Assembly: GCF_002787055.1 (NCBI RefSeq)
Contig: NZ_CP024808.1
Coordinates: 1,328,328 to 1,392,327 of the forward strand
Reading direction: 5' to 3'
Length of the DNA: 64,000 bases
Origin: Candidatus Nitrosotenuis aquarius
GTDB lineage: Archaea > Thermoproteota > Nitrososphaeria > Nitrososphaerales > Nitrosopumilaceae
Below, piece after piece: positions 1 to 64,000 of this stretch. The translations under genes and the position numbers were made by a program. Position 1 is the stretch's first letter. Every line of letters starts with the position of its first letter. The notes beneath the pieces are model-generated. The model saw only the letters and a program-made list of their open reading frames with translations. It was not told the DNA's origin and ran no database searches.

Positions 1-337
1 TTTCAGGCGACTCTTTTATTGTCTTGAATATTATGACAATGTCTTCTGTTATCATGTCTGCTTGGCCCTTTAGCTTTATCTCATCTATTGCAAATTCCCC
101 TAGCTTGGCACCATAGGGAAGCTTGCGTATTAGTCCACCAAGAACGACATCAAAGTTTTTGCCTTCAGGCTCTAGCGAATCAAACCTGTCAAAATAGGAT
201 CTTCTCATGCATCTGGTGATCTCATGCAAAAACACCTCGTTTTTGTTACTGGGGTTTGTGATCTGTGGCGTACTTTCCTTGGCAAGCGCATCAAGCGCAC
301 CGTTAATGACCTGTTTGTAGTCTTTATCGCCCATCAT
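1..337 (-). CDS. Partial protein, possibly Cas4/RecB-like nuclease fold (C-terminus outside window)
   Basis: The N-terminal 112 codons of a gene running off the left edge. Two adjacent ATG codons (337 and 334) offer starts; no strong Shine-Dalgarno is visible, and the gene begins 12 nt after the stop of the upstream small membrane protein. The segment HEITRCMRRSYFDRF, followed by a conserved-looking glycine patch and LKGQADMITEDIVIIFKT, resembles the cysteine-containing N-terminus and the GxxD...(E/x)xK core of PD-(D/E)XK nucleases of the Cas4/RecB type. The expected catalytic Glu before Lys is replaced by Phe here. Family assignment is a weak inference; the coding call is supported by an uninterrupted frame with typical codon use. 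Confidence 0.6.
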   Translation of the reverse strand, partial: MMGDKDYKQVINGALDALAKESTPQITNPSNKNEVFLHEITRCMRRSYFDRFDSLEPEGKNFDVVLGGLIRKLPYGAKLGEFAIDEIKLKGQADMITEDIVIIFKTIKESPE

Positions 338-348
338 GGTGTTATCGC

Positions 349-585
349 CTAGCTTAGAATCCTAGTGAGTTTTTTGGATATTCTATCAGAAAATGCCAAT
401 GTGACAAAATGCAGACCAAAGCCGACCACGGCGCCTGCTACCAAATTTCCAGTACCAAAGTAAATTCCCAAAAATACCGCCAAAGCCGGAATTGTCAAGA
501 CCAGTGCCAAAAACGTGCTGACCCAGACTGTGTTTACTAGGGTTTCAGTGGTGATGTCTTGCTTTTTTTTGTGCAGTCGAATCAA
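349..585 (-). CDS. Small two-TM membrane protein, possibly AtpI/AtpZ-like
   Basis: A 78-residue protein with a basic N-terminus (RLHKKKQD) and two predicted membrane helices at about residues 18-40 and 45-65. The helices are rich in Gly/Ala/Val and are followed by a basic C-terminal tail. It lies 39 nt downstream of the ATP synthase subunit C gene on the same strand. Bacterial AtpI/AtpZ proteins, which assist ATP synthase assembly, have the same size and topology. That parallel and the location suggest a role in ATP synthase assembly, but no diagnostic motif is visible and an unrelated small membrane protein is equally possible. Confidence 0.65.
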   Translation of the reverse strand: MIRLHKKKQDITTETLVNTVWVSTFLALVLTIPALAVFLGIYFGTGNLVAGAVVGFGLHFVTLAFSDRISKKLTRILS

Positions 586-624
586 TGGCTGATTTTGGCG
601 CCCCTTTCCATATATAGCTTGGAA

Positions 625-1674
625 TTATTCTTCCTGCTCTACTATTAGGCGAGACATGGTAGTCTGCGGGTCTATTTTCTGCTCTACAGCAAATGCGATT
701 GCCGCAATGTTTCGTACCTCGTATGCAGTAAGTTTTGTAATTCCAATTATTGTGGCAAAGCTGAACATCTTTGTAAACGACCTGTTTACAGACCTGTATG
801 TTGCCATCTCAAATGCATGCTCAAACGCAGCTACTGCTTCCATATTGTCTTCTGTTTGCGGAATTAGGTCTCGGTATCTAGTGGAGGCAAGCTCGTCTAG
901 CACACTTCTAACAGAATCTGATGAGATCAGTTTTCCCAGCAAGTCCTTTGGAATACTTGGCGTGTGAGTCACTATGAGATTTTGGATTTGGTCCTCATCT
1001 AGGCCCCAGAATTTTCCTCGCAATATCGATAAAATATTGTAATAATCAATATCCATTCCAACCAGCTTCATTGTTTCGCGGTCTCGCGAGTTTCTCATTG
1101 CACGACCTAGCTGTTGGTATAAAATTTTGTCAAGCAACACATCGAAAATCTGGACATTTTTCTTGTCATTGTATAGCGCTACTGCCTTTGCCAGCTCCTC
1201 GCCAAACTCAATTGTGTTGAGGCTTGCAATTGCTTCCTCTAGGTCCTTGGCAGTAAGCGCCTTTATGATGACGTCTCGCTGGTTGATCAGCTCCTCTGCA
1301 TGCAAGTTCAGATGCGGCTCCATTTCTTCCTGGGACTTGCCAAGGGCTTTGCCCTTTAGTATGACTTTGAGATTAGTAATTAGGAATTTTAGGTAATACG
1401 CATCTAAAATGTCAGACTTTCCGGCGGTATTTGCAATGGAATAGTGAATCTCTGCAAGCTCGCTTCGCAGGGCAGACTCTATTTTGCCTGCCGTAAATGG
1501 CTTGGTTATCTTGGATACGGCATCGACATATTTTGTGTTCTTTATTCGAGTAATTAGCTCATCCAAATCTCTTGCTTCTGCCAATGTCTGCAGTTCTGCC
1601 TTTGTGAGCAGTTTTCCTCGTTGCGAAAATGATTTTACAGACGCAAAGACCTTTTGCGATCCACCAGAGCCCAT
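625..1674 (-). CDS. atpC: A-type ATP synthase subunit C
   Basis: A 349-residue, largely helical protein matching the V/A-ATPase subunit C/AC39 family, the central-stalk funnel that couples the catalytic head shaft to the membrane c-ring. Family-like features include the N-terminal MGSGGSQKVFASVKSFSQRGKLLT segment in outline, repeated helical units, and the segment with LTAYEVRNIAAIAFAVEQKI near the C-terminus, which resembles the LKxxEVxNlxxIxxG block of archaeal subunit C. The ATG at 1674 is preceded by a purine-rich GGGGG tract. The gene is separated from the main atpE-A-B-D-K operon by amt and the sulfurtransferase, yet shares its promoter block (1691-1710). Confidence 0.9.
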   Translation of the reverse strand: MGSGGSQKVFASVKSFSQRGKLLTKAELQTLAEARDLDELITRIKNTKYVDAVSKITKPFTAGKIESALRSELAEIHYSIANTAGKSDILDAYYLKFLITNLKVILKGKALGKSQEEMEPHLNLHAEELINQRDVIIKALTAKDLEEAIASLNTIEFGEELAKAVALYNDKKNVQIFDVLLDKILYQQLGRAMRNSRDRETMKLVGMDIDYYNILSILRGKFWGLDEDQIQNLIVTHTPSIPKDLLGKLISSDSVRSVLDELASTRYRDLIPQTEDNMEAVAAFEHAFEMATYRSVNRSFTKMFSFATIIGITKLTAYEVRNIAAIAFAVEQKIDPQTTMSRLIVEQEE

Positions 1675-1690
1675 ATTTTTGCCCCCTTTG

Positions 1691-1710
1691 TAATGGATTT
1701 TAATGTTTGG
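1691..1710 (-). promoter_or_regulatory. Shared ATP synthase promoter block (atpC copy)
   Basis: Read on the minus strand this is CCAAACATTAAAATCCATTA, containing the TATA-like ATTAAAAT. Its 3' end is 17 nt before the atpC ATG. The same 20 bases occur at 7074-7093 upstream of atpE, placing the TATA-like core about 26-33 nt before each start. Confidence 0.65.
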
Positions 1711-1738
1711 GGCTCATTTTTTGCAATTTTTTTGCCGA

Positions 1739-2401
1739 TCAGCGCATTTCTTTGAGGAACGATAGTGTTTTTTCCTTTTCCTGCTTTGGCATGTTGATAA
1801 ACGACTCTAGGAACTCTTTTTGGATTAAAATTGCCTCATCGGAGACTGCCATGAATCTGGCTTTTTCAAATGGAAATAGATCGGAAAATTTACCATCGCA
1901 ATACGCCTTGACATAGCTCCTAAACAAGGAATAGACAAACCTTGGCGCAAACTTTGCCAGAACTTGGATCTCACCATCAAATTCCTTGTCTATTTTTGCT
2001 CCGGCAAAAAATCTCTCCAGAATTTTCTCTCTGCCTATTATCTCATCAAGTGAGATTGCTACAAGCAATCCCCTCTGCGTTAGCTGGTAAAATGGAATTC
2101 CTTTTTCCTGCAATGCCTTTGGGCCGCGCCGCAATGGCAGACGTCCGGCCTCTTCTACTATGTTTAGTGGGATCAGAATTTCGTCAAGATCGCGAAATAT
2201 TCCAGAGTAGATGTTCTTCCAAACAGTATTGTTCTCTTGCGCAATTCTTTGCGCAATGGCAGTCCTTGTCATCTGCGTGGGGTTGTTCTCTGTTGCCAAC
2301 GTAACAATGATTGAGCGTTGCCTCATCGCCTCGCCTGTGAGTTCCTCCTTTTTTGTCTTGAATGTCTCAAATATCGCTAGTTTTGGTTCCATCTTAGCCA
2401 T
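1739..2401 (-). CDS. Conserved hypothetical protein with winged-helix-like N-terminus
   Basis: A 220-residue soluble protein of unrecognised family. Residues about 20-110 show a helical, Arg-rich region (AMRQRSIIVTLATEN, TRTAIAQRIAQEN, IFRDLDEILIPLNIVEEAG, a basic RLPLRRGPKAL strand, FYQLTQRGLLVAIS). This resembles a winged helix-turn-helix with a terminal beta hairpin, as in archaeal MarR/PadR-type proteins. The C-terminal half is helical. Start is ATG at 2401 or, equally plausibly, ATG at 2392. It is transcribed divergently from amt, so it could regulate neighbours, but that is guesswork. Confidence 0.7.
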   Translation of the reverse strand: MAKMEPKLAIFETFKTKKEELTGEAMRQRSIIVTLATENNPTQMTRTAIAQRIAQENNTVWKNIYSGIFRDLDEILIPLNIVEEAGRLPLRRGPKALQEKGIPFYQLTQRGLLVAISLDEIIGREKILERFFAGAKIDKEFDGEIQVLAKFAPRFVYSLFRSYVKAYCDGKFSDLFPFEKARFMAVSDEAILIQKEFLESFINMPKQEKEKTLSFLKEMR

Positions 2402-2492
2402 GTTCTATAACATAATCCTTTGATTTTATGATATTATCTTAGGATTAATCTATTTAACAATTTACATCTTTTCTGCCCAAAACTTCTCTACG

Positions 2493-2500
2493 CTTAAATA
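2493..2500 (+). promoter_or_regulatory. TATA box of amt
   Basis: CTTAAATA centred about 26 nt before the amt ATG at 2523. The predicted transcript start coincides with the start codon, so amt is probably leaderless. Confidence 0.65.
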
Positions 2501-2522
2501 ATTTTCACCTTTCAAACCTCCA

Positions 2523-4094
2523 ATGAAGAACAGGAATCACAAGTATGCTCTATTACTTGTGGTAGCAGTTGCCGCAACTTCAACAGGCGTACTGTCTACA
2601 GCCTATGCCCAACAAATCGATGATGGCATGGACGGATATACAGCAAGAGGAACAGGAATCGACACTGGTAATCCAGCAGAATGCTGGTATGAAACAGAGC
2701 CAGGTTCTGGAACTTTTGCACCATGCATGATTGATACGGGTGACACCGCTTGGATGCTAACTGCAACAACATTGGTCCTATTCATGACCCCTGGTGTTGC
2801 ATTCTTCTATGGCGGATTGGCAAGATCAAAGAACATGGTAAACGTACTAGGCATGACACTAGTTGTAATGGGTCTAATCTCAGTACAATGGGTGTTGTGG
2901 GGATACTCTCTAGCATTTGGTCCAGTGAACAATGATGCAAACTTGTTCATGGGATCACTAGATTATGCTGGATTCAACAAAGTATCTCATGTAGCTCCAC
3001 TTGGCTCTCCAAGTGCATGTACTGACCAAGTTTACTATACTCTGAGGTCGCCATATGTCGTAAGCACGGATGTAAAATGTAGCGCAATTTGGCCTGGAAC
3101 AATTCCGCACCAACTCTTTGCAATGTTCCAAGCAACTTTCGCAATCATCACTCCGGCACTAATCATAGGCGGTATCATTGACAGAATCAAGTTCAGCGCA
3201 TTTGTTGTCTTTATCTTGCTATGGGCGACCTTTGTCTATGATCCAGTAGCACACTGGGTTTGGGGCGGAGGAATCATCTATGCAGGAAAGTTAGACATGA
3301 ATCCTGATTTGGCGCCGTCGTTCGCGCTTGATTATGCAGGCGGAACAGTAGTCCACATCACCTCTGGATTCTCAGCTTTGGCTGGAGCCCTAGTTCTCGG
3401 AAGACGACTTGGATATGGCAAGGTTCCAATGGAACCACACAACATTCCAATGGTTGTTCTAGGAACAGGTATGCTCTGGTTTGGCTGGTTTGGATTCAAC
3501 GGTGGAAGTGGAGTTGCAGCAGATGGTCTTGCTACAAGCGCATGGGTTGTAACAAATACAGCTACAGGTATGGCTGCATTAACATGGATGTTAATGGCAT
3601 GGGCACATACTGGTAAGCCAAGTATTGTCGGTACAGCATCAGGTGCAGTTGCAGGCCTGGTCACCATCACACCAGCATCAGGTTTCGTTGGACCAATGGC
3701 AGCATTGATCATTGGTATTGCAGCAGGAACTGTTTGTTATGGTTGTGTTGCATTCAAGAACTCTCGCAAATGGGACGACGCACTCGACGTTTGGGGAGTA
3801 CACGGAATGGGTGGTTTCACAGGCGCAGTTTTGACCGGAACCCTTGCAAGCCCACACATATGGGACACAGGCCTGGGAATCGGCGCATGGACTGGAACAC
3901 CAGAAGGCTATGAGCAACAAGCTATCAACATCATGGGCGCTCTAATGTCAGTAGGCTATTCGTTTGGTGTAACTATTGTCATCCTCAAAGTAATGGATGC
4001 AGTATGGCCAGGCGGAATTCGAGTCACTCCAAAAGAGGAAGAAATCGGATTAGATCTAGCCCAACACGGCGAAAGAGCATACGTAAACGAGTAA
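2523..4094 (+). CDS. amt: Ammonium transporter Amt
   Basis: A 523-residue Amt/Rh-family channel that imports ammonium across the cytoplasmic membrane, supplying ammonia for oxidation and assimilation. It begins with a cleavable-looking signal sequence (residues 1-29, ending AYAQQ) and continues with about 11 hydrophobic segments. The conserved pore histidine pair is seen at His278 (in GGTVVHITSG) and His427 (in DVWGVHGMGG), and the Amt signature around DDALDVWGVHG is present. Residues 150-190 form an extended loop with extra cysteines that is longer than in bacterial AmtB. No GlnK gene is adjacent. The gene stands alone with its own TATA box and a pyrimidine-rich 3' flank (about 4108-4131) as a likely terminator. 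Confidence 0.97.
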   Translation: MKNRNHKYALLLVVAVAATSTGVLSTAYAQQIDDGMDGYTARGTGIDTGNPAECWYETEPGSGTFAPCMIDTGDTAWMLTATTLVLFMTPGVAFFYGGLARSKNMVNVLGMTLVVMGLISVQWVLWGYSLAFGPVNNDANLFMGSLDYAGFNKVSHVAPLGSPSACTDQVYYTLRSPYVVSTDVKCSAIWPGTIPHQLFAMFQATFAIITPALIIGGIIDRIKFSAFVVFILLWATFVYDPVAHWVWGGGIIYAGKLDMNPDLAPSFALDYAGGTVVHITSGFSALAGALVLGRRLGYGKVPMEPHNIPMVVLGTGMLWFGWFGFNGGSGVAADGLATSAWVVTNTATGMAALTWMLMAWAHTGKPSIVGTASGAVAGLVTITPASGFVGPMAALIIGIAAGTVCYGCVAFKNSRKWDDALDVWGVHGMGGFTGAVLTGTLASPHIWDTGLGIGAWTGTPEGYEQQAINIMGALMSVGYSFGVTIVILKVMDAVWPGGIRVTPKEEEIGLDLAQHGERAYVNE

Positions 4095-4138
4095 ACAACT
4101 CAAAAACCCTCTCTCTTTTCCTTTTGTTTTCAAAATAG

Positions 4139-4146
4139 ATTTAATG
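4139..4146 (+). promoter_or_regulatory. TATA box of the sulfurtransferase gene
   Basis: ATTTAATG about 25 nt upstream of the GTG at 4167. The spacing predicts a leaderless transcript and supports that GTG as the start. Confidence 0.5.
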
Positions 4147-4166
4147 GATGCTGGATTAGCTGATTC

Positions 4167-4940
4167 GTGCTAATCTCTACTGCAAATCTGGCAAAGGAAC
4201 TCCAAAACCAAAATCTAGTTCTAATTGATGCAAGATCATACAAAGAATATTCCCAGGGACACATTCCAGGCGCAGTAAATCTGGACCTGTTTGCATATCA
4301 TTGGTTTGACACAACACCACAGGGGATGCAGATTTTCAATGAGCAAACAAAAAAACTTCTCTCGTTTGTTGGCGTGACTATGTCCAAGAAAATTGTTTTC
4401 TATGACGATGTCTCTGGAATGCTTGCGGCAAGAGGAGTCTGGTTGCTGATGTATTTTTCACACCAAAATGTCTTCATGCTTGATGGCGGAATAAAAAAAT
4501 GGCAAGCAGACGGCCTGACACTTGAGACAAAAACAAACGGATTTTTCCCAACAACCTTTGACGGCAACCCAAACCTGCAAATCTTGGCAGACTATGAACA
4601 TGTGTTGCAAAACATTGGCAAGTCTATACTAATTGATGCAAGATCCAAAGAAGAATTCAATGGGGATGTGATCCGCGGCGCAAGGCGTGGCCACATTCCA
4701 AGAGCAATCAATGTCGATTTTTCTGCAAACATCTCTGAAGACGGCACAATAAAAAATGAAAAACAGCTGGAAGAACTATACAAAATTCCAAAGGATGCAC
4801 AAATCATTACGTACTGTCAGGGTGCATATAGGGCGGCAAACTCTTTTTTGGCACTCAAAAAACTTGGCTTTGAGAAAATCAGAGTCTATCTTGGTTCTTG
4901 GGGCGAATGGTCAAACAGAACTGAATTGCCTGTAGAGTGA
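4167..4940 (+). CDS. Two-domain thiosulfate sulfurtransferase (rhodanese)
   Basis: A 257-residue protein with two rhodanese domains. The N-terminal one (about 5-120) has SYKEYSQGHIPGAVNLD but Asp in place of the catalytic cysteine (VFYDDVSGM). The C-terminal domain (about 135-255) carries the active-site loop around Cys217, CQGAYR, matching the CxxxxR loop of active sulfurtransferases. It transfers sulfane sulfur from thiosulfate or mercaptopyruvate to a thiophilic acceptor; the exact donor cannot be read from the loop. GTG start, leaderless promoter. Its stop is one base from the convergent atpI stop. Confidence 0.92.
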   Translation: MLISTANLAKELQNQNLVLIDARSYKEYSQGHIPGAVNLDLFAYHWFDTTPQGMQIFNEQTKKLLSFVGVTMSKKIVFYDDVSGMLAARGVWLLMYFSHQNVFMLDGGIKKWQADGLTLETKTNGFFPTTFDGNPNLQILADYEHVLQNIGKSILIDARSKEEFNGDVIRGARRGHIPRAINVDFSANISEDGTIKNEKQLEELYKIPKDAQIITYCQGAYRAANSFLALKKLGFEKIRVYLGSWGEWSNRTELPVE

Positions 4941-4941
4941 A

Positions 4942-7035
4942 TTATTTTTTCTTCCAGATTAATTGATTGTACAATAATTCTGGTACTACTTGCTTGAATG
5001 GCTGAGAGCCTCCGTCATACCACTTGGTAAAGAATTCGTACAAGTGTAATCTCAAGGACTGGATGTACACAATTAGTCCTTCAATCATCATGATTCCCAA
5101 GTTTCCGCCAACAATCATTGCAATTCCGCCAGGTGAGGACCAGCCTCCCATTGATGCAAATGCATTGTTGACTGTCATTAATAATGCAGCGTGCACAAGC
5201 AGCATGATTCCAAGTCGTGCATAGCTGATAGTATGTGCAAGGCATTCTACTGTTTTGCCCAAGAATACCTCCATGACTACGTTTGCTGCACTTCCACCGT
5301 CTTCTGGGTGATGTTTTGCGTGTAAAATTCCGCCAACCATCATTGTTGCCATAGAGCCAAGTACGACAATTACTGCAATTCTTGTGACAATCCAAACTCG
5401 AGCCCAGTCACCCAAGAATATTGTGACCCATGGAACAACTTCGGTGTGTGTTCTAGAATACATGTTCATGACATCATAGCTTGCACCAATTGCGCACATC
5501 ATTATCACGACAATGCCGCCGTACAGTGTAAGGTTTGGAATTGCTTCTGTGATCATCATTTGTTTGTGACCTTCCTTGTGCAGTCGTCTGATTCTCAGTA
5601 CGAATGCCCAAATTAAATGAATAATTCCAAGGAATAGTGAAACCTTGAGTATGTTGATTACCTGCTCAAATGTCAGTTCCGCAACGGACAGGGTTCCAAC
5701 CAGCCAGGACACTGGCTGTAGCGGCCCGTGCAACAGATCCTCAAATGGCTGCAAGTGATCAATGTGGAAGCCAAACATTTCTCCAGCACCTACTCCTGCA
5801 ACTGCTGCAGATGCCCCAGAAATGGCAATTAGCATTCCCCATCTTGCCATGACACCCTGGCCCTTCATCTTGAACAGCAAGCCAAGACCCATGAGCAACA
5901 AGCCATGGCCAAGATCTGCAAACATTATTCCGTAGAATATTGGCCACATTAGTGAAATCATGGGCGTTGGGTCTGCCTCGCCGCGTCTTGGAATGCCCTG
6001 GCTTTGCGTAATTACCTCAAAGGTTCTGACCCATCTCTTGTTTTGGAAGAGTGTCGGCCTGTTTTGCACCATCTTTGGATCCCTGATATCTTCGGTAACT
6101 GACATCCATTGCTTTGTTACTTCTTTGAATTTTCCTTCCATGTTTTTTGGAATGTATCCCTGTATGACTGCAAATCTCTTTGTTCCGCCAGGCTTGCGAA
6201 GCGTTTCTAGTACTTCTTTGGCAACAAACGCGCTCTCATGCAATGCTAGTATGTCCCTGCGAATTGAGACTTTGACTTTGGCGATTTCTTTTGCAAGTTC
6301 TTTTTCCTTCTTGGTTAGCTCTGCGAGCTTGGATACAATCAGTGAATATGCCTGTGCAGGAACCTGTGGCAGTCCCTGCGGTATCACAAATGGATTTGAA
6401 TTAAAGCCACGAAACACCTTGAGTACCTTATCGGAATCGTCAGAGCCAGCAACCACGATTACTGCCAGCTTGTCCTTTGTGTCCAACTCATACTTGTAAA
6501 TTGTAACACCTTCAAGCGTTCTGCTTACCTCGGCAAATTCGCTTGTGTTTATGACAAAGAGATTTGTGTAGAAATATTTCATAAAGCCAAAGCCCCCAAC
6601 ATCGACGTTTAGTTTTTTGACCACATCAAGAGTTTCCTTCAGAGTGGTGTATTCATCCAGTGAACGCTGGGTTGCAGCTATGTCTTCGAGTAGTTTTGCC
6701 GGACCGTCAACAATTCCTGGGCTCTTTTTCTCCAAGTCGTCAACCATTGTCTGCATTTCGTCAAGCTCGTACTGTTTTTTCTTGATGACAGTTCCCTTGA
6801 ATAATACTTCCATGATTCCAACTTGTAGTGGAATCTGCAAGCCCTTTACCACGTCGTCTATTGCTTGGTAGGATTTTTGCGCGCGCAAAAGTAAATCGTC
6901 AACTTCGGGAGTAACGATGTCGTTTTCCGTCTCTATTTTGTGAAACCATTCAAATTCCGCAAGACGGGAAACTGCAAGTGGAGATTCCGATCTAGGTAAA
7001 ATTATGCTACCAAGTTTTAGATCGGCTACTACCAA
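4942..7035 (-). CDS. atpI: A-type ATP synthase subunit I (membrane subunit a)
   Basis: A 697-residue stator subunit that forms the proton half-channels against the c-ring. The N-terminal 350 residues are cytoplasmic, alpha-helical and coiled-coil (TLEGVTIYKYELD, AKEIAKVKVSIRRDIL). The C-terminal half holds about eight membrane helices, starting near PTPMISLMWPIFYGIMFADLGHGLLL, a signature of the family. The essential arginine region is near SYARLGIMLLVHAALL. It is transcribed away from atpE, so the stator subunit and the remaining subunits use a divergent promoter region (7036-7112). Confidence 0.95.
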   Translation of the reverse strand: MVVADLKLGSIILPRSESPLAVSRLAEFEWFHKIETENDIVTPEVDDLLLRAQKSYQAIDDVVKGLQIPLQVGIMEVLFKGTVIKKKQYELDEMQTMVDDLEKKSPGIVDGPAKLLEDIAATQRSLDEYTTLKETLDVVKKLNVDVGGFGFMKYFYTNLFVINTSEFAEVSRTLEGVTIYKYELDTKDKLAVIVVAGSDDSDKVLKVFRGFNSNPFVIPQGLPQVPAQAYSLIVSKLAELTKKEKELAKEIAKVKVSIRRDILALHESAFVAKEVLETLRKPGGTKRFAVIQGYIPKNMEGKFKEVTKQWMSVTEDIRDPKMVQNRPTLFQNKRWVRTFEVITQSQGIPRRGEADPTPMISLMWPIFYGIMFADLGHGLLLMGLGLLFKMKGQGVMARWGMLIAISGASAAVAGVGAGEMFGFHIDHLQPFEDLLHGPLQPVSWLVGTLSVAELTFEQVINILKVSLFLGIIHLIWAFVLRIRRLHKEGHKQMMITEAIPNLTLYGGIVVIMMCAIGASYDVMNMYSRTHTEVVPWVTIFLGDWARVWIVTRIAVIVVLGSMATMMVGGILHAKHHPEDGGSAANVVMEVFLGKTVECLAHTISYARLGIMLLVHAALLMTVNNAFASMGGWSSPGGIAMIVGGNLGIMMIEGLIVYIQSLRLHLYEFFTKWYDGGSQPFKQVVPELLYNQLIWKKK

Positions 7036-7073
7036 GACAATTATTCGGTTTTTTGGACGATTTTAAAATCTTT

Positions 7074-7093
7074 CCAAACATTAAAATCCATTA
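7074..7093 (+). promoter_or_regulatory. Shared ATP synthase promoter block (atpE copy)
   Basis: CCAAACATTAAAATCCATTA, identical to the block before atpC (1691-1710, opposite strand). The TATA-like ATTAAAAT lies at 7080-7087, about 26 nt before the atpE ATG at 7113, indicating a leaderless operon transcript. Confidence 0.7.
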
Positions 7094-7112
7094 GTCTATT
7101 GGAGCCAGATCA

Positions 7113-7706
7113 ATGGGCGTTGATTCTGCACTAGAGAGAACTGTAGAAAAAATCCTTCAGAACACAGAACAACAGATCGTCTCAAGCCTAAAAGAAGCAT
7201 TAAAGTCCTCACAAACAACCCTTGCAAACTCGCAAATCACGCTGGAGCAGGAATATGACAAAATTCTAGCCGAGGGCAAAAAGGAAGCAGAAAAACTCGA
7301 AAAACAAATCATAGGAAACGCCGATCTAGATTCCAGAAACAAACAACTCTTGCTGGTAGAAGAATCAATAGAAAAAGTCTTTGAGAAAGCGATCGCAAAA
7401 CTCCAAAGTGCAGATCGTGGCTCTGACTATTCCAAATTAATCTCGTCATTATTACAAGAGTCAATTGACACAATTGGCACATCCGAGATAATTGTTCAGA
7501 CAAATTCAAAGGACAAGTCTGTCGTCCAATCATTATTATCCAAATTTCCAGGAGCAACGCTCTCATCTGATACAATTGAATGTCTCGGTGGAATTCACGT
7601 TCAATCAAAGGATGGCACCATGAAATTCGACAACACAATTGATGCAAGACTAGATCGCCTGAAGCCTTTAATAAGGAAGGATATTGCATCAAAATTCGGA
7701 AGGTAA
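7113..7706 (+). CDS. atpE: A-type ATP synthase subunit E (peripheral stalk)
   Basis: A 197-residue protein. The N-terminal 100 residues form a long charged helix (LANSQITLEQEYDKILAEGKK) and the C-terminal part an alpha/beta head, the layout of subunit E that connects the catalytic head to the membrane stator. It normally pairs with subunit G/H, which is not recognisable nearby. First gene of atpE-A-B-D-orf48-K; the next start is 7 nt downstream of its stop. Confidence 0.9.
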   Translation: MGVDSALERTVEKILQNTEQQIVSSLKEALKSSQTTLANSQITLEQEYDKILAEGKKEAEKLEKQIIGNADLDSRNKQLLLVEESIEKVFEKAIAKLQSADRGSDYSKLISSLLQESIDTIGTSEIIVQTNSKDKSVVQSLLSKFPGATLSSDTIECLGGIHVQSKDGTMKFDNTIDARLDRLKPLIRKDIASKFGR

Positions 7707-7712
7707 AAGGGA

Positions 7713-9485
7713 ATGGTAGCAAAGGGTCGAATTGTTTGGGTTAGTGGTCCTGCAGTAAAAGCAGACGGCATGTCTGATGCAAAAATGTACGAGACAGTCT
7801 CTGTCGGCGACGCAAAACTAATCGGCGAAGTAATTCGTCTTACAGGCGATGTAGCATTTATCCAAGTTTACGAATCCACCAGCGGATTAAAGCCAGGCGA
7901 GCCAGTAGTAGGTACTGGTAACCCACTGAGCGTTTTGTTAGGTCCAGGCATCATTGGCCAAATTTATGATGGAATCCAGAGACCACTAAAAGACTTGGCA
8001 GAAAAGTCTGGCTCTTTTATTGGCAGAGGAATCACCACCACGCCAGTTGTTATGAATAAAAAATACAAATTCACACCAAAGGTAAAGATTGGCGACACTG
8101 TGCAACCGGGAAGCATCATCGGCTCTGTGCAGGAAACCGACCTAATCGAGCATGGCATAATGGTTCCACCAGACCATGCTGGCGGCAAAATCACAAAGAT
8201 TGTTAGCGAAGGCACTTATGATTTAGAAACAGAGCTTGCAACCACAGATAATGGCAAGACACCGATCAAGATGTATCATTACTGGCCAGTAAGAAAGCCA
8301 AGACCATACAAATCAAGATACGATCCAACCATTCCACTATTGACTGGCCAAAGAGTAATTGACACATTCTTCCCAATTGCAAAGGGTGGAACAGGCTCCA
8401 TTCCAGGAGCATTTGGTACAGGAAAAACCGTAACACTGCACCAAATTGCAAAGTGGGCAGACTCTCAAGTTGTTGTGTATATCGGATGTGGAGAGCGAGG
8501 AAACGAAATGACCGAGGTGCTCGTTGAATTCCCACACCTCAAAGACCCAAGAACCGGAAAACCACTCATGGACAGAACTGTCCTTGTTGCAAACACTAGC
8601 AACATGCCGGTGGCTGCAAGAGAGGCAAGCATCTACACTGGAGTAACAATTGCTGAATATTACCGAGACATGGGTAAGGACGTCGTCCTTGTTGCTGATT
8701 CCACCTCAAGATGGGCAGAAGCACTAAGAGAGATGAGCGGAAGACTCGAAGAAATGCCAGCAGAAGAAGGCTATCCATCATATCTAGCATCAAGATTAGC
8801 AGAATTTTATGAAAGAGCAGGACGTGTCCGAGCGCAAGGAAGCCCAGACAGGGACGGCTCTGTAACACTGATTGGCGCAGTATCTCCATCTGGTGGAGAC
8901 TTTACAGAACCAGTCACTACACATACAATGCGATTCATCAAAACTTTCTGGGCGCTTGATGCAAAACTGGCGTATTCTCGTCACTATCCGTCAATTAACT
9001 GGATGAACAGCTATTCCGGATATTTAGCAGACATTGGAAAATGGTGGGGCGAAAATGTGTCAAAGGACTGGTTTGAGCTAAGACGCGAAGCATACGGAAT
9101 TTTGCAAAGAGAGGACACACTAAAAGAAATTGTCAGACTGCTAGGCCCTGAAGCACTGCCAGATGAGGAAAAACTAATTCTCGAGGTAGCAAGAATGGTC
9201 AAAATCGGAATCCTACAACAAAACTCTTTTGACGACGTAGACACTTACTGCAGCCCACAAAAACAATTCAAGCTCTTGACATTACTAGTTGACTTTTACA
9301 GAAAAGGCCAAGCGGCACTGCGTGAAGGCGCATCCCTTGCTGACATTAGGGCGATGCCAGTAATTGCAACACTACTCAAAGCAAGAATGGAAGTAAAAGA
9401 GGACGAGCTTGCAAAACTAGATGCACTGTCTGGTACTATAGAATCTGAATTCAAGAACATTTCCGGAGTAAAGGTTTCGGCATGA
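7713..9485 (+). CDS. atpA: A-type ATP synthase catalytic subunit A
   Basis: A 590-residue catalytic subunit that binds and hydrolyses or forms ATP. The Walker A loop GAFGTGKT lies near residues 232-239, followed by the GCGERGNEM segment with the catalytic-site glutamate and arginine, and [16 protein letters not shown] as Walker B and downstream helix. The roughly 90-residue non-homologous region specific to A/V-type A subunits, relative to F-type beta, lies between residues 110 and 200. Its 3' end overlaps the atpB start by 4 nt (ATGA), indicating translational coupling. The length is normal for the family. Confidence 0.98.
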
Positions 9486-10867
9486 GCGCACAGGGTGGAG
9501 TCCAGTATTCAAAAATTGCAGAGATCAAAGGACCACTAGTAATTGTTGACGGAGTAGAAAGCGTTGCATTCGATGAGCTAGTTGAAATTCAAACTACCGA
9601 TGGACAGAGAAGACTAGGCAAAGTCCTCGAAGTAGGAAATAGAAAAGCAATCGTCCAGGTATTTGAGGGAACAACAGGTCTCTCAGTTTCTGGAACAAGC
9701 GCAAAGTTCGTAGGCAAAGTCATGGAAATGCCAGTCTCCGAACAAGTGCTAGGCAGAGTCTTTGACGGACTGGGAAGACCAATCGACGGACTGCCAGACC
9801 CAATTGCAGAAAAATTCATCGACATCAACGGCGCACCAATGAACCCAGAACAAAGAGAATATCCTAGAGATTTCATTCAAACAGGCGTATCAGTAATTGA
9901 TGGAATGCTAACGCTAGTCAGAGGCCAAAAGCTTCCAATCTTTTCCGGCTCTGGCATGTCACACAATATCTTGGCAGCACAAATTGCAAGACAGGCGGCA
10001 GTAGTTGGAACATCCGATGAATTTGCAGTAGTCTTTGCAGCAATCGGCGTGCAATATTCCGAGGCAGAATATTTCAGAAGAAGCCTAGAGGAGTCTGGCG
10101 CACTAAAGCGTAGTGTATTATTTTTGAATCTAGCAGACGATCCTGCAATTGAGAGAATCATCACGCCAAGAGTAGCGCTAACCGTTGCTGAATACTTGGC
10201 GTATGACCTTGGAATGCACGTACTGGTAATTCTAACAGACATGACAAACTATGCAGAGGCACTAAGAGAAATCAGCGCAGCAAGAGAAGAAGTGCCGGGA
10301 AGAAAAGGCTATCCTGGATATCTCTACACTGACCTATCGACAATCTACGAAAGAGCAGGAAGACTGCGAGACAAAAAGGGCAGTGTGACTCAGATGCCAA
10401 TTTTGACCATGCCATCAGACGATATCACTCATCCAATTCCAGACCTTACTGGCTACATCACAGAAGGACAAATAGTGTTGGGTCGTGACTTGTTCAGACA
10501 AGGAGTCTATCCGCCAGTAAACATCCTGATGAGCTTATCGCGAATCATGAAGGACGGAATTGGCGAGGGAAGAACAAGAGCAGACCACCAAGAAGTCTCC
10601 AATCAAAACTATGATGCTTATTCCCGTGCACAAGAAGTTCGCGCGCTGGCAGGAATTGTAGGAAAGGCAGGCCTCACAGGTGTGGACCTCAAATATCTCG
10701 AAGTAGGCGACGGATTTGAAAAGGAATTCCTCACCCAAGGAATTGACGAGAATCGAACCATAGAGGAAACGCTGGGACTCCAGTGGAAAGTAGTGTCATT
10801 ATTGCCAAAGAACGAGCTAACCAAAGTTAAAGACAAGTTTATCGACCAATACTACAAGGAACGATAG
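9482..10867 (+). CDS. atpB: A-type ATP synthase regulatory subunit B
   Basis: A 461-residue non-catalytic nucleotide-subunit homologue that alternates with subunit A in the head. The segment at the Walker A position reads GSGMSHN and lacks the GKT signature, as is usual for subunit B. Family blocks [13 protein letters not shown] and [25 protein letters not shown] are clear. It starts inside the last codons of atpA and is followed after 4 nt by atpD. Confidence 0.97.
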
Positions 10868-10871
10868 CTAA

Positions 10872-11504
10872 ATGTCGTTTGGCCAAAACGTTGCAGCAAC
10901 AAAAATTGAGTTGCTCAAGTACAAGCGTTCAAGCCAAGTTGCGACAATGGTGCAAAAAATTCTTGACGACAAAAGAAAGGTCTTGCTAAAAAACATTGAA
11001 GAAATGATCACAGAAGCAAACAAGGCTCGCGGCGGAATCTGGGAGCCACTCCAAGACGTCTACAAATCAGTAAACGATGCTTATCTGTCACTGGGCACTG
11101 CAACAGTGGACTCGGTAGCACAATCCACTCCGGCAGTAATGGAGGTAGACACCAAGGTAAAGCGAGTAGTGGATGTCACAATCCCAACACTAAATGTTAC
11201 AGAAAAAGACACAAAATCAATGCCTTATGGATTTGCAGACACCAACTCTTCAATAGACAGGGCGGCAAAGCAGATCAAGGTATTGCTCCCAAAAATCTGC
11301 AAGGCGGCCGAATATGAAAATTCCATCTTTGCACTTGCAAAGGCGCTAGAAAAGACGCAAAAACTCCTGAATGCGCTAGAAAACGTCATTATTCCGCAGT
11401 ATAGGCTGCGAATCAAGTTCATCTTGGCAACACTAGAGGAAAGAGAAAGGGAAGAATTCGCAAGACTAAAAAAAGTCAAGGCAGTAATGGAGAAGAAGAA
11501 GTAA
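10872..11504 (+). CDS. atpD: A-type ATP synthase subunit D (central shaft)
   Basis: A 210-residue, almost entirely helical protein. It begins with TKIELLKYKRSSQVATMVQKIL and ends with the antiparallel helix NALENVIIPQYRLRIKFILATLEEREREEFARLK, the two-helix coiled coil that forms the rotating shaft. The block NALE.ViiP.y...I.fI is diagnostic. The gene follows atpB by 4 nt and is followed by the 48-codon ORF after one base. Confidence 0.95.
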   Translation: MSFGQNVAATKIELLKYKRSSQVATMVQKILDDKRKVLLKNIEEMITEANKARGGIWEPLQDVYKSVNDAYLSLGTATVDSVAQSTPAVMEVDTKVKRVVDVTIPTLNVTEKDTKSMPYGFADTNSSIDRAAKQIKVLLPKICKAAEYENSIFALAKALEKTQKLLNALENVIIPQYRLRIKFILATLEEREREEFARLKKVKAVMEKKK

Positions 11505-11505
11505 A

Positions 11506-11652
11506 ATGGCAAAACAAGACATCAAAAGATTACTTGATCAAGCAAGCAGCGCACTAGAATCCGAAAATGATTCTCAGCTAGATTCCATCCGATCAGATCT
11601 AAAACACTTCAAAACAAAAACGTTGGACAAAATTTCAAAATCCACACCATGA
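11506..11652 (+). CDS. 48-residue hypothetical protein inside the ATP synthase operon
   Basis: ATG at 11506 begins one base after the atpD stop (TAA then A then ATG), and the frame runs to TGA at 11650. The peptide is hydrophilic and helical: MAKQDIKRLLDQASSALE, a short acidic turn, then LDSIRSDLKHFKTKTLDKI. It has the look of a small two-helix hairpin. Too short and too different to be subunit F (about 100 residues). Operon position, abutting start and in-frame codon bias support it as a real gene. A stalk-associated or assembly role is only inference. Confidence 0.6.
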   Translation: MAKQDIKRLLDQASSALESENDSQLDSIRSDLKHFKTKTLDKISKSTP

Positions 11653-11660
11653 TTTAAATA
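11653..11660 (+). promoter_or_regulatory. TATA box of atpK
   Basis: TTTAAATA, directly after the stop of the 48-codon ORF and about 27-34 nt before the atpK ATG. It would give the c-ring gene its own leaderless transcript in addition to operon read-through, fitting the higher copy number of the c subunit. Confidence 0.65.
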
Positions 11661-11686
11661 AAGGAGTCCTTGGAGCAAATCTGAAA

Positions 11687-11998
11687 ATGAAATCCTTCGC
11701 GTTATTGCTTTTGGCAACAGTTGTATCACTTTCAGCAATGACAGGCCTTGCATTTGCAGCAGAAGAGGGAGCACCAGCATCTGGTGATTCCGGATCACTG
11801 AAAATTCTTGGCGCAGGTTTAGCATTTGGTCTTGCAGCATTTGGTGCAGGAATCGGATTAGGCTATGTGGGATCTGCAGGTCTTGCCGTAATTAGTGAAA
11901 ACCCAGCATTACAGTCAAAAGTATTCATCTTCGTAGGTATGGTCGAGTCAATCGCAATCTACGGAATCGTCATGATGTTCATTATCTTGGGACAATAA
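11687..11998 (+). CDS. atpK: A-type ATP synthase proteolipid subunit K (c-ring)
   Basis: A 103-residue protein with a signal-peptide-like N-terminus (1-24, ending GLAFAAEE) and a single helical hairpin. Helix 1 is glycine-rich (LAFGLAAFGAGIGLGYVGSAG) and helix 2 carries the ion-binding Glu87 in FVGMVESIAIYG. Helix 1 has no Gln or Glu at the position that marks sodium-binding rings, so proton coupling is more likely. A separate TATA box precedes it. Convergent with pyrI; the short T-rich gap at 12000-12017 probably terminates both. Confidence 0.95.
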   Translation: MKSFALLLLATVVSLSAMTGLAFAAEEGAPASGDSGSLKILGAGLAFGLAAFGAGIGLGYVGSAGLAVISENPALQSKVFIFVGMVESIAIYGIVMMFIILGQ

Positions 11999-12017
11999 GC
12001 CCCAAAAACTCTTTGTT

Positions 12018-12479
12018 TTAATTATATTTCAGCTGGTTTACGTCCAAAATCCTTGCGCAATACTTGCATTTTAGGACAAGGCCAGTCTTGTCGATTACTT
12101 CCATGACTGATTCAATGTCTTCTTTGCTGTTTGTGATACAGTCTGGATTTGAGCATCGAAATATCTTTTCAATTTTGTTTGGGAGTGTGACTCGGCGCTT
12201 TTCTACCAGCTTGTAGTCCTTGATTATGTTAATTGTCGCCTTGGGCGATATCACTGCAAGCTTGTTGGTGTCCGAGTCCTGGAGGTATCTGTTCTCTACT
12301 TTGATTATGTCTTTTTTGCTGTATTTTCCGCTTGGGACGTTGAGGGCTACTGTTATGACGTCGCCTTCCTGGCCAGAGATGCCTATTGCCTCTAGCACCT
12401 TGAGGCCCTTGCCGCCCTCGATATGATCAATTACTGTGCCGTCCTTTATTCGGCGAACTATGAGATTTGATTCCTGCAT
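12018..12479 (-). CDS. pyrI: Aspartate carbamoyltransferase regulatory subunit
   Basis: A 153-residue PyrI. The N-terminal allosteric nucleotide domain begins with ESNLIVRRIKDGTVIDHIEGG. The C-terminal zinc domain carries two cysteine pairs, CSNPDC and CKYC, which bind the zinc that contacts the catalytic chains. It modulates PyrB in pyrimidine synthesis in response to CTP/ATP. Transcribed divergently from pyrB, with only about 42 nt between the likely start codons, instead of the usual co-directional pyrBI order. Confidence 0.96.
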   Translation of the reverse strand: MQESNLIVRRIKDGTVIDHIEGGKGLKVLEAIGISGQEGDVITVALNVPSGKYSKKDIIKVENRYLQDSDTNKLAVISPKATINIIKDYKLVEKRRVTLPNKIEKIFRCSNPDCITNSKEDIESVMEVIDKTGLVLKCKYCARILDVNQLKYN

Positions 12480-12521
12480 CAGAATACTTTGTATACTAAC
12501 CAGTATATATCATTGAAAGAA

Positions 12522-13451
12522 ATGAACGATTTTTATCATAATGACATCATATCTGTGCGGGATTTTGACAAGGCAAAATTCGAGGCAGTATTTTCAGCAA
12601 CCAATAAAATCATAAAAATGGATCCGACCCAGCGCCGCGAGGTTGGCCGCGGCAAGACACTTGGATATCTCTTCTTTGAGCCAAGCACCAGAACCCGACT
12701 GAGCTTTCAGGCGGCAATGGCGCTAATTGGCGGAACCTCGCTTGGAATAGCAGATGTTTCCCTGTCTTCTACAAAAAAGGGCGAAAGCCTGGCAGACACA
12801 ATACGGATGATCTCAATTTACTCTGATGTCTTGGCGCTGCGCCACCCCCTTGATGGCTCTAGTAGATTTGCATCTGAAATCTCTGACAAGCCAGTCCTCA
12901 ATGCGGGAAGTGGGACAGAGGAGCACCCAACCCAGGCAATCCAAGACCTCTACACAATAAAAAAGGAAAAAAACAAAATTGACGGCCTAAAAATCGGCAT
13001 AGTAGGTGATCTAAAATACGGCAGAACTGTCTATTCTCTTTTGTACGCTCTATCAAACTATGATGTGGATATTAAGCTGATATCGCCAGAATCGCTGAAG
13101 ATAAGGTCCGACTCTATATATGAAATACAAAAAAAGGTCTCACTCAAGGAATCCACAAATCTGGACGAGTTCATCGACGAGCTTGATGTTGTCTATGTTA
13201 CTCGAATCCAAAAGGAGCGTTTTCCAGACGAGGAGGAATACCAAAAGGTGCGTGGCAGCTACAAAATCGGGCTCGATGTTGTAAACAAGATGAAGGAAAA
13301 CGCAATAATTTTGCATCCGCTTCCGCGAGTAGATGAAATCTCTACTGATGTAGACTCGACAGCCCAGGCAAAATACTTCAGGCAGGCAGAATATGGGAAA
13401 TTTACGCGCGCCGCACTGCTTGGCCTAGTCCTAAATGAGTCTGGATTTTAG
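12522..13451 (+). CDS. pyrB: Aspartate carbamoyltransferase catalytic subunit
   Basis: Catalyses carbamoyl phosphate plus aspartate to carbamoyl aspartate. The carbamoyl-phosphate motif FEPSTRTRLSF, the HPTQAIQDLYTI segment and the aspartate-binding HPLPRVDEIS are all present. I prefer the ATG at 12522 (MNDFYHNDIISVRDF, the usual archaeal N-terminus), giving 309 residues. An in-frame TTG at 12489 would overlap the promoter zone with its TATA-like strings (12493-12509) and extend beyond family length. The stop abuts the convergent protease gene. Confidence 0.95.
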   Translation: MNDFYHNDIISVRDFDKAKFEAVFSATNKIIKMDPTQRREVGRGKTLGYLFFEPSTRTRLSFQAAMALIGGTSLGIADVSLSSTKKGESLADTIRMISIYSDVLALRHPLDGSSRFASEISDKPVLNAGSGTEEHPTQAIQDLYTIKKEKNKIDGLKIGIVGDLKYGRTVYSLLYALSNYDVDIKLISPESLKIRSDSIYEIQKKVSLKESTNLDEFIDELDVVYVTRIQKERFPDEEEYQKVRGSYKIGLDVVNKMKENAIILHPLPRVDEISTDVDSTAQAKYFRQAEYGKFTRAALLGLVLNESGF

Positions 13452-14435
13452 TTATTTTTCGCAAACAGTTTGGCTGTCTGATTTTGCATTGTATAGATTT
13501 ACGATTGCGTCAATGTTGCAGTCTGTGATATATGGGATGGTCATGTCTATTGTTGGCGCCATCAGGTCTTCTGTGGCAGTAGAGTGGCCCAGGCCTAGTG
13601 CGTGGCCAAACTCGTGTCGCACTATTGTTTCCAGCTGATCATCAGACAAATTGGAAATGTCGTAAATTGTGATAAATGACTTTAGGATTTCAGTGTCTTC
13701 TGTAATTGATTTTGTATAGCCTGTGTACCCGTCAGAGTCCTTTATGTTGGATAATGTTATGATGATGTCTCCTTCGCCGCCATTGCTGCCGACAAACTCA
13801 AAATTGGTTGGAATATTGTATTTTGTCTCTTCTTTTGCAGCTTCCTTGAGTGCTCCTGCCCACCCAACATAATACATTGACTTTGTTCCCTTGGGGCCCT
13901 TGTGTACTAGGGAATCGTCAAATTCCTCTGTCTTCTCTGATATGATTGCGTTTTTTATCACTTCTAGCTGGTGCTCTGTTACGCGTGGCGACTTGAGAAT
14001 GTTGATGCTCAGCGTGTTGTCGACTAGTCTCCATGACTTCCAGGTGTCTATTGTGTCGCCTCGAAGGTTTTCTGTAAAGTATTTTGTCCTGAGCACGTTT
14101 GGCGTCTCTTTTGATTCAAAGTTGGAAAAAATTGTGTCAGTTACGCCAGACATTAGCAATATCAGAAACATTGCGGGCAAAACGGCAAGCTCTGCAATGA
14201 GCAGTATCTTGGATCTTGATTTTTTGATCTCTTTTTGAATTTTGGATATTTCCTGTATTAGGTCGGCTTCCTGATTCTTCAGGGACCTGATGGCAGGCTC
14301 GTCGATTTTCTGCATGGACTTGCGCTCTGTTTTGTTTTTTGTCTCTATTTGCTTGATTTGCGATGTGGTGGAATCAAGCTCTTTTTTCATCAAGTCTAGG
14401 TGATCTTTTAGACGTGCAAGTGATTTTTCCGACAT
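13452..14435 (-). CDS. Membrane-anchored matrixin-like zinc metalloprotease
   Basis: A 327-residue protein. Residues 1-85 form a cytoplasmic coiled coil (LARLKDHLDLMKKELDSTTSQIKQ), followed by one membrane helix (about 88-110, LLIAELAVLPAMFLILLM). The extracytoplasmic part ends in a matrixin-type catalytic motif, HEFGHALGLGH at residues 274-284, with a Met-turn-like DLMAP shortly after. The three histidines and the glutamate needed for zinc hydrolysis are intact. It probably cleaves surface proteins, while the coiled coil may sense or tether inside the cell. It follows the CBS gene by 3 nt, so the two form an operon. Confidence 0.88.
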   Translation of the reverse strand: MSEKSLARLKDHLDLMKKELDSTTSQIKQIETKNKTERKSMQKIDEPAIRSLKNQEADLIQEISKIQKEIKKSRSKILLIAELAVLPAMFLILLMSGVTDTIFSNFESKETPNVLRTKYFTENLRGDTIDTWKSWRLVDNTLSINILKSPRVTEHQLEVIKNAIISEKTEEFDDSLVHKGPKGTKSMYYVGWAGALKEAAKEETKYNIPTNFEFVGSNGGEGDIIITLSNIKDSDGYTGYTKSITEDTEILKSFITIYDISNLSDDQLETIVRHEFGHALGLGHSTATEDLMAPTIDMTIPYITDCNIDAIVNLYNAKSDSQTVCEK

Positions 14436-14438
14436 GTG

Positions 14439-15320
14439 TTACTCCCTGCACAAGACTTCCAAGACATCGCGCGCAGTAATTATTTTGTCCTGTGTCATAA
14501 CGCACGGATGCTTTGCATTCAGCATTATCCTGCAGATCTCTGCTAGGCTAAGCTTGTCTGATATGAGCATCGGAGTAATTGTCTTGAGCGTGCTTGCGCT
14601 AAGGCTTAGTAGGTTTTCGTTTGGCGTGTTGTTTAACTCCTTTAGCTTTTCCAGTATTATGTCATAGTTTACAAATGTAAATTCGTCTTCCAACAATGCA
14701 AACTCAGTCTGGTCCTTTCTGAGCTTTTCAATTATGTCTGATATGGTGTTGTCGCGACTAAATCGCGGAGTGCGCTTTTGTGCAAATGACGAGGCGTCAA
14801 TGTTTGTCTTACATAGGGCACCAATCTCTAGTACCTGCCTGACTGAGAACTGTGAGAAGCTGGTCTTGTCGTTCTGAACTATGCTAAAGGGGTTTTTGCT
14901 TTTTCCCATCCTGTTCAGTATTGCAGAAATGTTAACTGTCCTAGAATCAATGTAAAAGTCCGGGTTCATTATTTTGATAATACTCTCTGAGAAAAACGAG
15001 GAGGTGGGATTTTTCTGTAAGCCCTCAATTATCTCAAGTGCGCTGATCGTGCCTATTGGGAATTCATCCTCTATTACCACCAAATTATTTGTGACATCTG
15101 CAATCCTTGATAGCATTGATGAGGCGATCCAGACATTATCGTGAGGAGTTATGGTTGATACCGGAATTGACAGCAAAGAATACGGTAGGACTTCCTCAAA
15201 TGAGCATACGTCTAAAGTGATGTCCTCACCATTTAACAAAGACTGAAACACCAGCGACTTTGGCTTGTTTTTTCCAAGCATTTTTCCAAGATTAATTTTT
15301 AGATTAGCTAATTCACTCAC
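14439..15320 (-). CDS. CBS-domain protein
   Basis: A 293-residue cytoplasmic protein with at least two CBS-like units. One lies around ITPHDNVWIASSMLSRIADVTNNLVVIEDEFPIGTISALEIIEGL (residues 57-101); another spans the C-terminal 60 residues (LSASTLKTITPMLISDKLSLAEICRIML through ITARDVLEVL). CBS pairs bind adenine nucleotides and act as energy sensors. No catalytic domain is attached. First gene of an operon with the matrixin-like protease, suggesting nucleotide-responsive control of it (inference). GTG start at 15320; a palindrome overlaps its promoter. Confidence 0.85.
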   Translation of the reverse strand: MSELANLKINLGKMLGKNKPKSLVFQSLLNGEDITLDVCSFEEVLPYSLLSIPVSTITPHDNVWIASSMLSRIADVTNNLVVIEDEFPIGTISALEIIEGLQKNPTSSFFSESIIKIMNPDFYIDSRTVNISAILNRMGKSKNPFSIVQNDKTSFSQFSVRQVLEIGALCKTNIDASSFAQKRTPRFSRDNTISDIIEKLRKDQTEFALLEDEFTFVNYDIILEKLKELNNTPNENLLSLSASTLKTITPMLISDKLSLAEICRIMLNAKHPCVMTQDKIITARDVLEVLCRE

Positions 15321-15322
15321 GC

Positions 15323-15343
15323 CCTAATTATTTTCTAATTAGG
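15323..15343. promoter_or_regulatory. Palindromic operator candidate before the CBS-protease operon
   Basis: Perfect 8-bp inverted arms, CCTAATTA and TAATTAGG, separated by 5 nt. They end 2 nt before the GTG start and cover the place where a TATA box and transcript start would lie for a leaderless gene. Confidence 0.5.
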
Positions 15344-15372
15344 ATTGATTTGGAAATTTGATAATCAAGCTG

Positions 15373-15389
15373 ATGTTCGAATTGAACAT
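15373..15389. repeat. Inverted repeat in the CBS upstream gap
   Basis: ATGTTC and GAACAT arms with a 5-nt spacer, in the 122-bp gap between the CBS gene and the Ig-like surface protein gene. It could be an operator or part of a terminator; nothing distinguishes the two. Confidence 0.35.
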
Positions 15390-15443
15390 ACGAATTTTTT
15401 GTTTTTTAATAAACAGGAAATTCTGTTTTGTGCAAAATGAAAA

Positions 15444-17783
15444 CTAGTTTCTGATTTTGAGCTGGCCCTTCTTCTTTAACATAAATCCAGCAGCACCAAT
15501 TGCGACAGGAACTATGATCAAGATTGGATCGATTCCAAATATCTCAATGGAATAGTCTTCCTTGGTTGGCTGTTCTTCTTCTCCAAGTATTGCTACTGGG
15601 TAGTTTACTGTTACGGACTTTGATACTGAGGCAGGTGAATACCACTGGCCGCTGGCCGTGGCCACTATGTTTACTGACTGGCCGTTTGGAATTATGGATA
15701 TTGTAGCATCGCCGGTCGTGCCTGTCTGTGAGTCTGATATCTGTATGATTCCGCCGCTTACTTGCCAGTCTACTTTTAGTCCGACAAGCGGCTTTTCGTT
15801 TGCTTTTGCGGAAACTGTCGCAATAAACGTCTCAGAGGAATCAATCGAGTCTGGCGCCGTAATTGTAAGAGTTGGGGTAAGGCTGGTAATTGTTATTTCT
15901 TCTGATACCAGGGGCAGCTCCTTTGATAATAACGAGATTTCTGTTGTGCCTGCTGCCTTTGGAGCCACATCGAACAGTGCATAATAGCTTCCAGTAGGTA
16001 TTGTAATGGATGATGGCATCTCGACTAGTCCCCGGTCTTTGGCAACCAGGCTAATTACAACATCGCTTGTTGCATAGGTGGGCAGCCCTTCAGAATTTAC
16101 CAGTTGTATTGAAAAGACATCATTGTTTCCAACAAAAATCGACTTGGAATGATCCAAGATCATGTTTGCAGGATCCGATGAAAGATTGTCTATTGTGGTA
16201 GTGTCCTCAAAGTCCCCTGACTCTACTGTCAGATCCACGGATCCTTTCTTTAGAGATTTAGAGTCAAATAATACCAATGTGTCTTTTTGAACAATTTTTT
16301 TTGTCTGGATTTGCACAAACTCGTTTGGCGATACAAACACCTCGTTGTCTTCTGGGAAGCTGGTAAGCTCTTCTCCGTCCTTTAGGTACATTACAGTTGG
16401 AAATGCAGTTCCAGTTAGAACTTCTGGTATTAGTGGCTCCACTACAAATTCCAGCGAATCCTTGTCTGGCCCAAACACCTCGACTGTTGTCATCTCTCCC
16501 TCGTTTACTGCTGGTCTTAGCTCAAGGTCTGTTGGAACACTATGGCCTACCTTGCCGTAAACTAGGGCAACCTGGCTGCCTCCCTTCATTATTACATCTT
16601 CTACTGTCAGAGATTTACTGTCTGACGAGTCTATTTTGATTGCAAGCTCTTTTTTTGCTACAACTGGGTTCCCGTCTTCGTCTTCTAGGTACAGCACCCC
16701 GATCAGCTCTCGCTTACCTGTAGCAAGGACTGGCAGTGTCTGAAACTGGACCAGCTTATCGTCCATTATCTCAAGGTCCTTGGCCTCTATTTCCTGAGTT
16801 TCGACTACGAGCGGATCCTCCGTGGTTATTGATATTTCGTACGTGTCTTCTAGTCCCTCAGGAAGCGAATATTGCGTATAGCCCCAGTACGAGCCCTTGG
16901 GAATCTGGAAATAGCCAGTTGATTTTTGTTTGTAGTTTGAGCTATAGTTGGTCGCTTCCTCAAAATCCGAGTCTGCAACTCTATAGTATACGGTAATGTC
17001 TTTTTGCGCAATTATTGGCTTGCCAGAGGAATCCTGCAGTTGCGCAATTACAAATCCTTGGGTTGCATCATGAATAGACATTGTAGTTGGATATGTGTAC
17101 ATTTTGACTGTAATGTCTTCGTCTTCTTGTACGGTTATGGTGCTAGTTGCGGTCTGGATGTCTTGTGCTGTGAGATAGACACTGGCTTCGCCGGAATTTT
17201 TGATTGTAAATTTAGTGTGGGCAAAATACTCACCTTTTTTAATTAGTAAATTTTGTGATGCAATTTCTATTATGTCCCTGTTTGCAGTATTCAGGGATAC
17301 CACGGTGTCCTCTTTTGCGATTACTGGAAAGCCATCCTCGTCTGCCAGCTCTACTGCAATGTATCCTTCGCTAGGTCCGCTGGTTGTAAAAGTGTCCGGG
17401 GTTATCTTGACTAGAAGTGTAGATGCGTGATTTTTGTTGCCATAGATAGTAACTGGGATTTCCTTTGATCCAAATCCCGGCGCTGCCAAATATAACGTGG
17501 TGGTTCCTGGTTTTCCTGCCTTGACAGTAACCTCGCTTACAAAGGAGCTGCCATCCTGAATCTTTTCTATGTGTAAAATAGAGGAATCAAGCGATGTAAT
17601 TGTAAGGTCCGTTATCTTTTTTGGTATTATTTGCTCTCCTTCTGTTACAAAGACCTGCATCTTTGCCTGCGAGCCTTCGACGAGCTTTTGAGGCAGGAAC
17701 CTTATGTCAAATTCCTCGGCATAGGCTACGCTAGCTGTTATGGTATACACTATGAGTGCAGCTAGGATTATTCCTATTCTCAA
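15444..17783 (-). CDS. Large Ig-like-repeat surface protein with C-terminal membrane anchor
   Basis: A 779-residue secreted protein. It has a signal peptide (1-22, ending ASVAYAEE), then about six to seven beta-rich repeats of roughly 100 residues with recurring wording (VAVELADEDGFPVIAKEDTVVSL, IAQLQDSSGKPIIAQKDITVYY, VLYLEDEDGNPVVAKKELAIKI, IQLVNSEGLPTYATSDVVISL). These resemble bacterial Ig-like/invasin-type domains. A C-terminal membrane helix (IDPILIIVPVAIGAAGFML) followed by basic residues anchors it. Probably a cell-envelope or adhesion protein. Divergent from the giant TPR gene across a 100-bp gap. Confidence 0.85.
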   Translation of the reverse strand: MRIGIILAALIVYTITASVAYAEEFDIRFLPQKLVEGSQAKMQVFVTEGEQIIPKKITDLTITSLDSSILHIEKIQDGSSFVSEVTVKAGKPGTTTLYLAAPGFGSKEIPVTIYGNKNHASTLLVKITPDTFTTSGPSEGYIAVELADEDGFPVIAKEDTVVSLNTANRDIIEIASQNLLIKKGEYFAHTKFTIKNSGEASVYLTAQDIQTATSTITVQEDEDITVKMYTYPTTMSIHDATQGFVIAQLQDSSGKPIIAQKDITVYYRVADSDFEEATNYSSNYKQKSTGYFQIPKGSYWGYTQYSLPEGLEDTYEISITTEDPLVVETQEIEAKDLEIMDDKLVQFQTLPVLATGKRELIGVLYLEDEDGNPVVAKKELAIKIDSSDSKSLTVEDVIMKGGSQVALVYGKVGHSVPTDLELRPAVNEGEMTTVEVFGPDKDSLEFVVEPLIPEVLTGTAFPTVMYLKDGEELTSFPEDNEVFVSPNEFVQIQTKKIVQKDTLVLFDSKSLKKGSVDLTVESGDFEDTTTIDNLSSDPANMILDHSKSIFVGNNDVFSIQLVNSEGLPTYATSDVVISLVAKDRGLVEMPSSITIPTGSYYALFDVAPKAAGTTEISLLSKELPLVSEEITITSLTPTLTITAPDSIDSSETFIATVSAKANEKPLVGLKVDWQVSGGIIQISDSQTGTTGDATISIIPNGQSVNIVATASGQWYSPASVSKSVTVNYPVAILGEEEQPTKEDYSIEIFGIDPILIIVPVAIGAAGFMLKKKGQLKIRN

Positions 17784-17883
17784 GCCTAGTAGAATTGGAT
17801 TAAAAAAATCATATAAGAGAGTGTTTGGACTTTTTGAACAAATACTACGATAATTACAAAAAATTTCTAAAACTTTTGATGTT

Positions 17884-20800
17884 ATGGGTGCCTCAGACAG
17901 TATCGTACAAAATCAGATTGTTCTTGTAAATGGCCTACTCAAACGTCTGCTAGAGAACAACGGGCTAAAAAAAGAATTAGGAGCAAATTTTGAGCTATCC
18001 TCTGATGTAAAGTCAAAAATATCCAGCATGGTAAAGGTGCAGGAAAAACTCCAAGAACGGCTAACAAAACAAGAAAAACAATCCTCAGACAAAGATCTTG
18101 ACATTCTCTTGGGAAATTTTTACTATTATGACAAGCAGTACTCAAAGGCAATCGCATCATATGACAGACTGATACGTGCAGATCCGCATGACGCAAGAGC
18201 GCTTGTAAACAAGGGCATAACGCAATCTAGGCTTGGCAACCACAAAGAAGCAATTACGCTGTATGATCGAGTCTTGGAAATTGATCCCGAATATTTTGAC
18301 GCGTTGCACTGCAAGGGTGACTCGCTTGCCGTACTATCAAAGCATAACGAAGCGTTATCGTGCTATGAGCAGACGCTTGCAATAGATCCAAACTATTTTG
18401 ATGGATTGTACAAAAAAGGACTTGCACTAGCAAACCTGCAAAACCACGACGAAGCAATATCGTATTTTGATAGGGCATTAGAAATAGAGCCGGCCAACAT
18501 TGCTCTGCTTGTTAATCGAGGAATCTCTGCATCACAGGCTGGCAACCAAACAGAGGCAATCTCGTTTTATGACAGAGCACTGGAAATAGATCCGAATTAT
18601 TTTGATGCAATACACAACAAGGGTCTTGCACTAATCAAAACAAAACAATACGAATCTGCATTGTCTTGCCTTGATAAAACACTGGAAGTTGATCCATATC
18701 ATGCAGAAGTATTATTCGCAAAAGGCGTCTGCCTGGCAAACCTTGGCAGGCACCAATTGGCAATATCTTATTTTGAAAAGTCACTGGAATTCAACCCGCA
18801 AGAGCCCTCGACTCTGTATACTCTTGGATGCTCTCTGCTCCAAATTGACAAAAAATCTGAGGCCCTAGAATACTTTGATAGGGCAATAGCTGTTGACTCT
18901 GGCTTTGAAGATGCCTTGCTTCAAAAGGCAATCGTACTGTCTTCACTGGATGATTACAATTCATCAATAGATAGCTGCAACAAGATTCTCCAGAAAAATC
19001 CGGCAAACGTTGGTGCGCTTTATTGCAAAGCAATCTCACTATCTTATCTGGGAGTACATGATCAGGCAATCTCATCATATGATAAAATCCTTGAAATCAT
19101 ACCGGGACACTTTGATGCGATCTTTAACAAGGCGCAAATTTTGCGCTTGCTTGGAGAACATGAAGAAGCACTGGAATGTTTTGATGTTGCAATAAAGATC
19201 AACCCAAAACACCATGACAGCATTTTTGGAAAAGCGTCTTGCCTTTTACAAGTTGGAATTCACTCGGATTCACTAGAATTCTTTGACAAGGCACTTGCAC
19301 TAAATCCAAAACACATAGACAGCATCGTAGGAAAGGCATCGTGTCTTTTGCATTTGGGCAAATACACGGAAGCACTGTCTTATTTTGACAAAGCCCTTGC
19401 CATCCATCCAAACAATGCAAATGTGCTTTTTAGCAAGGGCATTGCGTTATCACATCTATCCAATGACACGCAAGCCTTGGCCTACTTTGAAAAAGCACTA
19501 ACAATAGATCCCAACAACGACATAATTCTAGCAAACATAGGAAAATCAATGTGCAATCTGGGCAAAGCAACAGAATCGTTGGTGTACTTTGACAAGGCAT
19601 TAACGCTAAACCCATCAAACATATCTGCCCTGCATTACAAGGGCCTAGCACTACTTGCACTGAGCAGACATTCTGAGGCAATGGAGTACTTTGATCAGAT
19701 ACTGGAATTTGCCCCAAATCACTTTGAGTCTATTTGCCGAAAAGGCGATGCATTACTACATCTGTCAAACCCCACAGAAGCATTGTCCTATTTTGATAGG
19801 GCACTTGTCATCAATCCAGGCCACTTTGACTCTATATTCAAAAAGGCAGTAACCCTTGGCAAGCTGAGCCGATACACAGAAGCATTAGCATATTTTGATG
19901 CTGCACTCTCTATTAACACGCAACACTCTGAGGTGTACTACCACAAAGGGCAGACACTTGTCAAGCTGGGCCAAAAAGAAGACGCAATATCCTGCATGGA
20001 CAAAGCACTAGAGCTCAACCCGCAATACTATGACGCACTATACCACAAGGGCTCACTATTATCACAATCAAACCCCACAGAAGCATTGTCCTATTTTGAC
20101 CGGGCACTTGCAATCAACCCAAACAGCTCAGATGCACTATACCACAAGGGCTCACTATTATCACAATCAAACCCCACAGAAGCATTGTCCTATTTTGACA
20201 AAGCCCTTACTATTAATCCAGGCCACTTTGACTCTATATTCAAAAAGGCAGTAACCCTTGGCAAGCTGAGCCGATACACAGAAGCATTAGCATATTTTGA
20301 TGCTGCACTCTCTATTAACACGCAACACTCTGAGGTGTACTACCACAAAGGGCAGACACTTGTCAAGCTGGGCCAAAAAGAAGACGCAATATCCTGCATG
20401 GACAAAGCACTAGAGCTCAACCCGCAATACTATGACGCACTATACCACAAGGGCTCACTATTATCACAATCAAACCCCACAGAAGCATTGTCCTATTTTG
20501 ACAAAGCCCTTACTATTAATCCAGGCCACTTTGACTCTATATTCAAAAAGGCAACTACTCTGGATAGACTTTCTAAATATGCTGATGCAATATCTTTGTA
20601 CAACAAGGCACTAACAATAGATCCCAACAACGACATAATTCTAGCAAACATAGGAAAATCAATGTGCAATCTGGGCAAAGCAACAGAATCGTTGGTGTAC
20701 TTTGACAAGGCATTATCAATTAATCCTAAGAACACAACTACATTACACAACAAGGGAGTAGCGCTTGCAACAATAGGAAAACACAATGATGCACTGGAAT

Positions 20801-23800
20801 GTTTTGATCTAGTATTGCAGATTGCCCCAACCAACTTTGATGCTCTGTGCCGAAAGGCAATGACATTATCGGTATTATCAAGGCACAAAGATGCCTTGGT
20901 GTATTTTGACAAGGCACTAAAAATATCACCAAATGATATCCAAGTTCTAGTCAACAAAGCAATTTCACTATATGGGATTGGTAACCATGAAGAAGCCATA
21001 TCGACTCTAAATTTTGTTTTGGAGGCAGAGCCACAAAACAGCTATGTCTTGTATTACAAGGCACGAGCACTTGCGGCATTAGGAAAAGATCAGCAGGCAA
21101 TATCGTGTTATGATCTGAGCCTAGAAAGTGATCCAAACAATCTGGATACATTATGCCACAAAGGAAAATCGCTATCGGCACTTGAGAAATATGCAGATGC
21201 CATAGTCTGCTTTGATCATGTCTTGGAAGCAGAGCCAAACAACCATGATTCACTTTACGGCAAAGCACTTGCGTTAGACAGGCAAGGTCTTTTTGCTGAT
21301 GCAATTTTGTTCTATGACAAGGCACTAGAGATTACTCCATCGGACACAGATGCGTTATACCACAAAGGAGCCGCTCTTGCAACAATAGGAAGACACGCAG
21401 ACGCACTAGGTTGTTTTGATCAGGTGTTACAAATTATGCCGACTAGCTTTGATGCCTTGTATCATAAGGCAATCTCACTGTCTGCTATATCAAGACACAA
21501 CGATTCCCTGCTTTGCATTGATAGCGTACTTGCCATCCATCCAAACAATGCAGATGCCCTATATCACAAAGGCTTGACCCTGTTAGAACTATCAAACCCA
21601 ATAGAGGCACTGGCCTATTTTGACAAAGCCCTTGCCATCCATCCAAACAATGCAGATGCCCTATATCACAAAGGCTTGACCCTACTAGAATTATCAAACC
21701 CGACAGAGGCATTGTCCTATTTTGACAGGGCACTTGCCATTAATCCAGGCCACTTTGACTCTATATTCAAAAAGGCAGTAACGCTTGGCAAGCTGAGCCG
21801 CTATACAGAGGCACTGGCCTATTTTGACAAAGCCCTTGCCATCCATCCAAACAATGCAGACGCGCTATACCACAAGGGATTGCTATTGTCAATGTACAAT
21901 CACACAGAGGCATTGTCCTATTTTGACAGGGCACTTGCCATTAATCCAGGCCACTTTGACTCTATATTCAAAAAGGCAATAACGCTTGGCAAGCTGAGCC
22001 GCTATACAGAGGCACTGGCCTATTTTGACAAAGCCCTTGCCATCCATCCAAACAATGCGGATGTATTGCATTACAAGGGAGTCTCGCTTGGCGCACTAGG
22101 AAAACACTCTGAAGCGATTTCATTCTATGACAGATCTTTGCAGCTAAACCCAAAATCTGCAGAAACACTAAATGACAAAGGCTGTTCACTGCAAAAGCTT
22201 GGATATTATGAAAACTCGCTTTTGTATTTTGATAGGGCAATAGCCCTTGATCCAAGATGCGTTGGCGCACTGTACAGCAAAGGAGTGTTGCTAGCTGATC
22301 TTGGAAACCACGCAAAAGCACTAGAGTACTACAAGGCAGTATTGAAGATAATTCCTGACGATCAAGACGCATGGATTGCAAGTGCAAAATCTCACTCTAA
22401 TACAGGACAATATGGAATTGCTGTCGAAATCTACGACAAGATATTGGAAAAAAATCCAAGCCACATTGTGTCGTTATTTGAAAAAGGATTAGCATTAAAC
22501 AAACTATCAAAACATTCTGATGCATTGTCATGCTTTGAGAAGGTACTGTCCTTTGACAAATCCAACATTCCTGCTTTGTTTGAAAAGGCAAAAACGCTTT
22601 CTTCATTAAACTTTGATGACAAGGCAGTGGTAATCCTTGATAAAATACTAGAAAAGAATCCACGGCACGTACTTGCACTATACCACAAGGGAGTATCTCA
22701 TCTAAAGCTTGGCTTGGCTACTAGTGCAAATTCATGCCTTGACAAGGCGCTTGCCATCAACCCAAACAATGCAGACATTTTGTATCACAAGGGCCTGGCC
22801 TTACTTGAGATATCCAATCCCGTTGATGCATTATTGTATTTTGACAAAGCCCTTGCCATCAACCCAAACAATGCAGATGTATTGCATCACAAAGGCCTAG
22901 CCCTATTTTCATTATCAAAGCCCAATGAGGCGCTTGGCTGTTACAACAAGGCGCTAACATTGTCCCCAAACAATCCTGGTATATTGTACCAAAAGGGGCA
23001 CCTTTTGATGAAAATTGGGCGTAGCCAGGACGCACTTGGAGTCTTAGATCTGGTCCTCAAGTCCAACAGGAATCACATCGATGCGTTATTTGACAAGGGT
23101 CTCATCCTGGAGAGTCTTGAAAATTATGAAGAGGCAACAAGCTGCTTTTCCCAAATTCTGGACAAAAAATTCCACATCAATTCACTGTACCACAAAGGCA
23201 AAGCCTTGTTCCATCTTGGCAAATTAGAATCAGCAGTATATCACCTGGATCAAGTGCTAGAAGCAATTCCAAGTCACAAAGAATCGTTATTGTACAAAAC
23301 AAAGTCGCTTTTCGGCCTTGGACTACTAAAAGATGCGCAAGAAAACTGCCAAAAATTACTAAAACTGGATGAAAACAACATTGAAGTCTTGTATCTTGAT
23401 ACTGAAATTTCAATTAAAACTGCAAAATACGAAAACGCTCTAATGCACATTGAGAAAATTCTGTCACAAAATCCGCAATACAAAGAAACATTGTACTATT
23501 TTGGGTTGTGCCTTGCTAAAACGGGCAAAAAGGAACATGCAATAAGCATATTTGATAATTTCCTTGCAATTTATCCTACTCATTTTGATGCATTATTCCA
23601 CAAAGGCATCGCACTACAACAATTATCAAAATTCGAAGAAGCCATATCGTGTTTTGAGAGGGTAACGCCACAAAGACTGGATGTGTTGCGTTACAAAGCA
23701 GAATCGCTTGTCTGTCTAGGAAAATATGAGGACGCACTTGGCTGTCTTGAAAAAACAGAAAGCACAGATAATGATGTATTGCTCCAGAAAGCAACAATTC

Positions 23801-24252
23801 ATTCCATTTTGGGTAGCTATGAAAAATCATCCGAATGTATTGGCAAGGTTTTAGAAAGCGATTCTGGCAATTATTCCGCACTGCATCAAAAAGCAGTTCT
23901 TTTACTTTCACTTGGTAAATACAATGATTCTGCAGAGTATTTTTCCAAATTATTGGAGGTAAATCCAAACAATACTGATATCATGACGCAAAAGGCAAAA
24001 TCATTGCAGCTAGCAGCAAGGCACGCTGAGGCTCTGGATATGTTTGATCAAGTCTTGTCTATTATGCCAACAAACAAAGACGTACTATATCACAAGGCAA
24101 AATCACTCGCATTGTTTGGCAAGGTCTCTGACTCTCTGGGCACACTAAGATCTGTAATAGAGCATGACTCTGCCTACAAGAAAATTGCAAAGACAGATCC
24201 TGCCTTTATACTACTAGGTGCAAATCCAGACTTTAAAGAATTGACTGGATGA
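17884..24252 (+). CDS. Giant tetratricopeptide-repeat protein (2122 residues)
   Basis: A single uninterrupted 6.4-kb frame. After a short helical N-terminus (1-75, charged coiled coil) the whole protein is TPR units of 33-34 residues, about sixty by length, with the pattern ALYHKGxxLxxLxxxxEALxYFDKALxIxPxN. There is no signal peptide or membrane helix, so it is cytoplasmic and probably a superhelical scaffold for protein complexes. No catalytic domain was seen. Several blocks are identical at the DNA level, showing recent internal duplication. The ATG at 17884 is the only good start, directly after an AT-rich promoter region shared with the divergent surface-protein gene. Confidence 0.9.
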   Translation: MGASDSIVQNQIVLVNGLLKRLLENNGLKKELGANFELSSDVKSKISSMVKVQEKLQERLTKQEKQSSDKDLDILLGNFYYYDKQYSKAIASYDRLIRADPHDARALVNKGITQSRLGNHKEAITLYDRVLEIDPEYFDALHCKGDSLAVLSKHNEALSCYEQTLAIDPNYFDGLYKKGLALANLQNHDEAISYFDRALEIEPANIALLVNRGISASQAGNQTEAISFYDRALEIDPNYFDAIHNKGLALIKTKQYESALSCLDKTLEVDPYHAEVLFAKGVCLANLGRHQLAISYFEKSLEFNPQEPSTLYTLGCSLLQIDKKSEALEYFDRAIAVDSGFEDALLQKAIVLSSLDDYNSSIDSCNKILQKNPANVGALYCKAISLSYLGVHDQAISSYDKILEIIPGHFDAIFNKAQILRLLGEHEEALECFDVAIKINPKHHDSIFGKASCLLQVGIHSDSLEFFDKALALNPKHIDSIVGKASCLLHLGKYTEALSYFDKALAIHPNNANVLFSKGIALSHLSNDTQALAYFEKALTIDPNNDIILANIGKSMCNLGKATESLVYFDKALTLNPSNISALHYKGLALLALSRHSEAMEYFDQILEFAPNHFESICRKGDALLHLSNPTEALSYFDRALVINPGHFDSIFKKAVTLGKLSRYTEALAYFDAALSINTQHSEVYYHKGQTLVKLGQKEDAISCMDKALELNPQYYDALYHKGSLLSQSNPTEALSYFDRALAINPNSSDALYHKGSLLSQSNPTEALSYFDKALTINPGHFDSIFKKAVTLGKLSRYTEALAYFDAALSINTQHSEVYYHKGQTLVKLGQKEDAISCMDKALELNPQYYDALYHKGSLLSQSNPTEALSYFDKALTINPGHFDSIFKKATTLDRLSKYADAISLYNKALTIDPNNDIILANIGKSMCNLGKATESLVYFDKALSINPKNTTTLHNKGVALATIGKHNDALECFDLVLQIAPTNFDALCRKAMTLSVLSRHKDALVYFDKALKISPNDIQVLVNKAISLYGIGNHEEAISTLNFVLEAEPQNSYVLYYKARALAALGKDQQAISCYDLSLESDPNNLDTLCHKGKSLSALEKYADAIVCFDHVLEAEPNNHDSLYGKALALDRQGLFADAILFYDKALEITPSDTDALYHKGAALATIGRHADALGCFDQVLQIMPTSFDALYHKAISLSAISRHNDSLLCIDSVLAIHPNNADALYHKGLTLLELSNPIEALAYFDKALAIHPNNADALYHKGLTLLELSNPTEALSYFDRALAINPGHFDSIFKKAVTLGKLSRYTEALAYFDKALAIHPNNADALYHKGLLLSMYNHTEALSYFDRALAINPGHFDSIFKKAITLGKLSRYTEALAYFDKALAIHPNNADVLHYKGVSLGALGKHSEAISFYDRSLQLNPKSAETLNDKGCSLQKLGYYENSLLYFDRAIALDPRCVGALYSKGVLLADLGNHAKALEYYKAVLKIIPDDQDAWIASAKSHSNTGQYGIAVEIYDKILEKNPSHIVSLFEKGLALNKLSKHSDALSCFEKVLSFDKSNIPALFEKAKTLSSLNFDDKAVVILDKILEKNPRHVLALYHKGVSHLKLGLATSANSCLDKALAINPNNADILYHKGLALLEISNPVDALLYFDKALAINPNNADVLHHKGLALFSLSKPNEALGCYNKALTLSPNNPGILYQKGHLLMKIGRSQDALGVLDLVLKSNRNHIDALFDKGLILESLENYEEATSCFSQILDKKFHINSLYHKGKALFHLGKLESAVYHLDQVLEAIPSHKESLLYKTKSLFGLGLLKDAQENCQKLLKLDENNIEVLYLDTEISIKTAKYENALMHIEKILSQNPQYKETLYYFGLCLAKTGKKEHAISIFDNFLAIYPTHFDALFHKGIALQQLSKFEEAISCFERVTPQRLDVLRYKAESLVCLGKYEDALGCLEKTESTDNDVLLQKATIHSILGSYEKSSECIGKVLESDSGNYSALHQKAVLLLSLGKYNDSAEYFSKLLEVNPNNTDIMTQKAKSLQLAARHAEALDMFDQVLSIMPTNKDVLYHKAKSLALFGKVSDSLGTLRSVIEHDSAYKKIAKTDPAFILLGANPDFKELTG
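19495..20715 (+). repeat. Dispersed 108-bp repeat in the TPR gene
   Basis: 19495-19602 and 20608-20715 are identical (offset 1113 bp, 371 codons) and flank the 402-bp duplicated segment on both sides. This points to an older, larger duplication later expanded inside. Confidence 0.75.
19813..20502 (+). repeat. Internal direct duplication in the TPR gene (402-bp period)
   Basis: 19813-20100 and 20215-20502 read as identical over about 288 bp, at an offset of 402 bp. That offset is 134 codons, i.e. four TPR units of 33, 33, 34 and 34 residues. It keeps the frame and so lengthens the solenoid. Confidence 0.85.
21703..22060 (+). repeat. Internal direct duplication in the TPR gene (201-bp period)
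   Basis: 21703-21859 and 21904-22060 match except for one base (GCAGTA versus GCAATA). The 201-bp offset equals two TPR units (33 plus 34 residues). Confidence 0.8.
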
Positions 24253-24265
24253 TTTTTTAAAAAAA
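24253..24265. terminator. Bidirectional T/A terminator
   Basis: Six T followed by seven A between the convergent stops of the TPR gene and the TrmB-type gene. It gives a U-tract to transcripts from both sides, as in archaeal termination. Confidence 0.5.
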
Positions 24266-24276
24266 TTATTCCAAAA

Positions 24277-25080
24277 TTACATCAATAATTCTATTGATTT
24301 TGCCTTCTTCCAAAGATGCGTACAAAGGCTGTACATGTTGTTAATCATCTCCGAAGAATTGGTGTACATTATGGAGTCGTTGTCGTCATTAAGATCCATG
24401 GACTCTTTGATAGAGCCAGACATTATCAGCTGATTTCCTTCTTCTACTATCATTCGGGACTTTGATGGAAGCTTGCCGATTCTTGTCTCAGACGCGTTTA
24501 ATCTGTTGACTAGTGGAAGCAGATTTTCGCTATTTGTCCAAGTCAGGACTCGAACTTCGCCTTTGTTTTGCTTGCACATTTTGATCTTTTCTGGAATGGC
24601 AGTATGATACATTCTCAGAATGTCTTCAACTGTAGTGACAATGTAGATTGTCTTTGTGGATTCTTGGATGAGCTTGCCGACTCTTGCATAAATGTTGGCC
24701 CGACCCTGAATAATAGAAAATGAAGATATCTCTGTTGTGGCCTCTGGTCGTGTGATTTGTTGTAATTGCTCAACAATGTTGCGTGAGAGCTTTTGCATTG
24801 TGACAATTTCATCTTCTCTTCTCTGCATTATGGTAGTTAGCCCTTCTTTTGGATCAACTGCCTTGCAAATTGTTGGATTGGAAAATGTTGTTGTGATCAA
24901 TCCAAGGTTTCGTAATTTGTTAAGTGAGCGATATGCCTTTCCTCTGTCGATGTCCAGCTTGGCAGACATTGTTCCTACTGTGACGGAGCCCATCTGGAGC
25001 AGGCCTAGATACACCATGGCATCAGTTTTTTCCAAACCAAAGTATGACAGTGACGTTGATAATTCTTCATGAATGCTCAT
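24277..25080 (-). CDS. TrmB-family transcriptional regulator
   Basis: A 267-residue regulator. The N-terminal winged helix-turn-helix (about 10-75: LEKTDAMVYLGLLQMGSVTVGTMSAKLDIDRGKAYRSLNKLRNLGLI) is the TrmB type. It is followed by a coiled-coil linker (IMQRREDEIVTMQKLSRNIVEQL) and a C-terminal PLD-like sensing domain (about 125-265). In Euryarchaeota the family senses sugars; the ligand here is unknown. It is divergent from the first archaellin gene across a 267-bp gap, so it is a candidate regulator of the motility cluster, though this is positional inference only. Confidence 0.9.
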   Translation of the reverse strand: MSIHEELSTSLSYFGLEKTDAMVYLGLLQMGSVTVGTMSAKLDIDRGKAYRSLNKLRNLGLITTTFSNPTICKAVDPKEGLTTIMQRREDEIVTMQKLSRNIVEQLQQITRPEATTEISSFSIIQGRANIYARVGKLIQESTKTIYIVTTVEDILRMYHTAIPEKIKMCKQNKGEVRVLTWTNSENLLPLVNRLNASETRIGKLPSKSRMIVEEGNQLIMSGSIKESMDLNDDNDSIMYTNSSEMINNMYSLCTHLWKKAKSIELLM

Positions 25081-25108
25081 TGGAACTCACCTGTAAAATT
25101 GAAATGGG

Positions 25109-25168
25109 AATTTTGATTTTGCTTTCTGACACTATGATTATTTTTTGTGAACATGTACAATCAAAATT
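25109..25168. repeat. Inverted repeat upstream of the TrmB-type gene
   Basis: Arms AATTTTGATT (25109-25118) and AATCAAAATT (25159-25168) with a 40-nt spacer, 29-88 nt before the regulator start. It could be an autoregulatory site; the region is AT-rich, so chance is possible. Confidence 0.3.
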
Positions 25169-25288
25169 ATAATAATGATTTTAGTTGTTGTCTGTTTCAT
25201 TCAAACAAACATCTAGTTGTAATTTTTTTGGGCAAAAATTTGCAAAGTCCGCAACTTCTGATATTTAATAAGAGAATCATACTCATTC

Positions 25289-25347
25289 AATGTTTGCACA
25301 TCCTGATCACACTCTAGGATATACCGTAATGCAATAATACAAAACCA
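25289..25347 (+). promoter_or_regulatory. Archaellin promoter element, copy 1
   Basis: A 59-nt block from AATGTTTG to the start codon, conserved before archaellins 1, 3 and 4. It contains CACACT (25308-25313), 5 nt, then ATATA (25319-25323). The ATG is 29 nt after the first base of the TATA, so the mRNA is leaderless. Confidence 0.75.
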
Positions 25348-26073
25348 ATGAACCTTATTAGAAAAGGACACAGACAATCCCACAGAGGAGTCATAGGCGT
25401 CGAGTCTGCAATAGTTATGATTGCATTTGTAATCGTGGCTGCAGCCTTAGCTTTTGTCGTTCTCAACATGGGTTTCTCTACAACACAAAAGGCAAAGACC
25501 ACAATATCTGCAGGTCTAGGTGAAGCGTCAAGCAGCCTAGAAGTCTCAGGCAAAGTCACAGGAGTAGGATGTACATCTAGTGCAAGTGATACCACATGCG
25601 CTACAACACCAAAACTGAATGTTACTTCAATTCCAATTAAGGTAGCATCTGGTGGTGATTCCATTAACTTGGCATCTGCTACTGCATCGATCAAATACTT
25701 GAGCAACACAGTACAATACGATAACATCTATGCTGGACCAATCTCCAGTGCAGAATACTCTAGTACTACTGCAGCATTCACACAAGCTACAGCTGAAACT
25801 GGATCTGCATTTGATGCATTCAACAGTGCACATCCAGTAACTGGTGCAGTGCCGTCATCAACAAAAGCAATCGTATACTGGTCAGTACAAAGCAATACAA
25901 ATGCTATTCTTGATCAAGGCGAACATGCAGTAGTTGCAGTAGCATACTCATCTGCGGACAGACCATCAGCGCTTGATAAAGTCCGAGTTGAAATAGTAGT
26001 GCCAACCGGTGCTCCATTGACTGTTGAACGTCAAGTACCAAACATCACAACCGCTGTTGTAGATCTAGGATAA
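25348..26073 (+). CDS. Archaellin 1 (archaellum filament subunit)
   Basis: A 241-residue preprotein. The class III signal peptide MNLIRKGHRQSHRG is cleaved by the archaeal prepilin peptidase before VIGVESAIV, with Gly at mature position 3. The hydrophobic filament-core helix continues to about residue 48 (VVAAALAFVVLNMG region) and is followed by a beta-rich outer domain. Compared with the other copies it has a unique insert with two cysteines (GCTSSASDTTCATT) and its own outer domain. The C-terminus ITTAVVDLG is shared with archaellin 3. A stem-loop and T tract follow the stop. Confidence 0.95.
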   Translation: MNLIRKGHRQSHRGVIGVESAIVMIAFVIVAAALAFVVLNMGFSTTQKAKTTISAGLGEASSSLEVSGKVTGVGCTSSASDTTCATTPKLNVTSIPIKVASGGDSINLASATASIKYLSNTVQYDNIYAGPISSAEYSSTTAAFTQATAETGSAFDAFNSAHPVTGAVPSSTKAIVYWSVQSNTNAILDQGEHAVVAVAYSSADRPSALDKVRVEIVVPTGAPLTVERQVPNITTAVVDLG

Positions 26074-26075
26074 GT

Positions 26076-26107
26076 GTGATCTAAAAAATCACTTCTTTTT
26101 CTTTTTA
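26076..26107 (+). terminator. Stem-loop plus T tract after archaellin 1
   Basis: GTGAT (26076-26080) pairs with ATCAC (26088-26092) around a 7-nt loop, followed by a T-rich run to about 26107. It probably separates archaellin 1 transcripts from archaellin 2. Confidence 0.5.
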
Positions 26108-26177
26108 TAATTCACACAATGTTTGTCTGATCTAAACAACAAAAATATCATTAAATTATTAATATCAAACAAAAAAC

Positions 26178-26885
26178 GTGCAGCTAGTAAGACATCGACG
26201 AGGAATATCTGGAATAGAGGCGTCGATTTTGGCAATAACCATAGTAATCGTGGCTGCAGCCTTAGCTTTTGTCGTTCTCAACATGGGTTTCTCTACAACA
26301 CAAAAGGCAAAGACCACAATATCTGCAGGTCTAGGCGAAGCATCAAGTACTATACAAGTAGATGGAACTATCTTTGGTTCAGGCCATGTCTCAGCAGCAA
26401 AGCTCAACTATACTGCAGTCCCAATCAAGATTGCATCTGGAGGAGACTCTGTAAATCTTGATGATGCAACAGCGGCAGTCAAGTATCTGAGCAATTCCAT
26501 CTCATACGATAACATCTATGCAGGAACACTCACAACAACCACACAAGACAACGATGATGGAACCGCAGATGGCCAGTGGCTATCACTAGAGGAAGCATCA
26601 GAATCTGCCAAAGATGAAGGATACATAAGCGATGATCCATTTGAAGCAGACGGAAGCAGCTTCCCAGCAACCACCAAGGCATACGTCTATTGGACTGTCA
26701 ATGACAACAATAACGAAATCTTGGATCAGGGCGAGCATGCAGTACTAGCTATTGCATATGCAAGCGCAGACAGACCAGCAGCACTAGACAAAGTCAGAGC
26801 TGAAATTCTGATCCCAACTGGTGCAGCATTGACCATTGAACGCCAAGTGCCTTTAATAACAAATGAAGTAATAAACATGAACTAG
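26178..26885 (+). CDS. Archaellin 2 (gene-conversion mosaic)
   Basis: A 235-residue preprotein starting at GTG. Its signal peptide and first mature residues (MQLVRHRRG, then ISGIEASILAITIVIV) differ from the other three archaellins, and its upstream region lacks the conserved 59-nt element. From 26244 to 26851 it is identical to archaellin 4 except for 26 nt. Its C-terminus (LITNEVINMN) is again its own. An old minor archaellin or hook-like subunit overwritten in the middle is the simplest reading. A TATA-like ATTAAATTATTA sits about 20-30 nt before the GTG. Confidence 0.9.
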   Translation: MQLVRHRRGISGIEASILAITIVIVAAALAFVVLNMGFSTTQKAKTTISAGLGEASSTIQVDGTIFGSGHVSAAKLNYTAVPIKIASGGDSVNLDDATAAVKYLSNSISYDNIYAGTLTTTTQDNDDGTADGQWLSLEEASESAKDEGYISDDPFEADGSSFPATTKAYVYWTVNDNNNEILDQGEHAVLAIAYASADRPAALDKVRAEILIPTGAALTIERQVPLITNEVINMN

Positions 26886-26909
26886 TATTAACGCTGGATT
26901 CTTATCAAT

Positions 26910-26968
26910 AATGTTTGATCATCCTGATCACACTCTAGGATATACCGTAATGCAATAATACAAAACCA
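26910..26968 (+). promoter_or_regulatory. Archaellin promoter element, copy 3
   Basis: Nearly identical to copy 1: CACACT at 26929-26934, ATATA at 26940-26944, ATG at 26969. The 59-nt distance from AATGTTTG to the start codon is preserved exactly. Confidence 0.75.
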
Positions 26969-27655
26969 ATGAAACTTGTTCAAAAAGGACACAGACAATC
27001 CCATCGAGGAGTCATAGGCGTCGAGTCTGCAATAGTTATGATTGCATTTGTAATCGTGGCTGCAGCCTTAGCTTTTGTCGTTCTCAACATGGGTTTCTCT
27101 ACAACACAGCGAGCAAAAACAGCAATCGTAGCAAGTCTGGACGAATCTAGCAGTGCAGTAGAAATTGCAGGTAAAGTAACAGGTGCAGGCGACATTTCAC
27201 CCATAGGCAAACTAAACGTCACGGCAGTGCCACTCAAGATTGCATCTGGAGGATCTTCAGTAAACTTGGGTAACACAACGATGGCGGTGAAATATTTCAG
27301 TCAATCTGTTGAATATGACAATATTATGACTGGTGTTTTGTCATCTGGTACATATGAAAACCTGACAACTGCATCAACTGCGGCAGTCAATGCAGGATAC
27401 ATCAATGTGAATCCAATCACTAGCAACACTGCAGCAAGTGCAACAAAAGCATTCATCTACTTTGGCGTAAATAGAAACAACAACAGCATCTTGGATCAAG
27501 GTGAGCATGCCATACTGGCTATAGTGCATAAGGGTAGTGAAAGACCAACTGCTCTTGATAACATCAAAGTCGAAGTAATCGTGCCAACTGGTGCACCGCT
27601 TACTATTGAGAGACATGTACCAAACATCACAACTGCGGTTGTAGATCTTGGATAG
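26969..27655 (+). CDS. Archaellin 3
   Basis: A 228-residue preprotein with signal peptide MKLVQKGHRQSHRG before VIGVESAIV and a core helix identical in DNA to copies 1 and 4. After that it diverges from the shared QKAKTTISAGLGEAS sequence (QRAKTAIVASLDESS) and has its own outer domain. The segment LDQGEHAILAIVHKGSERPTALDNIKVEVIVPTGAPLTIERHVP corresponds to the conserved terminal block of the family. Followed by a T-rich stretch (27676-27690) likely to end transcription. Confidence 0.95.
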   Translation: MKLVQKGHRQSHRGVIGVESAIVMIAFVIVAAALAFVVLNMGFSTTQRAKTAIVASLDESSSAVEIAGKVTGAGDISPIGKLNVTAVPLKIASGGSSVNLGNTTMAVKYFSQSVEYDNIMTGVLSSGTYENLTTASTAAVNAGYINVNPITSNTAASATKAFIYFGVNRNNNSILDQGEHAILAIVHKGSERPTALDNIKVEVIVPTGAPLTIERHVPNITTAVVDLG

Positions 27656-27747
27656 CCTAGTGGTTTCCAAGAATACATTATTTTTCTTATTCAGGTTTTC
27701 AAATTGAACAAATTGGGATTTTTAATTCAATAAAAAATTACTACGTA

Positions 27748-28509
27748 ATGCTGAATCGTTTTAATAGCATTATGATTAGTATGACTGCAACAATGCTGCT
27801 TTTATTGGCATTTGTAGTAATTAATAATTCACAGGCTTATCTAGCAGTACCTGAAAAATCTTCTGGTATCTATACGGAATCAAAACTACCGGAATTGAGA
27901 TACTACAAAAATTATGACGAGCTGAGCTCTGATGGCAAAACCGCCGTAGTTTATCCAATCTTTACACAAAGTGCATATGATTGGGGTGGATTCCATGATT
28001 ATTATTCTGGTTATTGTGATTATTGTACCAACACAAGACTACATAGTGAGTATGAAAAGACATTTTCGGCCAGTGGTAATGGATTTAGAATTTTAGAGTT
28101 TTTAGGCTATCAAGTGATTGATGATATTGATATTGATAAAGATCCTACAATATTGGAACAATTTGACAAGGTAATTCTATTACACAGTGAATTTGTAACC
28201 AAAACGGAATTTGATGCCATTATTAATCATCCAAAGGTAATCTATCTTTACCCAGGAGCACTTGATTCACAAATAACTGTGGATTATGAAAAAAACACAA
28301 TCTCACTTGTACGAGGAAAATCCTATCCAACATCTGATGTTAACAGTGGATTTGATTGGAAGAATACAAACCCACAATACGCAAATGATTGGAATTGTCA
28401 TTCATGGGAATTCTATATGGTAGATAACGGCTATATGTTGAATTGTTATCCAGAAACATTCCTTCCCAATAATGGATATGAAATACTAAGAAAACTCAAG
28501 ACCCTTTAA
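27748..28509 (+). CDS. Secreted protein of unknown function inserted between archaellin genes
   Basis: A 253-residue protein with an N-terminal hydrophobic signal or anchor (about 8-27, MISMTATMLLLLAFVVINN). The exported domain is rich in Tyr and Asp and has four Cys (CDYC near residues 92-95, CHSW, NCYPE). The sequence is more AT-rich than the flanking genes. It resembles no archaellin or archaellum accessory protein. Its position between archaellins 3 and 4, on the same strand and with its own AT-rich upstream region, is unusual. It could be a glycosylation, capping or surface factor, or a recent insertion. Function unknown. Confidence 0.85.
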   Translation: MLNRFNSIMISMTATMLLLLAFVVINNSQAYLAVPEKSSGIYTESKLPELRYYKNYDELSSDGKTAVVYPIFTQSAYDWGGFHDYYSGYCDYCTNTRLHSEYEKTFSASGNGFRILEFLGYQVIDDIDIDKDPTILEQFDKVILLHSEFVTKTEFDAIINHPKVIYLYPGALDSQITVDYEKNTISLVRGKSYPTSDVNSGFDWKNTNPQYANDWNCHSWEFYMVDNGYMLNCYPETFLPNNGYEILRKLKTL

Positions 28510-28516
28510 TCAATTC

Positions 28517-28575
28517 AATGTTTGATCATCCTGATCACACTCTAGGATATACTCTTACTATATGATACAAAACCA
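28517..28575 (+). promoter_or_regulatory. Archaellin promoter element, copy 4
   Basis: CACACT at 28536-28541, ATATA at 28547-28551, ATG at 28576. The first 35 nt match copy 3. The 15 nt after the TATA differ but the total length of 59 nt is kept. Confidence 0.75.
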
Positions 28576-29298
28576 ATGAACCTTATTAGAAAAGGACACA
28601 GACAATCCCATCGAGGAGTCATAGGCGTCGAGTCTGCAATAGTTATGATTGCATTTGTAATCGTGGCTGCAGCCTTAGCTTTTGTCGTTCTCAACATGGG
28701 TTTCTCTACAACACAAAAGGCAAAGACCACAATATCTGCAGGTCTAGGCGAAGCATCAAGCACCCTAGAAGTTGCCGGTAAAGTGATTGGTTCAGGCCAT
28801 GTCTCAGCAGCAAAGCTCAACTATACTGCAGTCCCAATCAAGATTGCATCTGGAGGAGACTCTGTAAATCTTGATGATGCAACAGCGGCAGTCAAGTATC
28901 TGAGCAATTCCATCTCATACGATAACATCTATGCAGGAACACTCACAACAACCACACAAGACAACGATGATGGAACCGCAGATGGCCAGTGGCTATCACT
29001 AGAGGAAGCATCAGAATCTGCCAAAGATGAAGGATACATAAGCGATGATCCATTTGAAGCAGACGGAAGCAGCTTCCCAGCAACCACCAAGGCATACGTC
29101 TATTGGACTGTCAATGACAACAATAACGAAATCTTGGATCAGGGCGAGCATGCAGTACTAGCTATTGCATATGCAAGCGCAGACAGACCAGCAGCACTAG
29201 ACAAAGTCAGAGCTGAAATTCTGATCCCAACTGGTGCAGCATTGACCATTGAACGCCAAGTGCCGTCAATTACTACAGAAGTTGTAGATCTCGGATAG
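28576..29298 (+). CDS. Archaellin 4
   Basis: A 240-residue preprotein. The N-terminus is identical to archaellin 1 (MNLIRKGHRQSHRG, then VIGVESAIV) apart from silent differences, and its outer domain is the same as archaellin 2. The outer domain has an acidic stretch (TQDNDDGTADGQW) typical of surface-exposed archaellin regions. It is followed after 16 nt by the ArlX/ArlCDE-like gene with a Shine-Dalgarno (AGGAGTG), so archaellin 4 probably heads the transcript of the motor accessory genes. Confidence 0.95.
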   Translation: MNLIRKGHRQSHRGVIGVESAIVMIAFVIVAAALAFVVLNMGFSTTQKAKTTISAGLGEASSTLEVAGKVIGSGHVSAAKLNYTAVPIKIASGGDSVNLDDATAAVKYLSNSISYDNIYAGTLTTTTQDNDDGTADGQWLSLEEASESAKDEGYISDDPFEADGSSFPATTKAYVYWTVNDNNNEILDQGEHAVLAIAYASADRPAALDKVRAEILIPTGAALTIERQVPSITTEVVDLG

Positions 29299-29314
29299 AT
29301 GCAGGAGTGTTCTT

Positions 29315-30598
29315 ATGATCGCTCCAAGCAATCTTTTTTCTTTTTTAACTAAAACACTGAACAGTATTAATTCTGGATTTAGGACATTTCTAGCAGGAAG
29401 CATTGCGGGAATATACGCCCTAGTTTTGTATGAGGGATTTCCACAATACCTCTTTGAGCTAAACAATTCACTGTTTTACTTTGTAATACCTGTAAGCGTA
29501 ATTGTGTCTGTACTGGTAGCAGTGCCCAAATTCCTTTCAGGAGGAGCTACACCAAAACAGGCACCGAAGGCACAAGCAGTACAAGAAGATCCATTGCTAA
29601 GCGAATTGCTAGGCGAGCCGGCACAAGCAGTACAAACTGATGCTACAACAACACAAGAACCTGTTGCTGATACTGGCAAAATAGGTGGTGCAAACGCAGA
29701 ACTAGACGCGTTACTGGCTGGCGCAACTACTGCTCCCACCAGTGATACAGTAACTACTGAAATCAAAACTGAACCTGCAGCAATGTCGGGATTTGATGAA
29801 AACAGAATCCGTGAATTAATTGATCAAAAATTTGAGCCAGTAGAAAAAGACCTTACCACCTTCAAAAAGGACTTGAACAAAATCAAAGAAGACATGAAGG
29901 TAACAAAGGAAAGCGTCGATACCCTGACAGAATCATTTGAGGGAACGCTAACAGACATGAAGGCGTTCCAGGCAGAAATTTCCAATCCGCTAAACTTTAT
30001 GAGAAAATACTTTGAGGCACTAGATCTGACCAATCTGTCTGATCCGTCACTACCGCTAAAGCAAGGAATTCTCCAGGGAACAGCTCCCCAACCACCGCAA
30101 CAAGTGATACCACCACAAATGGCACAGCCACCAATACAACAAATTCCGGTAATGATCCCCGCAGGCGGAATCCCACAATCTGTTCCGCAGCCAACGCCTA
30201 GCCCCACTGCCATAGTTAGAGGAAGTGAAATGGACAACCTAGTCAAGGGAACAGATCTGGACAATCCGATGAATTCAATGATGAAGCCGTTATTCTCAGG
30301 AAATCTCTCTGTGGCAAACATGATGGCAATAGTAGAACTGGTTGGAGAAATGTTTGCAGAAAAAGGCGAAGACTGTATTGATTTACTAGTAGAGCAATGC
30401 AAGCTCATGGGATTAAAGTCAGAAGACGAGCACACCATCTACAATATCATTGACATGCTCAAAAATTCCAACATGTCAACAGAGGATGCAATATCGCAAT
30501 TATACAAATTTGCAAAGATTGTCGGCCTCAACGATAAGGAATCAGATGCATATTACGCACGACTGAACGCAAAATCCAAGCGGGAAAGGAGCAACTAG
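29315..30598 (+). CDS. Membrane-anchored archaellum accessory protein, ArlX/ArlCDE-like
   Basis: A 427-residue protein. Two N-terminal membrane helices (about 22-42 and 48-68) are followed by a low-complexity acidic/Ala-rich linker. A coiled coil at about 165-225 ends in EISNPLNFMRKYF, resembling the FlaC-type coiled coil that ends in a conserved NP motif. Then come a Pro/Gln-rich stretch (about 245-295) and a helical C-terminal domain. Crenarchaeal ArlX is membrane-anchored and forms a ring around the motor; euryarchaeal ArlC/D/E are cytoplasmic and link to chemotaxis. This protein shows traits of both. It lies between the archaellins and arlG, where arlX or arlCDE normally sit. Confidence 0.8.
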   Translation: MIAPSNLFSFLTKTLNSINSGFRTFLAGSIAGIYALVLYEGFPQYLFELNNSLFYFVIPVSVIVSVLVAVPKFLSGGATPKQAPKAQAVQEDPLLSELLGEPAQAVQTDATTTQEPVADTGKIGGANAELDALLAGATTAPTSDTVTTEIKTEPAAMSGFDENRIRELIDQKFEPVEKDLTTFKKDLNKIKEDMKVTKESVDTLTESFEGTLTDMKAFQAEISNPLNFMRKYFEALDLTNLSDPSLPLKQGILQGTAPQPPQQVIPPQMAQPPIQQIPVMIPAGGIPQSVPQPTPSPTAIVRGSEMDNLVKGTDLDNPMNSMMKPLFSGNLSVANMMAIVELVGEMFAEKGEDCIDLLVEQCKLMGLKSEDEHTIYNIIDMLKNSNMSTEDAISQLYKFAKIVGLNDKESDAYYARLNAKSKRERSN

Positions 30599-31075
30599 AT
30601 GGCATCAAGTGTAATGACAGAGGCAATTCTAATTATCGCGTCAATTGTAGTGGCAACAAGCATTGCAGGCGTGGTGATGTCGCAGGTTGGAACATTCGAG
30701 TCCACGTTTACTGCAACATCAGAGGCGCAAAAAAACGAAATGCTCACAAAACTCAAAGTAATCCACGTGATGAGAAACACTACTGCATCGCCACCAACAC
30801 TAGAAATCTGGACAAAAAATATTGGAATTGACCCAATCACCGCGCCAACATCAATAGACGTGTACTTTGGAGAATCTGGGGCTGCACAAAGAATCACATA
30901 CAGCGCTTCTGGTGGTGAAGACACGTGGAAATTCCAATCTATACCTACAATAATTCAAAAAATGGATACATTTCAGATCAAAATTACAGACACCCAACTT
31001 GCAGCTGGCAAGACCTATGTGATTAGGGTCAGCGCACCAAACGGCGTCTATTCTGATTATGTTCTTTCAACCTAA
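30599..31075 (+). CDS. arlG: Archaellum stator component ArlG
   Basis: A 158-residue pilin-like protein. The N-terminal membrane helix MASSVMTEAILIIASIVVATSIAGVV followed by MSQVGTFESTFTATSEAQKNEM is typical of ArlG (FlaG). The rest is a beta-sandwich outer domain. ArlG forms filaments capped by ArlF in the pseudoperiplasm and contacts the S-layer as part of the stator. Its ATG follows the previous stop directly (TAGATG). Confidence 0.92.
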   Translation: MASSVMTEAILIIASIVVATSIAGVVMSQVGTFESTFTATSEAQKNEMLTKLKVIHVMRNTTASPPTLEIWTKNIGIDPITAPTSIDVYFGESGAAQRITYSASGGEDTWKFQSIPTIIQKMDTFQIKITDTQLAAGKTYVIRVSAPNGVYSDYVLST

Positions 31076-31087
31076 TGGAGATGACAC

Positions 31088-31606
31088 ATGGGCCTAAGCG
31101 TAGCAATTGCAGGAGGCATAGTCATGTTTTCCCTAGTGTACATACTACTGATGTTGCCTGGAGTGGTAGATCAAACCACATCAGTGACAAAAGCCTCATC
31201 TGCCGTTTCTGATGTAGAAAATTCCATACTAAAGACAAACATCGCAATGAGCACATTTTCTGCCACGTCTGGCTCCACTACAATGGACTTTACCATAACT
31301 AATTCTGGCACTGAAAAGCTTTGGAACTATGAAAAATTCAATCTGATTGTAACATATCCAATTGCCGGAAACACAAACAAGACCCAATCCTTTACATACC
31401 AAAGTGGTGCATGTGTAACTCCTGCAGCTGGTAAATGGTGCATTGTATCTATTACTGGTGATAACTTTGATCCAAACATATTGAACACAAACGAGGCACT
31501 AAACGGCAGACTTACTACCAGTACAACTCCTGATACTGGAACTGCGTATGCCACGATTTCCACTGATGTGGGAGTAACTGCAAGCCGAACAGACAGTACT
31601 ACCTAG
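31088..31606 (+). CDS. arlF: Archaellum stator component ArlF
   Basis: A 172-residue protein starting MGLSVAIAGGIVMFSLVYILLMLPGVV, an ArlF-type (FlaF) N-terminal helix, then a beta-rich domain with two Cys (CVTPAAGKWC). ArlF binds S-layer protein and anchors the motor. It lies 12 nt after arlG with GGAG as the ribosome site (TGGAGATG). The gene order G-F-H-I-J follows the crenarchaeal plan. Confidence 0.9.
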   Translation: MGLSVAIAGGIVMFSLVYILLMLPGVVDQTTSVTKASSAVSDVENSILKTNIAMSTFSATSGSTTMDFTITNSGTEKLWNYEKFNLIVTYPIAGNTNKTQSFTYQSGACVTPAAGKWCIVSITGDNFDPNILNTNEALNGRLTTSTTPDTGTAYATISTDVGVTASRTDSTT

Positions 31607-31660
31607 TTTCGTTCGAAAAGACCAAACACCATTTTATATCAAATTTTTCTTCAGAAATTT

Positions 31661-31708
31661 TTGTTGAACCTAGTAGTTATCTATTTTATAAAATGGAGTG
31701 AAAAATGA
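31661..31708 (+). CDS. Possible 15-codon leader ORF before arlH
   Basis: A TATA-like TTTATATC (31633-31640) places the transcript start near 31661, where a TTG opens a 15-codon frame (LLNLVVIYFIKWSEK). Its TGA overlaps the arlH start (ATGA). This is the same arrangement as before cheB and cheW2, but with TTG and without the CACACT motif, so support is weaker. Confidence 0.3.
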   Translation: MLNLVVIYFIKWSEK

Positions 31709-32406
31709 CTGAGATAATTCCGTGCACTAATGAAGAAGTCGACAGACAATTTGGAGGGGGAATTCCGTTTCCAACCCTGATGCTAATTGAGGGAGATCAT
31801 GGAACAGGAAAATCTGCACTTGCTGCACAATTCATGAAAGGATTTCTGCACTCTGGCAAAAAAATTCTCTGCGTTACCGAAAACACCGTCAAAGAATACA
31901 TCGAAAACATGAAAGCTATTACGTTTAATTTCTCTACTGCATTTTTGCGAAATCGTCTAACCATAATGCCACTACACATGTATGGAGTCCAGTGGAACAA
32001 GGAACAGTCCGCATATTTGCTACCAGTAGTCGGCAAATACATTGGTAACAGCTTCAAAGAGCACAATTGCGTCGTAATTGACTCATTATCATTATTGACA
32101 GTGTTTTCTGATGCTAGTCGCATTTTAGAGTTTTTCACCCAGTGCAAGTACTTGGTTGCGCGCGGCATGAGCATTATCATAACAATGCATCCAGAAGACA
32201 TTCCGCCAGACCTTAGAATGCGAGTAAAGGGCGGCGTGGATGTGTATCTGAAGCTTGGCTCTACTAATATCGGCGGCAAGGATGTCAAGACACTAAAAAT
32301 AGTAAAACTGATTGGCTCTAAGGAAAACACCGACTCTGGATTTGCCTTTGAAGTGGACATGACCTTTGGAATAAAGATCGTCCCAATCTCAATGGCAAAC
32401 GCATAG
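31705..32406 (+). CDS. arlH: Archaellum motor regulator ArlH (KaiC-like ATPase)
   Basis: A 233-residue RecA/KaiC-like protein with Walker A GDHGTGKS at about residues 31-38 and a Walker B-like CVVIDSLSLL at about 115-124. ArlH binds nucleotide and docks on ArlI to gate archaellum assembly and rotation. A Shine-Dalgarno-like GGAGTG lies 5-10 nt before the ATG, implying a 5' leader. It begins the second part of the cluster (H-I-J), with a separate promoter in the 98-bp gap. Confidence 0.95.
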   Translation: MTEIIPCTNEEVDRQFGGGIPFPTLMLIEGDHGTGKSALAAQFMKGFLHSGKKILCVTENTVKEYIENMKAITFNFSTAFLRNRLTIMPLHMYGVQWNKEQSAYLLPVVGKYIGNSFKEHNCVVIDSLSLLTVFSDASRILEFFTQCKYLVARGMSIIITMHPEDIPPDLRMRVKGGVDVYLKLGSTNIGGKDVKTLKIVKLIGSKENTDSGFAFEVDMTFGIKIVPISMANA

Positions 32407-32416
32407 GAGGCAGAAA

Positions 32417-34090
32417 ATGCCGTTTGACTTTGCTCAAGTAAGGGACAAGCGCTTCACTGAGGAGCTCAAAAAATCGCCTCACCTGCTAAACTATATTGAC
32501 ACATACACCTCGCGAGGAAATCCCCTACCGCTGTTTACAGAGGCACTGCAGGCAGAGCACAAAAAGCTCAAAGAGCCGAACCTAGTATATCAAGTCACTG
32601 ACACTACCTACATCCACATCAATCCCCACACAAGTGCTGACGATGGCTATATGGAATATGTCATAGTAGAGCCAGACCCACCAGAGAGAAAGGTAATGGA
32701 TATTGCAGACAAGATGTTTGCAATCCGCTCAGCAGACATGATCCCGCCGGCAGAAATCACAGAGCGCTTCAACATGATAGAGAACTATCTAAAGACTAGC
32801 ACCACAATTTCTGAAACACCTGTTGACTATAACGCGTTGGGCGATGTGTACAAACTGCAAACACTTCCAGTATACAAAAACGACTGGACTGGACTGCGGT
32901 ATCATTTTCTGCAAAAAAGAGCAGGAACTGGAATCTTGGATCCATTTCTTTCTGATTCCAACCTAGAAGATATCTCCATTATTGGTGCAGGAAACGTATA
33001 TGTGATCCACAAGTCCTTTGGCGCACTAAAATGTCCATTATTCCTTGGTGTAGAGGAAATTGATGAGCTTATCATATCCATGTCGGAACAATTTGGAAAA
33101 ACTGTATCACATGCAAAGCCAGTAATTGACGCAGTACTGCCGGATGGGTCCAGAATCAACATTGTGTTTGGAAAAGACATTTCCAGAAAGGGCACAAACG
33201 CAACCATAAGAAAGTTTGCAAGCACGCCATTGTCGATTACCCAAGTTCTGACATCAAAGGCACTTGACTTTAGAGAGGCAGCCTACATGTGGATGATGCT
33301 ACAGGAAGGCATGAGTGTTTTCATCAACGGGGAAACCGCATCTGGTAAAACCACCACGCTTATGGCATTGACTGCATTTATCCCATCAAACTGGAAAATT
33401 GTAACAATAGAAGATACCCCTGAGCTTACACTGCCACATTCTAACTGGATCACAGAGCAAACAAGGGACACGGGAAACCCAGAATCCTCCGTTACAATGT
33501 TTGACTTGCTAAAGGCCGCATTAAGACAGCGTCCAAACTATATCTTTGTGGGAGAAATCAGAGGAGCCGAAGCAAACATTGCGTTTCAGGCTATGCAGAC
33601 AGGCCACCCAGTAGTGTCGACATTCCACGCAGCAAACATGACTGCACTAATCCAGAGAATTACCAACCCGCCGATGCTAATCCCAAAGACAAACGTGGAA
33701 AACCTAAACATTGGACTATTCCAAGGCGCAGTCCAGGGGCCTGGCGGAAAAAGAGTAAGGCGTGTCTTGTCCATTAACGAAATTCTTGGATATAATGCAG
33801 AAGGCGGCAACATCATGTTCATTCCTGTCTTTAACTGGGATCCGGGAACAGACGATGTAAAGTTCAGGGGCAAGGGTTCCAGTGCCCTTTTTGTGCAAAA
33901 GGTGCTCGAAAAGCGAGGCATGCACAAAAAAGACGAGGGACTATTGTACGAAGAGCTGGAATTGCGCGCAAAAATCCTGCAAAAAATGATGGAAAAGAGA
34001 ATCTTCAACTTTTATGATGTATTTGACTCTATTTCCCACTGCAGAGAAATTGGCCTTGAGGCATTCTACAAGGAGCTTGATACACTATGA
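32417..34090 (+). CDS. arlI: Archaellum assembly and rotation ATPase ArlI
   Basis: A 557-residue type IV secretion/PilT-superfamily ATPase. The N-terminal domain (about 1-230) is followed by the RecA-like domain with Walker A GETASGKTT from residue 305, an Asp-box-like TIEDTPEL, Walker B NYIFVGEIRGAE and a His-box STFHAAN. It powers both filament assembly and torque at the cytoplasmic face, together with ArlH and ArlJ. Ten bases after arlH with an AGGAGG ribosome site; overlaps arlJ by 4 nt. Confidence 0.97.
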   Translation: MPFDFAQVRDKRFTEELKKSPHLLNYIDTYTSRGNPLPLFTEALQAEHKKLKEPNLVYQVTDTTYIHINPHTSADDGYMEYVIVEPDPPERKVMDIADKMFAIRSADMIPPAEITERFNMIENYLKTSTTISETPVDYNALGDVYKLQTLPVYKNDWTGLRYHFLQKRAGTGILDPFLSDSNLEDISIIGAGNVYVIHKSFGALKCPLFLGVEEIDELIISMSEQFGKTVSHAKPVIDAVLPDGSRINIVFGKDISRKGTNATIRKFASTPLSITQVLTSKALDFREAAYMWMMLQEGMSVFINGETASGKTTTLMALTAFIPSNWKIVTIEDTPELTLPHSNWITEQTRDTGNPESSVTMFDLLKAALRQRPNYIFVGEIRGAEANIAFQAMQTGHPVVSTFHAANMTALIQRITNPPMLIPKTNVENLNIGLFQGAVQGPGGKRVRRVLSINEILGYNAEGGNIMFIPVFNWDPGTDDVKFRGKGSSALFVQKVLEKRGMHKKDEGLLYEELELRAKILQKMMEKRIFNFYDVFDSISHCREIGLEAFYKELDTL

Positions 34091-35571
34091 TGCAGATTCC
34101 ATTATTCAAGAATCTCTCGCTAGCTAACATACAGAAAACCGACGAGAAATTTGTGTATTTTGTGGCGTTTTTGTACAGCATCTCTACTGGCGAGGTGGGT
34201 GGAATCGATCTAATCAAGACATCGCGTGAGACAAACTATGGCAAATACACGGCGGCATTCAAGGAAGTATACCAGCTTGGAATAGGCTGGGGCTATGGCG
34301 TATCAAGATCGCTGGAGATGATAGCAGACAAGGTCTCAACCGACAAGGCAGACCAGCTAAAGCAATTACTGATGAAGCTGGCGCAGGTAATCAGGCTGGG
34401 CGATTCACTAAAGACATTTCTGGCAGAAGAGCTCAAGGGAACGCTTGTCAACTATGCCATAGTATATGAGAGAAAGCTGGAAAACCAAAAACTATTCCTA
34501 GAAATGTTCTATACGCTAATGTCTACTGCGGCGTTTATGATTGCCGCAAATTCGATTATGAGCATGCTCATGGGCCAGGAAAACTCGGAGCAAATTCTGC
34601 TAATGTCGTTTATTGGAGTGGCTGCAAGCATGAGCGCATTTGTGTTTATGATGTATGTCATGTTTCCTAGAGACAAGCTGGGATATGCAAGCGCGGACGA
34701 CGACCTCAAATTCCGACTCAAAGTCTACATGGCAGTAGGTGCAGGCGTTGGAGTAGGAGTGGTACTTGCACTAACTCAGGTAATTCCACTTACCATAGCG
34801 GTGGGAATTGCAGGTGCTCCGCTTATCTATCCTGGACTAGTTGCAAGAAAAATGGAGCAAAAAATCAGGCAGCTAAACGACTGGTATCCGCAATTCATCA
34901 GGCACTTTGGCGAAATCTATGCCACAGTGGGCTCAGTCGGAGGCGCACTAGAGGCAGTGCTTCGAAGCGACTTTGGACCGCTCCAGGAACAAATCCAGAG
35001 ATTCAAAAACAGAATCAGGCACAGAATAGAGCAAAAGGTGGCATTTGAGCTCATGTCTCGCGACGCTGGAAGCGAAATAATTGCAAACGGAAACTCTGTC
35101 ATATCATATGCCATGGACAAGGGTGGCAACCTTCACATTGCCGGAAACCAAGTATCAGAGATTACCACCAAAATCAACGAGCTGCGAGCAAAGCGCACCC
35201 AGACAGCAAAGACCTTTGAGACAATCATTATAGTATTGCATGCGTTAACCCTTGCCGTATTTGGCTTGATGAACAAGCTTACTGGAATCTTCTTTGATCT
35301 TGTAAACACAGTAGATGTGTCCAATGATACCTTGAGTCTTACACCAATTGACCCACAGTTCATGGCGATGATGATGCCTGCAATGATAATTATGACCTCG
35401 GCAATATCTGCAATGGCACTCAAAGTAGCACAGGGAGGGCTGTACAAGACTGTCTTTTACCATGTTGCACTATTGATGGCAATTGGATCTGCTGTAATGT
35501 TTGTAATGGATTCTCTGCTGTCTGATTATCTGGCAACGCACGTACTGGACTTTGTCAAGCCTGAAGTCTAG
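34087..35571 (+). CDS. arlJ: Archaellum membrane platform ArlJ
   Basis: A 494-residue polytopic protein of the TadC/FlaJ family with seven to nine hydrophobic segments and two cytoplasmic basic loops. The IRQLNDWYPQFIRHFGEIYATVGSVGGALEAVLRSDFGPL region matches the conserved cytoplasmic domain that engages ArlI. It completes the motor core. Start ATG at 34087 overlaps the arlI stop (ATGA). Confidence 0.95.
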   Translation: MMQIPLFKNLSLANIQKTDEKFVYFVAFLYSISTGEVGGIDLIKTSRETNYGKYTAAFKEVYQLGIGWGYGVSRSLEMIADKVSTDKADQLKQLLMKLAQVIRLGDSLKTFLAEELKGTLVNYAIVYERKLENQKLFLEMFYTLMSTAAFMIAANSIMSMLMGQENSEQILLMSFIGVAASMSAFVFMMYVMFPRDKLGYASADDDLKFRLKVYMAVGAGVGVGVVLALTQVIPLTIAVGIAGAPLIYPGLVARKMEQKIRQLNDWYPQFIRHFGEIYATVGSVGGALEAVLRSDFGPLQEQIQRFKNRIRHRIEQKVAFELMSRDAGSEIIANGNSVISYAMDKGGNLHIAGNQVSEITTKINELRAKRTQTAKTFETIIIVLHALTLAVFGLMNKLTGIFFDLVNTVDVSNDTLSLTPIDPQFMAMMMPAMIIMTSAISAMALKVAQGGLYKTVFYHVALLMAIGSAVMFVMDSLLSDYLATHVLDFVKPEV

Positions 35572-35591
35572 TTCTGTACGGGCAAACCAAA

Positions 35592-35609
35592 CACACAGCA
35601 TTCTATAAT
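35592..35609 (+). promoter_or_regulatory. Motility promoter element of cheW1
   Basis: CACACA (35592-35597), 5 nt, then CTATAAT (35603-35609). The ATG at 35631 is 39 nt after the motif start, the same geometry as the archaellin promoters, giving a leaderless mRNA. Confidence 0.6.
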
Positions 35610-35630
35610 GCTGATTGCAAAAATCATATC

Positions 35631-36284
35631 ATGAGTACTCAGGTAGCGTCTGCAGACACCATACAGGTAGTCTCATTTATGCTACAAAACCAAGCAGGCA
35701 AAAAAGAAGACTATGCCATCCCAATAGAACAGGTGCGAGAAATCAGATCAGTTGAGAAAATAACTCGAGTGCCAAAATCAGAACCTCACGTAAAAGGGAT
35801 CATGAATCTGCGCGGCCTGATTATACCAGTAATTGATGTCAAAGAAAAACTGGGCCTGGGCTCGCAAGGGGCAGCAAACACAAAGCAAAGAATCCTTGTC
35901 ACAAACATTGCGGATTCACTTACCGGACTGCTCGTTGACGAAGTAGACCAAGTAATGAGAATCCAGACCAAGGACATTGATTCTGCGCCACAGACGGCGT
36001 CAGAATCGCATCATTATATTCATGGAATAGCAAAACTGGACCAAAGACTGGTTATACTAATTGATGCAGAAATACTGCTTTTGGGCAAAAAAGAAGAACA
36101 AGAACAAAAAGCCGAAACTCAACAAGTATCACAACTGGAACCTACAAAGCCACAAACCGAAATGGCCCAGGTGGAAAACTCTGGCCAATCAATAGAAGAC
36201 ATTCCACCAGAACTTGCCGCGGTATTTGCAGAAGATGAGCAGGGAATTGCCCCAACACAAATAATCCGAGAAGAAACATCCTAG
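35631..36284 (+). CDS. cheW: Chemotaxis coupling protein CheW (first copy)
   Basis: A 217-residue protein. Residues 1-150 form the CheW beta-barrel with YAIPIEQVREIRSVEKITRVP, VKGIMNLRGLIIPVIDVKEKLGL and LLVDEVDQVMRI, which link receptors to CheA. The C-terminal 65 residues are an acidic, Gln-rich tail (KKEEQEQKAETQQ) absent from the second CheW. The core is closely related to the copy at 41509. It has its own leaderless promoter. Confidence 0.95.
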   Translation: MSTQVASADTIQVVSFMLQNQAGKKEDYAIPIEQVREIRSVEKITRVPKSEPHVKGIMNLRGLIIPVIDVKEKLGLGSQGAANTKQRILVTNIADSLTGLLVDEVDQVMRIQTKDIDSAPQTASESHHYIHGIAKLDQRLVILIDAEILLLGKKEEQEQKAETQQVSQLEPTKPQTEMAQVENSGQSIEDIPPELAAVFAEDEQGIAPTQIIREETS

Positions 36285-36328
36285 TTCTTGCCAGTCTGGC
36301 ACCGATCTTGGAGGCAAAATTCCTTGGG

Positions 36329-36336
36329 GTTTAAAG
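36329..36336 (+). promoter_or_regulatory. TATA box of the 85-residue gene
   Basis: GTTTAAAG about 30 nt before the ATG at 36362, consistent with a leaderless or near-leaderless transcript. Confidence 0.4.
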
Positions 36337-36361
36337 CAATACCTGCTGCTGGGCACCATAC

Positions 36362-36619
36362 ATGTCATACAAAATACCAAGACTGGAGGAAATCTACGAC
36401 AAAATAGATGCAGAGTGCAGCGCCCCAATGAGCCACGAGGACGGCTATCGGTGGGGCCTTGACTATCTAAAAGATACACAAAAACAGCTGGAGAGGCTTG
36501 AAAAAAAGGCACTAGAAGATAACAACCCAATATTGTATAGGTATGTGCGACTCTCAATGCAGCGCTCATCAGAGGCCGCAGCGGAACTAGAGGACAAAAT
36601 TAAGCACCTACGAAAGTAG
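36362..36619 (+). CDS. 85-residue helical protein in the chemotaxis cluster, unknown function
   Basis: A short soluble protein, predominantly helical and charged: LEEIYDKIDAECSAPMSHEDGYRWGLDYLKD, then a coiled-coil-like DTQKQLERLEKKALED and SEAAAELEDKIKHLRK. One Cys. It belongs to no chemotaxis family I recognise. It lies between cheW1 and the cheB-A-C-D-R operon on the same strand with its own TATA box, so co-function with the pathway is plausible. It could be an adaptor or phosphatase-like helper; that is inference. Confidence 0.75.
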   Translation: MSYKIPRLEEIYDKIDAECSAPMSHEDGYRWGLDYLKDTQKQLERLEKKALEDNNPILYRYVRLSMQRSSEAAAELEDKIKHLRK

Positions 36620-36658
36620 TACAGAACAAATCCATGTCTTTTGTCTGATCACCGCAAA

Positions 36659-36674
36659 CACACTTGATGATATA
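36659..36674 (+). promoter_or_regulatory. Motility promoter element of the cheB operon
   Basis: CACACT (36659-36664), 5 nt, ATATA (36670-36674). The next ATG at the expected distance (40 nt from the motif start) is at 36699, the mini-ORF, not cheB. Upstream TTTGTCTGATC (36640-36650) also occurs before archaellin 2 and, with one change, before cheW2. Confidence 0.65.
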
Positions 36675-36698
36675 TCGACAACTGGATTTACGTCATTA

Positions 36699-36761
36699 AT
36701 GCAATCTGGATTGATAAGTCCTAGCTTTATGAGAATTAATGGGATGGGTGAGCATTGCTAG
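36699..36761 (+). CDS. 20-codon leader ORF overlapping cheB
   Basis: ATG at the predicted transcript start, followed by QSGLISPSFMRINGMGEHC and TAG at 36759-36761. The frame covers the cheB Shine-Dalgarno (GGTGA, 36747-36751) and the cheB TTG start (36755). Ribosomes loading on the leaderless ATG would terminate 4 nt past the cheB start codon, a geometry suited to coupling or attenuation. Confidence 0.5.
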   Translation: MQSGLISPSFMRINGMGEHC

Positions 36762-37816
36762 CTGCATCGGTTTCCCAGATTAGTGTTCTAATAATTAATG
36801 ACTCTGCATACATGAGCACCCTGTTAAAGGACCTAATATCTAGTGAGCAAATTCAGGTTTGCGATATAGCTCGGGATGGAGTCGAAGGGCTGCGCAAAAT
36901 TGCACTGCGCAAGCCAGATGTCATACTGCTTGATCTGGAAATGCCAAGAATGGATGGCGTTACATTCATTGAAGAAATGGTAAAAAAGGGAACACTGATC
37001 CCGACAATTCTGGTTAGCAGCTTCAGCCAAGACGGAGCAAAAATTGTCCTAGATGCACTAGAAAACGGCGCAATTGACTTTGTCCCAATTTCCCAAGTAA
37101 ATCCAGATGGAACAAGCCAACTAAAGGAAATGCTGATTTCAAAAATCACTGGCGCTGCAAAATGCGATCCATACAAACTAGTCCTTGAAAAAATTGGTAG
37201 TCTTAGGCCAAAAAGAAAGGCAATAGCGTCCTCTCAGGCAGCATCTGTAGTTGTTACAATTGCGTCATCTACTGGTGGACCTGGAATTGTGCAAAAAATT
37301 CTCTCAGGGCTTCCGGCAGACCTTCGTGCAGGGGTTCTAGTTGTGCAGCACATGCCAAAAGGATTTACGCAAAAATTCGCAGAAAGGCTCGATGAGGCAT
37401 GTGAAATAAAAGTAAAAGAAGCGCAGGAAGGAGACCTCATAACGCAAGGAGTTGCGCTTGTTGCTCCAGGAGACTTGCACATGGAAGTCGACCCTCATCT
37501 CAAAATCAAGCTGATTAATGGTCCAAAGCGATTTGGTGTGCGGCCTGCGGCAAACGTAACGATGGTTTCAGCATCGGAGTTTTTTGGCGCAAACACCGTA
37601 GGAGTCACACTTACCGGCATGGGCCATGATGGCGCCTTTGGCATGAAGACAATCAAGCGAAGGGGCGGCAAGACCTTTGCGCAGGACGAAAACTCGTCAG
37701 TCGTGTTTGGCATGGCAAAGGCAGCAGTGGAGCTAAACGCAGTAGACCAGCTTTTGCCGCCTGAAAAAATTGCCCAGGCAGTAGTCGAGGAGGTAAACAA
37801 GCTTGTCACAAAATAG
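36755..37816 (+). CDS. cheB: Chemotaxis methylesterase CheB with atypical receiver
   Basis: A 353-residue response regulator-methylesterase that demethylates/deamidates receptor glutamates. Receiver: phosphorylation site Asp60 (LLDLEMPRMDG) is present, but the acidic pair reads Asn15-Asp16 (VLIINDSA) and the conserved lysine is replaced by Ile112 (DFVPIS). The C-terminal esterase domain keeps its catalytic Ser (ASSTGGP), His (VQHMPKGF) and Asp (GMGHDGA). TTG start with GGTGA just upstream; the next downstream candidate starts would cut into the receiver. Overlaps cheA by 14 nt. Confidence 0.95.
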   Translation: MLAASVSQISVLIINDSAYMSTLLKDLISSEQIQVCDIARDGVEGLRKIALRKPDVILLDLEMPRMDGVTFIEEMVKKGTLIPTILVSSFSQDGAKIVLDALENGAIDFVPISQVNPDGTSQLKEMLISKITGAAKCDPYKLVLEKIGSLRPKRKAIASSQAASVVVTIASSTGGPGIVQKILSGLPADLRAGVLVVQHMPKGFTQKFAERLDEACEIKVKEAQEGDLITQGVALVAPGDLHMEVDPHLKIKLINGPKRFGVRPAANVTMVSASEFFGANTVGVTLTGMGHDGAFGMKTIKRRGGKTFAQDENSSVVFGMAKAAVELNAVDQLLPPEKIAQAVVEEVNKLVTK

Positions 37817-39347
37817 CTATAGAGAAATGTATGTCTCCGAAGCCCTAGAGCACGTAGAGACAGTAAATGAAACCTTGTTGAAATTAGAAGAAGAGCCAGA
37901 AAAGCGGGAATATTTGGATCTCATATTCAGATCCGCCCACACAGTCAAGGGCATGTCTGCCACCATGGGCTATGATGACACCAGAGAACTGTGCAAAAAC
38001 ATTGAAAACATTTTTGATAATATTCGAAAAGGCCAGGCAAAACTGACACCAAATTTGGCAAGTGCACTCTTCAAGTGCATTGATTTGCTGCGAGAAATGA
38101 TTGCAGATGACAAAAGAAAAGTTGATCTAAAGCCGTACCTAGAAATGCTAGAAAAGCCAGATGAGGCAAAACACACCGTAACAGAAGCTGCCACAAACAC
38201 TGCAAAATCTCCAACAATTCGCGTCAAAATGTCTGATCTGGACTCGCTGGTGAATCTAGTAGGCGAGCTTGTAATATCAAAAATGCGGCTAGAGCAAACA
38301 CTGAACAAAAACTCTGACGACTCACATCAAGTAATGATGGAGCTTGACAGGCTAGTGACTGATCTGCAATACCAATCAATGAAGCTAAGGCTGGTACCAA
38401 TAGACCAAGTCTTTAGCAGGTTCACAAGACTGGTCCGAGACACATCTGCGTCTTTGGGCAAGCAAGTGAACCTAGTCATGGAAAGCTCTGGAATTGAGCT
38501 GGATAGAACTGTTCTGGATGCAATTACTGATCCTCTCTTGCACATACTTCGAAACTGCGTGGACCACGGCCTAGAGCCGCCGCAGGAAAGAACAGAATCA
38601 GGAAAGAACCCTACAGGTACGATAAAACTTACTGCATATGGAGTGGGCGACCAAGTTGCAATAAAAATCGAAGATGACGGTCGCGGAATTAATCTTGATA
38701 GAGTAAAGGCAAAGGCGATCGAAAAAGGACTCTTAACAGAAGACCAAGCAATGAAGCTCTCAGACGAGGAAGCAATCAACCTGCTCGGCACACCTGGCCT
38801 GTCCACTGCCAAAGAAGTAACCGATGTTTCCGGAAGAGGTGTAGGTATGGATGTTGTGATCACTCAGGTAGAACAGGTAGGCGGCAATGTCAAAATAACA
38901 ACCGAAAAAGGCAAAGGAACCACAATAATTCTGACCATTCCGCTGAGCGTCTCAATTATCGGAGGTTTATTGATAAACGTCTCAGGCGACAAGTACGTTT
39001 TGCCGTTATCTAGCATTTCAACTACTGTGGTAGTGGAGCAAAGCCAGATCAAAAGCATTCACGGCCAAGAGGCAATCGTATTACGGGAACAGGTGGTTCC
39101 TCTCATTCGCGTAGCAGAAATCTTGGGAATTGGCAAAACCGCAGAATCCTCTGATAAAATCACCGTGGTAATTGTGGACAAGGGCGGCAAGCCGTATGGC
39201 TTGGTGGTTGATTCCTATGACAGAAAGCAGGAAATTGTAATTAAACGACTAGCAAATGAAGCACATTCGTCGGATCTTTTCACCAATGCGACCATACTTG
39301 GCGATGGAAGCGTGGCATTGATTTTAGATCCTGCACTTTTAGTTTAG
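37803..39347 (+). CDS. cheA: Chemotaxis histidine kinase CheA lacking P2
   Basis: A 514-residue kinase. P1 carries the phosphorylated His46 in RSAHTVKGMSATMGY. After residue about 115 a short linker leads directly to the P3 dimerisation helices at about 137 (MSDLDSLVNLVGELV), so no P2 CheY/CheB docking domain is present. P4 has RNCVDHGLE, EDDGRGI and the GLST...GRGVGMDVV nucleotide loops. P5 (about 380-514) is CheW-like. TTG start inside the end of cheB. Confidence 0.95.
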   Translation: MSQNSYREMYVSEALEHVETVNETLLKLEEEPEKREYLDLIFRSAHTVKGMSATMGYDDTRELCKNIENIFDNIRKGQAKLTPNLASALFKCIDLLREMIADDKRKVDLKPYLEMLEKPDEAKHTVTEAATNTAKSPTIRVKMSDLDSLVNLVGELVISKMRLEQTLNKNSDDSHQVMMELDRLVTDLQYQSMKLRLVPIDQVFSRFTRLVRDTSASLGKQVNLVMESSGIELDRTVLDAITDPLLHILRNCVDHGLEPPQERTESGKNPTGTIKLTAYGVGDQVAIKIEDDGRGINLDRVKAKAIEKGLLTEDQAMKLSDEEAINLLGTPGLSTAKEVTDVSGRGVGMDVVITQVEQVGGNVKITTEKGKGTTIILTIPLSVSIIGGLLINVSGDKYVLPLSSISTTVVVEQSQIKSIHGQEAIVLREQVVPLIRVAEILGIGKTAESSDKITVVIVDKGGKPYGLVVDSYDRKQEIVIKRLANEAHSSDLFTNATILGDGSVALILDPALLV

Positions 39348-39357
39348 GTGATAAAAT

Positions 39358-40056
39358 CTGAGCGCAGTATCAGTTCTCAACCCAGAAGAGACTAAAACTC
39401 TGGAGGGAATTTTTTGCCAATACATTACATCCAAGACATCTGGTGCACTATCTACGCTTCTAAGTGAGCCAATAAACCACAATGTCAAAATTTTGGATAA
39501 TGTGGCCAGCATCAAAAGCATCAAGCTAGCGCCAGATGAGATCAAAATGTGCGCAGTGCGGCTAAACGGCAAGGGCGATACCCACATTGAGATTCTCTAC
39601 ACCATAAAAGAAAAACATGCAAAAAAAATTGCGGCCAAGCTAATGTGCGTAAGCGAATTATGCCAAATTGACGAAATGGGCGCATCTGCCATACAAGAAG
39701 TGGCAAACATCATGACTGGCTCGTTCTTCAACGCATTATCTCATGGAACTGGATTCCGAGTTGACCTGTCGACTCCTGACTACAAAAACGATGAGCTGCA
39801 CTTGCTAGTTGACCTTTCAGTAAAAGATGTCATCAACCCAGTAGATGCCGCAGTGGTTGCTGACGTGGAACTAGTGGGAGAGTCAAGCGGCGCAAAACTC
39901 CACATGATAATAATCCAAAACCCAGACGATGCAAGAAAGCTATTGGCAAACCACAAGTCTGGCGCCACATCTGCGCAGGAAGCCCCCGCATATCCTGTTG
40001 GGGGAGAAAACTCTGAGCTTGACGCACTCCTAGGCGACATTTTGGGAGAAAAATAG
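39358..40056 (+). CDS. cheC: CheC-type phosphatase/adaptor, apparent CTG start
   Basis: A CheC homologue of 232 residues if started at CTG 39358. The frame is open from the TAA at 39352 and has no ATG, GTG or TTG before TTG at 39493. The 45 upstream codons (VLNPEETKTLEGIFCQYITSK...) clearly encode the first CheC helices and align with the N-terminus of the second copy at 42399, whose Met falls on this CTG. GGTGAT lies 5 nt before. The second phosphatase motif ExxN is intact (QEVANIMTGSFFNAL); the first is degenerate. It dephosphorylates CheY or partners CheD. Confidence 0.85.
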   Translation: MSAVSVLNPEETKTLEGIFCQYITSKTSGALSTLLSEPINHNVKILDNVASIKSIKLAPDEIKMCAVRLNGKGDTHIEILYTIKEKHAKKIAAKLMCVSELCQIDEMGASAIQEVANIMTGSFFNALSHGTGFRVDLSTPDYKNDELHLLVDLSVKDVINPVDAAVVADVELVGESSGAKLHMIIIQNPDDARKLLANHKSGATSAQEAPAYPVGGENSELDALLGDILGEK

Positions 40057-40569
40057 ATGAGCTTTACAAAGCAGGCGCAAAATTCAGGCACACTAGACAT
40101 TCCAATGGGCGGCCTGGGACTTTCCAGTCATGAGAAAAAAACACTGCAAACCTTTGTTGGCTCGTGTGTTGCAATCTGTCTTTATGATAGTGTGGCAAAA
40201 GTTGCCGGCATGGCACATGTGATGTTGCCAAAAAACAACACCACAGACCAAGTTCCAAAACCAGAAGGAAAGTTCGTTGATGTCGCAATCAAGGTCTTGC
40301 TTGACAAACTAACTGCAAACGGCGCAATGCGCACTAGACTCAAGGCAAAGATGGCGGGAGGCGCCAGCGTTTTTCAGACAGAAGGCAACAAAAACGTATT
40401 CAACATTGGCACAAGAAATGTGGATGCAATCCGCGCTATACTTGGCGAGAACAAAATCCCAATAGTGTCTGAAGATGTTGGTGAAAAGGGTGGGCGCTGG
40501 GTCATCTTTGATGTTGCATCTCAAATAATGACTATCAAGGACAAGGCAAAGGGGGTAACTACAATTTGA
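40057..40569 (+). CDS. cheD: Chemotaxis glutamine deamidase CheD
   Basis: A 170-residue CheD that deamidates receptor glutamines and binds CheC. Catalytic Cys in GSCVA (around residue 36) and His in GMAHVMLP are present, with the usual N-terminal IPMGGLGLSS strand region. ATG directly follows the cheC stop (TAGATG), which fits CheC-CheD pairing. Its last codon overlaps the cheR TTG start. Confidence 0.95.
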   Translation: MSFTKQAQNSGTLDIPMGGLGLSSHEKKTLQTFVGSCVAICLYDSVAKVAGMAHVMLPKNNTTDQVPKPEGKFVDVAIKVLLDKLTANGAMRTRLKAKMAGGASVFQTEGNKNVFNIGTRNVDAIRAILGENKIPIVSEDVGEKGGRWVIFDVASQIMTIKDKAKGVTTI

Positions 40570-41384
40570 GCGTCATAGAAGCAGTATCTGATCAACAACT
40601 AGAGCAAATTGGAAAAATAATGAGGGACAAGCTAGGCAAGGATCTCAGACAATTCAAAAAGCCATTCCTGAACAGAAGAATTAGCGCCCGTATGAGATCC
40701 GTTGGCGCAAAGGACGGCTCTGAATATGCGCAGCTCTTAGCATCAGATGAAAACGAACCTGCATCTCTCTTTAAGAGCTTCTCAATTAATGTGACTGAAT
40801 TTTATCGCGACCCGTTTGTGTGGGAGTGCCTCTCATCAAAAATAATCCCAGAAATTGCAAAAAAGCGCACATCACTGAAGGTCTGGAGCGCAGGCTGTGC
40901 ATCAGGCGAAGAACCGTACAGCCTGGCTATATTGCTCAGCGAAGCATTGGGCAACAGGGCAAAATTCAGCGTTGTTGCAACAGACATCTCCGCAGAGGCA
41001 ATCACCCGAGCAAAGAAAGGCCAATACACAAACATGAACATAAAGAATCTTGCACCAAACTTGGTTTCAAAATATCTCGTTAGTCCCGCAAAGGATACTT
41101 ACACAGTAAATGATTCCATAAAGAAACTAGTCACATTTGAGCAAGGCGATATCGTGTCGTATCCAATTGACAAGCTAGACTTGATCACATGCAGAAATGT
41201 TTTGATATACTATGACAAGCCGGCACAGGAATTGGTGTTTAAAAAATTCTACAAATCTCTTGCCACCAATGGCTGTTTGGCAATAGGCCAAGACGAAACA
41301 ATGATGGGCGTAGAGTCAGCAAAACTGTTCTCATGCATGTTTGCCAGGGAGCGAATCTACAAAAAAGTGGAAGTGCAATTATGA
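40566..41384 (+). CDS. cheR: Chemotaxis receptor methyltransferase CheR
   Basis: A 272-residue SAM-dependent methyltransferase that methylates receptor glutamates. The N-terminal helical domain (KDLRQFKKPFLNRRISARM, VTEFYRDPFVWE) precedes the SAM-binding loop WSAGCASGEEPYSLAI (about 100-115), VVATDIS and the DLITCRNVLIYYD motif. TTG start overlapping cheD (TTGA). Last gene of cheB-A-C-D-R. No receptor gene is adjacent. Confidence 0.96.
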   Translation: MSVIEAVSDQQLEQIGKIMRDKLGKDLRQFKKPFLNRRISARMRSVGAKDGSEYAQLLASDENEPASLFKSFSINVTEFYRDPFVWECLSSKIIPEIAKKRTSLKVWSAGCASGEEPYSLAILLSEALGNRAKFSVVATDISAEAITRAKKGQYTNMNIKNLAPNLVSKYLVSPAKDTYTVNDSIKKLVTFEQGDIVSYPIDKLDLITCRNVLIYYDKPAQELVFKKFYKSLATNGCLAIGQDETMMGVESAKLFSCMFARERIYKKVEVQL

Positions 41385-41413
41385 ATAATTCTTTTTTGTC
41401 TGTTCGCCATAAA

Positions 41414-41430
41414 CACACTCTAAATTATTA
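41414..41430 (+). promoter_or_regulatory. Motility promoter element of cheW2
   Basis: CACACT (41414-41419), 5 nt, then TTATTA (41425-41430). The motif start is 39 nt before ATG 41453, the mini-ORF. TTTGTCTGTTC upstream (41395-41405) has the same spacing to CACACT as the cheB promoter. Confidence 0.6.
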
Positions 41431-41452
41431 TTTTATCAAAAAAATAACCTGT

Positions 41453-41509
41453 ATGAATTTACAAACAAATGAGTCTCTAACAATAGTTAAGCTCGGAGGA
41501 GCATTCTGA
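41453..41509 (+). CDS. 18-codon leader ORF overlapping cheW2
   Basis: ATG at the predicted transcript start encodes MNLQTNESLTIVKLGGAF and ends in TGA whose A is the first base of the cheW2 ATG (TGATG). The strong Shine-Dalgarno GGAGGAG for cheW2 lies within this frame. It mirrors the 20-codon ORF before cheB. Confidence 0.5.
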   Translation: MNLQTNESLTIVKLGGAF

Positions 41510-42006
41510 TGTCCACCCAAGTGCTTGCCGCTGATTCTTTTCAGGCAGTAACCTTTTGCCTAATTGATGGGCAAAAAAAGGAAGATTATGCAATACCAAT
41601 AGAACAAGTGCGCGAAATTCGTGCAGTTGAATCCATAACAAACATTCCAAAGACAAAGTCCTATGTCAAAGGAATAATGAATCTGCGCGGACTAATCATA
41701 CCAATAATTGATGTCAAAGAAAGACTCGGCCTCGCATCCGGTAAGCAGGTAAATACAGCAAAACAAAGAATTCTTGTAATTGACGTAAACGGTTCCCAGA
41801 CAGGACTCCTAGTCGACGAAGTAGACCAAGTAATGAGAATCCAGACAAAAGACTTGGATTCTGCACCACAAACAGTCCTGGAATCGCACAACTACATTAA
41901 AGGAATTGCCAAGATTGACCAAAAACTTGTGGTTCTACTTGACGTTGTAAGATTACTACAGGACTCTACTGGCGATATTGTGTCTGCAATGGAGGCAGGA
42001 CAATGA
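41509..42006 (+). CDS. cheW: Chemotaxis coupling protein CheW (second copy)
   Basis: A 165-residue CheW beta-barrel. Blocks YAIPIEQVREIRAVESITNIP, VKGIMNLRGLIIPIIDVKERLGL and LLVDEVDQVMRIQTKDLDSAPQTV are nearly the same as in the first copy, without the acidic tail. Heads a cheW-cheY-cheC operon and overlaps cheY by 4 nt (ATGA). The GGAGG ribosome site supports the ATG. Confidence 0.96.
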   Translation: MSTQVLAADSFQAVTFCLIDGQKKEDYAIPIEQVREIRAVESITNIPKTKSYVKGIMNLRGLIIPIIDVKERLGLASGKQVNTAKQRILVIDVNGSQTGLLVDEVDQVMRIQTKDLDSAPQTVLESHNYIKGIAKIDQKLVVLLDVVRLLQDSTGDIVSAMEAGQ

Positions 42007-42383
42007 GCGCGCCAGGATCAAAAATTCTTGTAGTCGATGATGCGTCCTTTATGAGAACAGTTCTCAAGGATATAATAAAGTCAAACGGCCTTGCAACTGA
42101 AATCCTAGAAGCAGGAGACGGAGTGGAAGGAGTCAAGGCATACCAGACAAGCAAACCGAACTTGGTCACAATGGACGTAAACATGCCGCGAGCAGACGGA
42201 ATTCAGGCGCTGCGCGCAATAATGAAAATAGATCCTACAGCCAAAGTAGTGATGGTAACATCCGTTGAACAAAAACAAATTGTCCAAGACGCAATGAAGC
42301 TTGGAGCTCGCGACTATATTGTCAAGCCATTTGATAAAACAACCGTGGGCCTTGTCATAAACAAGGTGCTGCGACAGAAATAG
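42003..42383 (+). CDS. cheY: Chemotaxis response regulator CheY
   Basis: A 126-residue single-domain receiver with all conserved residues: acidic pair in VVDDAS, phospho-Asp in TMDVNMP, Thr in MVTSVE and Lys in YIVKPFD. It carries the signal from CheA to the archaellum motor. Euryarchaea need a CheF adaptor for this step; none is seen here. Confidence 0.97.
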   Translation: MSAPGSKILVVDDASFMRTVLKDIIKSNGLATEILEAGDGVEGVKAYQTSKPNLVTMDVNMPRADGIQALRAIMKIDPTAKVVMVTSVEQKQIVQDAMKLGARDYIVKPFDKTTVGLVINKVLRQK

Positions 42384-42398
42384 GATTTGATATACTAA

Positions 42399-43001
42399 AT
42401 GCAAACCCTTGCCGTAACGGAAAACGATCTGAGCCGCCTAACTGAGATTTTTTCAAAATGCGTCTTGACTAGTACGGTTCCGGCACTGGGAACACTTTTG
42501 GGCGAATCAATCCAGCATCACATTGGCAAAACTGAATTTCTGGATATCACACAACTGGATCAGCTAACCCCGGCATTTTCTGATGGCACCAACATGTCTG
42601 CTGTATACCTCAAGCAGACAGGCGATGTAGATGTCGGAGTATTGTATTACATGCCAGAAAAGGACGGCAGGAAATTTGCGGCAAAACTCTTGGGCAAGAC
42701 AAGGTTGGACTCTTTTACCAAGCTTTCAAAATCCTCGCTATCAGAGACGGGAAACATTCTGTCGGGTTCGTTTTTCAATGCTTTGGCAAACGACCAAGGC
42801 TGCAAGACAAGTGCAGACATTCCTGGATTTGCAGTGGATTCGTTCATGTCGATATTGGAGATTCCTGCAATGGAGATCGGAATTCAAACCCAATCGCTAG
42901 TTGCATGCTCTGCCGAATTCTTTTCATCAAGCGGACTGAAGCTAAGGATGTTGATGATTCTGGATCCAAACAACGCAAAAAAGCTACTGGAAAAACACTG
43001 A
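42399..43001 (+). CDS. cheC: CheC-type phosphatase (second copy)
   Basis: A 200-residue CheC paralogue starting MQTLAVTENDLSRLTEIFSK. Only the second ExxN motif is intact (SETGNILSGSFFNALAN); in the first helix the Asn position is Ser. It follows cheY by 15 nt, so it probably acts on CheY phosphate. Its 3' end overlaps the convergent surface-protein gene by 18 nt. Confidence 0.9.
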   Translation: MQTLAVTENDLSRLTEIFSKCVLTSTVPALGTLLGESIQHHIGKTEFLDITQLDQLTPAFSDGTNMSAVYLKQTGDVDVGVLYYMPEKDGRKFAAKLLGKTRLDSFTKLSKSSLSETGNILSGSFFNALANDQGCKTSADIPGFAVDSFMSILEIPAMEIGIQTQSLVACSAEFFSSSGLKLRMLMILDPNNAKKLLEKH

Positions 43002-44282
43002 TCTTCCAAGTATTATAGTAGCTGCAACTGCCGAACCTAGGATCAGAATTACAAGTGGGCCGAATTCTGGGACGACCATTATGGTGAACTCAGTTCCCTG
43101 GCCTGTCCCGCGCAGATTGTTGAATTGTATGGTTGTTTGGCCTTTCTGTGATTCTGTAAAGGTATAGTCTGCAAAATCTCCGCCAATCTGGGCGTTTGCG
43201 GATTTTTTGTACAGTTCTTTTCCGTTTTGTAATATCACAAAGTCGTATGATGTGTTCCGGAGCAGCTCGCCTGTCTTTCCGTCCCTGAATGTATAGATGA
43301 ACTTGGTATTCTTGCCTGGCTCTATTGTCTCTGGCTCCCATGACATGTCCACCTGGAGCGATTCGTCCTTTGTCATTGCAATTACTGGGAAGACTAGCTT
43401 CTCGCCTACCTTGAGCTCAAACTTCATTCCCTGGGGATTTTCAATTCCTGCGCTTTTTTGGGCCTGCTTGAGGTATCGTATGGTGTCCTGTGTTAGGACA
43501 AAGTGGACTATTCGCTCGTCCTCTATGGAATAATCATCTATTGTTACTGACGACTTGAAGAGATCTATTCCGTTTACGGTGCCTGAATAACTGGGCACCA
43601 TAAAGTCCGAAAAGCCCTTTGGAAAGTGAATCTCCTCGTGGACCACTTCTGTATGGGAGATGTTTTGCTCGCTCCACTCAAACGGCATCTCTAGCGTTAT
43701 GGAATTTGTCTCCGGAGAATAATCAAAGCCTGAAACCTTGTCGTAATATGACTTGACGCGAAATTCTACCGGCGTTCCATCCTTGCCCTGCTCATCATAG
43801 TAATGGTTTGTAATTGATGTGATGTACGTGGAAAAGGCCTGGTTTTGCAGCTCACTGGAATCAAGGCTCTTTATCTCTACGTCAAAGCGGTACAGGCCTC
43901 CGGAATTTAGAATTGGGCCGGAAATTTGTATTGGATCTGTTCCTGTTATTTTTATTTCAGGGTCATCTGTTGGATTTACATTTATTCTTAGTATGCCGTT
44001 TGTGGTGGCAAAAGACTCCCTGAAAATTTGGCTTCCTTCATGATGTAGCGCAACTAGCAATACTGCATCGACGTTTTGTGTAGTAAGAGAATCGGTTACC
44101 GTCATGACTATTTGCTTTTGTGCAGACTCGGAAAATTCTGTCGGGATGATCTGTGTGGTCACGGAAATCTTTCTGTCTTCTACGTTTAGTGATATTGTCT
44201 CAAGGCCTAGTCCGTGGCCATATGCATTTGCGGCCGATAGTATTATCGAGCTAATCAAAATAATGAAAATTATATTCTTCAA
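42984..44282 (-). CDS. Exported PEFG-CTERM surface protein
   Basis: A 432-residue protein with a signal peptide (1-20, ending ANAYGHG), a beta-rich body and a C-terminal sorting signal VVPEFGPLVILILGSAVAATIILG. This is the thaumarchaeal PEFG-CTERM motif with membrane helix, processed by an archaeosortase. Its middle (MPFEWSEQNISHTEVVHEEIHFPKGFSDF, YSGTVNGIDL) is homologous to the 552-residue protein at 57078. Role unknown; probably cell envelope. Confidence 0.88.
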   Translation of the reverse strand: MKNIIFIILISSIILSAANAYGHGLGLETISLNVEDRKISVTTQIIPTEFSESAQKQIVMTVTDSLTTQNVDAVLLVALHHEGSQIFRESFATTNGILRINVNPTDDPEIKITGTDPIQISGPILNSGGLYRFDVEIKSLDSSELQNQAFSTYITSITNHYYDEQGKDGTPVEFRVKSYYDKVSGFDYSPETNSITLEMPFEWSEQNISHTEVVHEEIHFPKGFSDFMVPSYSGTVNGIDLFKSSVTIDDYSIEDERIVHFVLTQDTIRYLKQAQKSAGIENPQGMKFELKVGEKLVFPVIAMTKDESLQVDMSWEPETIEPGKNTKFIYTFRDGKTGELLRNTSYDFVILQNGKELYKKSANAQIGGDFADYTFTESQKGQTTIQFNNLRGTGQGTEFTIMVVPEFGPLVILILGSAVAATIILGRSVFFQ

Positions 44283-44332
44283 GAATAATTGGTGTCATGT
44301 GTTGTTTTAATTAAGTCTTGACACTCTTGTGT

Positions 44333-44569
44333 CTAGAATCGTAAATTTCTTGACGGATTTTTTAATCCCTGTAAGTAATAACCCTTGATTTCTCCTATGA
44401 TCCATTTTTCAAGACACGCATTGCATATTGTCTTTAGAATGATTCCTCCCTGAACCCAGGTCTTTATCTTATTGTATCCGCCTTCTGGTCTTTCTTGAAC
44501 AAAACAACCACAATTACAGCAACTATGGTATATGGTGTCTTTTCCTAGTATCTCTGTCATTTTTTGCAC
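44333..44569 (-). CDS. Small zinc-ribbon-like protein
   Basis: A 78-residue protein with CCNCGCF near residues 17-23 and CNACLEKW near 48-55, two cysteine clusters that fit a zinc ribbon, then a basic tail. Start ATG at 44569 or 44560. Probably a nucleic-acid or protein-binding module; no family recognised. Two hairpins precede it (44575-44625). Confidence 0.7.
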   Translation of the reverse strand: MQKMTEILGKDTIYHSCCNCGCFVQERPEGGYNKIKTWVQGGIILKTICNACLEKWIIGEIKGYYLQGLKNPSRNLRF

Positions 44570-44574
44570 ATCCT

Positions 44575-44625
44575 GATGATGGGGTTGACCATCATCTGGT
44601 TGGTAGTCAAGGTTCTGCGGAACCT
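44575..44625. other. Two inverted repeats in the leader of the zinc-ribbon gene
   Basis: GATGATGG (44575-44582) pairs with CCATCATC (44589-44596) across 6 nt, and AGGTTC (44610-44615) pairs with GAACCT (44620-44625) across 4 nt. On the minus strand they would fold in the leader of the gene starting at 44569. A structured leader or operator; no riboswitch class recognised. Confidence 0.45.
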
Positions 44626-44645
44626 ATGCCTAGGAATAATCAGTG

Positions 44646-44707
44646 TTATTAATAAATATATTTATTATTAATAATTTCTAATAATGTTTTACAGATTATT
44701 AATAATC
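44646..44707. promoter_or_regulatory. Triple TTATTAATAA palindrome cluster
   Basis: The 10-bp palindrome TTATTAATAA occurs at 44646-44655, 44665-44674 and 44696-44705; the last extends to GATTATTAATAATC. It lies between the divergent zinc-ribbon gene and the 84-residue gene and is a candidate operator array. Confidence 0.45.
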
Positions 44708-44736
44708 ATTAAATAGCCTACTAATAGAATCATAAC

Positions 44737-44991
44737 ATGACAAAGACGTTTAGTCTGGAAATAGAAACATCTGGGATTAATTCGACAGATGCAGCAGATT
44801 GGGCAAATGAAATGACCAATGTATATGCTGATGTTGAAGTCTCTGATGTAAAGATCTCAGGAAACAAGATTTCATGCAAGATAGGACTGGCCGGCATTGA
44901 TGACACGACACCAGATGACATCAAAATGAAGGTCGAAGAATACCTGACCATGAATGAAGCATTCACTGCAACAAAGATTTCCTGTCATTAA
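44737..44991 (+). CDS. 84-residue protein of unknown function
   Basis: A small acidic protein, apparently alpha/beta (TFSLEIETSGI, helix DAADWANEMTNVYADV, strands EVSDVKISGNKISCKIGL). Two Cys, one in the C-terminal KISCH. The betaalphabeta order recalls small metal-binding or ferredoxin-like folds but no CxxC motif is present. Start ATG with TATA-like AT-rich sequence upstream. Convergent with the Lrp-type ligand-binding gene. Confidence 0.7.
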   Translation: MTKTFSLEIETSGINSTDAADWANEMTNVYADVEVSDVKISGNKISCKIGLAGIDDTTPDDIKMKVEEYLTMNEAFTATKISCH

Positions 44992-45001
44992 TTTTTTTAT
45001 T

Positions 45002-45253
45002 CTAATTAGCTAGTATTTCCGTATTTTTTGTCATTAGGATCAGTACAGATCTTACTTTTGTAATTTTTCTTAATTCCCATGTTATGGTTTCGTTAAGCTC
45101 TTCCATGGAATCTGATTCCAGTTTTGCAACTATGTCATATATGCCAACGACCCGATCTGCATTTTTTACAATATGGATTTTTCTAATTTCCTGCAAAACA
45201 AATTTTTCTTCATTTTCCTGACAATTAATAAAAGCAAAAATGATCATTTTCAT
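45002..45253 (-). CDS. Stand-alone Lrp/AsnC ligand-binding (RAM) domain protein
   Basis: An 83-residue protein with the alpha/beta RAM layout: IIFAFINCQENEEKFVLQEIRKIHIVKNADRVVGIYDIVAKLES, then the helix MEELNETITWELRKITKVRSVLILM. It lacks a helix-turn-helix. Such single-domain proteins form oligomers that bind amino acids or partner full Lrp regulators. The ligand is unknown. Confidence 0.85.
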   Translation of the reverse strand: MKMIIFAFINCQENEEKFVLQEIRKIHIVKNADRVVGIYDIVAKLESDSMEELNETITWELRKITKVRSVLILMTKNTEILAN

Positions 45254-45275
45254 ACACCTGCAAAAATTCCTTCAA

Positions 45276-45449
45276 TCATTTCTGGAGTTTTTCAGCTTCT
45301 GCCTTGCTAAGGATTCGAAATACCGTCAATCCTGTGATCGAACTTTTTCCTTTTACAGCCCATCTGCTATTTTTGAGCTGAACAAGTTTTGGTTCTAGGA
45401 TTTTGACTTTTTTTCTTGCCTTTACATCGTATGCTTCGTATTCTTTCAT
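45276..45449 (-). CDS. 57-residue basic conserved protein
   Basis: ATG at 45449 (minus) and TGA at 45276-45278 give a 57-residue basic protein: MKEYEAYDVKARKKVKILEP, then KLVQLKNSRWAVKGKSSITG and LTVFRILSKAEAEKLQK. Short basic proteins with a WAVKG/TxFRI pattern are familiar from thaumarchaeal genomes, from memory, without known function. The codon pattern and repeated beta-strand residues support coding. It lies 22 nt upstream of the RAM gene on the same strand, probably one transcript. Confidence 0.65.
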   Translation of the reverse strand: MKEYEAYDVKARKKVKILEPKLVQLKNSRWAVKGKSSITGLTVFRILSKAEAEKLQK

Positions 45450-45533
45450 GCTCTTCTATTGGATTAGTTAATATTAAAATATTATGTCAATCTTATTAAT
45501 TATTAATATTAAATTGTATTATAATTAATAATC

Positions 45534-45541
45534 TTTAAATA
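45534..45541 (+). promoter_or_regulatory. TATA box of the 155-residue gene
   Basis: TTTAAATA about 27 nt before the TTG at 45565, predicting a leaderless TTG start. Confidence 0.5.
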
Positions 45542-45564
45542 TTGTAATATGTCATGCTGATCAC

Positions 45565-46032
45565 TTGATTACATACGCAAACAAAAAACTGCTAGATGAA
45601 AAAAGAACTGGGAAGATAAACTATCACACTCACAAGTTTTCAGCCGAATCGGACATGTTCTATAACGTATTGCATTTTTCTAATACAAATTCAGCGTCAA
45701 TTCTACAAATTGGTAATACTGATTTGTTTTATTCCCCGTTTTATTTCTCTGATGGCACATTAACTGACATTAATATCTATTACATAAAAAGTCAGAAACT
45801 CAAAAATGCCCTAAAAGAAACTAAAGTAATCCGGTTTAGTCCTGGAACAGGGGAATGGCTTCCAATGAAAGGCGATCTAAAAGATACTTATGCGTGGTTT
45901 TTTGTATCGCAAATAATCTCTACTACATCTCTTGAAATCCAGGAAATCTTTGAGATGGAGGAAAACCTGCAAAAAGCAAATTCTGAAAACGCTGAAAATA
46001 TGCAAAAATTGGCTGGTAATCAGACACACTAG
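45565..46032 (+). CDS. 155-residue protein of unknown function
   Basis: Starts at TTG 45565, matching the predicted transcript start; the nearest ATG (45554) is out of frame. The body is rich in aromatics (FYNVLHFSNTNSASILQIGNTDLFYSPFYF) and ends in a helical acidic segment (LEIQEIFEMEENLQKANSENAENMQKL). No signal peptide. Not recognised. Its stop abuts the convergent NikR-like gene. Confidence 0.65.
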   Translation: MITYANKKLLDEKRTGKINYHTHKFSAESDMFYNVLHFSNTNSASILQIGNTDLFYSPFYFSDGTLTDINIYYIKSQKLKNALKETKVIRFSPGTGEWLPMKGDLKDTYAWFFVSQIISTTSLEIQEIFEMEENLQKANSENAENMQKLAGNQTH

Positions 46033-46416
46033 CTACATTGCAATAAGCTTGACTGTATCCATGTTTTTGTTGGTTTGAAACCCCTGCGTAATTTCTTTTA
46101 TTTGCTTGCTATCGCCATCTAGAATGAATAATTCCATGCAGCGCTCCCCATCTATTTTACTGTGAAGCTGTGTGGTGATGAGTGTTTCATAGTCGTGTTT
46201 TATGTCTGAGACAATGTCGTCGTATTCATCATCATGTATGACAAGCAAAATTGCATGCTGCTTTCCAGAAAGCTCGTTTTTTTGTTTTTCTTCAGAGACA
46301 AAGGTACGAATCCCAGCTCGAATTACTTCCGATCGGCCAGAAAACCCCAGTGATTTTTGCAGTTTGTCTATTTCCGAGAGAATCTCTTCGTTTAGGGAAA
46401 TTGAGACTATTGTCAT
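46033..46416 (-). CDS. NikR-like ribbon-helix-helix metal regulator
   Basis: A 127-residue regulator. The ribbon-helix-helix DNA-binding domain (2-45: IVSISLNEEILSEIDKLQKSLGFSGRSEVIRAGIR) is followed by a NikR-type ACT-like sensor. Aligned with E. coli NikR, nickel ligands His76, His87 and Cys95 are kept (His74, His85, Cys93) but His89 is Lys87. A changed metal preference is therefore possible. It is divergent from the zinc-type ABC transporter across 134 bp, which suggests it controls that operon (inference). Confidence 0.88.
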   Translation of the reverse strand: MTIVSISLNEEILSEIDKLQKSLGFSGRSEVIRAGIRTFVSEEKQKNELSGKQHAILLVIHDDEYDDIVSDIKHDYETLITTQLHSKIDGERCMELFILDGDSKQIKEITQGFQTNKNMDTVKLIAM

Positions 46417-46531
46417 GGTAGAATTGTTATTAATTGGTATATAACTTTATTATGAAAAATTAATAATTTTACCTTGATTTTATTAATTGATATTAAAATT
46501 GCATACTAAATGTTATTAATATTACATAGAT

Positions 46532-46541
46532 TTATTAATAA
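46532..46541. promoter_or_regulatory. TTATTAATAA palindrome at the metal transporter start
   Basis: Same 10-bp palindrome as at 44646-44705, here 10-19 nt before the transporter start codon. A looser variant, TGTTATTAATATTACA, lies at about 46511-46526. A candidate site for the neighbouring ribbon-helix-helix regulator. Confidence 0.4.
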
Positions 46542-46550
46542 TTTTTTAAG

Positions 46551-47612
46551 ATGATTAATGTGAAAAAACCAATCATTGCAGCAATTGGAGTAGGAGTTGC
46601 AATTGTAATTGGTGTCATTTTAGTTGGTACACAGCAAAGTATGCTAACACCTCAATCGGATCTTTCAAGGCAAGACACCATGCTGTCGGAGCCTCAAGCT
46701 TCTAAAATCAAAATAATTGCATCATTTTATCCGCTGTACGAGTTTTCAAAAAATATTGTTGGCGACAGGGCGGAAATTTCTACATTTACTCCAATTGGAA
46801 TTGAACCGCATGACTGGGAACCGAGCACTGGTGATCTTGTTGCGCTAAAAGAATCTGACATCTTTGTGTATAATGGAGGTGGAATGGAACCGTTTGTGGA
46901 TAAGCTAATTGACTCAGGAGAATATTCTAATGTTCTTTTCGTAGAGACTGTTCATGGAATTGATCTTATCGAGACAGAAAGTCACGATGAGGACCATGCC
47001 GAAGAAGAGCATACTGAAGGATCTACGGAGCACATAGATGATGAACATGCAAATGACGAGAACGAAAGCCATGCCCATGAATTTCCATATGATCCGCATG
47101 TATGGCTTGATCCAATTCTGGCAAAAGAGCAAGTCATGATAATAAAGGACGCACTAATCAAAGTGGATGCAGACAATGCACAACATTATGAGGATAATGC
47201 AAATGCCTACTCTGCAAAACTGGATGAGCTTGACTCTAAAATAAAAACAGAGCTATCAAGCTGCAACAAGGACACCATAGTTCCATTCCACAATGCGTTT
47301 TCATATTTTGGAAACAGGTACGGAATAAAAATCCACGCGTTATCTGGCCTTGCACCAGAATCTGAGGCTACTGCAAGTGACCTAAAAGAGCTAATCGACT
47401 TTGTAAAAGAAAACCAAATCAAAATAATCTTTGCAGAAGAATTGGTTGATCCAAAACTTGCCAAAGTTCTTGCGGATGAAGCCGGAGCTCAGGTTTTGGT
47501 TTTGAGCCCGCTTGAGGGAATAACTGCAGAAGAGCAGGCAAACGGCACGTCATATATTGAGAAAATGGAAGAAAATCTAAAGAACATCAAAGTGGCCCTT
47601 GAATGTCAATGA
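46551..47612 (+). CDS. znuA: Metal ABC transporter substrate-binding protein (ZnuA-like)
   Basis: A 353-residue cluster A-I binding protein with an N-terminal membrane anchor (8-26). Metal-site histidines are seen in IEPHDWEPS (His87), DPHVWLDP (His183) and PFHNAFSYF. Between the first two lies a His/Asp/Glu-rich loop (about 145-176, HDEDHAEEEHTEGSTEH...) typical of zinc-capturing ZnuA. Delivers zinc, or possibly manganese, to ZnuB. First gene of znuA-C-B; its end overlaps znuC. Confidence 0.93.
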   Translation: MINVKKPIIAAIGVGVAIVIGVILVGTQQSMLTPQSDLSRQDTMLSEPQASKIKIIASFYPLYEFSKNIVGDRAEISTFTPIGIEPHDWEPSTGDLVALKESDIFVYNGGGMEPFVDKLIDSGEYSNVLFVETVHGIDLIETESHDEDHAEEEHTEGSTEHIDDEHANDENESHAHEFPYDPHVWLDPILAKEQVMIIKDALIKVDADNAQHYEDNANAYSAKLDELDSKIKTELSSCNKDTIVPFHNAFSYFGNRYGIKIHALSGLAPESEATASDLKELIDFVKENQIKIIFAEELVDPKLAKVLADEAGAQVLVLSPLEGITAEEQANGTSYIEKMEENLKNIKVALECQ

Positions 47613-48400
47613 AAGCACTCCAAGTCTCTGACGTTTCCATATCGTACAATGGAAGTCTTGCAATAGACAAGGTAAGTTTTGATGTGGAAGAAGGCGACCT
47701 CTTGGGCATAGTCGGTCCAAACGGCGCTGGAAAGACAACTTTGTTTCGCGCAATTTTGGGCCTGCAAAACTATTCTGGTGCAATAAGGTTGTTCGGCCTT
47801 GAGGGAAAAAAATATCATCCATTGTTGCCCCTAATTGGATATGTCTCCCAAAAAGTAAACTTTGAGCAAAACTTTCCTGCAACAGTCTCTGAGGTGGTGG
47901 CAATGGGGCTTTTGCCAGAAAAAAAACTTCACAAGAGCGCAACCATACTGCAAAACTGTGGATGTTGCTGGAATCGCATCTACAAAAAAATTAACAAAGA
48001 CAGTGACAAGGTTCTGGAAGCATTAAGAACAGTAAACTTGGAATCATACAAGGACAGAAGAATTGGCGAGCTTTCTGGAGGGGAGCTACAGCGAGTCTTT
48101 ATTGCAAAAGCACTAGTCAAGGATCCGATTTTATTGATACTGGACGAGCCGGTAACCGGCGTTGACGTAGAGACACAAAAGAAATTCTATGGCGTAATAA
48201 AAAAAATCAACGAGGAAAACAAGATAACAATAGTTTGGTCGTCGCATGACTTGGAAGCAATTGCTAAACTTGCAAACAGAGTTGCATGCATGAACAGACA
48301 ACTCTTTTTCCACGGCCAAAAGGAGGAATTCTTCTCAAACAAGGACTTGCTCAAGACCTACACGGAATCTGCAATGCAGATGCACATGCATCACCACTGA
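47603..48400 (+). CDS. znuC: Metal ABC transporter ATP-binding protein (ZnuC-like)
   Basis: A 265-residue ABC ATPase. Walker A GPNGAGKTT (38-46), signature LSGGELQR, Walker B LLILDEP and switch His in WSSHD. Between the Q-loop region and the signature there is an inserted helix with three close cysteines, Cys119, Cys121 and Cys122 (QNCGCCWNRIYKK), not usual for the family. Start is ATG at 47603 or 47609, both overlapping the znuA stop. Confidence 0.94.
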   Translation: MSMKALQVSDVSISYNGSLAIDKVSFDVEEGDLLGIVGPNGAGKTTLFRAILGLQNYSGAIRLFGLEGKKYHPLLPLIGYVSQKVNFEQNFPATVSEVVAMGLLPEKKLHKSATILQNCGCCWNRIYKKINKDSDKVLEALRTVNLESYKDRRIGELSGGELQRVFIAKALVKDPILLILDEPVTGVDVETQKKFYGVIKKINEENKITIVWSSHDLEAIAKLANRVACMNRQLFFHGQKEEFFSNKDLLKTYTESAMQMHMHHH

Positions 48401-48401
48401 T

Positions 48402-49241
48402 ATGGCACTTGAAGTCTTTGGCTATGCATTTATGCAAAAGGGACTCATTGCCGGCTCCGCAATTGCCATAATCTGCTCCCTGATGGGCACATTCTTGGTT
48501 CTTCGGCGATATTCCTTGTTTGGCGATGCATTGTCCCACATGGCGTTTGGCGGAATATCTCTGGGGTTGTTCTCTGGGATTTATCCGCTGTGGACTGCAT
48601 ATGCTGTTTCTATTTTGGGTGCGCTAGGCATGACCAAGCTTCGAAAAAGCACGAAAATCTCTGGCGATGCGGCAATTGCTGTATTATTGGTGTCTGGATT
48701 TGGAACCGGCGTATTATTGATATCTGCAACAGGGGGATTCTCTGTGGATCTGTTTAGCTTTTTGTTTGGAAGCATACTTTTGATCAGCAACGAAGACACC
48801 ATACTTATTCTTGGGATTAGTACAGGTGTAGTTGCATCTTTGGTGTTGTTGCGAAAACAACTGCTTCATTTTACTTTTGATGAGGAGCAGGCAAGAGTAA
48901 GCGGACTGAATGTTGATAGGCTCAACTATGTTTTTGTAATAATTTCCGGAATCACAGTTATTACTTCGATGAGGCTGGTTGGAATTTTGCTGATATCTGC
49001 GCTGATTGTTCTGCCAAATATTACAAGTATGCTTTTAGGTAAAAGCTTCAAGCAGACAGTAATTGCATCGATTTCGATTTCCATGTTCTCTGTTGTACTT
49101 GGAATAGTATTGTCGTATTACCTTGATTTGGCGCCATCCGGCACAATAGTGATGATCTCTGTTGCTATCTTGGTTGCAACCCTTTGTGCAAAATATCTTG
49201 GCTTGATTGGTAAAGCCACGCCACTTGCAAAAGCTATCTAG
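48402..49241 (+). CDS. znuB: Metal ABC transporter permease (ZnuB-like)
   Basis: A 279-residue permease of the ABC-3 family with eight to nine membrane segments. Family blocks include LRRYSLFGDALSHMAFGGISLG, FDEEQARVSGLNVDRLNYVF and MRLVGILLISALIVLPNITSMLLGKSF. It follows znuC by one base. Its 3' end overlaps the convergent coiled-coil gene by 8 nt. Confidence 0.95.
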   Translation: MALEVFGYAFMQKGLIAGSAIAIICSLMGTFLVLRRYSLFGDALSHMAFGGISLGLFSGIYPLWTAYAVSILGALGMTKLRKSTKISGDAAIAVLLVSGFGTGVLLISATGGFSVDLFSFLFGSILLISNEDTILILGISTGVVASLVLLRKQLLHFTFDEEQARVSGLNVDRLNYVFVIISGITVITSMRLVGILLISALIVLPNITSMLLGKSFKQTVIASISISMFSVVLGIVLSYYLDLAPSGTIVMISVAILVATLCAKYLGLIGKATPLAKAI

Positions 49242-50850
49242 TAAAGTGGGAAAACGAGTTTCTCTTGTCGTCTTCTGATTCTAACCGCTTTATCTGAAAT
49301 TTCAGATCGTCAAATTCCAGCTGGCACTGGCGTTTTTTGGAGTTTAGCTCATCAAATGCGTCTTCCAGCTTTTGGATTTTGTCTCGAAGTTGCGAGATCT
49401 CTGCCTTTAGCGAGTCCCGCTCTGGCCTCAGATATGATATGACATCGCGGACGTCTTGCAGTTCCTGGGCTGCCAGCCTTTTTTGCTCATAGTCCATTTC
49501 TGACTTTTTGATTTTTGATTTGAGGTCGGCTAGTTCGTGCTCAAGGGACTCTTTTTCTAATTTTAGATGAGCAATTATTGCCTTGAATTCCCCAAGTCTT
49601 TCCTTTTCTTGCTGCCTTTGCTCAATTTCGTATTCTGCCTTTTTGATCTTGTTGTGCATTTGCTCTAGTTCCGCCTGCAGGGTTTCCTTTTCCGCCTGAA
49701 GTGAGGACACTGAGAATCGCACGTCTTCCAGCTTTTCACTTGCCATTTTGCGCTCTTGGTATTCAAGCTCGGCCGTCTTCGTCTTTGATCGAAGCTCGTC
49801 AAGCTCCGATTTGAGTGCCTGCTTGTCCAGCTTGAGGTATTCGAGAACCGATCTTGCGTCTTGGATCTCTTTTAGGGCTGAGATTTTTTCCTCATATTCC
49901 TTTTTTGCGCCTGCAATCTTTTGTTCTAGTTCCTTGAGTTCTAGTTTTGGTTCTTTGTTTTGATTCTCTAAATTTTTTACTTCTAGCTGTAATGCCTGTT
50001 TTTTTGATTCTAGTGATTTGACTTGAGTGGTGAGATCCTCGATTTGACTTGTCTGCAGGGTTTTCTGCTCGTATTCTAGTTCTGCCTTTTTTATCTTCCA
50101 TCGCAGCTCTAAGAGTTTCTTTTCTCCATCCTTTAGCTCTTGCTGCTGGATTTGTACTAAGCCTCCCAAGTCTTGTGTCTGTATTGAATTGAAGCTGACC
50201 AGATCCTGGTCAGATGTGGCTGCATCAAATTCACTCATTGCAGGTTCACTCAAAGTGCTTAGCTGTAATGTGGAATCATCTGAAGAATTTGTCTGCTGTC
50301 GTACTTCGTTTAGCTTTTCTCGAAATTGCGCTATCTGGGATTCTTTTTGTTTTATTGTGTTTTTGAATTGTTGGAGTTCTTCTCGTATGGAATCTGCATC
50401 CGATTGTAAATCCGTTATGTTTGATTGGGCATATTTTGTTATCATGTTTGCAATTTTTTCTTCATTTTCTTGTGATTGAGGAGTAAAGTTTACACCGTCA
50501 AACGTGCAGCTTCCTGAATCATCACAAAGTGGGTTGGATGTGAGAAGATCTTTGATCTTTGCTACGCGCTCTAGGCCTTCCTTCATTGATGATACCATCT
50601 TGGCAGTCTCGCTCACGTCGTCTGTCATTGCCGCAATGGACTTGGTTGTCTCTTCAAAAATCTGCCCTACTTTTGTAGCAGATGTGGTTGCATCTGGGGA
50701 TACTTTGTCTTGGGTTTCCTGAGGAGTTGGCGCACTGGCTTCTGGCGCTGCCTTGACCTCTTCTTTTGACTCTTCTCCAGTCTTTTCCTTTAGTCTATTT
50801 GCGAAATATCCGGCCCCCTTTTTGGGCTGGCTGTCTCCAGAACTGTGCAT
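49234..50850 (-). CDS. Large coiled-coil protein
   Basis: A 538-residue, highly charged protein. Residues 1-50 are Pro/Ala/Glu-rich and apparently disordered; from about 150 to the end it is almost continuous coiled coil built on repeats of about 60 residues (LKLEKESLEHELADLKSKIKKSEMDYEQKR, LQAEKETLQAELEQMHNKIKKAEYEIEQR). Two cysteines occur in NPLCDDSGSCTFDGVNF near residue 110. There is no membrane helix. Structural or SMC-like scaffolding role possible; no ATPase motif is present. Confidence 0.8.
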   Translation of the reverse strand: MHSSGDSQPKKGAGYFANRLKEKTGEESKEEVKAAPEASAPTPQETQDKVSPDATTSATKVGQIFEETTKSIAAMTDDVSETAKMVSSMKEGLERVAKIKDLLTSNPLCDDSGSCTFDGVNFTPQSQENEEKIANMITKYAQSNITDLQSDADSIREELQQFKNTIKQKESQIAQFREKLNEVRQQTNSSDDSTLQLSTLSEPAMSEFDAATSDQDLVSFNSIQTQDLGGLVQIQQQELKDGEKKLLELRWKIKKAELEYEQKTLQTSQIEDLTTQVKSLESKKQALQLEVKNLENQNKEPKLELKELEQKIAGAKKEYEEKISALKEIQDARSVLEYLKLDKQALKSELDELRSKTKTAELEYQERKMASEKLEDVRFSVSSLQAEKETLQAELEQMHNKIKKAEYEIEQRQQEKERLGEFKAIIAHLKLEKESLEHELADLKSKIKKSEMDYEQKRLAAQELQDVRDVISYLRPERDSLKAEISQLRDKIQKLEDAFDELNSKKRQCQLEFDDLKFQIKRLESEDDKRNSFSHFTR

Positions 50851-50904
50851 GCTTGAAAACAGGCAAAGTGGAATAATACCACATTGTAGTTCAAAAAGAA
50901 CAAA

Positions 50905-53622
50905 CTAGTCTATCAGAGAATCGATTCTCCGCTTGTCGTAGATGCTTTTTACAAAAAACAGCGAAGTGGCAATTATTCCGCCAGAGATCAGGGGCGATGC
51001 CAGCTCAAAATATCGTATCTCAAATTCTTGTTGCGACGTGGCACTCATTTGTGGAATTTCTGATATGGTTACGTGGCCAAGCTTGTTTTGGCGTTGTTCT
51101 ACAAACCAAATGTCACCGTTTTTGTCGTTTAGCAAAAATTGCGTAAACGTTGTCTGCGACGGTATGTCTAGTTCTGCAAACTCGTCCTTTTGCTGGTCAT
51201 AGATGCCAAGCCTGTCTGTTGTGTGCTGTGCAATCCATAGATTTCCGAACTTGTCTGGAGCTACTGCAAATGGCAATGAGTTTGGATCAGTCACAGTAAC
51301 TACACTGCTAAATGTCTCCAGATATGGGTCGAATCTGACTATACCTAGCGCGGTGTGCTCTGATACCAATAAAGTTCCATCTTTGTCAAATAACAAAAAG
51401 AACGGCTCCTTTAGTGGCACTGCTGGAGAGAATTCTCGCATTTTGCCTGTGCTTGGCTCGATTACTCCGATTTTTCCTCCCTGGGACTCTGCAAACCAGA
51501 TCATTCCGTTTTGATCACGAGTCAGTGCAACTGGGCCTGAGGGGTTTGTTGGGATTTTGTGTTCTGTGAACTGCTCAGATGTTACATCATATTTTAGCAG
51601 CATGTGCTGGTCTACTAGTGCAATCCAGACATTTCCGTCATTGTCTGTCTCAAGCGATATTGGAATCGACTTTATTGGAAGTGGAATTATTGTGAATTGC
51701 TCTGATTCTGTGTCAAAGTAGCCTATTTTTCCTTCAGGCGTGTCGGTAAACCAGATTCTGTTGCCGTCAAGCTTCAAAAAGACGGTTGTCTTTCCCTCAA
51801 ACTGGTACGGGGTGAACTGTTTTTCTGATATGGAAAACTTCCACAGCCTTGGCTTTGATGAATCGCTAAGCCAGATGTTGTCTCCATCATACACGGGATA
51901 AAGTGGGGCTGCATCTTCTGGGAGGGTATATTCAGTAATGTCTGTTTTCAGCTCAGAGAGTCGCGGTTTTACTATCACGGAAAAGCTGACACTTTCGTTT
52001 GGGTTGTTGCTTCTTTGCGCATCGATTTCTATGTTCCATGTTCCAGAAAAGCCAAATGTCATCTCTCCCCTGTATCTGTTGTCTTTCTTTTCAAGTGGAA
52101 TTGCTATTGGCGAGATATTTTTTTGTGGGTTTGAGACCTTGGCGCCAAGCTCTGTTAGGTCATCAAGTGGTTTTCCATTGGAATCTAGCACTGTAATGGA
52201 AATTGTGTTTGTGCCGCTCTTTAGCGGGGTAATGTCCACTGCAAATCTGAGGCTCTCTGAGAATACAAAAGTGCTAAAACCATCTGGGATTTGTGATCGT
52301 GTTTCCTCGCCCTGGCTTGCTGGCAGAGATGAATTTGCCAATAATGCCACAACACCAATGAGTATGATTCCCAAAACTGCCTCCATTCTCAGTGATCTTG
52401 CAAGCTTTTGATGTACTGGCGATCCGGGCGACCTTTCAGCAGGCCTCTGAATTCTAAACTGGTTGTACCCGCCCAGTGCAACCATTGCAGAGCCGATTGC
52501 TATTTTTGCAATGATCATCCAGCCATAATATGACTGGCTCAACAAGCTTACATCGTCTTCTAAGAGCCACAACAGCGTAGGTCCAGTTATGATTACAATT
52601 CCTAATGATATTATGATCACAGAGGAAAATCTTGGAATCACCAAGAGGCTGGCAAGCTCTTTTTTGGTATTGTCAAGTTTTCCAAGTGCCGGAAGCAGGA
52701 TGAATCCAAAGAATATGACTCCGCCAATCCAGACTGATGCTATCAAGTTGTGCGCATAATCAATTACTATGGCAGAAAATTGCTCACTGGCTGCTCCATG
52801 GCCGATGGCAGTGGTGGTGCCAATTAATGCCAGTGACAATCCAAGCACTAGGAGCTGTTTTTTGGCAGCACCTGCTGTCTTGTTTTCCAGAAGGAACCAG
52901 ACTGCAAGCAAAACAACGGTTAGGCCCATGCGTATTATCCAAATTGTGCCAAAGGATGTCTCCAAAACATCCGATGCCGAAGTCTGAAGTCGTATTGTCT
53001 GTATTATTAGCATCATGATGTTGGATGCAAAGACGGCAAAGAGGCCGATTCCTGTTATTGTGGAGAATTTGCCGTGAAAGAATTTTTGAAATTCGACATT
53101 TTCTCTGATCCATGGCTTTTTGACTCCTCGCCATATCAACAGTGACGAAATTGCAGCGCCAAGAACAATTACCTGACCTACTAGGCCTGGGAATCTGGCG
53201 CCTGCCTCTGGAAAGTAGATTTGTTGCTCTATTGTGATTTGCGGCGGTGGGGGAAGCTCCACATCTCCCACCCCAAATACAAATGCGTAGGGGACTAGGT
53301 GTCCGTCCACCTTGGATAGGACTTGGGTTGTTACTGTGTATACACCGTCCTGCAGGGGAGGGGTGGTCACAGTAAGGACTGACTCGTCATCGGGATTTGG
53401 GTATTGGGTGTTTTTGTTGTCTATTTGGTTGCCATTGTTGTCAAAAACCTTGATGTAGCTAAATCCAACATCAACTGCTTCTGAGAAATCAATTATAATT
53501 TGCGTAATGCCTGCGCCGACATTTGTGGACGCTTTTGGATTGGAATCATCGATTAGTGGATGGGCGTATGCCAAGGGAATTGATAATGCAAAAAACAGCA
53601 AAAGCACAGCTAGAATTTTCAA
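50905..53622 (-). CDS. CopC-CopD-propeller fusion protein
   Basis: A 905-residue protein. After the signal peptide (1-20) the mature chain starts with His (AHPLIDDSNPKAS), and the CopC domain ends with KVDGHLVPYAFVFG, the Cu(II)-site His/Asp/His arrangement of CopC. A CopD-like membrane domain with about eight helices follows (about 150-440), then an Ig-like linker. A seven-bladed Vgb-type propeller (about 560-860) follows, with repeats such as RIWFTDTPEGKIGYFD and NLWIAQHTTDRLGIYD. A final membrane helix ends the protein. Probably copper capture and import for copper enzymes such as ammonia monooxygenase (inference). Confidence 0.9.
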   Translation of the reverse strand: MKILAVLLLFFALSIPLAYAHPLIDDSNPKASTNVGAGITQIIIDFSEAVDVGFSYIKVFDNNGNQIDNKNTQYPNPDDESVLTVTTPPLQDGVYTVTTQVLSKVDGHLVPYAFVFGVGDVELPPPPQITIEQQIYFPEAGARFPGLVGQVIVLGAAISSLLIWRGVKKPWIRENVEFQKFFHGKFSTITGIGLFAVFASNIMMLIIQTIRLQTSASDVLETSFGTIWIIRMGLTVVLLAVWFLLENKTAGAAKKQLLVLGLSLALIGTTTAIGHGAASEQFSAIVIDYAHNLIASVWIGGVIFFGFILLPALGKLDNTKKELASLLVIPRFSSVIIISLGIVIITGPTLLWLLEDDVSLLSQSYYGWMIIAKIAIGSAMVALGGYNQFRIQRPAERSPGSPVHQKLARSLRMEAVLGIILIGVVALLANSSLPASQGEETRSQIPDGFSTFVFSESLRFAVDITPLKSGTNTISITVLDSNGKPLDDLTELGAKVSNPQKNISPIAIPLEKKDNRYRGEMTFGFSGTWNIEIDAQRSNNPNESVSFSVIVKPRLSELKTDITEYTLPEDAAPLYPVYDGDNIWLSDSSKPRLWKFSISEKQFTPYQFEGKTTVFLKLDGNRIWFTDTPEGKIGYFDTESEQFTIIPLPIKSIPISLETDNDGNVWIALVDQHMLLKYDVTSEQFTEHKIPTNPSGPVALTRDQNGMIWFAESQGGKIGVIEPSTGKMREFSPAVPLKEPFFLLFDKDGTLLVSEHTALGIVRFDPYLETFSSVVTVTDPNSLPFAVAPDKFGNLWIAQHTTDRLGIYDQQKDEFAELDIPSQTTFTQFLLNDKNGDIWFVEQRQNKLGHVTISEIPQMSATSQQEFEIRYFELASPLISGGIIATSLFFVKSIYDKRRIDSLID

Positions 53623-53722
53623 TCATATCATAATGGCTGATTTGCTAATTTAAACAATCTATCTGTTTGATAGTTCTACCAGTTTCACAAAGTAAATAAC
53701 TTGATCATCACTAAACACGGTT

Positions 53723-54343
53723 GTGAAAGCACAGTTTTTTTTGGCCGTGGCAATAATTGCAATATCTGTGGTGACACCTGCATTTGCGCACAAGACCGTA
53801 TTTGTAGAACAATATGAAATCGAGGTTGGTTGGCGTGATGAGCCGCCACTTGTAAGTCAGCAAAACGCAATTGTGTTTGCCTTTACCACTGATGAGGGTG
53901 AGGGAGTCAGTACCGGCGTGACAAACGCATTTCGAGACCTAACTGCAACTATCGAGTCTGGAAGCGTATCAAAGCAGCTTGACGTATTGTCAGATTCCAA
54001 GGCAGGCCATTACTATTCTAAAATAATCCCCACCCAGACGGGACCGCTCACCATAGAGCTAAAGGGAACCCTAAACGGAGTGGAGGTAAATGAAGCAGTG
54101 GAAATCGAGAGCGTAGAGAGCATCAATGTCATAGCATTTCCTCCGACTGATGCAAGTGGGCTGCCAGACTTGGCAAAAATAAAGAACACACTTGGACAGC
54201 TCCAGCAAGATGTTGCGCAAGTCAAGCAAGGCGGAGTTTCCGGCGGCGAATCTGGCAAATCATATGACTATGCAATGTTTGCGATGGGTCTTGGAGCTGC
54301 AGGTGTAATACTTGCAGTAATCAGTCTGATAAAAAGAAAATAA
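53723..54343 (+). CDS. Exported membrane-anchored protein, copper-related candidate
   Basis: A 206-residue protein with signal peptide (1-22, ending VVTPAFA) whose mature chain begins with His-Lys. A beta-sandwich-like domain (30-135) is followed by a Gly-rich linker and C-terminal membrane helix (AMFAMGLGAAGVILAVISLI) with basic tail. GTG start at 53723. It is divergent from the CopC-CopD fusion across 100 bp and next to a plastocyanin-like gene. That context, and the mature N-terminal His shared with CopC, suggest copper handling, but no defining motif is seen. Confidence 0.75.
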   Translation: MKAQFFLAVAIIAISVVTPAFAHKTVFVEQYEIEVGWRDEPPLVSQQNAIVFAFTTDEGEGVSTGVTNAFRDLTATIESGSVSKQLDVLSDSKAGHYYSKIIPTQTGPLTIELKGTLNGVEVNEAVEIESVESINVIAFPPTDASGLPDLAKIKNTLGQLQQDVAQVKQGGVSGGESGKSYDYAMFAMGLGAAGVILAVISLIKRK

Positions 54344-54350
54344 GAGAATT

Positions 54351-55232
54351 CTAAAGTCTTGGAATTACTTTAGATCGTGCTGTAACTACAACAATGCTTA
54401 CGATGGCTACTGCCAAGATAATCATTGCAAGTGGACCAAATTCTGGTACTACTTGAGCAGATACTGTTTCGCCCATTGGACCAGTCCAGTTTGCCTCGTC
54501 ATCTGGCAATCCTATTCCTAGGATTGTGACTTGGACATCTAGTGGGCTGTCAGAGCTTAGAGCTGCAGTTGTGTATTCTGTGACACCGCTGTGTACATGT
54601 TGGGATGTTTCTGCTAGGACTTCGTTGTCATCCTGAGTCACGGTGATCTCAAAGTTCACGTGCTCAATTGGGTTTCCATCTGCATCAACAAATTCAACTG
54701 ACACCATAGATTCTGCGCCTTCTGCTGGCTCATCAGAGTCGATGTGCACCATGACAGAACCGTCCTGTGACATTACCATTGCACCATGTTCACCATGTGC
54801 GTGGTCGTCTGTGGTTTCCTCATCAGTGTGTTCCTCATCTGTGTGCTCTTCACCGACTGCCTGAACAATTACTGTTCCTTGCATCCATGGGTGTACTAGG
54901 CAAAAGTATGGGAATTCGCCTTCTTCCTCAAACATGTGCGAGAAAGTCTGTCCTGATAAGAACAAGCTGCTGTCAAAGATTCCGTCTGGACCGTCATTTG
55001 GAGTTCCGCTTGTTACGGTATGTGAAGCACTGTCGTCATTTGACCACACTACTTCACTTCCTGCATCAATTGTTACTTCAGCTGGAATGTAACATTCGTT
55101 GGTTGTTTCGCAGCCAGGTGTTGATGAGCCTGCTGGAACGCTAACCTCGACAGTTACATGATCTGCAAATGCAGGAACAGTTGCCATAACAGCAAAAATC
55201 GCCAAAATGGATCCTATTGCTATTGTCTTCAT
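54351..55232 (-). CDS. Plastocyanin-like blue copper protein with PEFG-CTERM anchor
   Basis: Exported type 1 copper protein, 293 residues from ATG 55232; an upstream in-frame ATG at 55295 would put 21 non-signal residues before MKTIAIGSILAIFAVMATVPAFA. Copper ligands are seen as His in ASHTVTSG and Cys-His-Met in FCLVHPWM. A second Ig-like domain follows a His/Glu-rich linker (HTDEEHTDEETTDDHAHGEHG). It ends in VVPEFGPLAMIILAVAIVSIV, a PEFG-CTERM signal. TATA-like TTTTATTC lies about 30-37 nt upstream. Likely an electron carrier in ammonia oxidation. Confidence 0.92.
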   Translation of the reverse strand: MKTIAIGSILAIFAVMATVPAFADHVTVEVSVPAGSSTPGCETTNECYIPAEVTIDAGSEVVWSNDDSASHTVTSGTPNDGPDGIFDSSLFLSGQTFSHMFEEEGEFPYFCLVHPWMQGTVIVQAVGEEHTDEEHTDEETTDDHAHGEHGAMVMSQDGSVMVHIDSDEPAEGAESMVSVEFVDADGNPIEHVNFEITVTQDDNEVLAETSQHVHSGVTEYTTAALSSDSPLDVQVTILGIGLPDDEANWTGPMGETVSAQVVPEFGPLAMIILAVAIVSIVVVTARSKVIPRL

Positions 55233-55368
55233 TGGCCTCTCTGCAATTGTAGGCGAATAAAAATCCTTATTCAGAATTGCATCTGCTACACGCACAAAAT
55301 CTCACTAAATCTAAATCATCATTCTTTAGTGGTATTTGTAATCACTTGTATGCGTTTTTATGAATTGA

Positions 55369-56172
55369 TCATTTGGTGAATTTTTTAATAAATTTTCTAG
55401 TTCTAATAATTATAATCGCTGGTATTGCAACGTAAATTCCTGCATTGAGCAGTATCACACCAATTCCATAACCTAGCATTTCAGATTCTGAGTCAATGTC
55501 TGCATAGCTTAGAATTGACATTGTCGATAGCATCGGAGTTATGACAGCTTTGACAATTTCCCTAAAAACTGGGCTCTGCCTTTCCAGATCAGCTATTCCA
55601 GGACTAAATGAATAATAGAATTCGTTGAATCCAGCCATGAAAGCCGTGCCTGAACTTGTCCCAAACAGAACATTATTTCTGATTTCTCGTAACATTTGGA
55701 CCTGTGGTGCAAGCTCGGTTCCATGGGCTGCAGTTGCAATAAGGCAACCAGACTCTGGTACATCTTGTGGAGGCGGCGTTGATTCTTGAGCCATTACAGT
55801 AAAGGAAACCGTTTCTAGTGGAATCGGCTGGAACAAAATTCCCTCAACATCAATTGATATTTTGTTTTCACCTCCTTTGAATTCGATTGGTATCGTAACT
55901 GATCCTAGAGATGTGTGGGTGCTAGGTATTGGGCCAAAGATTGGCGCTCCATCGTTTGTAACCGTTACTTTGTAGTCGATGTGCTCTTGTATTGCGTTTG
56001 TCTGTGGATTGACAAAGTCGATTTTTAGCTTTGTCTGCTCAGTTACGCTTGGTTTTTCTGGATCTGTTGATATGTTGACAAGCAGTGTTCCCTGATCAGT
56101 TGGCAATTGTTGAAACTCTGCAAATGCTGGCGCGGTAAATAGCGGTAATAGCAACAAAAATAGAAATTTCAC
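55369..56172 (-). CDS. Exported CFI-box protein with C-terminal membrane helix
   Basis: A 267-residue protein with signal peptide (1-18, ending APAFAEF), an Ig-like domain (25-128), a Pro-rich linker and the block GCLIATAAHGTELAPQVQMLREIRNNVL. This is the CFI-box-type C-terminal motif (C-F/L-I-A-T-A-A) common in thaumarchaeal exported proteins. A membrane helix (GIGVILLNAGIYVAIPAIIII) and basic tail follow. Function unknown; the single Cys may be processed or lipid-modified. Confidence 0.82.
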   Translation of the reverse strand: MKFLFLLLLPLFTAPAFAEFQQLPTDQGTLLVNISTDPEKPSVTEQTKLKIDFVNPQTNAIQEHIDYKVTVTNDGAPIFGPIPSTHTSLGSVTIPIEFKGGENKISIDVEGILFQPIPLETVSFTVMAQESTPPPQDVPESGCLIATAAHGTELAPQVQMLREIRNNVLFGTSSGTAFMAGFNEFYYSFSPGIADLERQSPVFREIVKAVITPMLSTMSILSYADIDSESEMLGYGIGVILLNAGIYVAIPAIIIIRTRKFIKKFTK

Positions 56173-56263
56173 AGGTATAGTTGTGGCTTGATTGTATTAT
56201 AATTTGCTAATGATTGGTTTTACCCTAACATTATAATGCTGAATTGTTTTTTGTAATGTTGTG

Positions 56264-57040
56264 ATGAATAAATCAGTGATCTTTGTATTATTTTCATTTT
56301 TGCTAATGTCTACCGGATTTGCAAGCGCACAAAGCCCAAATTCAATTCAGGATATAGCGTACAGTGCAAAATTTGTGTGCGGTTCCATTCCAGACGACAC
56401 AGGACCGTTGCGACCGGGACACTATGACACCTCAATTAACATACTAAACAACAAGGGATTCCGGGTGGGTATAATGTGGACTGCAGTGATTAATGATGGC
56501 CCAACATCGAACGCCATTTTCAAAAACCTGGAGGCAGAAAGCTCTACTGGCATGGACTGCAGAGACATAAAAGAAATCTTTGGAATTGACACCAAGGAAC
56601 TAGTCGAGGGCTTTGTAATAATCAAAATACCAGTTTCCTCGCTGAAAGGCCTCAGCAACGAACAAGTCGTGTTGGACTTGACTGCAGATGCGACAAACAT
56701 TCTTGATGTCCAGATATTCTACACCGCAAACGCCCTAGACACACTACCGCACGAAATTGCCGAAGAAAAAATCTCATTTTACATTATACAGGATGGCTCT
56801 GGCAAAATCCCAGATGAATCCTATAGAAAACTGCTTGATGTGACAATGCCTGCAACACTAAACCAGATAACTGACACTGAGCAAAAAGTCAAATCAGCAC
56901 TTGCAAAAAAATATGACCTGAACAAAAAGGACCTAGAAAAAATTATACTTCGCATCAAAGACATCTCGATTGGCGTCGGCTCGCTCTTGGATGATCATGC
57001 GGTGTCATTGCATGTTGTAAAACCTAGGATCAACCAGTAG
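56264..57040 (+). CDS. Exported protein of unknown function
   Basis: A 258-residue protein from ATG 56264 (GTG 56261 is directly upstream). Signal peptide MNKSVIFVLFSFLLMSTGFASAQ, then a domain with two Cys (FVCGSIPDD, GMDCRDIKE) and a cupin-free beta-rich pattern including RPGHYDTSINILN. The C-terminal part is helical and basic. Not recognised. It precedes the 552-residue surface protein on the same strand. Confidence 0.72.
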   Translation: MNKSVIFVLFSFLLMSTGFASAQSPNSIQDIAYSAKFVCGSIPDDTGPLRPGHYDTSINILNNKGFRVGIMWTAVINDGPTSNAIFKNLEAESSTGMDCRDIKEIFGIDTKELVEGFVIIKIPVSSLKGLSNEQVVLDLTADATNILDVQIFYTANALDTLPHEIAEEKISFYIIQDGSGKIPDESYRKLLDVTMPATLNQITDTEQKVKSALAKKYDLNKKDLEKIILRIKDISIGVGSLLDDHAVSLHVVKPRINQ

Positions 57041-57077
57041 TTAATTTCAGAGTCTCAAATCTTCTTAAAAGTTAAAT

Positions 57078-58736
57078 ATGTTCCAGAAGGCCTCCAGATC
57101 GATGGTCTCTCTCAAGTTTTTTGCTCCAATTTTAGCTGTTTTGCTTTTCTCTCAAGTGTTTGCACTTGCGCCAGCTGCACATGGGGACGGCCTAGCACAG
57201 GAAAACCTCCCGCCTGCAAGTTTTGGAAGTCGTGAAGCTGCACTATTTATCAAAATTAATCCGCCGATTCTCACAAAGGATACAGTTGGAGATACGTACC
57301 TGCAGCTCAAGCTCTTTGACGCAAAGACAGGCCAAACAGTCCCGCACACATCCTATTTTGTGGAGGCATGGAAGGACGAAAAGCTGTTACTTAGAAGCAA
57401 TTTCCACGCACACTCTGGCGATCTTACCCTGAAGATCAAGCCAACCAATGTAGATGTGAACAATGTGGTGGTGTATGGTGATCAGCTAGAGCAGCTCCCA
57501 AACACATGGACTGCGTTTGGCGACAAAATTGACGTTTTGGCGCCAGTACTACTAGAATCCGGCCTGTACCATTTCAAAATCACAATAACGGGAATTGACT
57601 TTGACAAAAACATTTTTGCGGAACAAGACTACAAGTCATTTAATTCCTGGCTAAGCGTCGGCGATGTATCAAACCAAAAAATAACATACAATGGTAAAAC
57701 CTATGAGACATCTGTGGTCTCATATTATGACCTAATAGAAAATTTCAAGTTTGATTCGGCAAAAAAGGCAATCTCATTTTCAATGCCGTTTAACTGGGAT
57801 ACAAAAAGAATTGAGGGACAGCAGATCTTTGTGCATCAAGAGGTACGTGTTCCGCAAACCTTCAAGGAATTCACAGATACCACTGCATACCAGGGAACGG
57901 TAAACGGCATTCCGACAATTGGCAGAATGCTGATACTGGATCCATATTCCGTGGAGGGGACTTCAATTTTGCACTTTTTGATAAACAAAGAAGACATACT
58001 AAACATGGCACAGAAGATCCCGGCTGGTGCCACGACAATGGACTTTGTAGTGTATCCGACAACTGCAGTGCCAAAAAAATCATTTGATGTCAAGTTCTCC
58101 ACTGGCGCTACTGCCAAAATTTCATTTGACTCCAATCTGGGCGTATCGGATACAATTCCGTTGCATTTTACGTTCTTTGACAAGAATGGCCAGATTCTCA
58201 AGTATGTTAGATACATCTATGCCATTTCTGATGGGACAGGAAAAACACTTGTGACTAATCTGGGCGATGACCCACAAAGACTAGGAATCTTCTCAACTGA
58301 GGGAATTGATGTCCAGGAATTCAAGTTCCCAAAGGAAGGTGACTACAAAGTAAGCCTTGGCATAATCAGCCACGGCTTGGATGACAGCACTACATACTAT
58401 ACACAAAGCCCAAGTGCAGCCACAATATCGATAGGAAAGGGCGGCTCGACATCGCCACCAACCCCATCGTACACAATACCGTCATGGATCAAAACCAACG
58501 CAAAGTTCTGGTCAGATGGAAAAATCACAGACAAGGACTTTGTAAACGGAATTCAATATCTAATAAAACAAAACATAATCAAGATTCCATCAACACAAAA
58601 AGAAGGCGCCGGCTCATCCACAATCCCTGCATGGGTCAAAAATGCCGCCAAGTTCTGGGCGGATGGCCAGACAACCGATGCTGACTTTGTCAACGGCATA
58701 CAATTTCTGATCAAATCTGGAATAATCAAAGTATAA
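57078..58736 (+). CDS. Exported surface protein with tandem C-terminal wall-repeat motif
   Basis: A 552-residue protein with signal peptide (1-36). Its body is homologous to the protein at 42984 (MPFNWDTKRIEGQQIFVHQEVRVPQTF, YQGTVNGIP), but the PEFG anchor is replaced by two 37-38-residue repeats at the C-terminus. Both follow the pattern IPxWxKxxAKFWxDGxxxDxDFVNGIQxLIKxxIIK (from SYTIPSWIKTNAKFW and STIPAWVKNAAKFW). This repeat recurs in thaumarchaeal exported proteins and may bind the S-layer. Role unknown. Confidence 0.87.
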   Translation: MFQKASRSMVSLKFFAPILAVLLFSQVFALAPAAHGDGLAQENLPPASFGSREAALFIKINPPILTKDTVGDTYLQLKLFDAKTGQTVPHTSYFVEAWKDEKLLLRSNFHAHSGDLTLKIKPTNVDVNNVVVYGDQLEQLPNTWTAFGDKIDVLAPVLLESGLYHFKITITGIDFDKNIFAEQDYKSFNSWLSVGDVSNQKITYNGKTYETSVVSYYDLIENFKFDSAKKAISFSMPFNWDTKRIEGQQIFVHQEVRVPQTFKEFTDTTAYQGTVNGIPTIGRMLILDPYSVEGTSILHFLINKEDILNMAQKIPAGATTMDFVVYPTTAVPKKSFDVKFSTGATAKISFDSNLGVSDTIPLHFTFFDKNGQILKYVRYIYAISDGTGKTLVTNLGDDPQRLGIFSTEGIDVQEFKFPKEGDYKVSLGIISHGLDDSTTYYTQSPSAATISIGKGGSTSPPTPSYTIPSWIKTNAKFWSDGKITDKDFVNGIQYLIKQNIIKIPSTQKEGAGSSTIPAWVKNAAKFWADGQTTDADFVNGIQFLIKSGIIKV

Positions 58737-58784
58737 CCACAAAACCAGATTTACGTTTTTATGCAATGGATCAGTTGACTAGCT

Positions 58785-59561
58785 ATGCTTCCAATTAGGG
58801 ACGAAAATCCAAAGCCAGCTGGCTACAAGCCAAAGATGACAATTGCCCTGATTGCGGCAAACGTGATAATTTTCTTCATTGAAGTTGCAATAACTGGTCA
58901 GTTCTTTGAATTCAACAATAATCGGGCAGCTGCATTTTTCTTTGATTGGGGGGCAGTTCCTGCCTGTGTCTCTGGCGATCGAATCCTGAATTTCCAGGAC
59001 GTAGAGATTGCCTGCCCTCCAGAGCCAATGATTACACTGCTTACCTCTACATTTCTCCATGGCGGTGCACTGCACCTTGGCGGCAACATGCTGTTTTTGT
59101 GGATCTTTGGAGACAATATTGAGCTGAAATTCGGCCGACTAAAATTCCTTGGAATCTATCTGATGTGGGGAATTGTGGCAGGCCTAGTCCATATTGTAGG
59201 CGATCTGAACAGTCCAATTCCCGCAGTGGGGGCGTCTGGCGCAATCTCTGGTGTTTTGGGTGCGTATTTGGTGATGTTTCCGCGCGCAAAAATTACCACG
59301 TTTATGATGCTCGGATTCTTTATGAGGATGACGCACGTTTCTGCCAAGTTCTTTTTGCCTTTCTGGCTCATCTTCCAGAACTTGCTTCCGTTGTTTGTAG
59401 GCGGATTTGGCTTTGGCTCCGGCGGCGTTGCGTACTTGGCACACATTGGGGGATTTGTAATCGGCCTTGCTACTGGATATGCATACAAGAAAATGCGCAG
59501 CGGCGAGTTCACATATGGAACTAGATATGGCTCTCGATACGGCTGGAAGGGCGACATCTAG
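58785..59561 (+). CDS. Rhomboid family intramembrane serine protease
   Basis: A 258-residue protein with six membrane segments. The catalytic serine is Ser151 in GASGAISGVLG (GxSG), the partner His lies in AHIGGFVIG on the last helix, and the HGGALHLGGNMLFLWIFGDNIE motif of helix 2 is clear. A cytoplasmic basic C-terminus follows. It cleaves membrane-anchored substrates, possibly surface proteins. Start ATG 58785. Confidence 0.95.
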   Translation: MLPIRDENPKPAGYKPKMTIALIAANVIIFFIEVAITGQFFEFNNNRAAAFFFDWGAVPACVSGDRILNFQDVEIACPPEPMITLLTSTFLHGGALHLGGNMLFLWIFGDNIELKFGRLKFLGIYLMWGIVAGLVHIVGDLNSPIPAVGASGAISGVLGAYLVMFPRAKITTFMMLGFFMRMTHVSAKFFLPFWLIFQNLLPLFVGGFGFGSGGVAYLAHIGGFVIGLATGYAYKKMRSGEFTYGTRYGSRYGWKGDI

Positions 59562-59591
59562 TATAAATTCAAGAGAGAAAAAATTTCTTTC

Positions 59592-59768
59592 ATGCCAATA
59601 ATTACAGTCTCAATGTATCCTGGCAGAACCACACAACAAAAGGAAGAATTTGCAAAGGCAATCACAAAGACTGCAGTTGAAATTCTCAAGACAAAAGAGT
59701 CTCATGTTATAGTGGTCTTTGAGGACAATCCAAAAGAAAACTGGTACCTTGCAGGCAGCCCCCTGTAA
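59592..59768 (+). CDS. 4-oxalocrotonate tautomerase-like protein
   Basis: A 58-residue protein starting MPIITVSMYPGRT. After Met removal Pro1 is the catalytic base of the tautomerase family, and the strand-helix-strand layout (TTQQKEEFAKAITKTAVEIL, HVIVVFEDNPKENW) and length fit. No pathway context; it probably acts as a small keto-enol tautomerase. About 30 nt after the rhomboid gene on the same strand. Confidence 0.88.
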   Translation: MPIITVSMYPGRTTQQKEEFAKAITKTAVEILKTKESHVIVVFEDNPKENWYLAGSPL

Positions 59769-59805
59769 GGTGCTACTTTTTATCTAATGGTGTAATACCC
59801 AAGCC

Positions 59806-60612
59806 ATGAAGGTAGCTGTAGTGCAGTTCAGGGCGTCAACTGACAAGAAAAAAAATCTAGCAAAAATTCTGGACTATATTTCTGCAGCTGCAAAAAAAGG
59901 CGCGCAGCTTTGCGCATTTCCTGAATTCATGATGTTCTATACTACATCAAACCAGTCTGCAAGACAGCTAGCAGAGCAAGCAGAGACAATCACTGGAGAT
60001 TTTATTACACAAATAGCAAGAGCTGCTAGGAAAAACAAAATCGAAGTTGTAGGAACAATATATGAAAAAAGCAAGAAAAAAGATCGTGTCTACGATACTG
60101 CATTTGTAATTAGCAAATCCGGCAAAATAACATCTACATACAGAAAAATCCACCTGTATGATGCGCTTGGCTTTAGAGAATCAAACAAGCTAGAGCCTGG
60201 CCACAAAATTACACCGCCAACTAAGACAACGCTTGGCAAGCTTGGCATGCTCATATGCTATGATCTGAGGTTTCCTGAAATGTCAAGAATTTTGGCTTCA
60301 TCTGGTTCTGAAATTCTGGTTGTGCCGTCTGCGTGGGTGCAAGGGCCGCACAAGGAAGACCACTGGCTTGCGCTAAACAAAACCCGTGCAATAGAGAACG
60401 GATGCTATGTCATTGCACCAGGACACCTAGGCAACATTTACTGCGGAAGGAGCCTAGTGGTGGATCCCTATGGAAAAATCATACTGGACATGAAACACAA
60501 GTCCGGAATTGGAATTGCAGACATCTCGCTGGAGCTAGTCAAAAAGACAAGGCTGTCGCTGCCTCTCCTAAAGAATAGGAGGACCGACATCTATTCTGAT
60601 CTCAGTCTTTAG
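59806..60612 (+). CDS. Carbon-nitrogen hydrolase (nitrilase/omega-amidase family)
   Basis: A 268-residue amidase with the nitrilase triad Glu40 (AFPEFMMF), Lys114 (YRKIHLYD) and Cys151 (LICYDLRFPE). Closest in pattern to Nit1/Nit2-type omega-amidases and deaminated-glutathione amidases (GRSLVVDPYGKII). It overlaps the convergent zinc-finger gene by 11 nt. Confidence 0.93.
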   Translation: MKVAVVQFRASTDKKKNLAKILDYISAAAKKGAQLCAFPEFMMFYTTSNQSARQLAEQAETITGDFITQIARAARKNKIEVVGTIYEKSKKKDRVYDTAFVISKSGKITSTYRKIHLYDALGFRESNKLEPGHKITPPTKTTLGKLGMLICYDLRFPEMSRILASSGSEILVVPSAWVQGPHKEDHWLALNKTRAIENGCYVIAPGHLGNIYCGRSLVVDPYGKIILDMKHKSGIGIADISLELVKKTRLSLPLLKNRRTDIYSDLSL

Positions 60613-61054
60613 GCTTTTTTGTTGGGCAGTGATAATTTGCGCATTGCTTTAGCCATTTTTGCTTTCTGGAATATCGGTATAGTATCATGGGCCACTGGCA
60701 CTCTGGGCATGCAGACTTTGTAGCATAGATCATTGCCTTTTGGAGCATTGGCGATGAAGCCTTGCAACCATTATAGTAATTGGAGCATCCCATGAATCTC
60801 TTCTTAGTCTTCCTTGACCGGATAACCATAAGCTTGCCTATTTTGCAACTGGGACATGGTACTAGTCCGTTCTTTGGCTCGTTTGATCCCAAAATCACGT
60901 ACTTTTTCTTGCTTGCGGACCATGACAGAAAGGAGTTTGCGTCATAGTATTGGCGCATCTCGGTTTGGAGCTTGGTGACCTTGCTTTTTGTGACTCGGAT
61001 CTTGCCGAGCTTTTTGGGTTTGAGAGCTTGGACCAGCTTTTGTTTTAGCAACAC
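60602..61054 (-). CDS. Topoisomerase I-like zinc-finger protein
   Basis: A 150-residue basic protein. Two C4 zinc fingers of the topoisomerase IA C-terminal type are seen: CPSCKIGKLMVIRS...FMGCSNYYNGC and CPECQWPMILYRYS...KQCANYHC. They are preceded by a basic helical region. There is no topoisomerase catalytic domain. Probably binds single-stranded DNA or RNA. GTG start at 61054. Confidence 0.88.
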   Translation of the reverse strand: MLLKQKLVQALKPKKLGKIRVTKSKVTKLQTEMRQYYDANSFLSWSASKKKYVILGSNEPKNGLVPCPSCKIGKLMVIRSRKTKKRFMGCSNYYNGCKASSPMLQKAMIYATKSACPECQWPMILYRYSRKQKWLKQCANYHCPTKKPKD

Positions 61055-61075
61055 TATGATATTCCATGAAGAATT

Positions 61076-61083
61076 TTTATATG
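61076..61083 (+). promoter_or_regulatory. TATA box of the thiolase gene
   Basis: TTTATATG about 24-27 nt before the GTG at 61103, placing the transcript start at the start codon. Confidence 0.5.
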
Positions 61084-61102
61084 GACTTGGTCGAAAACTG
61101 TC

Positions 61103-62257
61103 GTGGAAAAGGTCTGCGTTCTTGGCGCTGGTAGCACCAAATATGGAAAATTAGAAGACAGCATTACAGATATCACTATTCAGGCATCAGTTGGCGCAAT
61201 CGAAAGTGCAGGAATCGATCCAAAAGAGATCCAGGCAGGCTACATCTCTAATGTTTTTGGCATAGCAGACAAGCAGGTACACCTAGGACCAGTAGTCATG
61301 AGCAACCTTGGAATTCCAGAAAAACCATCATTATCAATTGAATCGGCATGCGGATCCGGCTCGGTATCGTTTAGGGAGGCATTTGCTAATGTTGCGGCTG
61401 GATTTTACGATGCGGTTCTGGTTGCGGGAACAGAAAAGGTGACCCATACAGGTACAGAGTGGACTACAACTTACTTTTCATATTGTTCTGATTTCTTTTA
61501 TGAGGGTGGTGCAGGTGCATCATTTCCGGGATTGTTTGCGTCAATGGCACGTGCATATTTGACTGAGTTCAAGGCAACAGAAGAAGACCTCGCGCGTGTG
61601 GCAGTAAAAAACCATGAGAACGGCCTGCTAAACCCAAAGGCGCACTTGCGAAAGAAAATTACAATTGATGATGTACTGAATTCAGCAGTAGTGGCAAGCC
61701 CACTAAAACTATACGACTGCTGTCCGTTCTCTGATGGTGCAAGCGCAGTCATACTTTGTAGCGAAAAATTCGCAAAAGAACACTCTAAGGATTATGTTAA
61801 TGTAATTGGATCGGGAAGGGGTGGATCACCTGCAACCCTCCAAGGAAGAGATCATATGACTACCATACCAAGCACAAAGCTGGCTGCCCAGGCAGCATAC
61901 AAGATGGCAGGAATTACACCAAAAGACATTGATTTTGCAGAGGTTCATGACTGCTTTACAATTGCAGAAATCGTGGACACTGAAGATCTGGGATTCTTTG
62001 AGAAAGGCCAAGGCGTTCAGGCAGTAAGAGAAGGCAGAACCGCCAAGAACGGCGACATTGCAATCAATCCATCAGGCGGACTAAAAGCAAAGGGTCATCC
62101 AATTGGCGCAACAGGCGTAGGACAGGTAGTTGAGGTATTTGAGCAATTAACAGGTAAGGCAGGTGAGCGCACCGTTCAGGACGCAAAAATCGGCTTGACC
62201 CACAACTTTGGCGCAACTGGAGCCAGCTGCGCAGTTCACATTTTCCAAAGCGTGTAA
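61103..62257 (+). CDS. Thiolase (acetyl-CoA C-acetyltransferase type)
   Basis: A 384-residue archaeal SCP2-type thiolase. The acylated cysteine is Cys83 in ESACGSGSVSF; His in AKGHPIGATGVGQ and the C-terminal GATGASCAVHIF complete the active site. In AOA, acetoacetyl-CoA thiolase closes the 3-hydroxypropionate/4-hydroxybutyrate cycle and starts isoprenoid synthesis. It pairs with a DUF35 protein just downstream, as in archaeal thiolase/HMG-CoA synthase complexes. GTG start fits the TATA spacing. Confidence 0.94.
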   Translation: MEKVCVLGAGSTKYGKLEDSITDITIQASVGAIESAGIDPKEIQAGYISNVFGIADKQVHLGPVVMSNLGIPEKPSLSIESACGSGSVSFREAFANVAAGFYDAVLVAGTEKVTHTGTEWTTTYFSYCSDFFYEGGAGASFPGLFASMARAYLTEFKATEEDLARVAVKNHENGLLNPKAHLRKKITIDDVLNSAVVASPLKLYDCCPFSDGASAVILCSEKFAKEHSKDYVNVIGSGRGGSPATLQGRDHMTTIPSTKLAAQAAYKMAGITPKDIDFAEVHDCFTIAEIVDTEDLGFFEKGQGVQAVREGRTAKNGDIAINPSGGLKAKGHPIGATGVGQVVEVFEQLTGKAGERTVQDAKIGLTHNFGATGASCAVHIFQSV

Positions 62258-62269
62258 TCCAACTTGACA

Positions 62270-62629
62270 ATGAAGCAAGAATTCATAGATGCTGTCAAGT
62301 CAGGCAAGGTTCTAACCAAAAAATGCACAAAATGCGGTCATTTGCACCTGGCAACCGTGTATTTTTGCCAAAACTGCGGCGCAAAGGGCTTTGAGAACAA
62401 AATTCTGGATGGCACAGGCGTAGTTGCCACATATACAATAATCACGGTTCCTCCGGCAGGCTTTGAAAAATACACCCCGTATGCCTGGGTTGTGATGAAA
62501 ATTGACGGATACGAGATTCGAATTTCCGGCTTTTTGGGCGGAATTGCCTCCCCTGCACAGCTCCCAGTTGGCGCCAAGATCAAAATAACGGGCTATGATG
62601 ATCGCGGAATCCTCTTAGAAAAACAGTAA
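62270..62629 (+). CDS. DUF35 OB-fold zinc-ribbon protein, thiolase partner
   Basis: A 119-residue protein from ATG 62270 (TTG 62264 is an alternative). It has a rubredoxin-like zinc ribbon (CTKCGHLHLATVYFCQNCG) and an OB fold (GVVATYTIITVPPAGF, through GAKIKITGYDD). In archaea this family forms the bridge between acetoacetyl-CoA thiolase and HMG-CoA synthase, channelling the acyl-CoA. It lies 12 nt after the thiolase stop. Confidence 0.92.
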   Translation: MKQEFIDAVKSGKVLTKKCTKCGHLHLATVYFCQNCGAKGFENKILDGTGVVATYTIITVPPAGFEKYTPYAWVVMKIDGYEIRISGFLGGIASPAQLPVGAKIKITGYDDRGILLEKQ

Positions 62630-62699
62630 ATCGTTTTTCACCAAATTAATCGCAAAAATCAAAAAAGGTTCTTAATAGTTTTGCCAAACTTTGATCTCT

Positions 62700-62861
62700 A
62701 TGTCAGTTGATGTTACCTGCGGCAAGTGCGGATCAAAAATATCAAACATGAAAATGCTAAAGTCCGTCAAGGATGTCATGAAACACTACAATTCCAAGTG
62801 TCCCTCCTGCGGTCAGACCCTGTCTGCCTCGGAATTTTCGATCGACGTTTCCAAAAACTGA
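62700..62861 (+). CDS. 53-residue zinc-ribbon protein
   Basis: ATG 62700 to TGA 62861. Two cysteine pairs (TCGKCGSK near residue 7 and KCPSCGQT near residue 34) fit a compact zinc ribbon between basic helices (MKMLKSVKDVMKHYNSK). Small zinc-ribbon proteins are abundant in archaea; function unknown. The clean spacing of the cysteines supports coding. Confidence 0.75.
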   Translation: MSVDVTCGKCGSKISNMKMLKSVKDVMKHYNSKCPSCGQTLSASEFSIDVSKN

Positions 62862-62893
62862 TCCGTAAAGTTTGTTTTTAGAAACTTCACAAG

Positions 62894-62903
62894 TCTTATT
62901 TAG
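62894..62903 (+). promoter_or_regulatory. TATA box of the HTH/ATP-cone gene
   Basis: CTTATTTAGT about 25-30 nt before the ATG at 62925, a leaderless arrangement. Confidence 0.4.
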
Positions 62904-62924
62904 TACTGATCTGGACTCATATTC

Positions 62925-64000
62925 ATGAGTATTGAGGCTGCTGGGATGATCGATCCCAAAAAGTCTGGCGGAATTTTACAATCTACATCAAAACGCGTAA
63001 GAATGATCTTCTCTGTCATGGCAAGTCCAAATAGAATTGACATCTTAAGAATCCTAAACTCCAAAGGCCCACTGACATATTCTGAACTAAAGTCGCTTGC
63101 TGGATTCAAGTCCAAAAAAGAAAGCGGCAAATTTGCATATCACTTAAGAAAGCTACTAAGGCAGTCGCTTGTTGCGCTAAACAAATCCGAGAGACGCTAC
63201 ACCATTACAAATCTCGGCAAGCTAGTACTAAGTCTGGCTCGCCAAATAGAAGAGCGCTCTATCATAGAGTCTGGCAAAATGTATGTGCGAACCTCGCATG
63301 AATCAATCGAGGAATTCAACTCTCACAAAATCATCCAGTCCTTGGTACGAGAGGGAAGCCTTCCGCTGGAACTGGCTCAAAAAATCACAGAAGAAGTGGA
63401 AAATCGCATTTACAAATACCAGACGACCTACCTTACAGGCTCGCTTATTCGCGAAATGGTAAACTCTGTGCTGCTAGAGCATGGACACGAGGAATACCGC
63501 AACAAGCTCGCACGCCTAGGCATGCCTGTCTTTGACATTCAGGAAATGCTCACAAACGTCGACAATATCGACAATGGCGCGCAGGGATTGTTCTTCAAAT
63601 CCGGCCAAACAATCTTTGCGGAAAACCTGCTACTAAACGCGCTGCCAAAGGATGTGGCAGACTCGCATCTCTCAGGCGACATCCACATTTCAAATCCTGG
63701 AATCTGGTCGTTGCTTCCTGATACGATCTTCTTTAATCTTAAAGAACTCATCGAGGACGGAATTGATCTCAAGGGCAAATTCCTAGGCGTTAGCAGAATT
63801 GCAACAGTCAAGACACTTGACAACCTGATGTCGTCTCTATCAATGATCATATCTTTGGCATCAAAGGAGGCATCAAAGGAAATAATTCTGGATGGCCTAG
63901 TGCAACTTTGCACAAAACACGCAAAAAACGTAGCCGAGCTAGAGGAAAAGCTGGTCGGCTCACTGGTCACCTCTTCTACTGCATCCAAGTATACAAAAGA
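62925..64000 (+). CDS. HTH plus ATP-cone protein, NrdD-like (partial, runs off window)
   Basis: At least 358 codons from ATG 62925. Residues about 20-95 form an ArsR-like winged helix (MASPNRIDILRILNSKGPLTYSELKSLAGF, FAYHLRKLLRQSLVALNKSERRYTIT). Next comes an ATP-cone (about 115-205: VRTSHESIEEFNSHKIIQSLVREGSLP to LARLGMPVFDIQEML). Then a segment resembling the start of anaerobic ribonucleotide reductase (SHLSGDIHISNPGIW; compare the HLDGDIHIH-type motif). The catalytic part lies outside the window, so either a class III reductase with fused regulator or an inactive ATP-sensing regulator is possible. Confidence 0.8.
   Translation, partial: MSIEAAGMIDPKKSGGILQSTSKRVRMIFSVMASPNRIDILRILNSKGPLTYSELKSLAGFKSKKESGKFAYHLRKLLRQSLVALNKSERRYTITNLGKLVLSLARQIEERSIIESGKMYVRTSHESIEEFNSHKIIQSLVREGSLPLELAQKITEEVENRIYKYQTTYLTGSLIREMVNSVLLEHGHEEYRNKLARLGMPVFDIQEMLTNVDNIDNGAQGLFFKSGQTIFAENLLLNALPKDVADSHLSGDIHISNPGIWSLLPDTIFFNLKELIEDGIDLKGKFLGVSRIATVKTLDNLMSSLSMIISLASKEASKEIILDGLVQLCTKHAKNVAELEEKLVGSLVTSSTASKYTK

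Follow-up and report, generated by a model that had tools for sequence, protein, structure and literature searches.

Conserved short ORFs at predicted leaderless starts run into chemotaxis and regulator genes behind a shared motility promoter element in Nitrosopumilaceae

The chemotaxis gene cheB of Candidatus Nitrosotenuis aquarius is preceded by a short ORF that runs over the start codon of cheB itself, which raises the question of whether the overlap is a coincidence or a part of the way in which cheB is translated. We analysed the locus within a stretch of 64,000 nucleotides, called the window here, from a genome of 1.70 Mb that is assembled in one contig and is 99.97% complete. In the window, cheB (36755..37816, + strand) heads the series cheB-cheA-cheC-cheD-cheR, and it is the sole copy in the genome (Pfam CheB_methylest, E=5e-60). 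Among named organisms, the nearest relatives of this CheB belong to Candidatus Nitrosotenuis assemblies. The TTG at 36755 is the only standard start available to cheB, because an in-frame TGA lies just upstream at 36749-36751. The mini-ORF proved to be as the sequence-only reading had described it: it occupies 36699..36761 of the + strand, opens 56 nt before the TTG, spans the Shine-Dalgarno-like GGTGA of cheB (36747..36751) and ends 4 nt beyond the cheB TTG. Its codons (ATG CAA TCT GGA TTG ATA AGT CCT AGC TTT ATG AGA ATT AAT GGG ATG GGT GAG CAT TGC TAG) amount to 20 sense codons, MQSGLISPSFMRINGMGEHC, and a stop. Taken alone, the cheB leader is unremarkable: 35% of shuffles give a stop within −12 to +8 nt of the cheB start. 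Judged from the sequences, the departure from chance is the conservation of the arrangement over 67 leaders in four gene types, not the single cheB overlap.

The ATG at 36699 had been said to stand where a shared promoter geometry predicts a leaderless start, and this geometry was recovered independently of the genome in question. A 21-bp near-palindrome with the core GTnTGnTy-n6-AAACAnAC (46 representative leaders of all types) sits before motility genes in this genome and its relatives, with a start codon 49-54 nt downstream. The window was scanned with a motif model (PWM) that was built without this genome and has a maximum possible score of 43.1. The top sites with an ATG at the right distance were three operator-like elements, namely GTCTGTTCGCCATAAACACAC before cheW2 (41398..41418, +; 40.4), GTCTGATCACCGCAAACACAC before cheB (36643..36663, +; 34.6) and GTTTGTTTGAATGAAACAGAC before a TrmB-family gene, referred to as trmB (25190..25210, −; 28.4). 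The ATG offset at these sites is 51-52 (+52 for the cheB mini-ORF), and 20 shuffles yielded no score higher than 15.1, far below all three. The cheB element is conserved in 25 family genomes, where it is followed by an AT-rich box and then by an ATG at offset 51-53; it reads TGATCACnnCAAACAnACTTGATGATATATC in Nitrosotenuis and TGTTCGnCnCAAACAyACATCAnATTATTAT in Nitrosopumilus-like genomes. The box in the window is the TATA-like ATATATC at 36670..36676 (+), 23-29 nt upstream of the mini-ORF ATG. Because a TATA PWM trained by EM settled on no box, we relied on the A/T content at each position. In 46 leaders of this kind, positions −25/−26 from the ATG are 100% A/T and the AT box lies at −24 to −28, a position that matches the genome's own A/T peak at −25 to −31 before 107 gene starts. 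A start codon that follows the element and lies about 25 nt past an AT box has the geometry expected of leaderless transcripts, and the position of the box predicts that the short ORF starts at the transcript 5′ end. A weak element match (12.8) was also seen at 17821-17884; it has an ATG (17879) at offset 52, which shortly precedes a 2122-aa ORF at 17884, and is probably due to chance.

The motility island contains archaellin genes at 25348, 26178, 26969, 28576 and 30599 and a KaiC-like ATPase at 31705. The same geometry fits the archaellins and cheW1, at weaker sites (scores of 11-21), and there the start codon found at offset 51-53 belongs to the gene itself. When an MCP gene is included, the element offset of these genes is 51-54, and none of them has an intervening short ORF. 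The matches before the archaellins and cheW1 in the window are all on the + strand: 25296..25348, counted from the conserved G (offset 52; 14.0); 26125..26178, leading to a GTG start (offset 53; 11.3); 26917..26969 and 28524..28576 (both offset 52; 20.6); and 35580..35631, which ends at the cheW1 ATG at 35631 (offset 51; 18.9). The two weakest archaellin matches (14.0 and 11.3) are within the shuffle range, and there the case rests on start-codon position, not on score. In five related genomes (G151, G030, G092, G074 and G195), near-identical element-box sites occur about 0.8 kb apart beside the TrmB gene and are probably tandem archaellin promoters. The 85-codon ORF that occupies 36362-36619, in the interval from cheW1 to cheB, gave no match in Pfam.

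The device is not peculiar to cheB, as short ORFs of the same kind, which we call relays, also stand before cheW2, cheY and the TrmB regulator gene. Gene cheW2 (41509..42006, +; Pfam CheW, E=4e-36) is followed by cheY at 42003 (response regulator, E=2e-27) and by a CheC-like gene at 42399 with a CheC match just under the cut-off. Its relay (41453..41509, +; 18 codons, MNLQTNESLTIVKLGGAF, then stop) contains the cheW2 Shine-Dalgarno sequence GGAGGAG (41495..41501, +) and shares a TGATG overlap with the cheW2 start. All 12 cheW leaders of Nitrosotenuis have the relay stop at −10 to +4 nt from the cheW start, and in 11 of them the relay overlaps that start. The cheY-first operon of Nitrosopumilus-like genomes carries a relay in 12 of 12 cases, mostly ending one base before the start; the element matches are weak in some of these cheY leaders. 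The TrmB-family HTH regulator (24277..25080, −; TrmB, E=4e-15; HTH_5 below the cut-off) is divergent from the archaellin array, and its relay (25077..25154, −; MFTKNNHSVRKQNQNSHFNFTGEFQ, then stop) overlaps the regulator start by ATGA. This arrangement is common to 18 archaellum-linked copies and is absent from TrmB paralogues elsewhere. Its linkage and the element before its own gene make the TrmB-family protein a candidate binder of the element. With the element standing before its own relay, the gene may also be a candidate autoregulated regulator of the archaellum and chemotaxis genes.

Each of the 67 leaders (25 of cheB, 12 of cheW, 12 of cheY and 18 of trmB) has an ATG at an operator offset of 49-53, and in 60 of them the relay stop falls within −12 to +8 nt of the gene start. 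The relays at cheB, cheW2-cheY, cheY-first and trmB are 7-34 codons long, and the stop overlaps or abuts the downstream gene. Thirty of 33 representatives were coupled in this way, against 7.45 expected from dinucleotide shuffles. For trmB, 13 of 14 representatives were coupled, where base shuffles lead one to expect 2.1. The P values (2e-19 and 1e-11) are nominal and overstate the case because the lineages are related. A frame control that is independent of the shuffles gave 0 and 2 coupled cases when frames +1 and +2 of the same 33 representatives were read.

The peptides themselves are another matter. Relay pN/pS is 0.68, whereas the downstream genes give 0.08 over their first 60 codons, and on this ground peptide conservation was rejected. 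No conserved regulatory codons and no shared motif were found among the relay peptides. The cheB relay differs in both length and sequence in nearly every clade, with its stop usually at the cheB start. In the cheW relays of Nitrosotenuis, indel lengths are divisible by three and the overlap is preserved. Because the peptides are hardly conserved, it is the act of translation, not the peptide, that appears to be selected. The sequence-only reading had proposed a leaderless leader peptide coupled to a Shine-Dalgarno gene and had named conservation in relatives as a check. Across the Nitrosopumilaceae the ATG and the stop/start junction are kept, and the peptide and even the ORF length vary. The conserved ATG position and the junction thus argue for a leaderless ORF coupled to a Shine-Dalgarno gene, but "leader peptide" is a misleading term for an ORF whose amino-acid sequence is under hardly any constraint.

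The relay junctions consist of overlaps of 1, 4, 7 or 8 nt or of gaps of +1 to +12 nt; at cheB they take the form NTGTTAG, TAATG, TGATG or ATGA, or the relay ends a few bases before the start. Of 46 relayed genes, 36 have an SD-like motif in front of them, against 12% in shuffles, and 10 lack one by our simple test; only 1 of 46 relay ATGs follows such a motif. The exceptions to the −12 to +8 range are six cheB leaders and one trmB leader (trmB_G182, with an overlap of 11 nt). In a Nitrosotenuis subclade (G070, G076, G082 and G116), a gap of 40-43 nt separates the end of the first cheB relay from the gene, and by eye this gap is bridged by a second ATG ORF of 13-14 codons that runs from TGATG to TAATG. 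The cheB relay of G050 ends 30 nt upstream, and that of G106 ends 44 nt upstream, with a possible CTG start after GGAGG. Leaders L006, L007, L009 and L010 show two chained mini-ORFs (TGATG and then TAATG) leading to cheB, as if a second relay had bridged a lost overlap.

We considered, and rejected, the idea that the device is used genome-wide. In 464 kb of the genome, with gene starts that are crude, ATGs lying 40-100 nt before a gene were coupled in 10 of 34 cases with an AT box and in 28 of 174 (16%) without one, and three of the 10 are regulon sites. Ordinary upstream ATGs show no bias like that of the relays in this control, so the device is not detectably general. One case outside the regulon is the gene at 46551-47612 (+), where an ATG 41 nt upstream, after an AT-rich box, opens a short ORF that overlaps the start by ATGA in a leader with no motility element; it is possibly a chance occurrence. 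By eye, cheB outgroups outside the family (Nitrososphaera-like, Nitrosocaldus-like and Bathyarchaeota) have no such leader. In genera g9 and g13, in which cheB lies directly behind cheY or cheW, no element was found before cheB; a g13 genome (G012) has the element at trmB.

The best explanation of these observations, and one that we consider probable, is leaderless ribosome entry at the relay followed by termination and reinitiation. A common operator-TATA module would drive the motility regulon, with transcripts beginning at or within 1-2 nt of a start codon. In the cheB, cheW2-cheY and cheY-first operons and at the TrmB-family gene, the 5′-terminal AUG would open a relay, which the ribosome would enter by leaderless initiation. 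It would then translate 7-34 codons of arbitrary sequence, terminate where the first real gene has its Shine-Dalgarno sequence and start codon, and reinitiate at that start. Translation of the structural gene would consequently depend on leaderless entry upstream. In this scheme four points are inferred: where transcription starts, that relays are translated, that ribosomes reinitiate, and that the TrmB-family protein binds the element.

One could envision instead that the ATG is conserved as an initiator or promoter element, the short ORFs being untranslated coincidences. The fixed distance of the ATG from element and box would fit, as would the conservation of the sequence around it (AATTTAATGCA in Nitrosotenuis). 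This leaves unexplained, however, why it is the frame opened by this ATG that ends at the gene start (30 of 33) and not the two others (0 and 2), and why the indels are in frame. Moreover, the start codon that archaellin genes have at this offset is TTG or GTG, so the promoter does not require ATG, and we regard this explanation as quite improbable. The classical role of small leader ORFs before operons is attenuation, and the relay might accordingly be a peptide-sensing attenuator or encode a functional small protein. Against this stand the lack of codons or residues shared among relays and the pN/pS of 0.68. The cheB and cheW2 leaders, the two that were folded, gave z-scores of −0.01, no better than shuffles; they showed neither alternative hairpins nor a terminator, and there was no match in Rfam. 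Either role of the peptide is extremely unlikely, and the folding result also provides no evidence that a relay is needed to open a structure.

Two further alternatives accept that the relay is translated. Relay translation might keep ribosomes near RNA polymerase in the leader and so prevent premature transcription termination. The predicted cover of the leader by translation, unbroken between +1 and the gene, is indeed conserved, down to the chained second ORF in one subclade, but protection alone would need no stop/start overlap within a few nucleotides, and we think this very unlikely. Alternatively, the relay might lower output, through occlusion of the start or inefficient reinitiation, so that less signalling and regulator protein is made relative to archaellins from the same promoter type. 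The distribution in the window, with relays at the regulator, cheB and cheW2 operons and none at four archaellins or an MCP gene, is in line with this, and so is the irrelevance of the peptide sequence, as for occupancy-based effects. On the other hand, cheW1 has no relay, reinitiation is at its best, not blocked, at junctions of this type (PMC10666635), and the sign of the effect is not readable from sequence; on balance, reduced output seems unlikely. Returning to leaderless entry with reinitiation, one could extend it to a regulon-wide archaeal ribosome-entry switch. A single type of operator and promoter would produce leaderless mRNAs, and the relay would turn leaderless entry into coupled, SD-assisted expression for the regulator and chemotaxis genes only. 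It would thereby set their ratio to the archaellins or make that ratio depend on the condition of the initiation machinery. We offer this extension tentatively and think it rather doubtful.

By analogy, the nearest known kind is the coupled leaderless small ORF of mycobacteria, which is joined to the next gene by RTGA and whose linkage is conserved more than its peptide (Shell et al. 2015, PMC4633059). The relays resemble it in having a small ORF at the 5′ end (here a predicted one) that lacks an SD motif, a stop that overlaps the next start above chance, and a linkage conserved where the peptide is not. The mycobacterial ORFs differ in being bacterial, a genome-wide class and mainly of the RTGA form. 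The archaeal relays belong to one operator-defined regulon with four gene types, use overlaps of several lengths as well as short gaps, and show no enrichment over the 464 kb of the genome that were scanned. The junctions also recall overlapping gene pairs of Haloferax, in which reinitiation is best with short overlaps and gone by about 20 nt; among prokaryotes at large, overlaps of 4, 1 and 8 nt are the most frequent (PMC10666635). Relay junctions fall mostly within that distance (60 of 67 leaders at −12 to +8), and the overlap classes, distance limits and importance of the distal SD are the same (Huber 2019, PMC6728339; 2023, PMC10666635). The Haloferax pairs are full genes, however, whereas the upstream partner here is an expendable ORF at a predicted transcript start. 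In Methanosarcina mazei, small ORFs in 5′UTRs were detected by Ribo-seq; they are likewise archaeal and upstream of genes, but the parts of that report that we consulted describe no leaderless coupled architecture or shared regulon (PMC11456600). The winged-helix regulators EarA and CsmR act at archaellum promoters, and csmR adjoins archaellin genes. CsmR is Lrp/AsnC-like with the motif TATCA(N4)TGATA, unlike the TrmB-family gene and the element described here (PMC13286277). The open-licence full texts that we searched contained no earlier description of such archaeal relays and no regulator of archaellum or chemotaxis genes for this ammonia-oxidising group. It is the archaeal setting, the single element-defined regulon and the four gene types that make the relays new relative to the mycobacterial systems.

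If the proposal is correct, leaderless mini-ORFs would have a conserved archaeal use as ribosome relays, spread over four gene types and one promoter element, and a candidate motility regulon of ammonia-oxidising archaea would be tied to a specific translation route. The relays make it testable whether a ribosome that enters without a 5′UTR reinitiates at a Shine-Dalgarno start. They also supply candidates for a regulator of archaellum and chemotaxis genes in this group of ammonia-oxidising archaea, the TrmB-family protein, and for its binding site.
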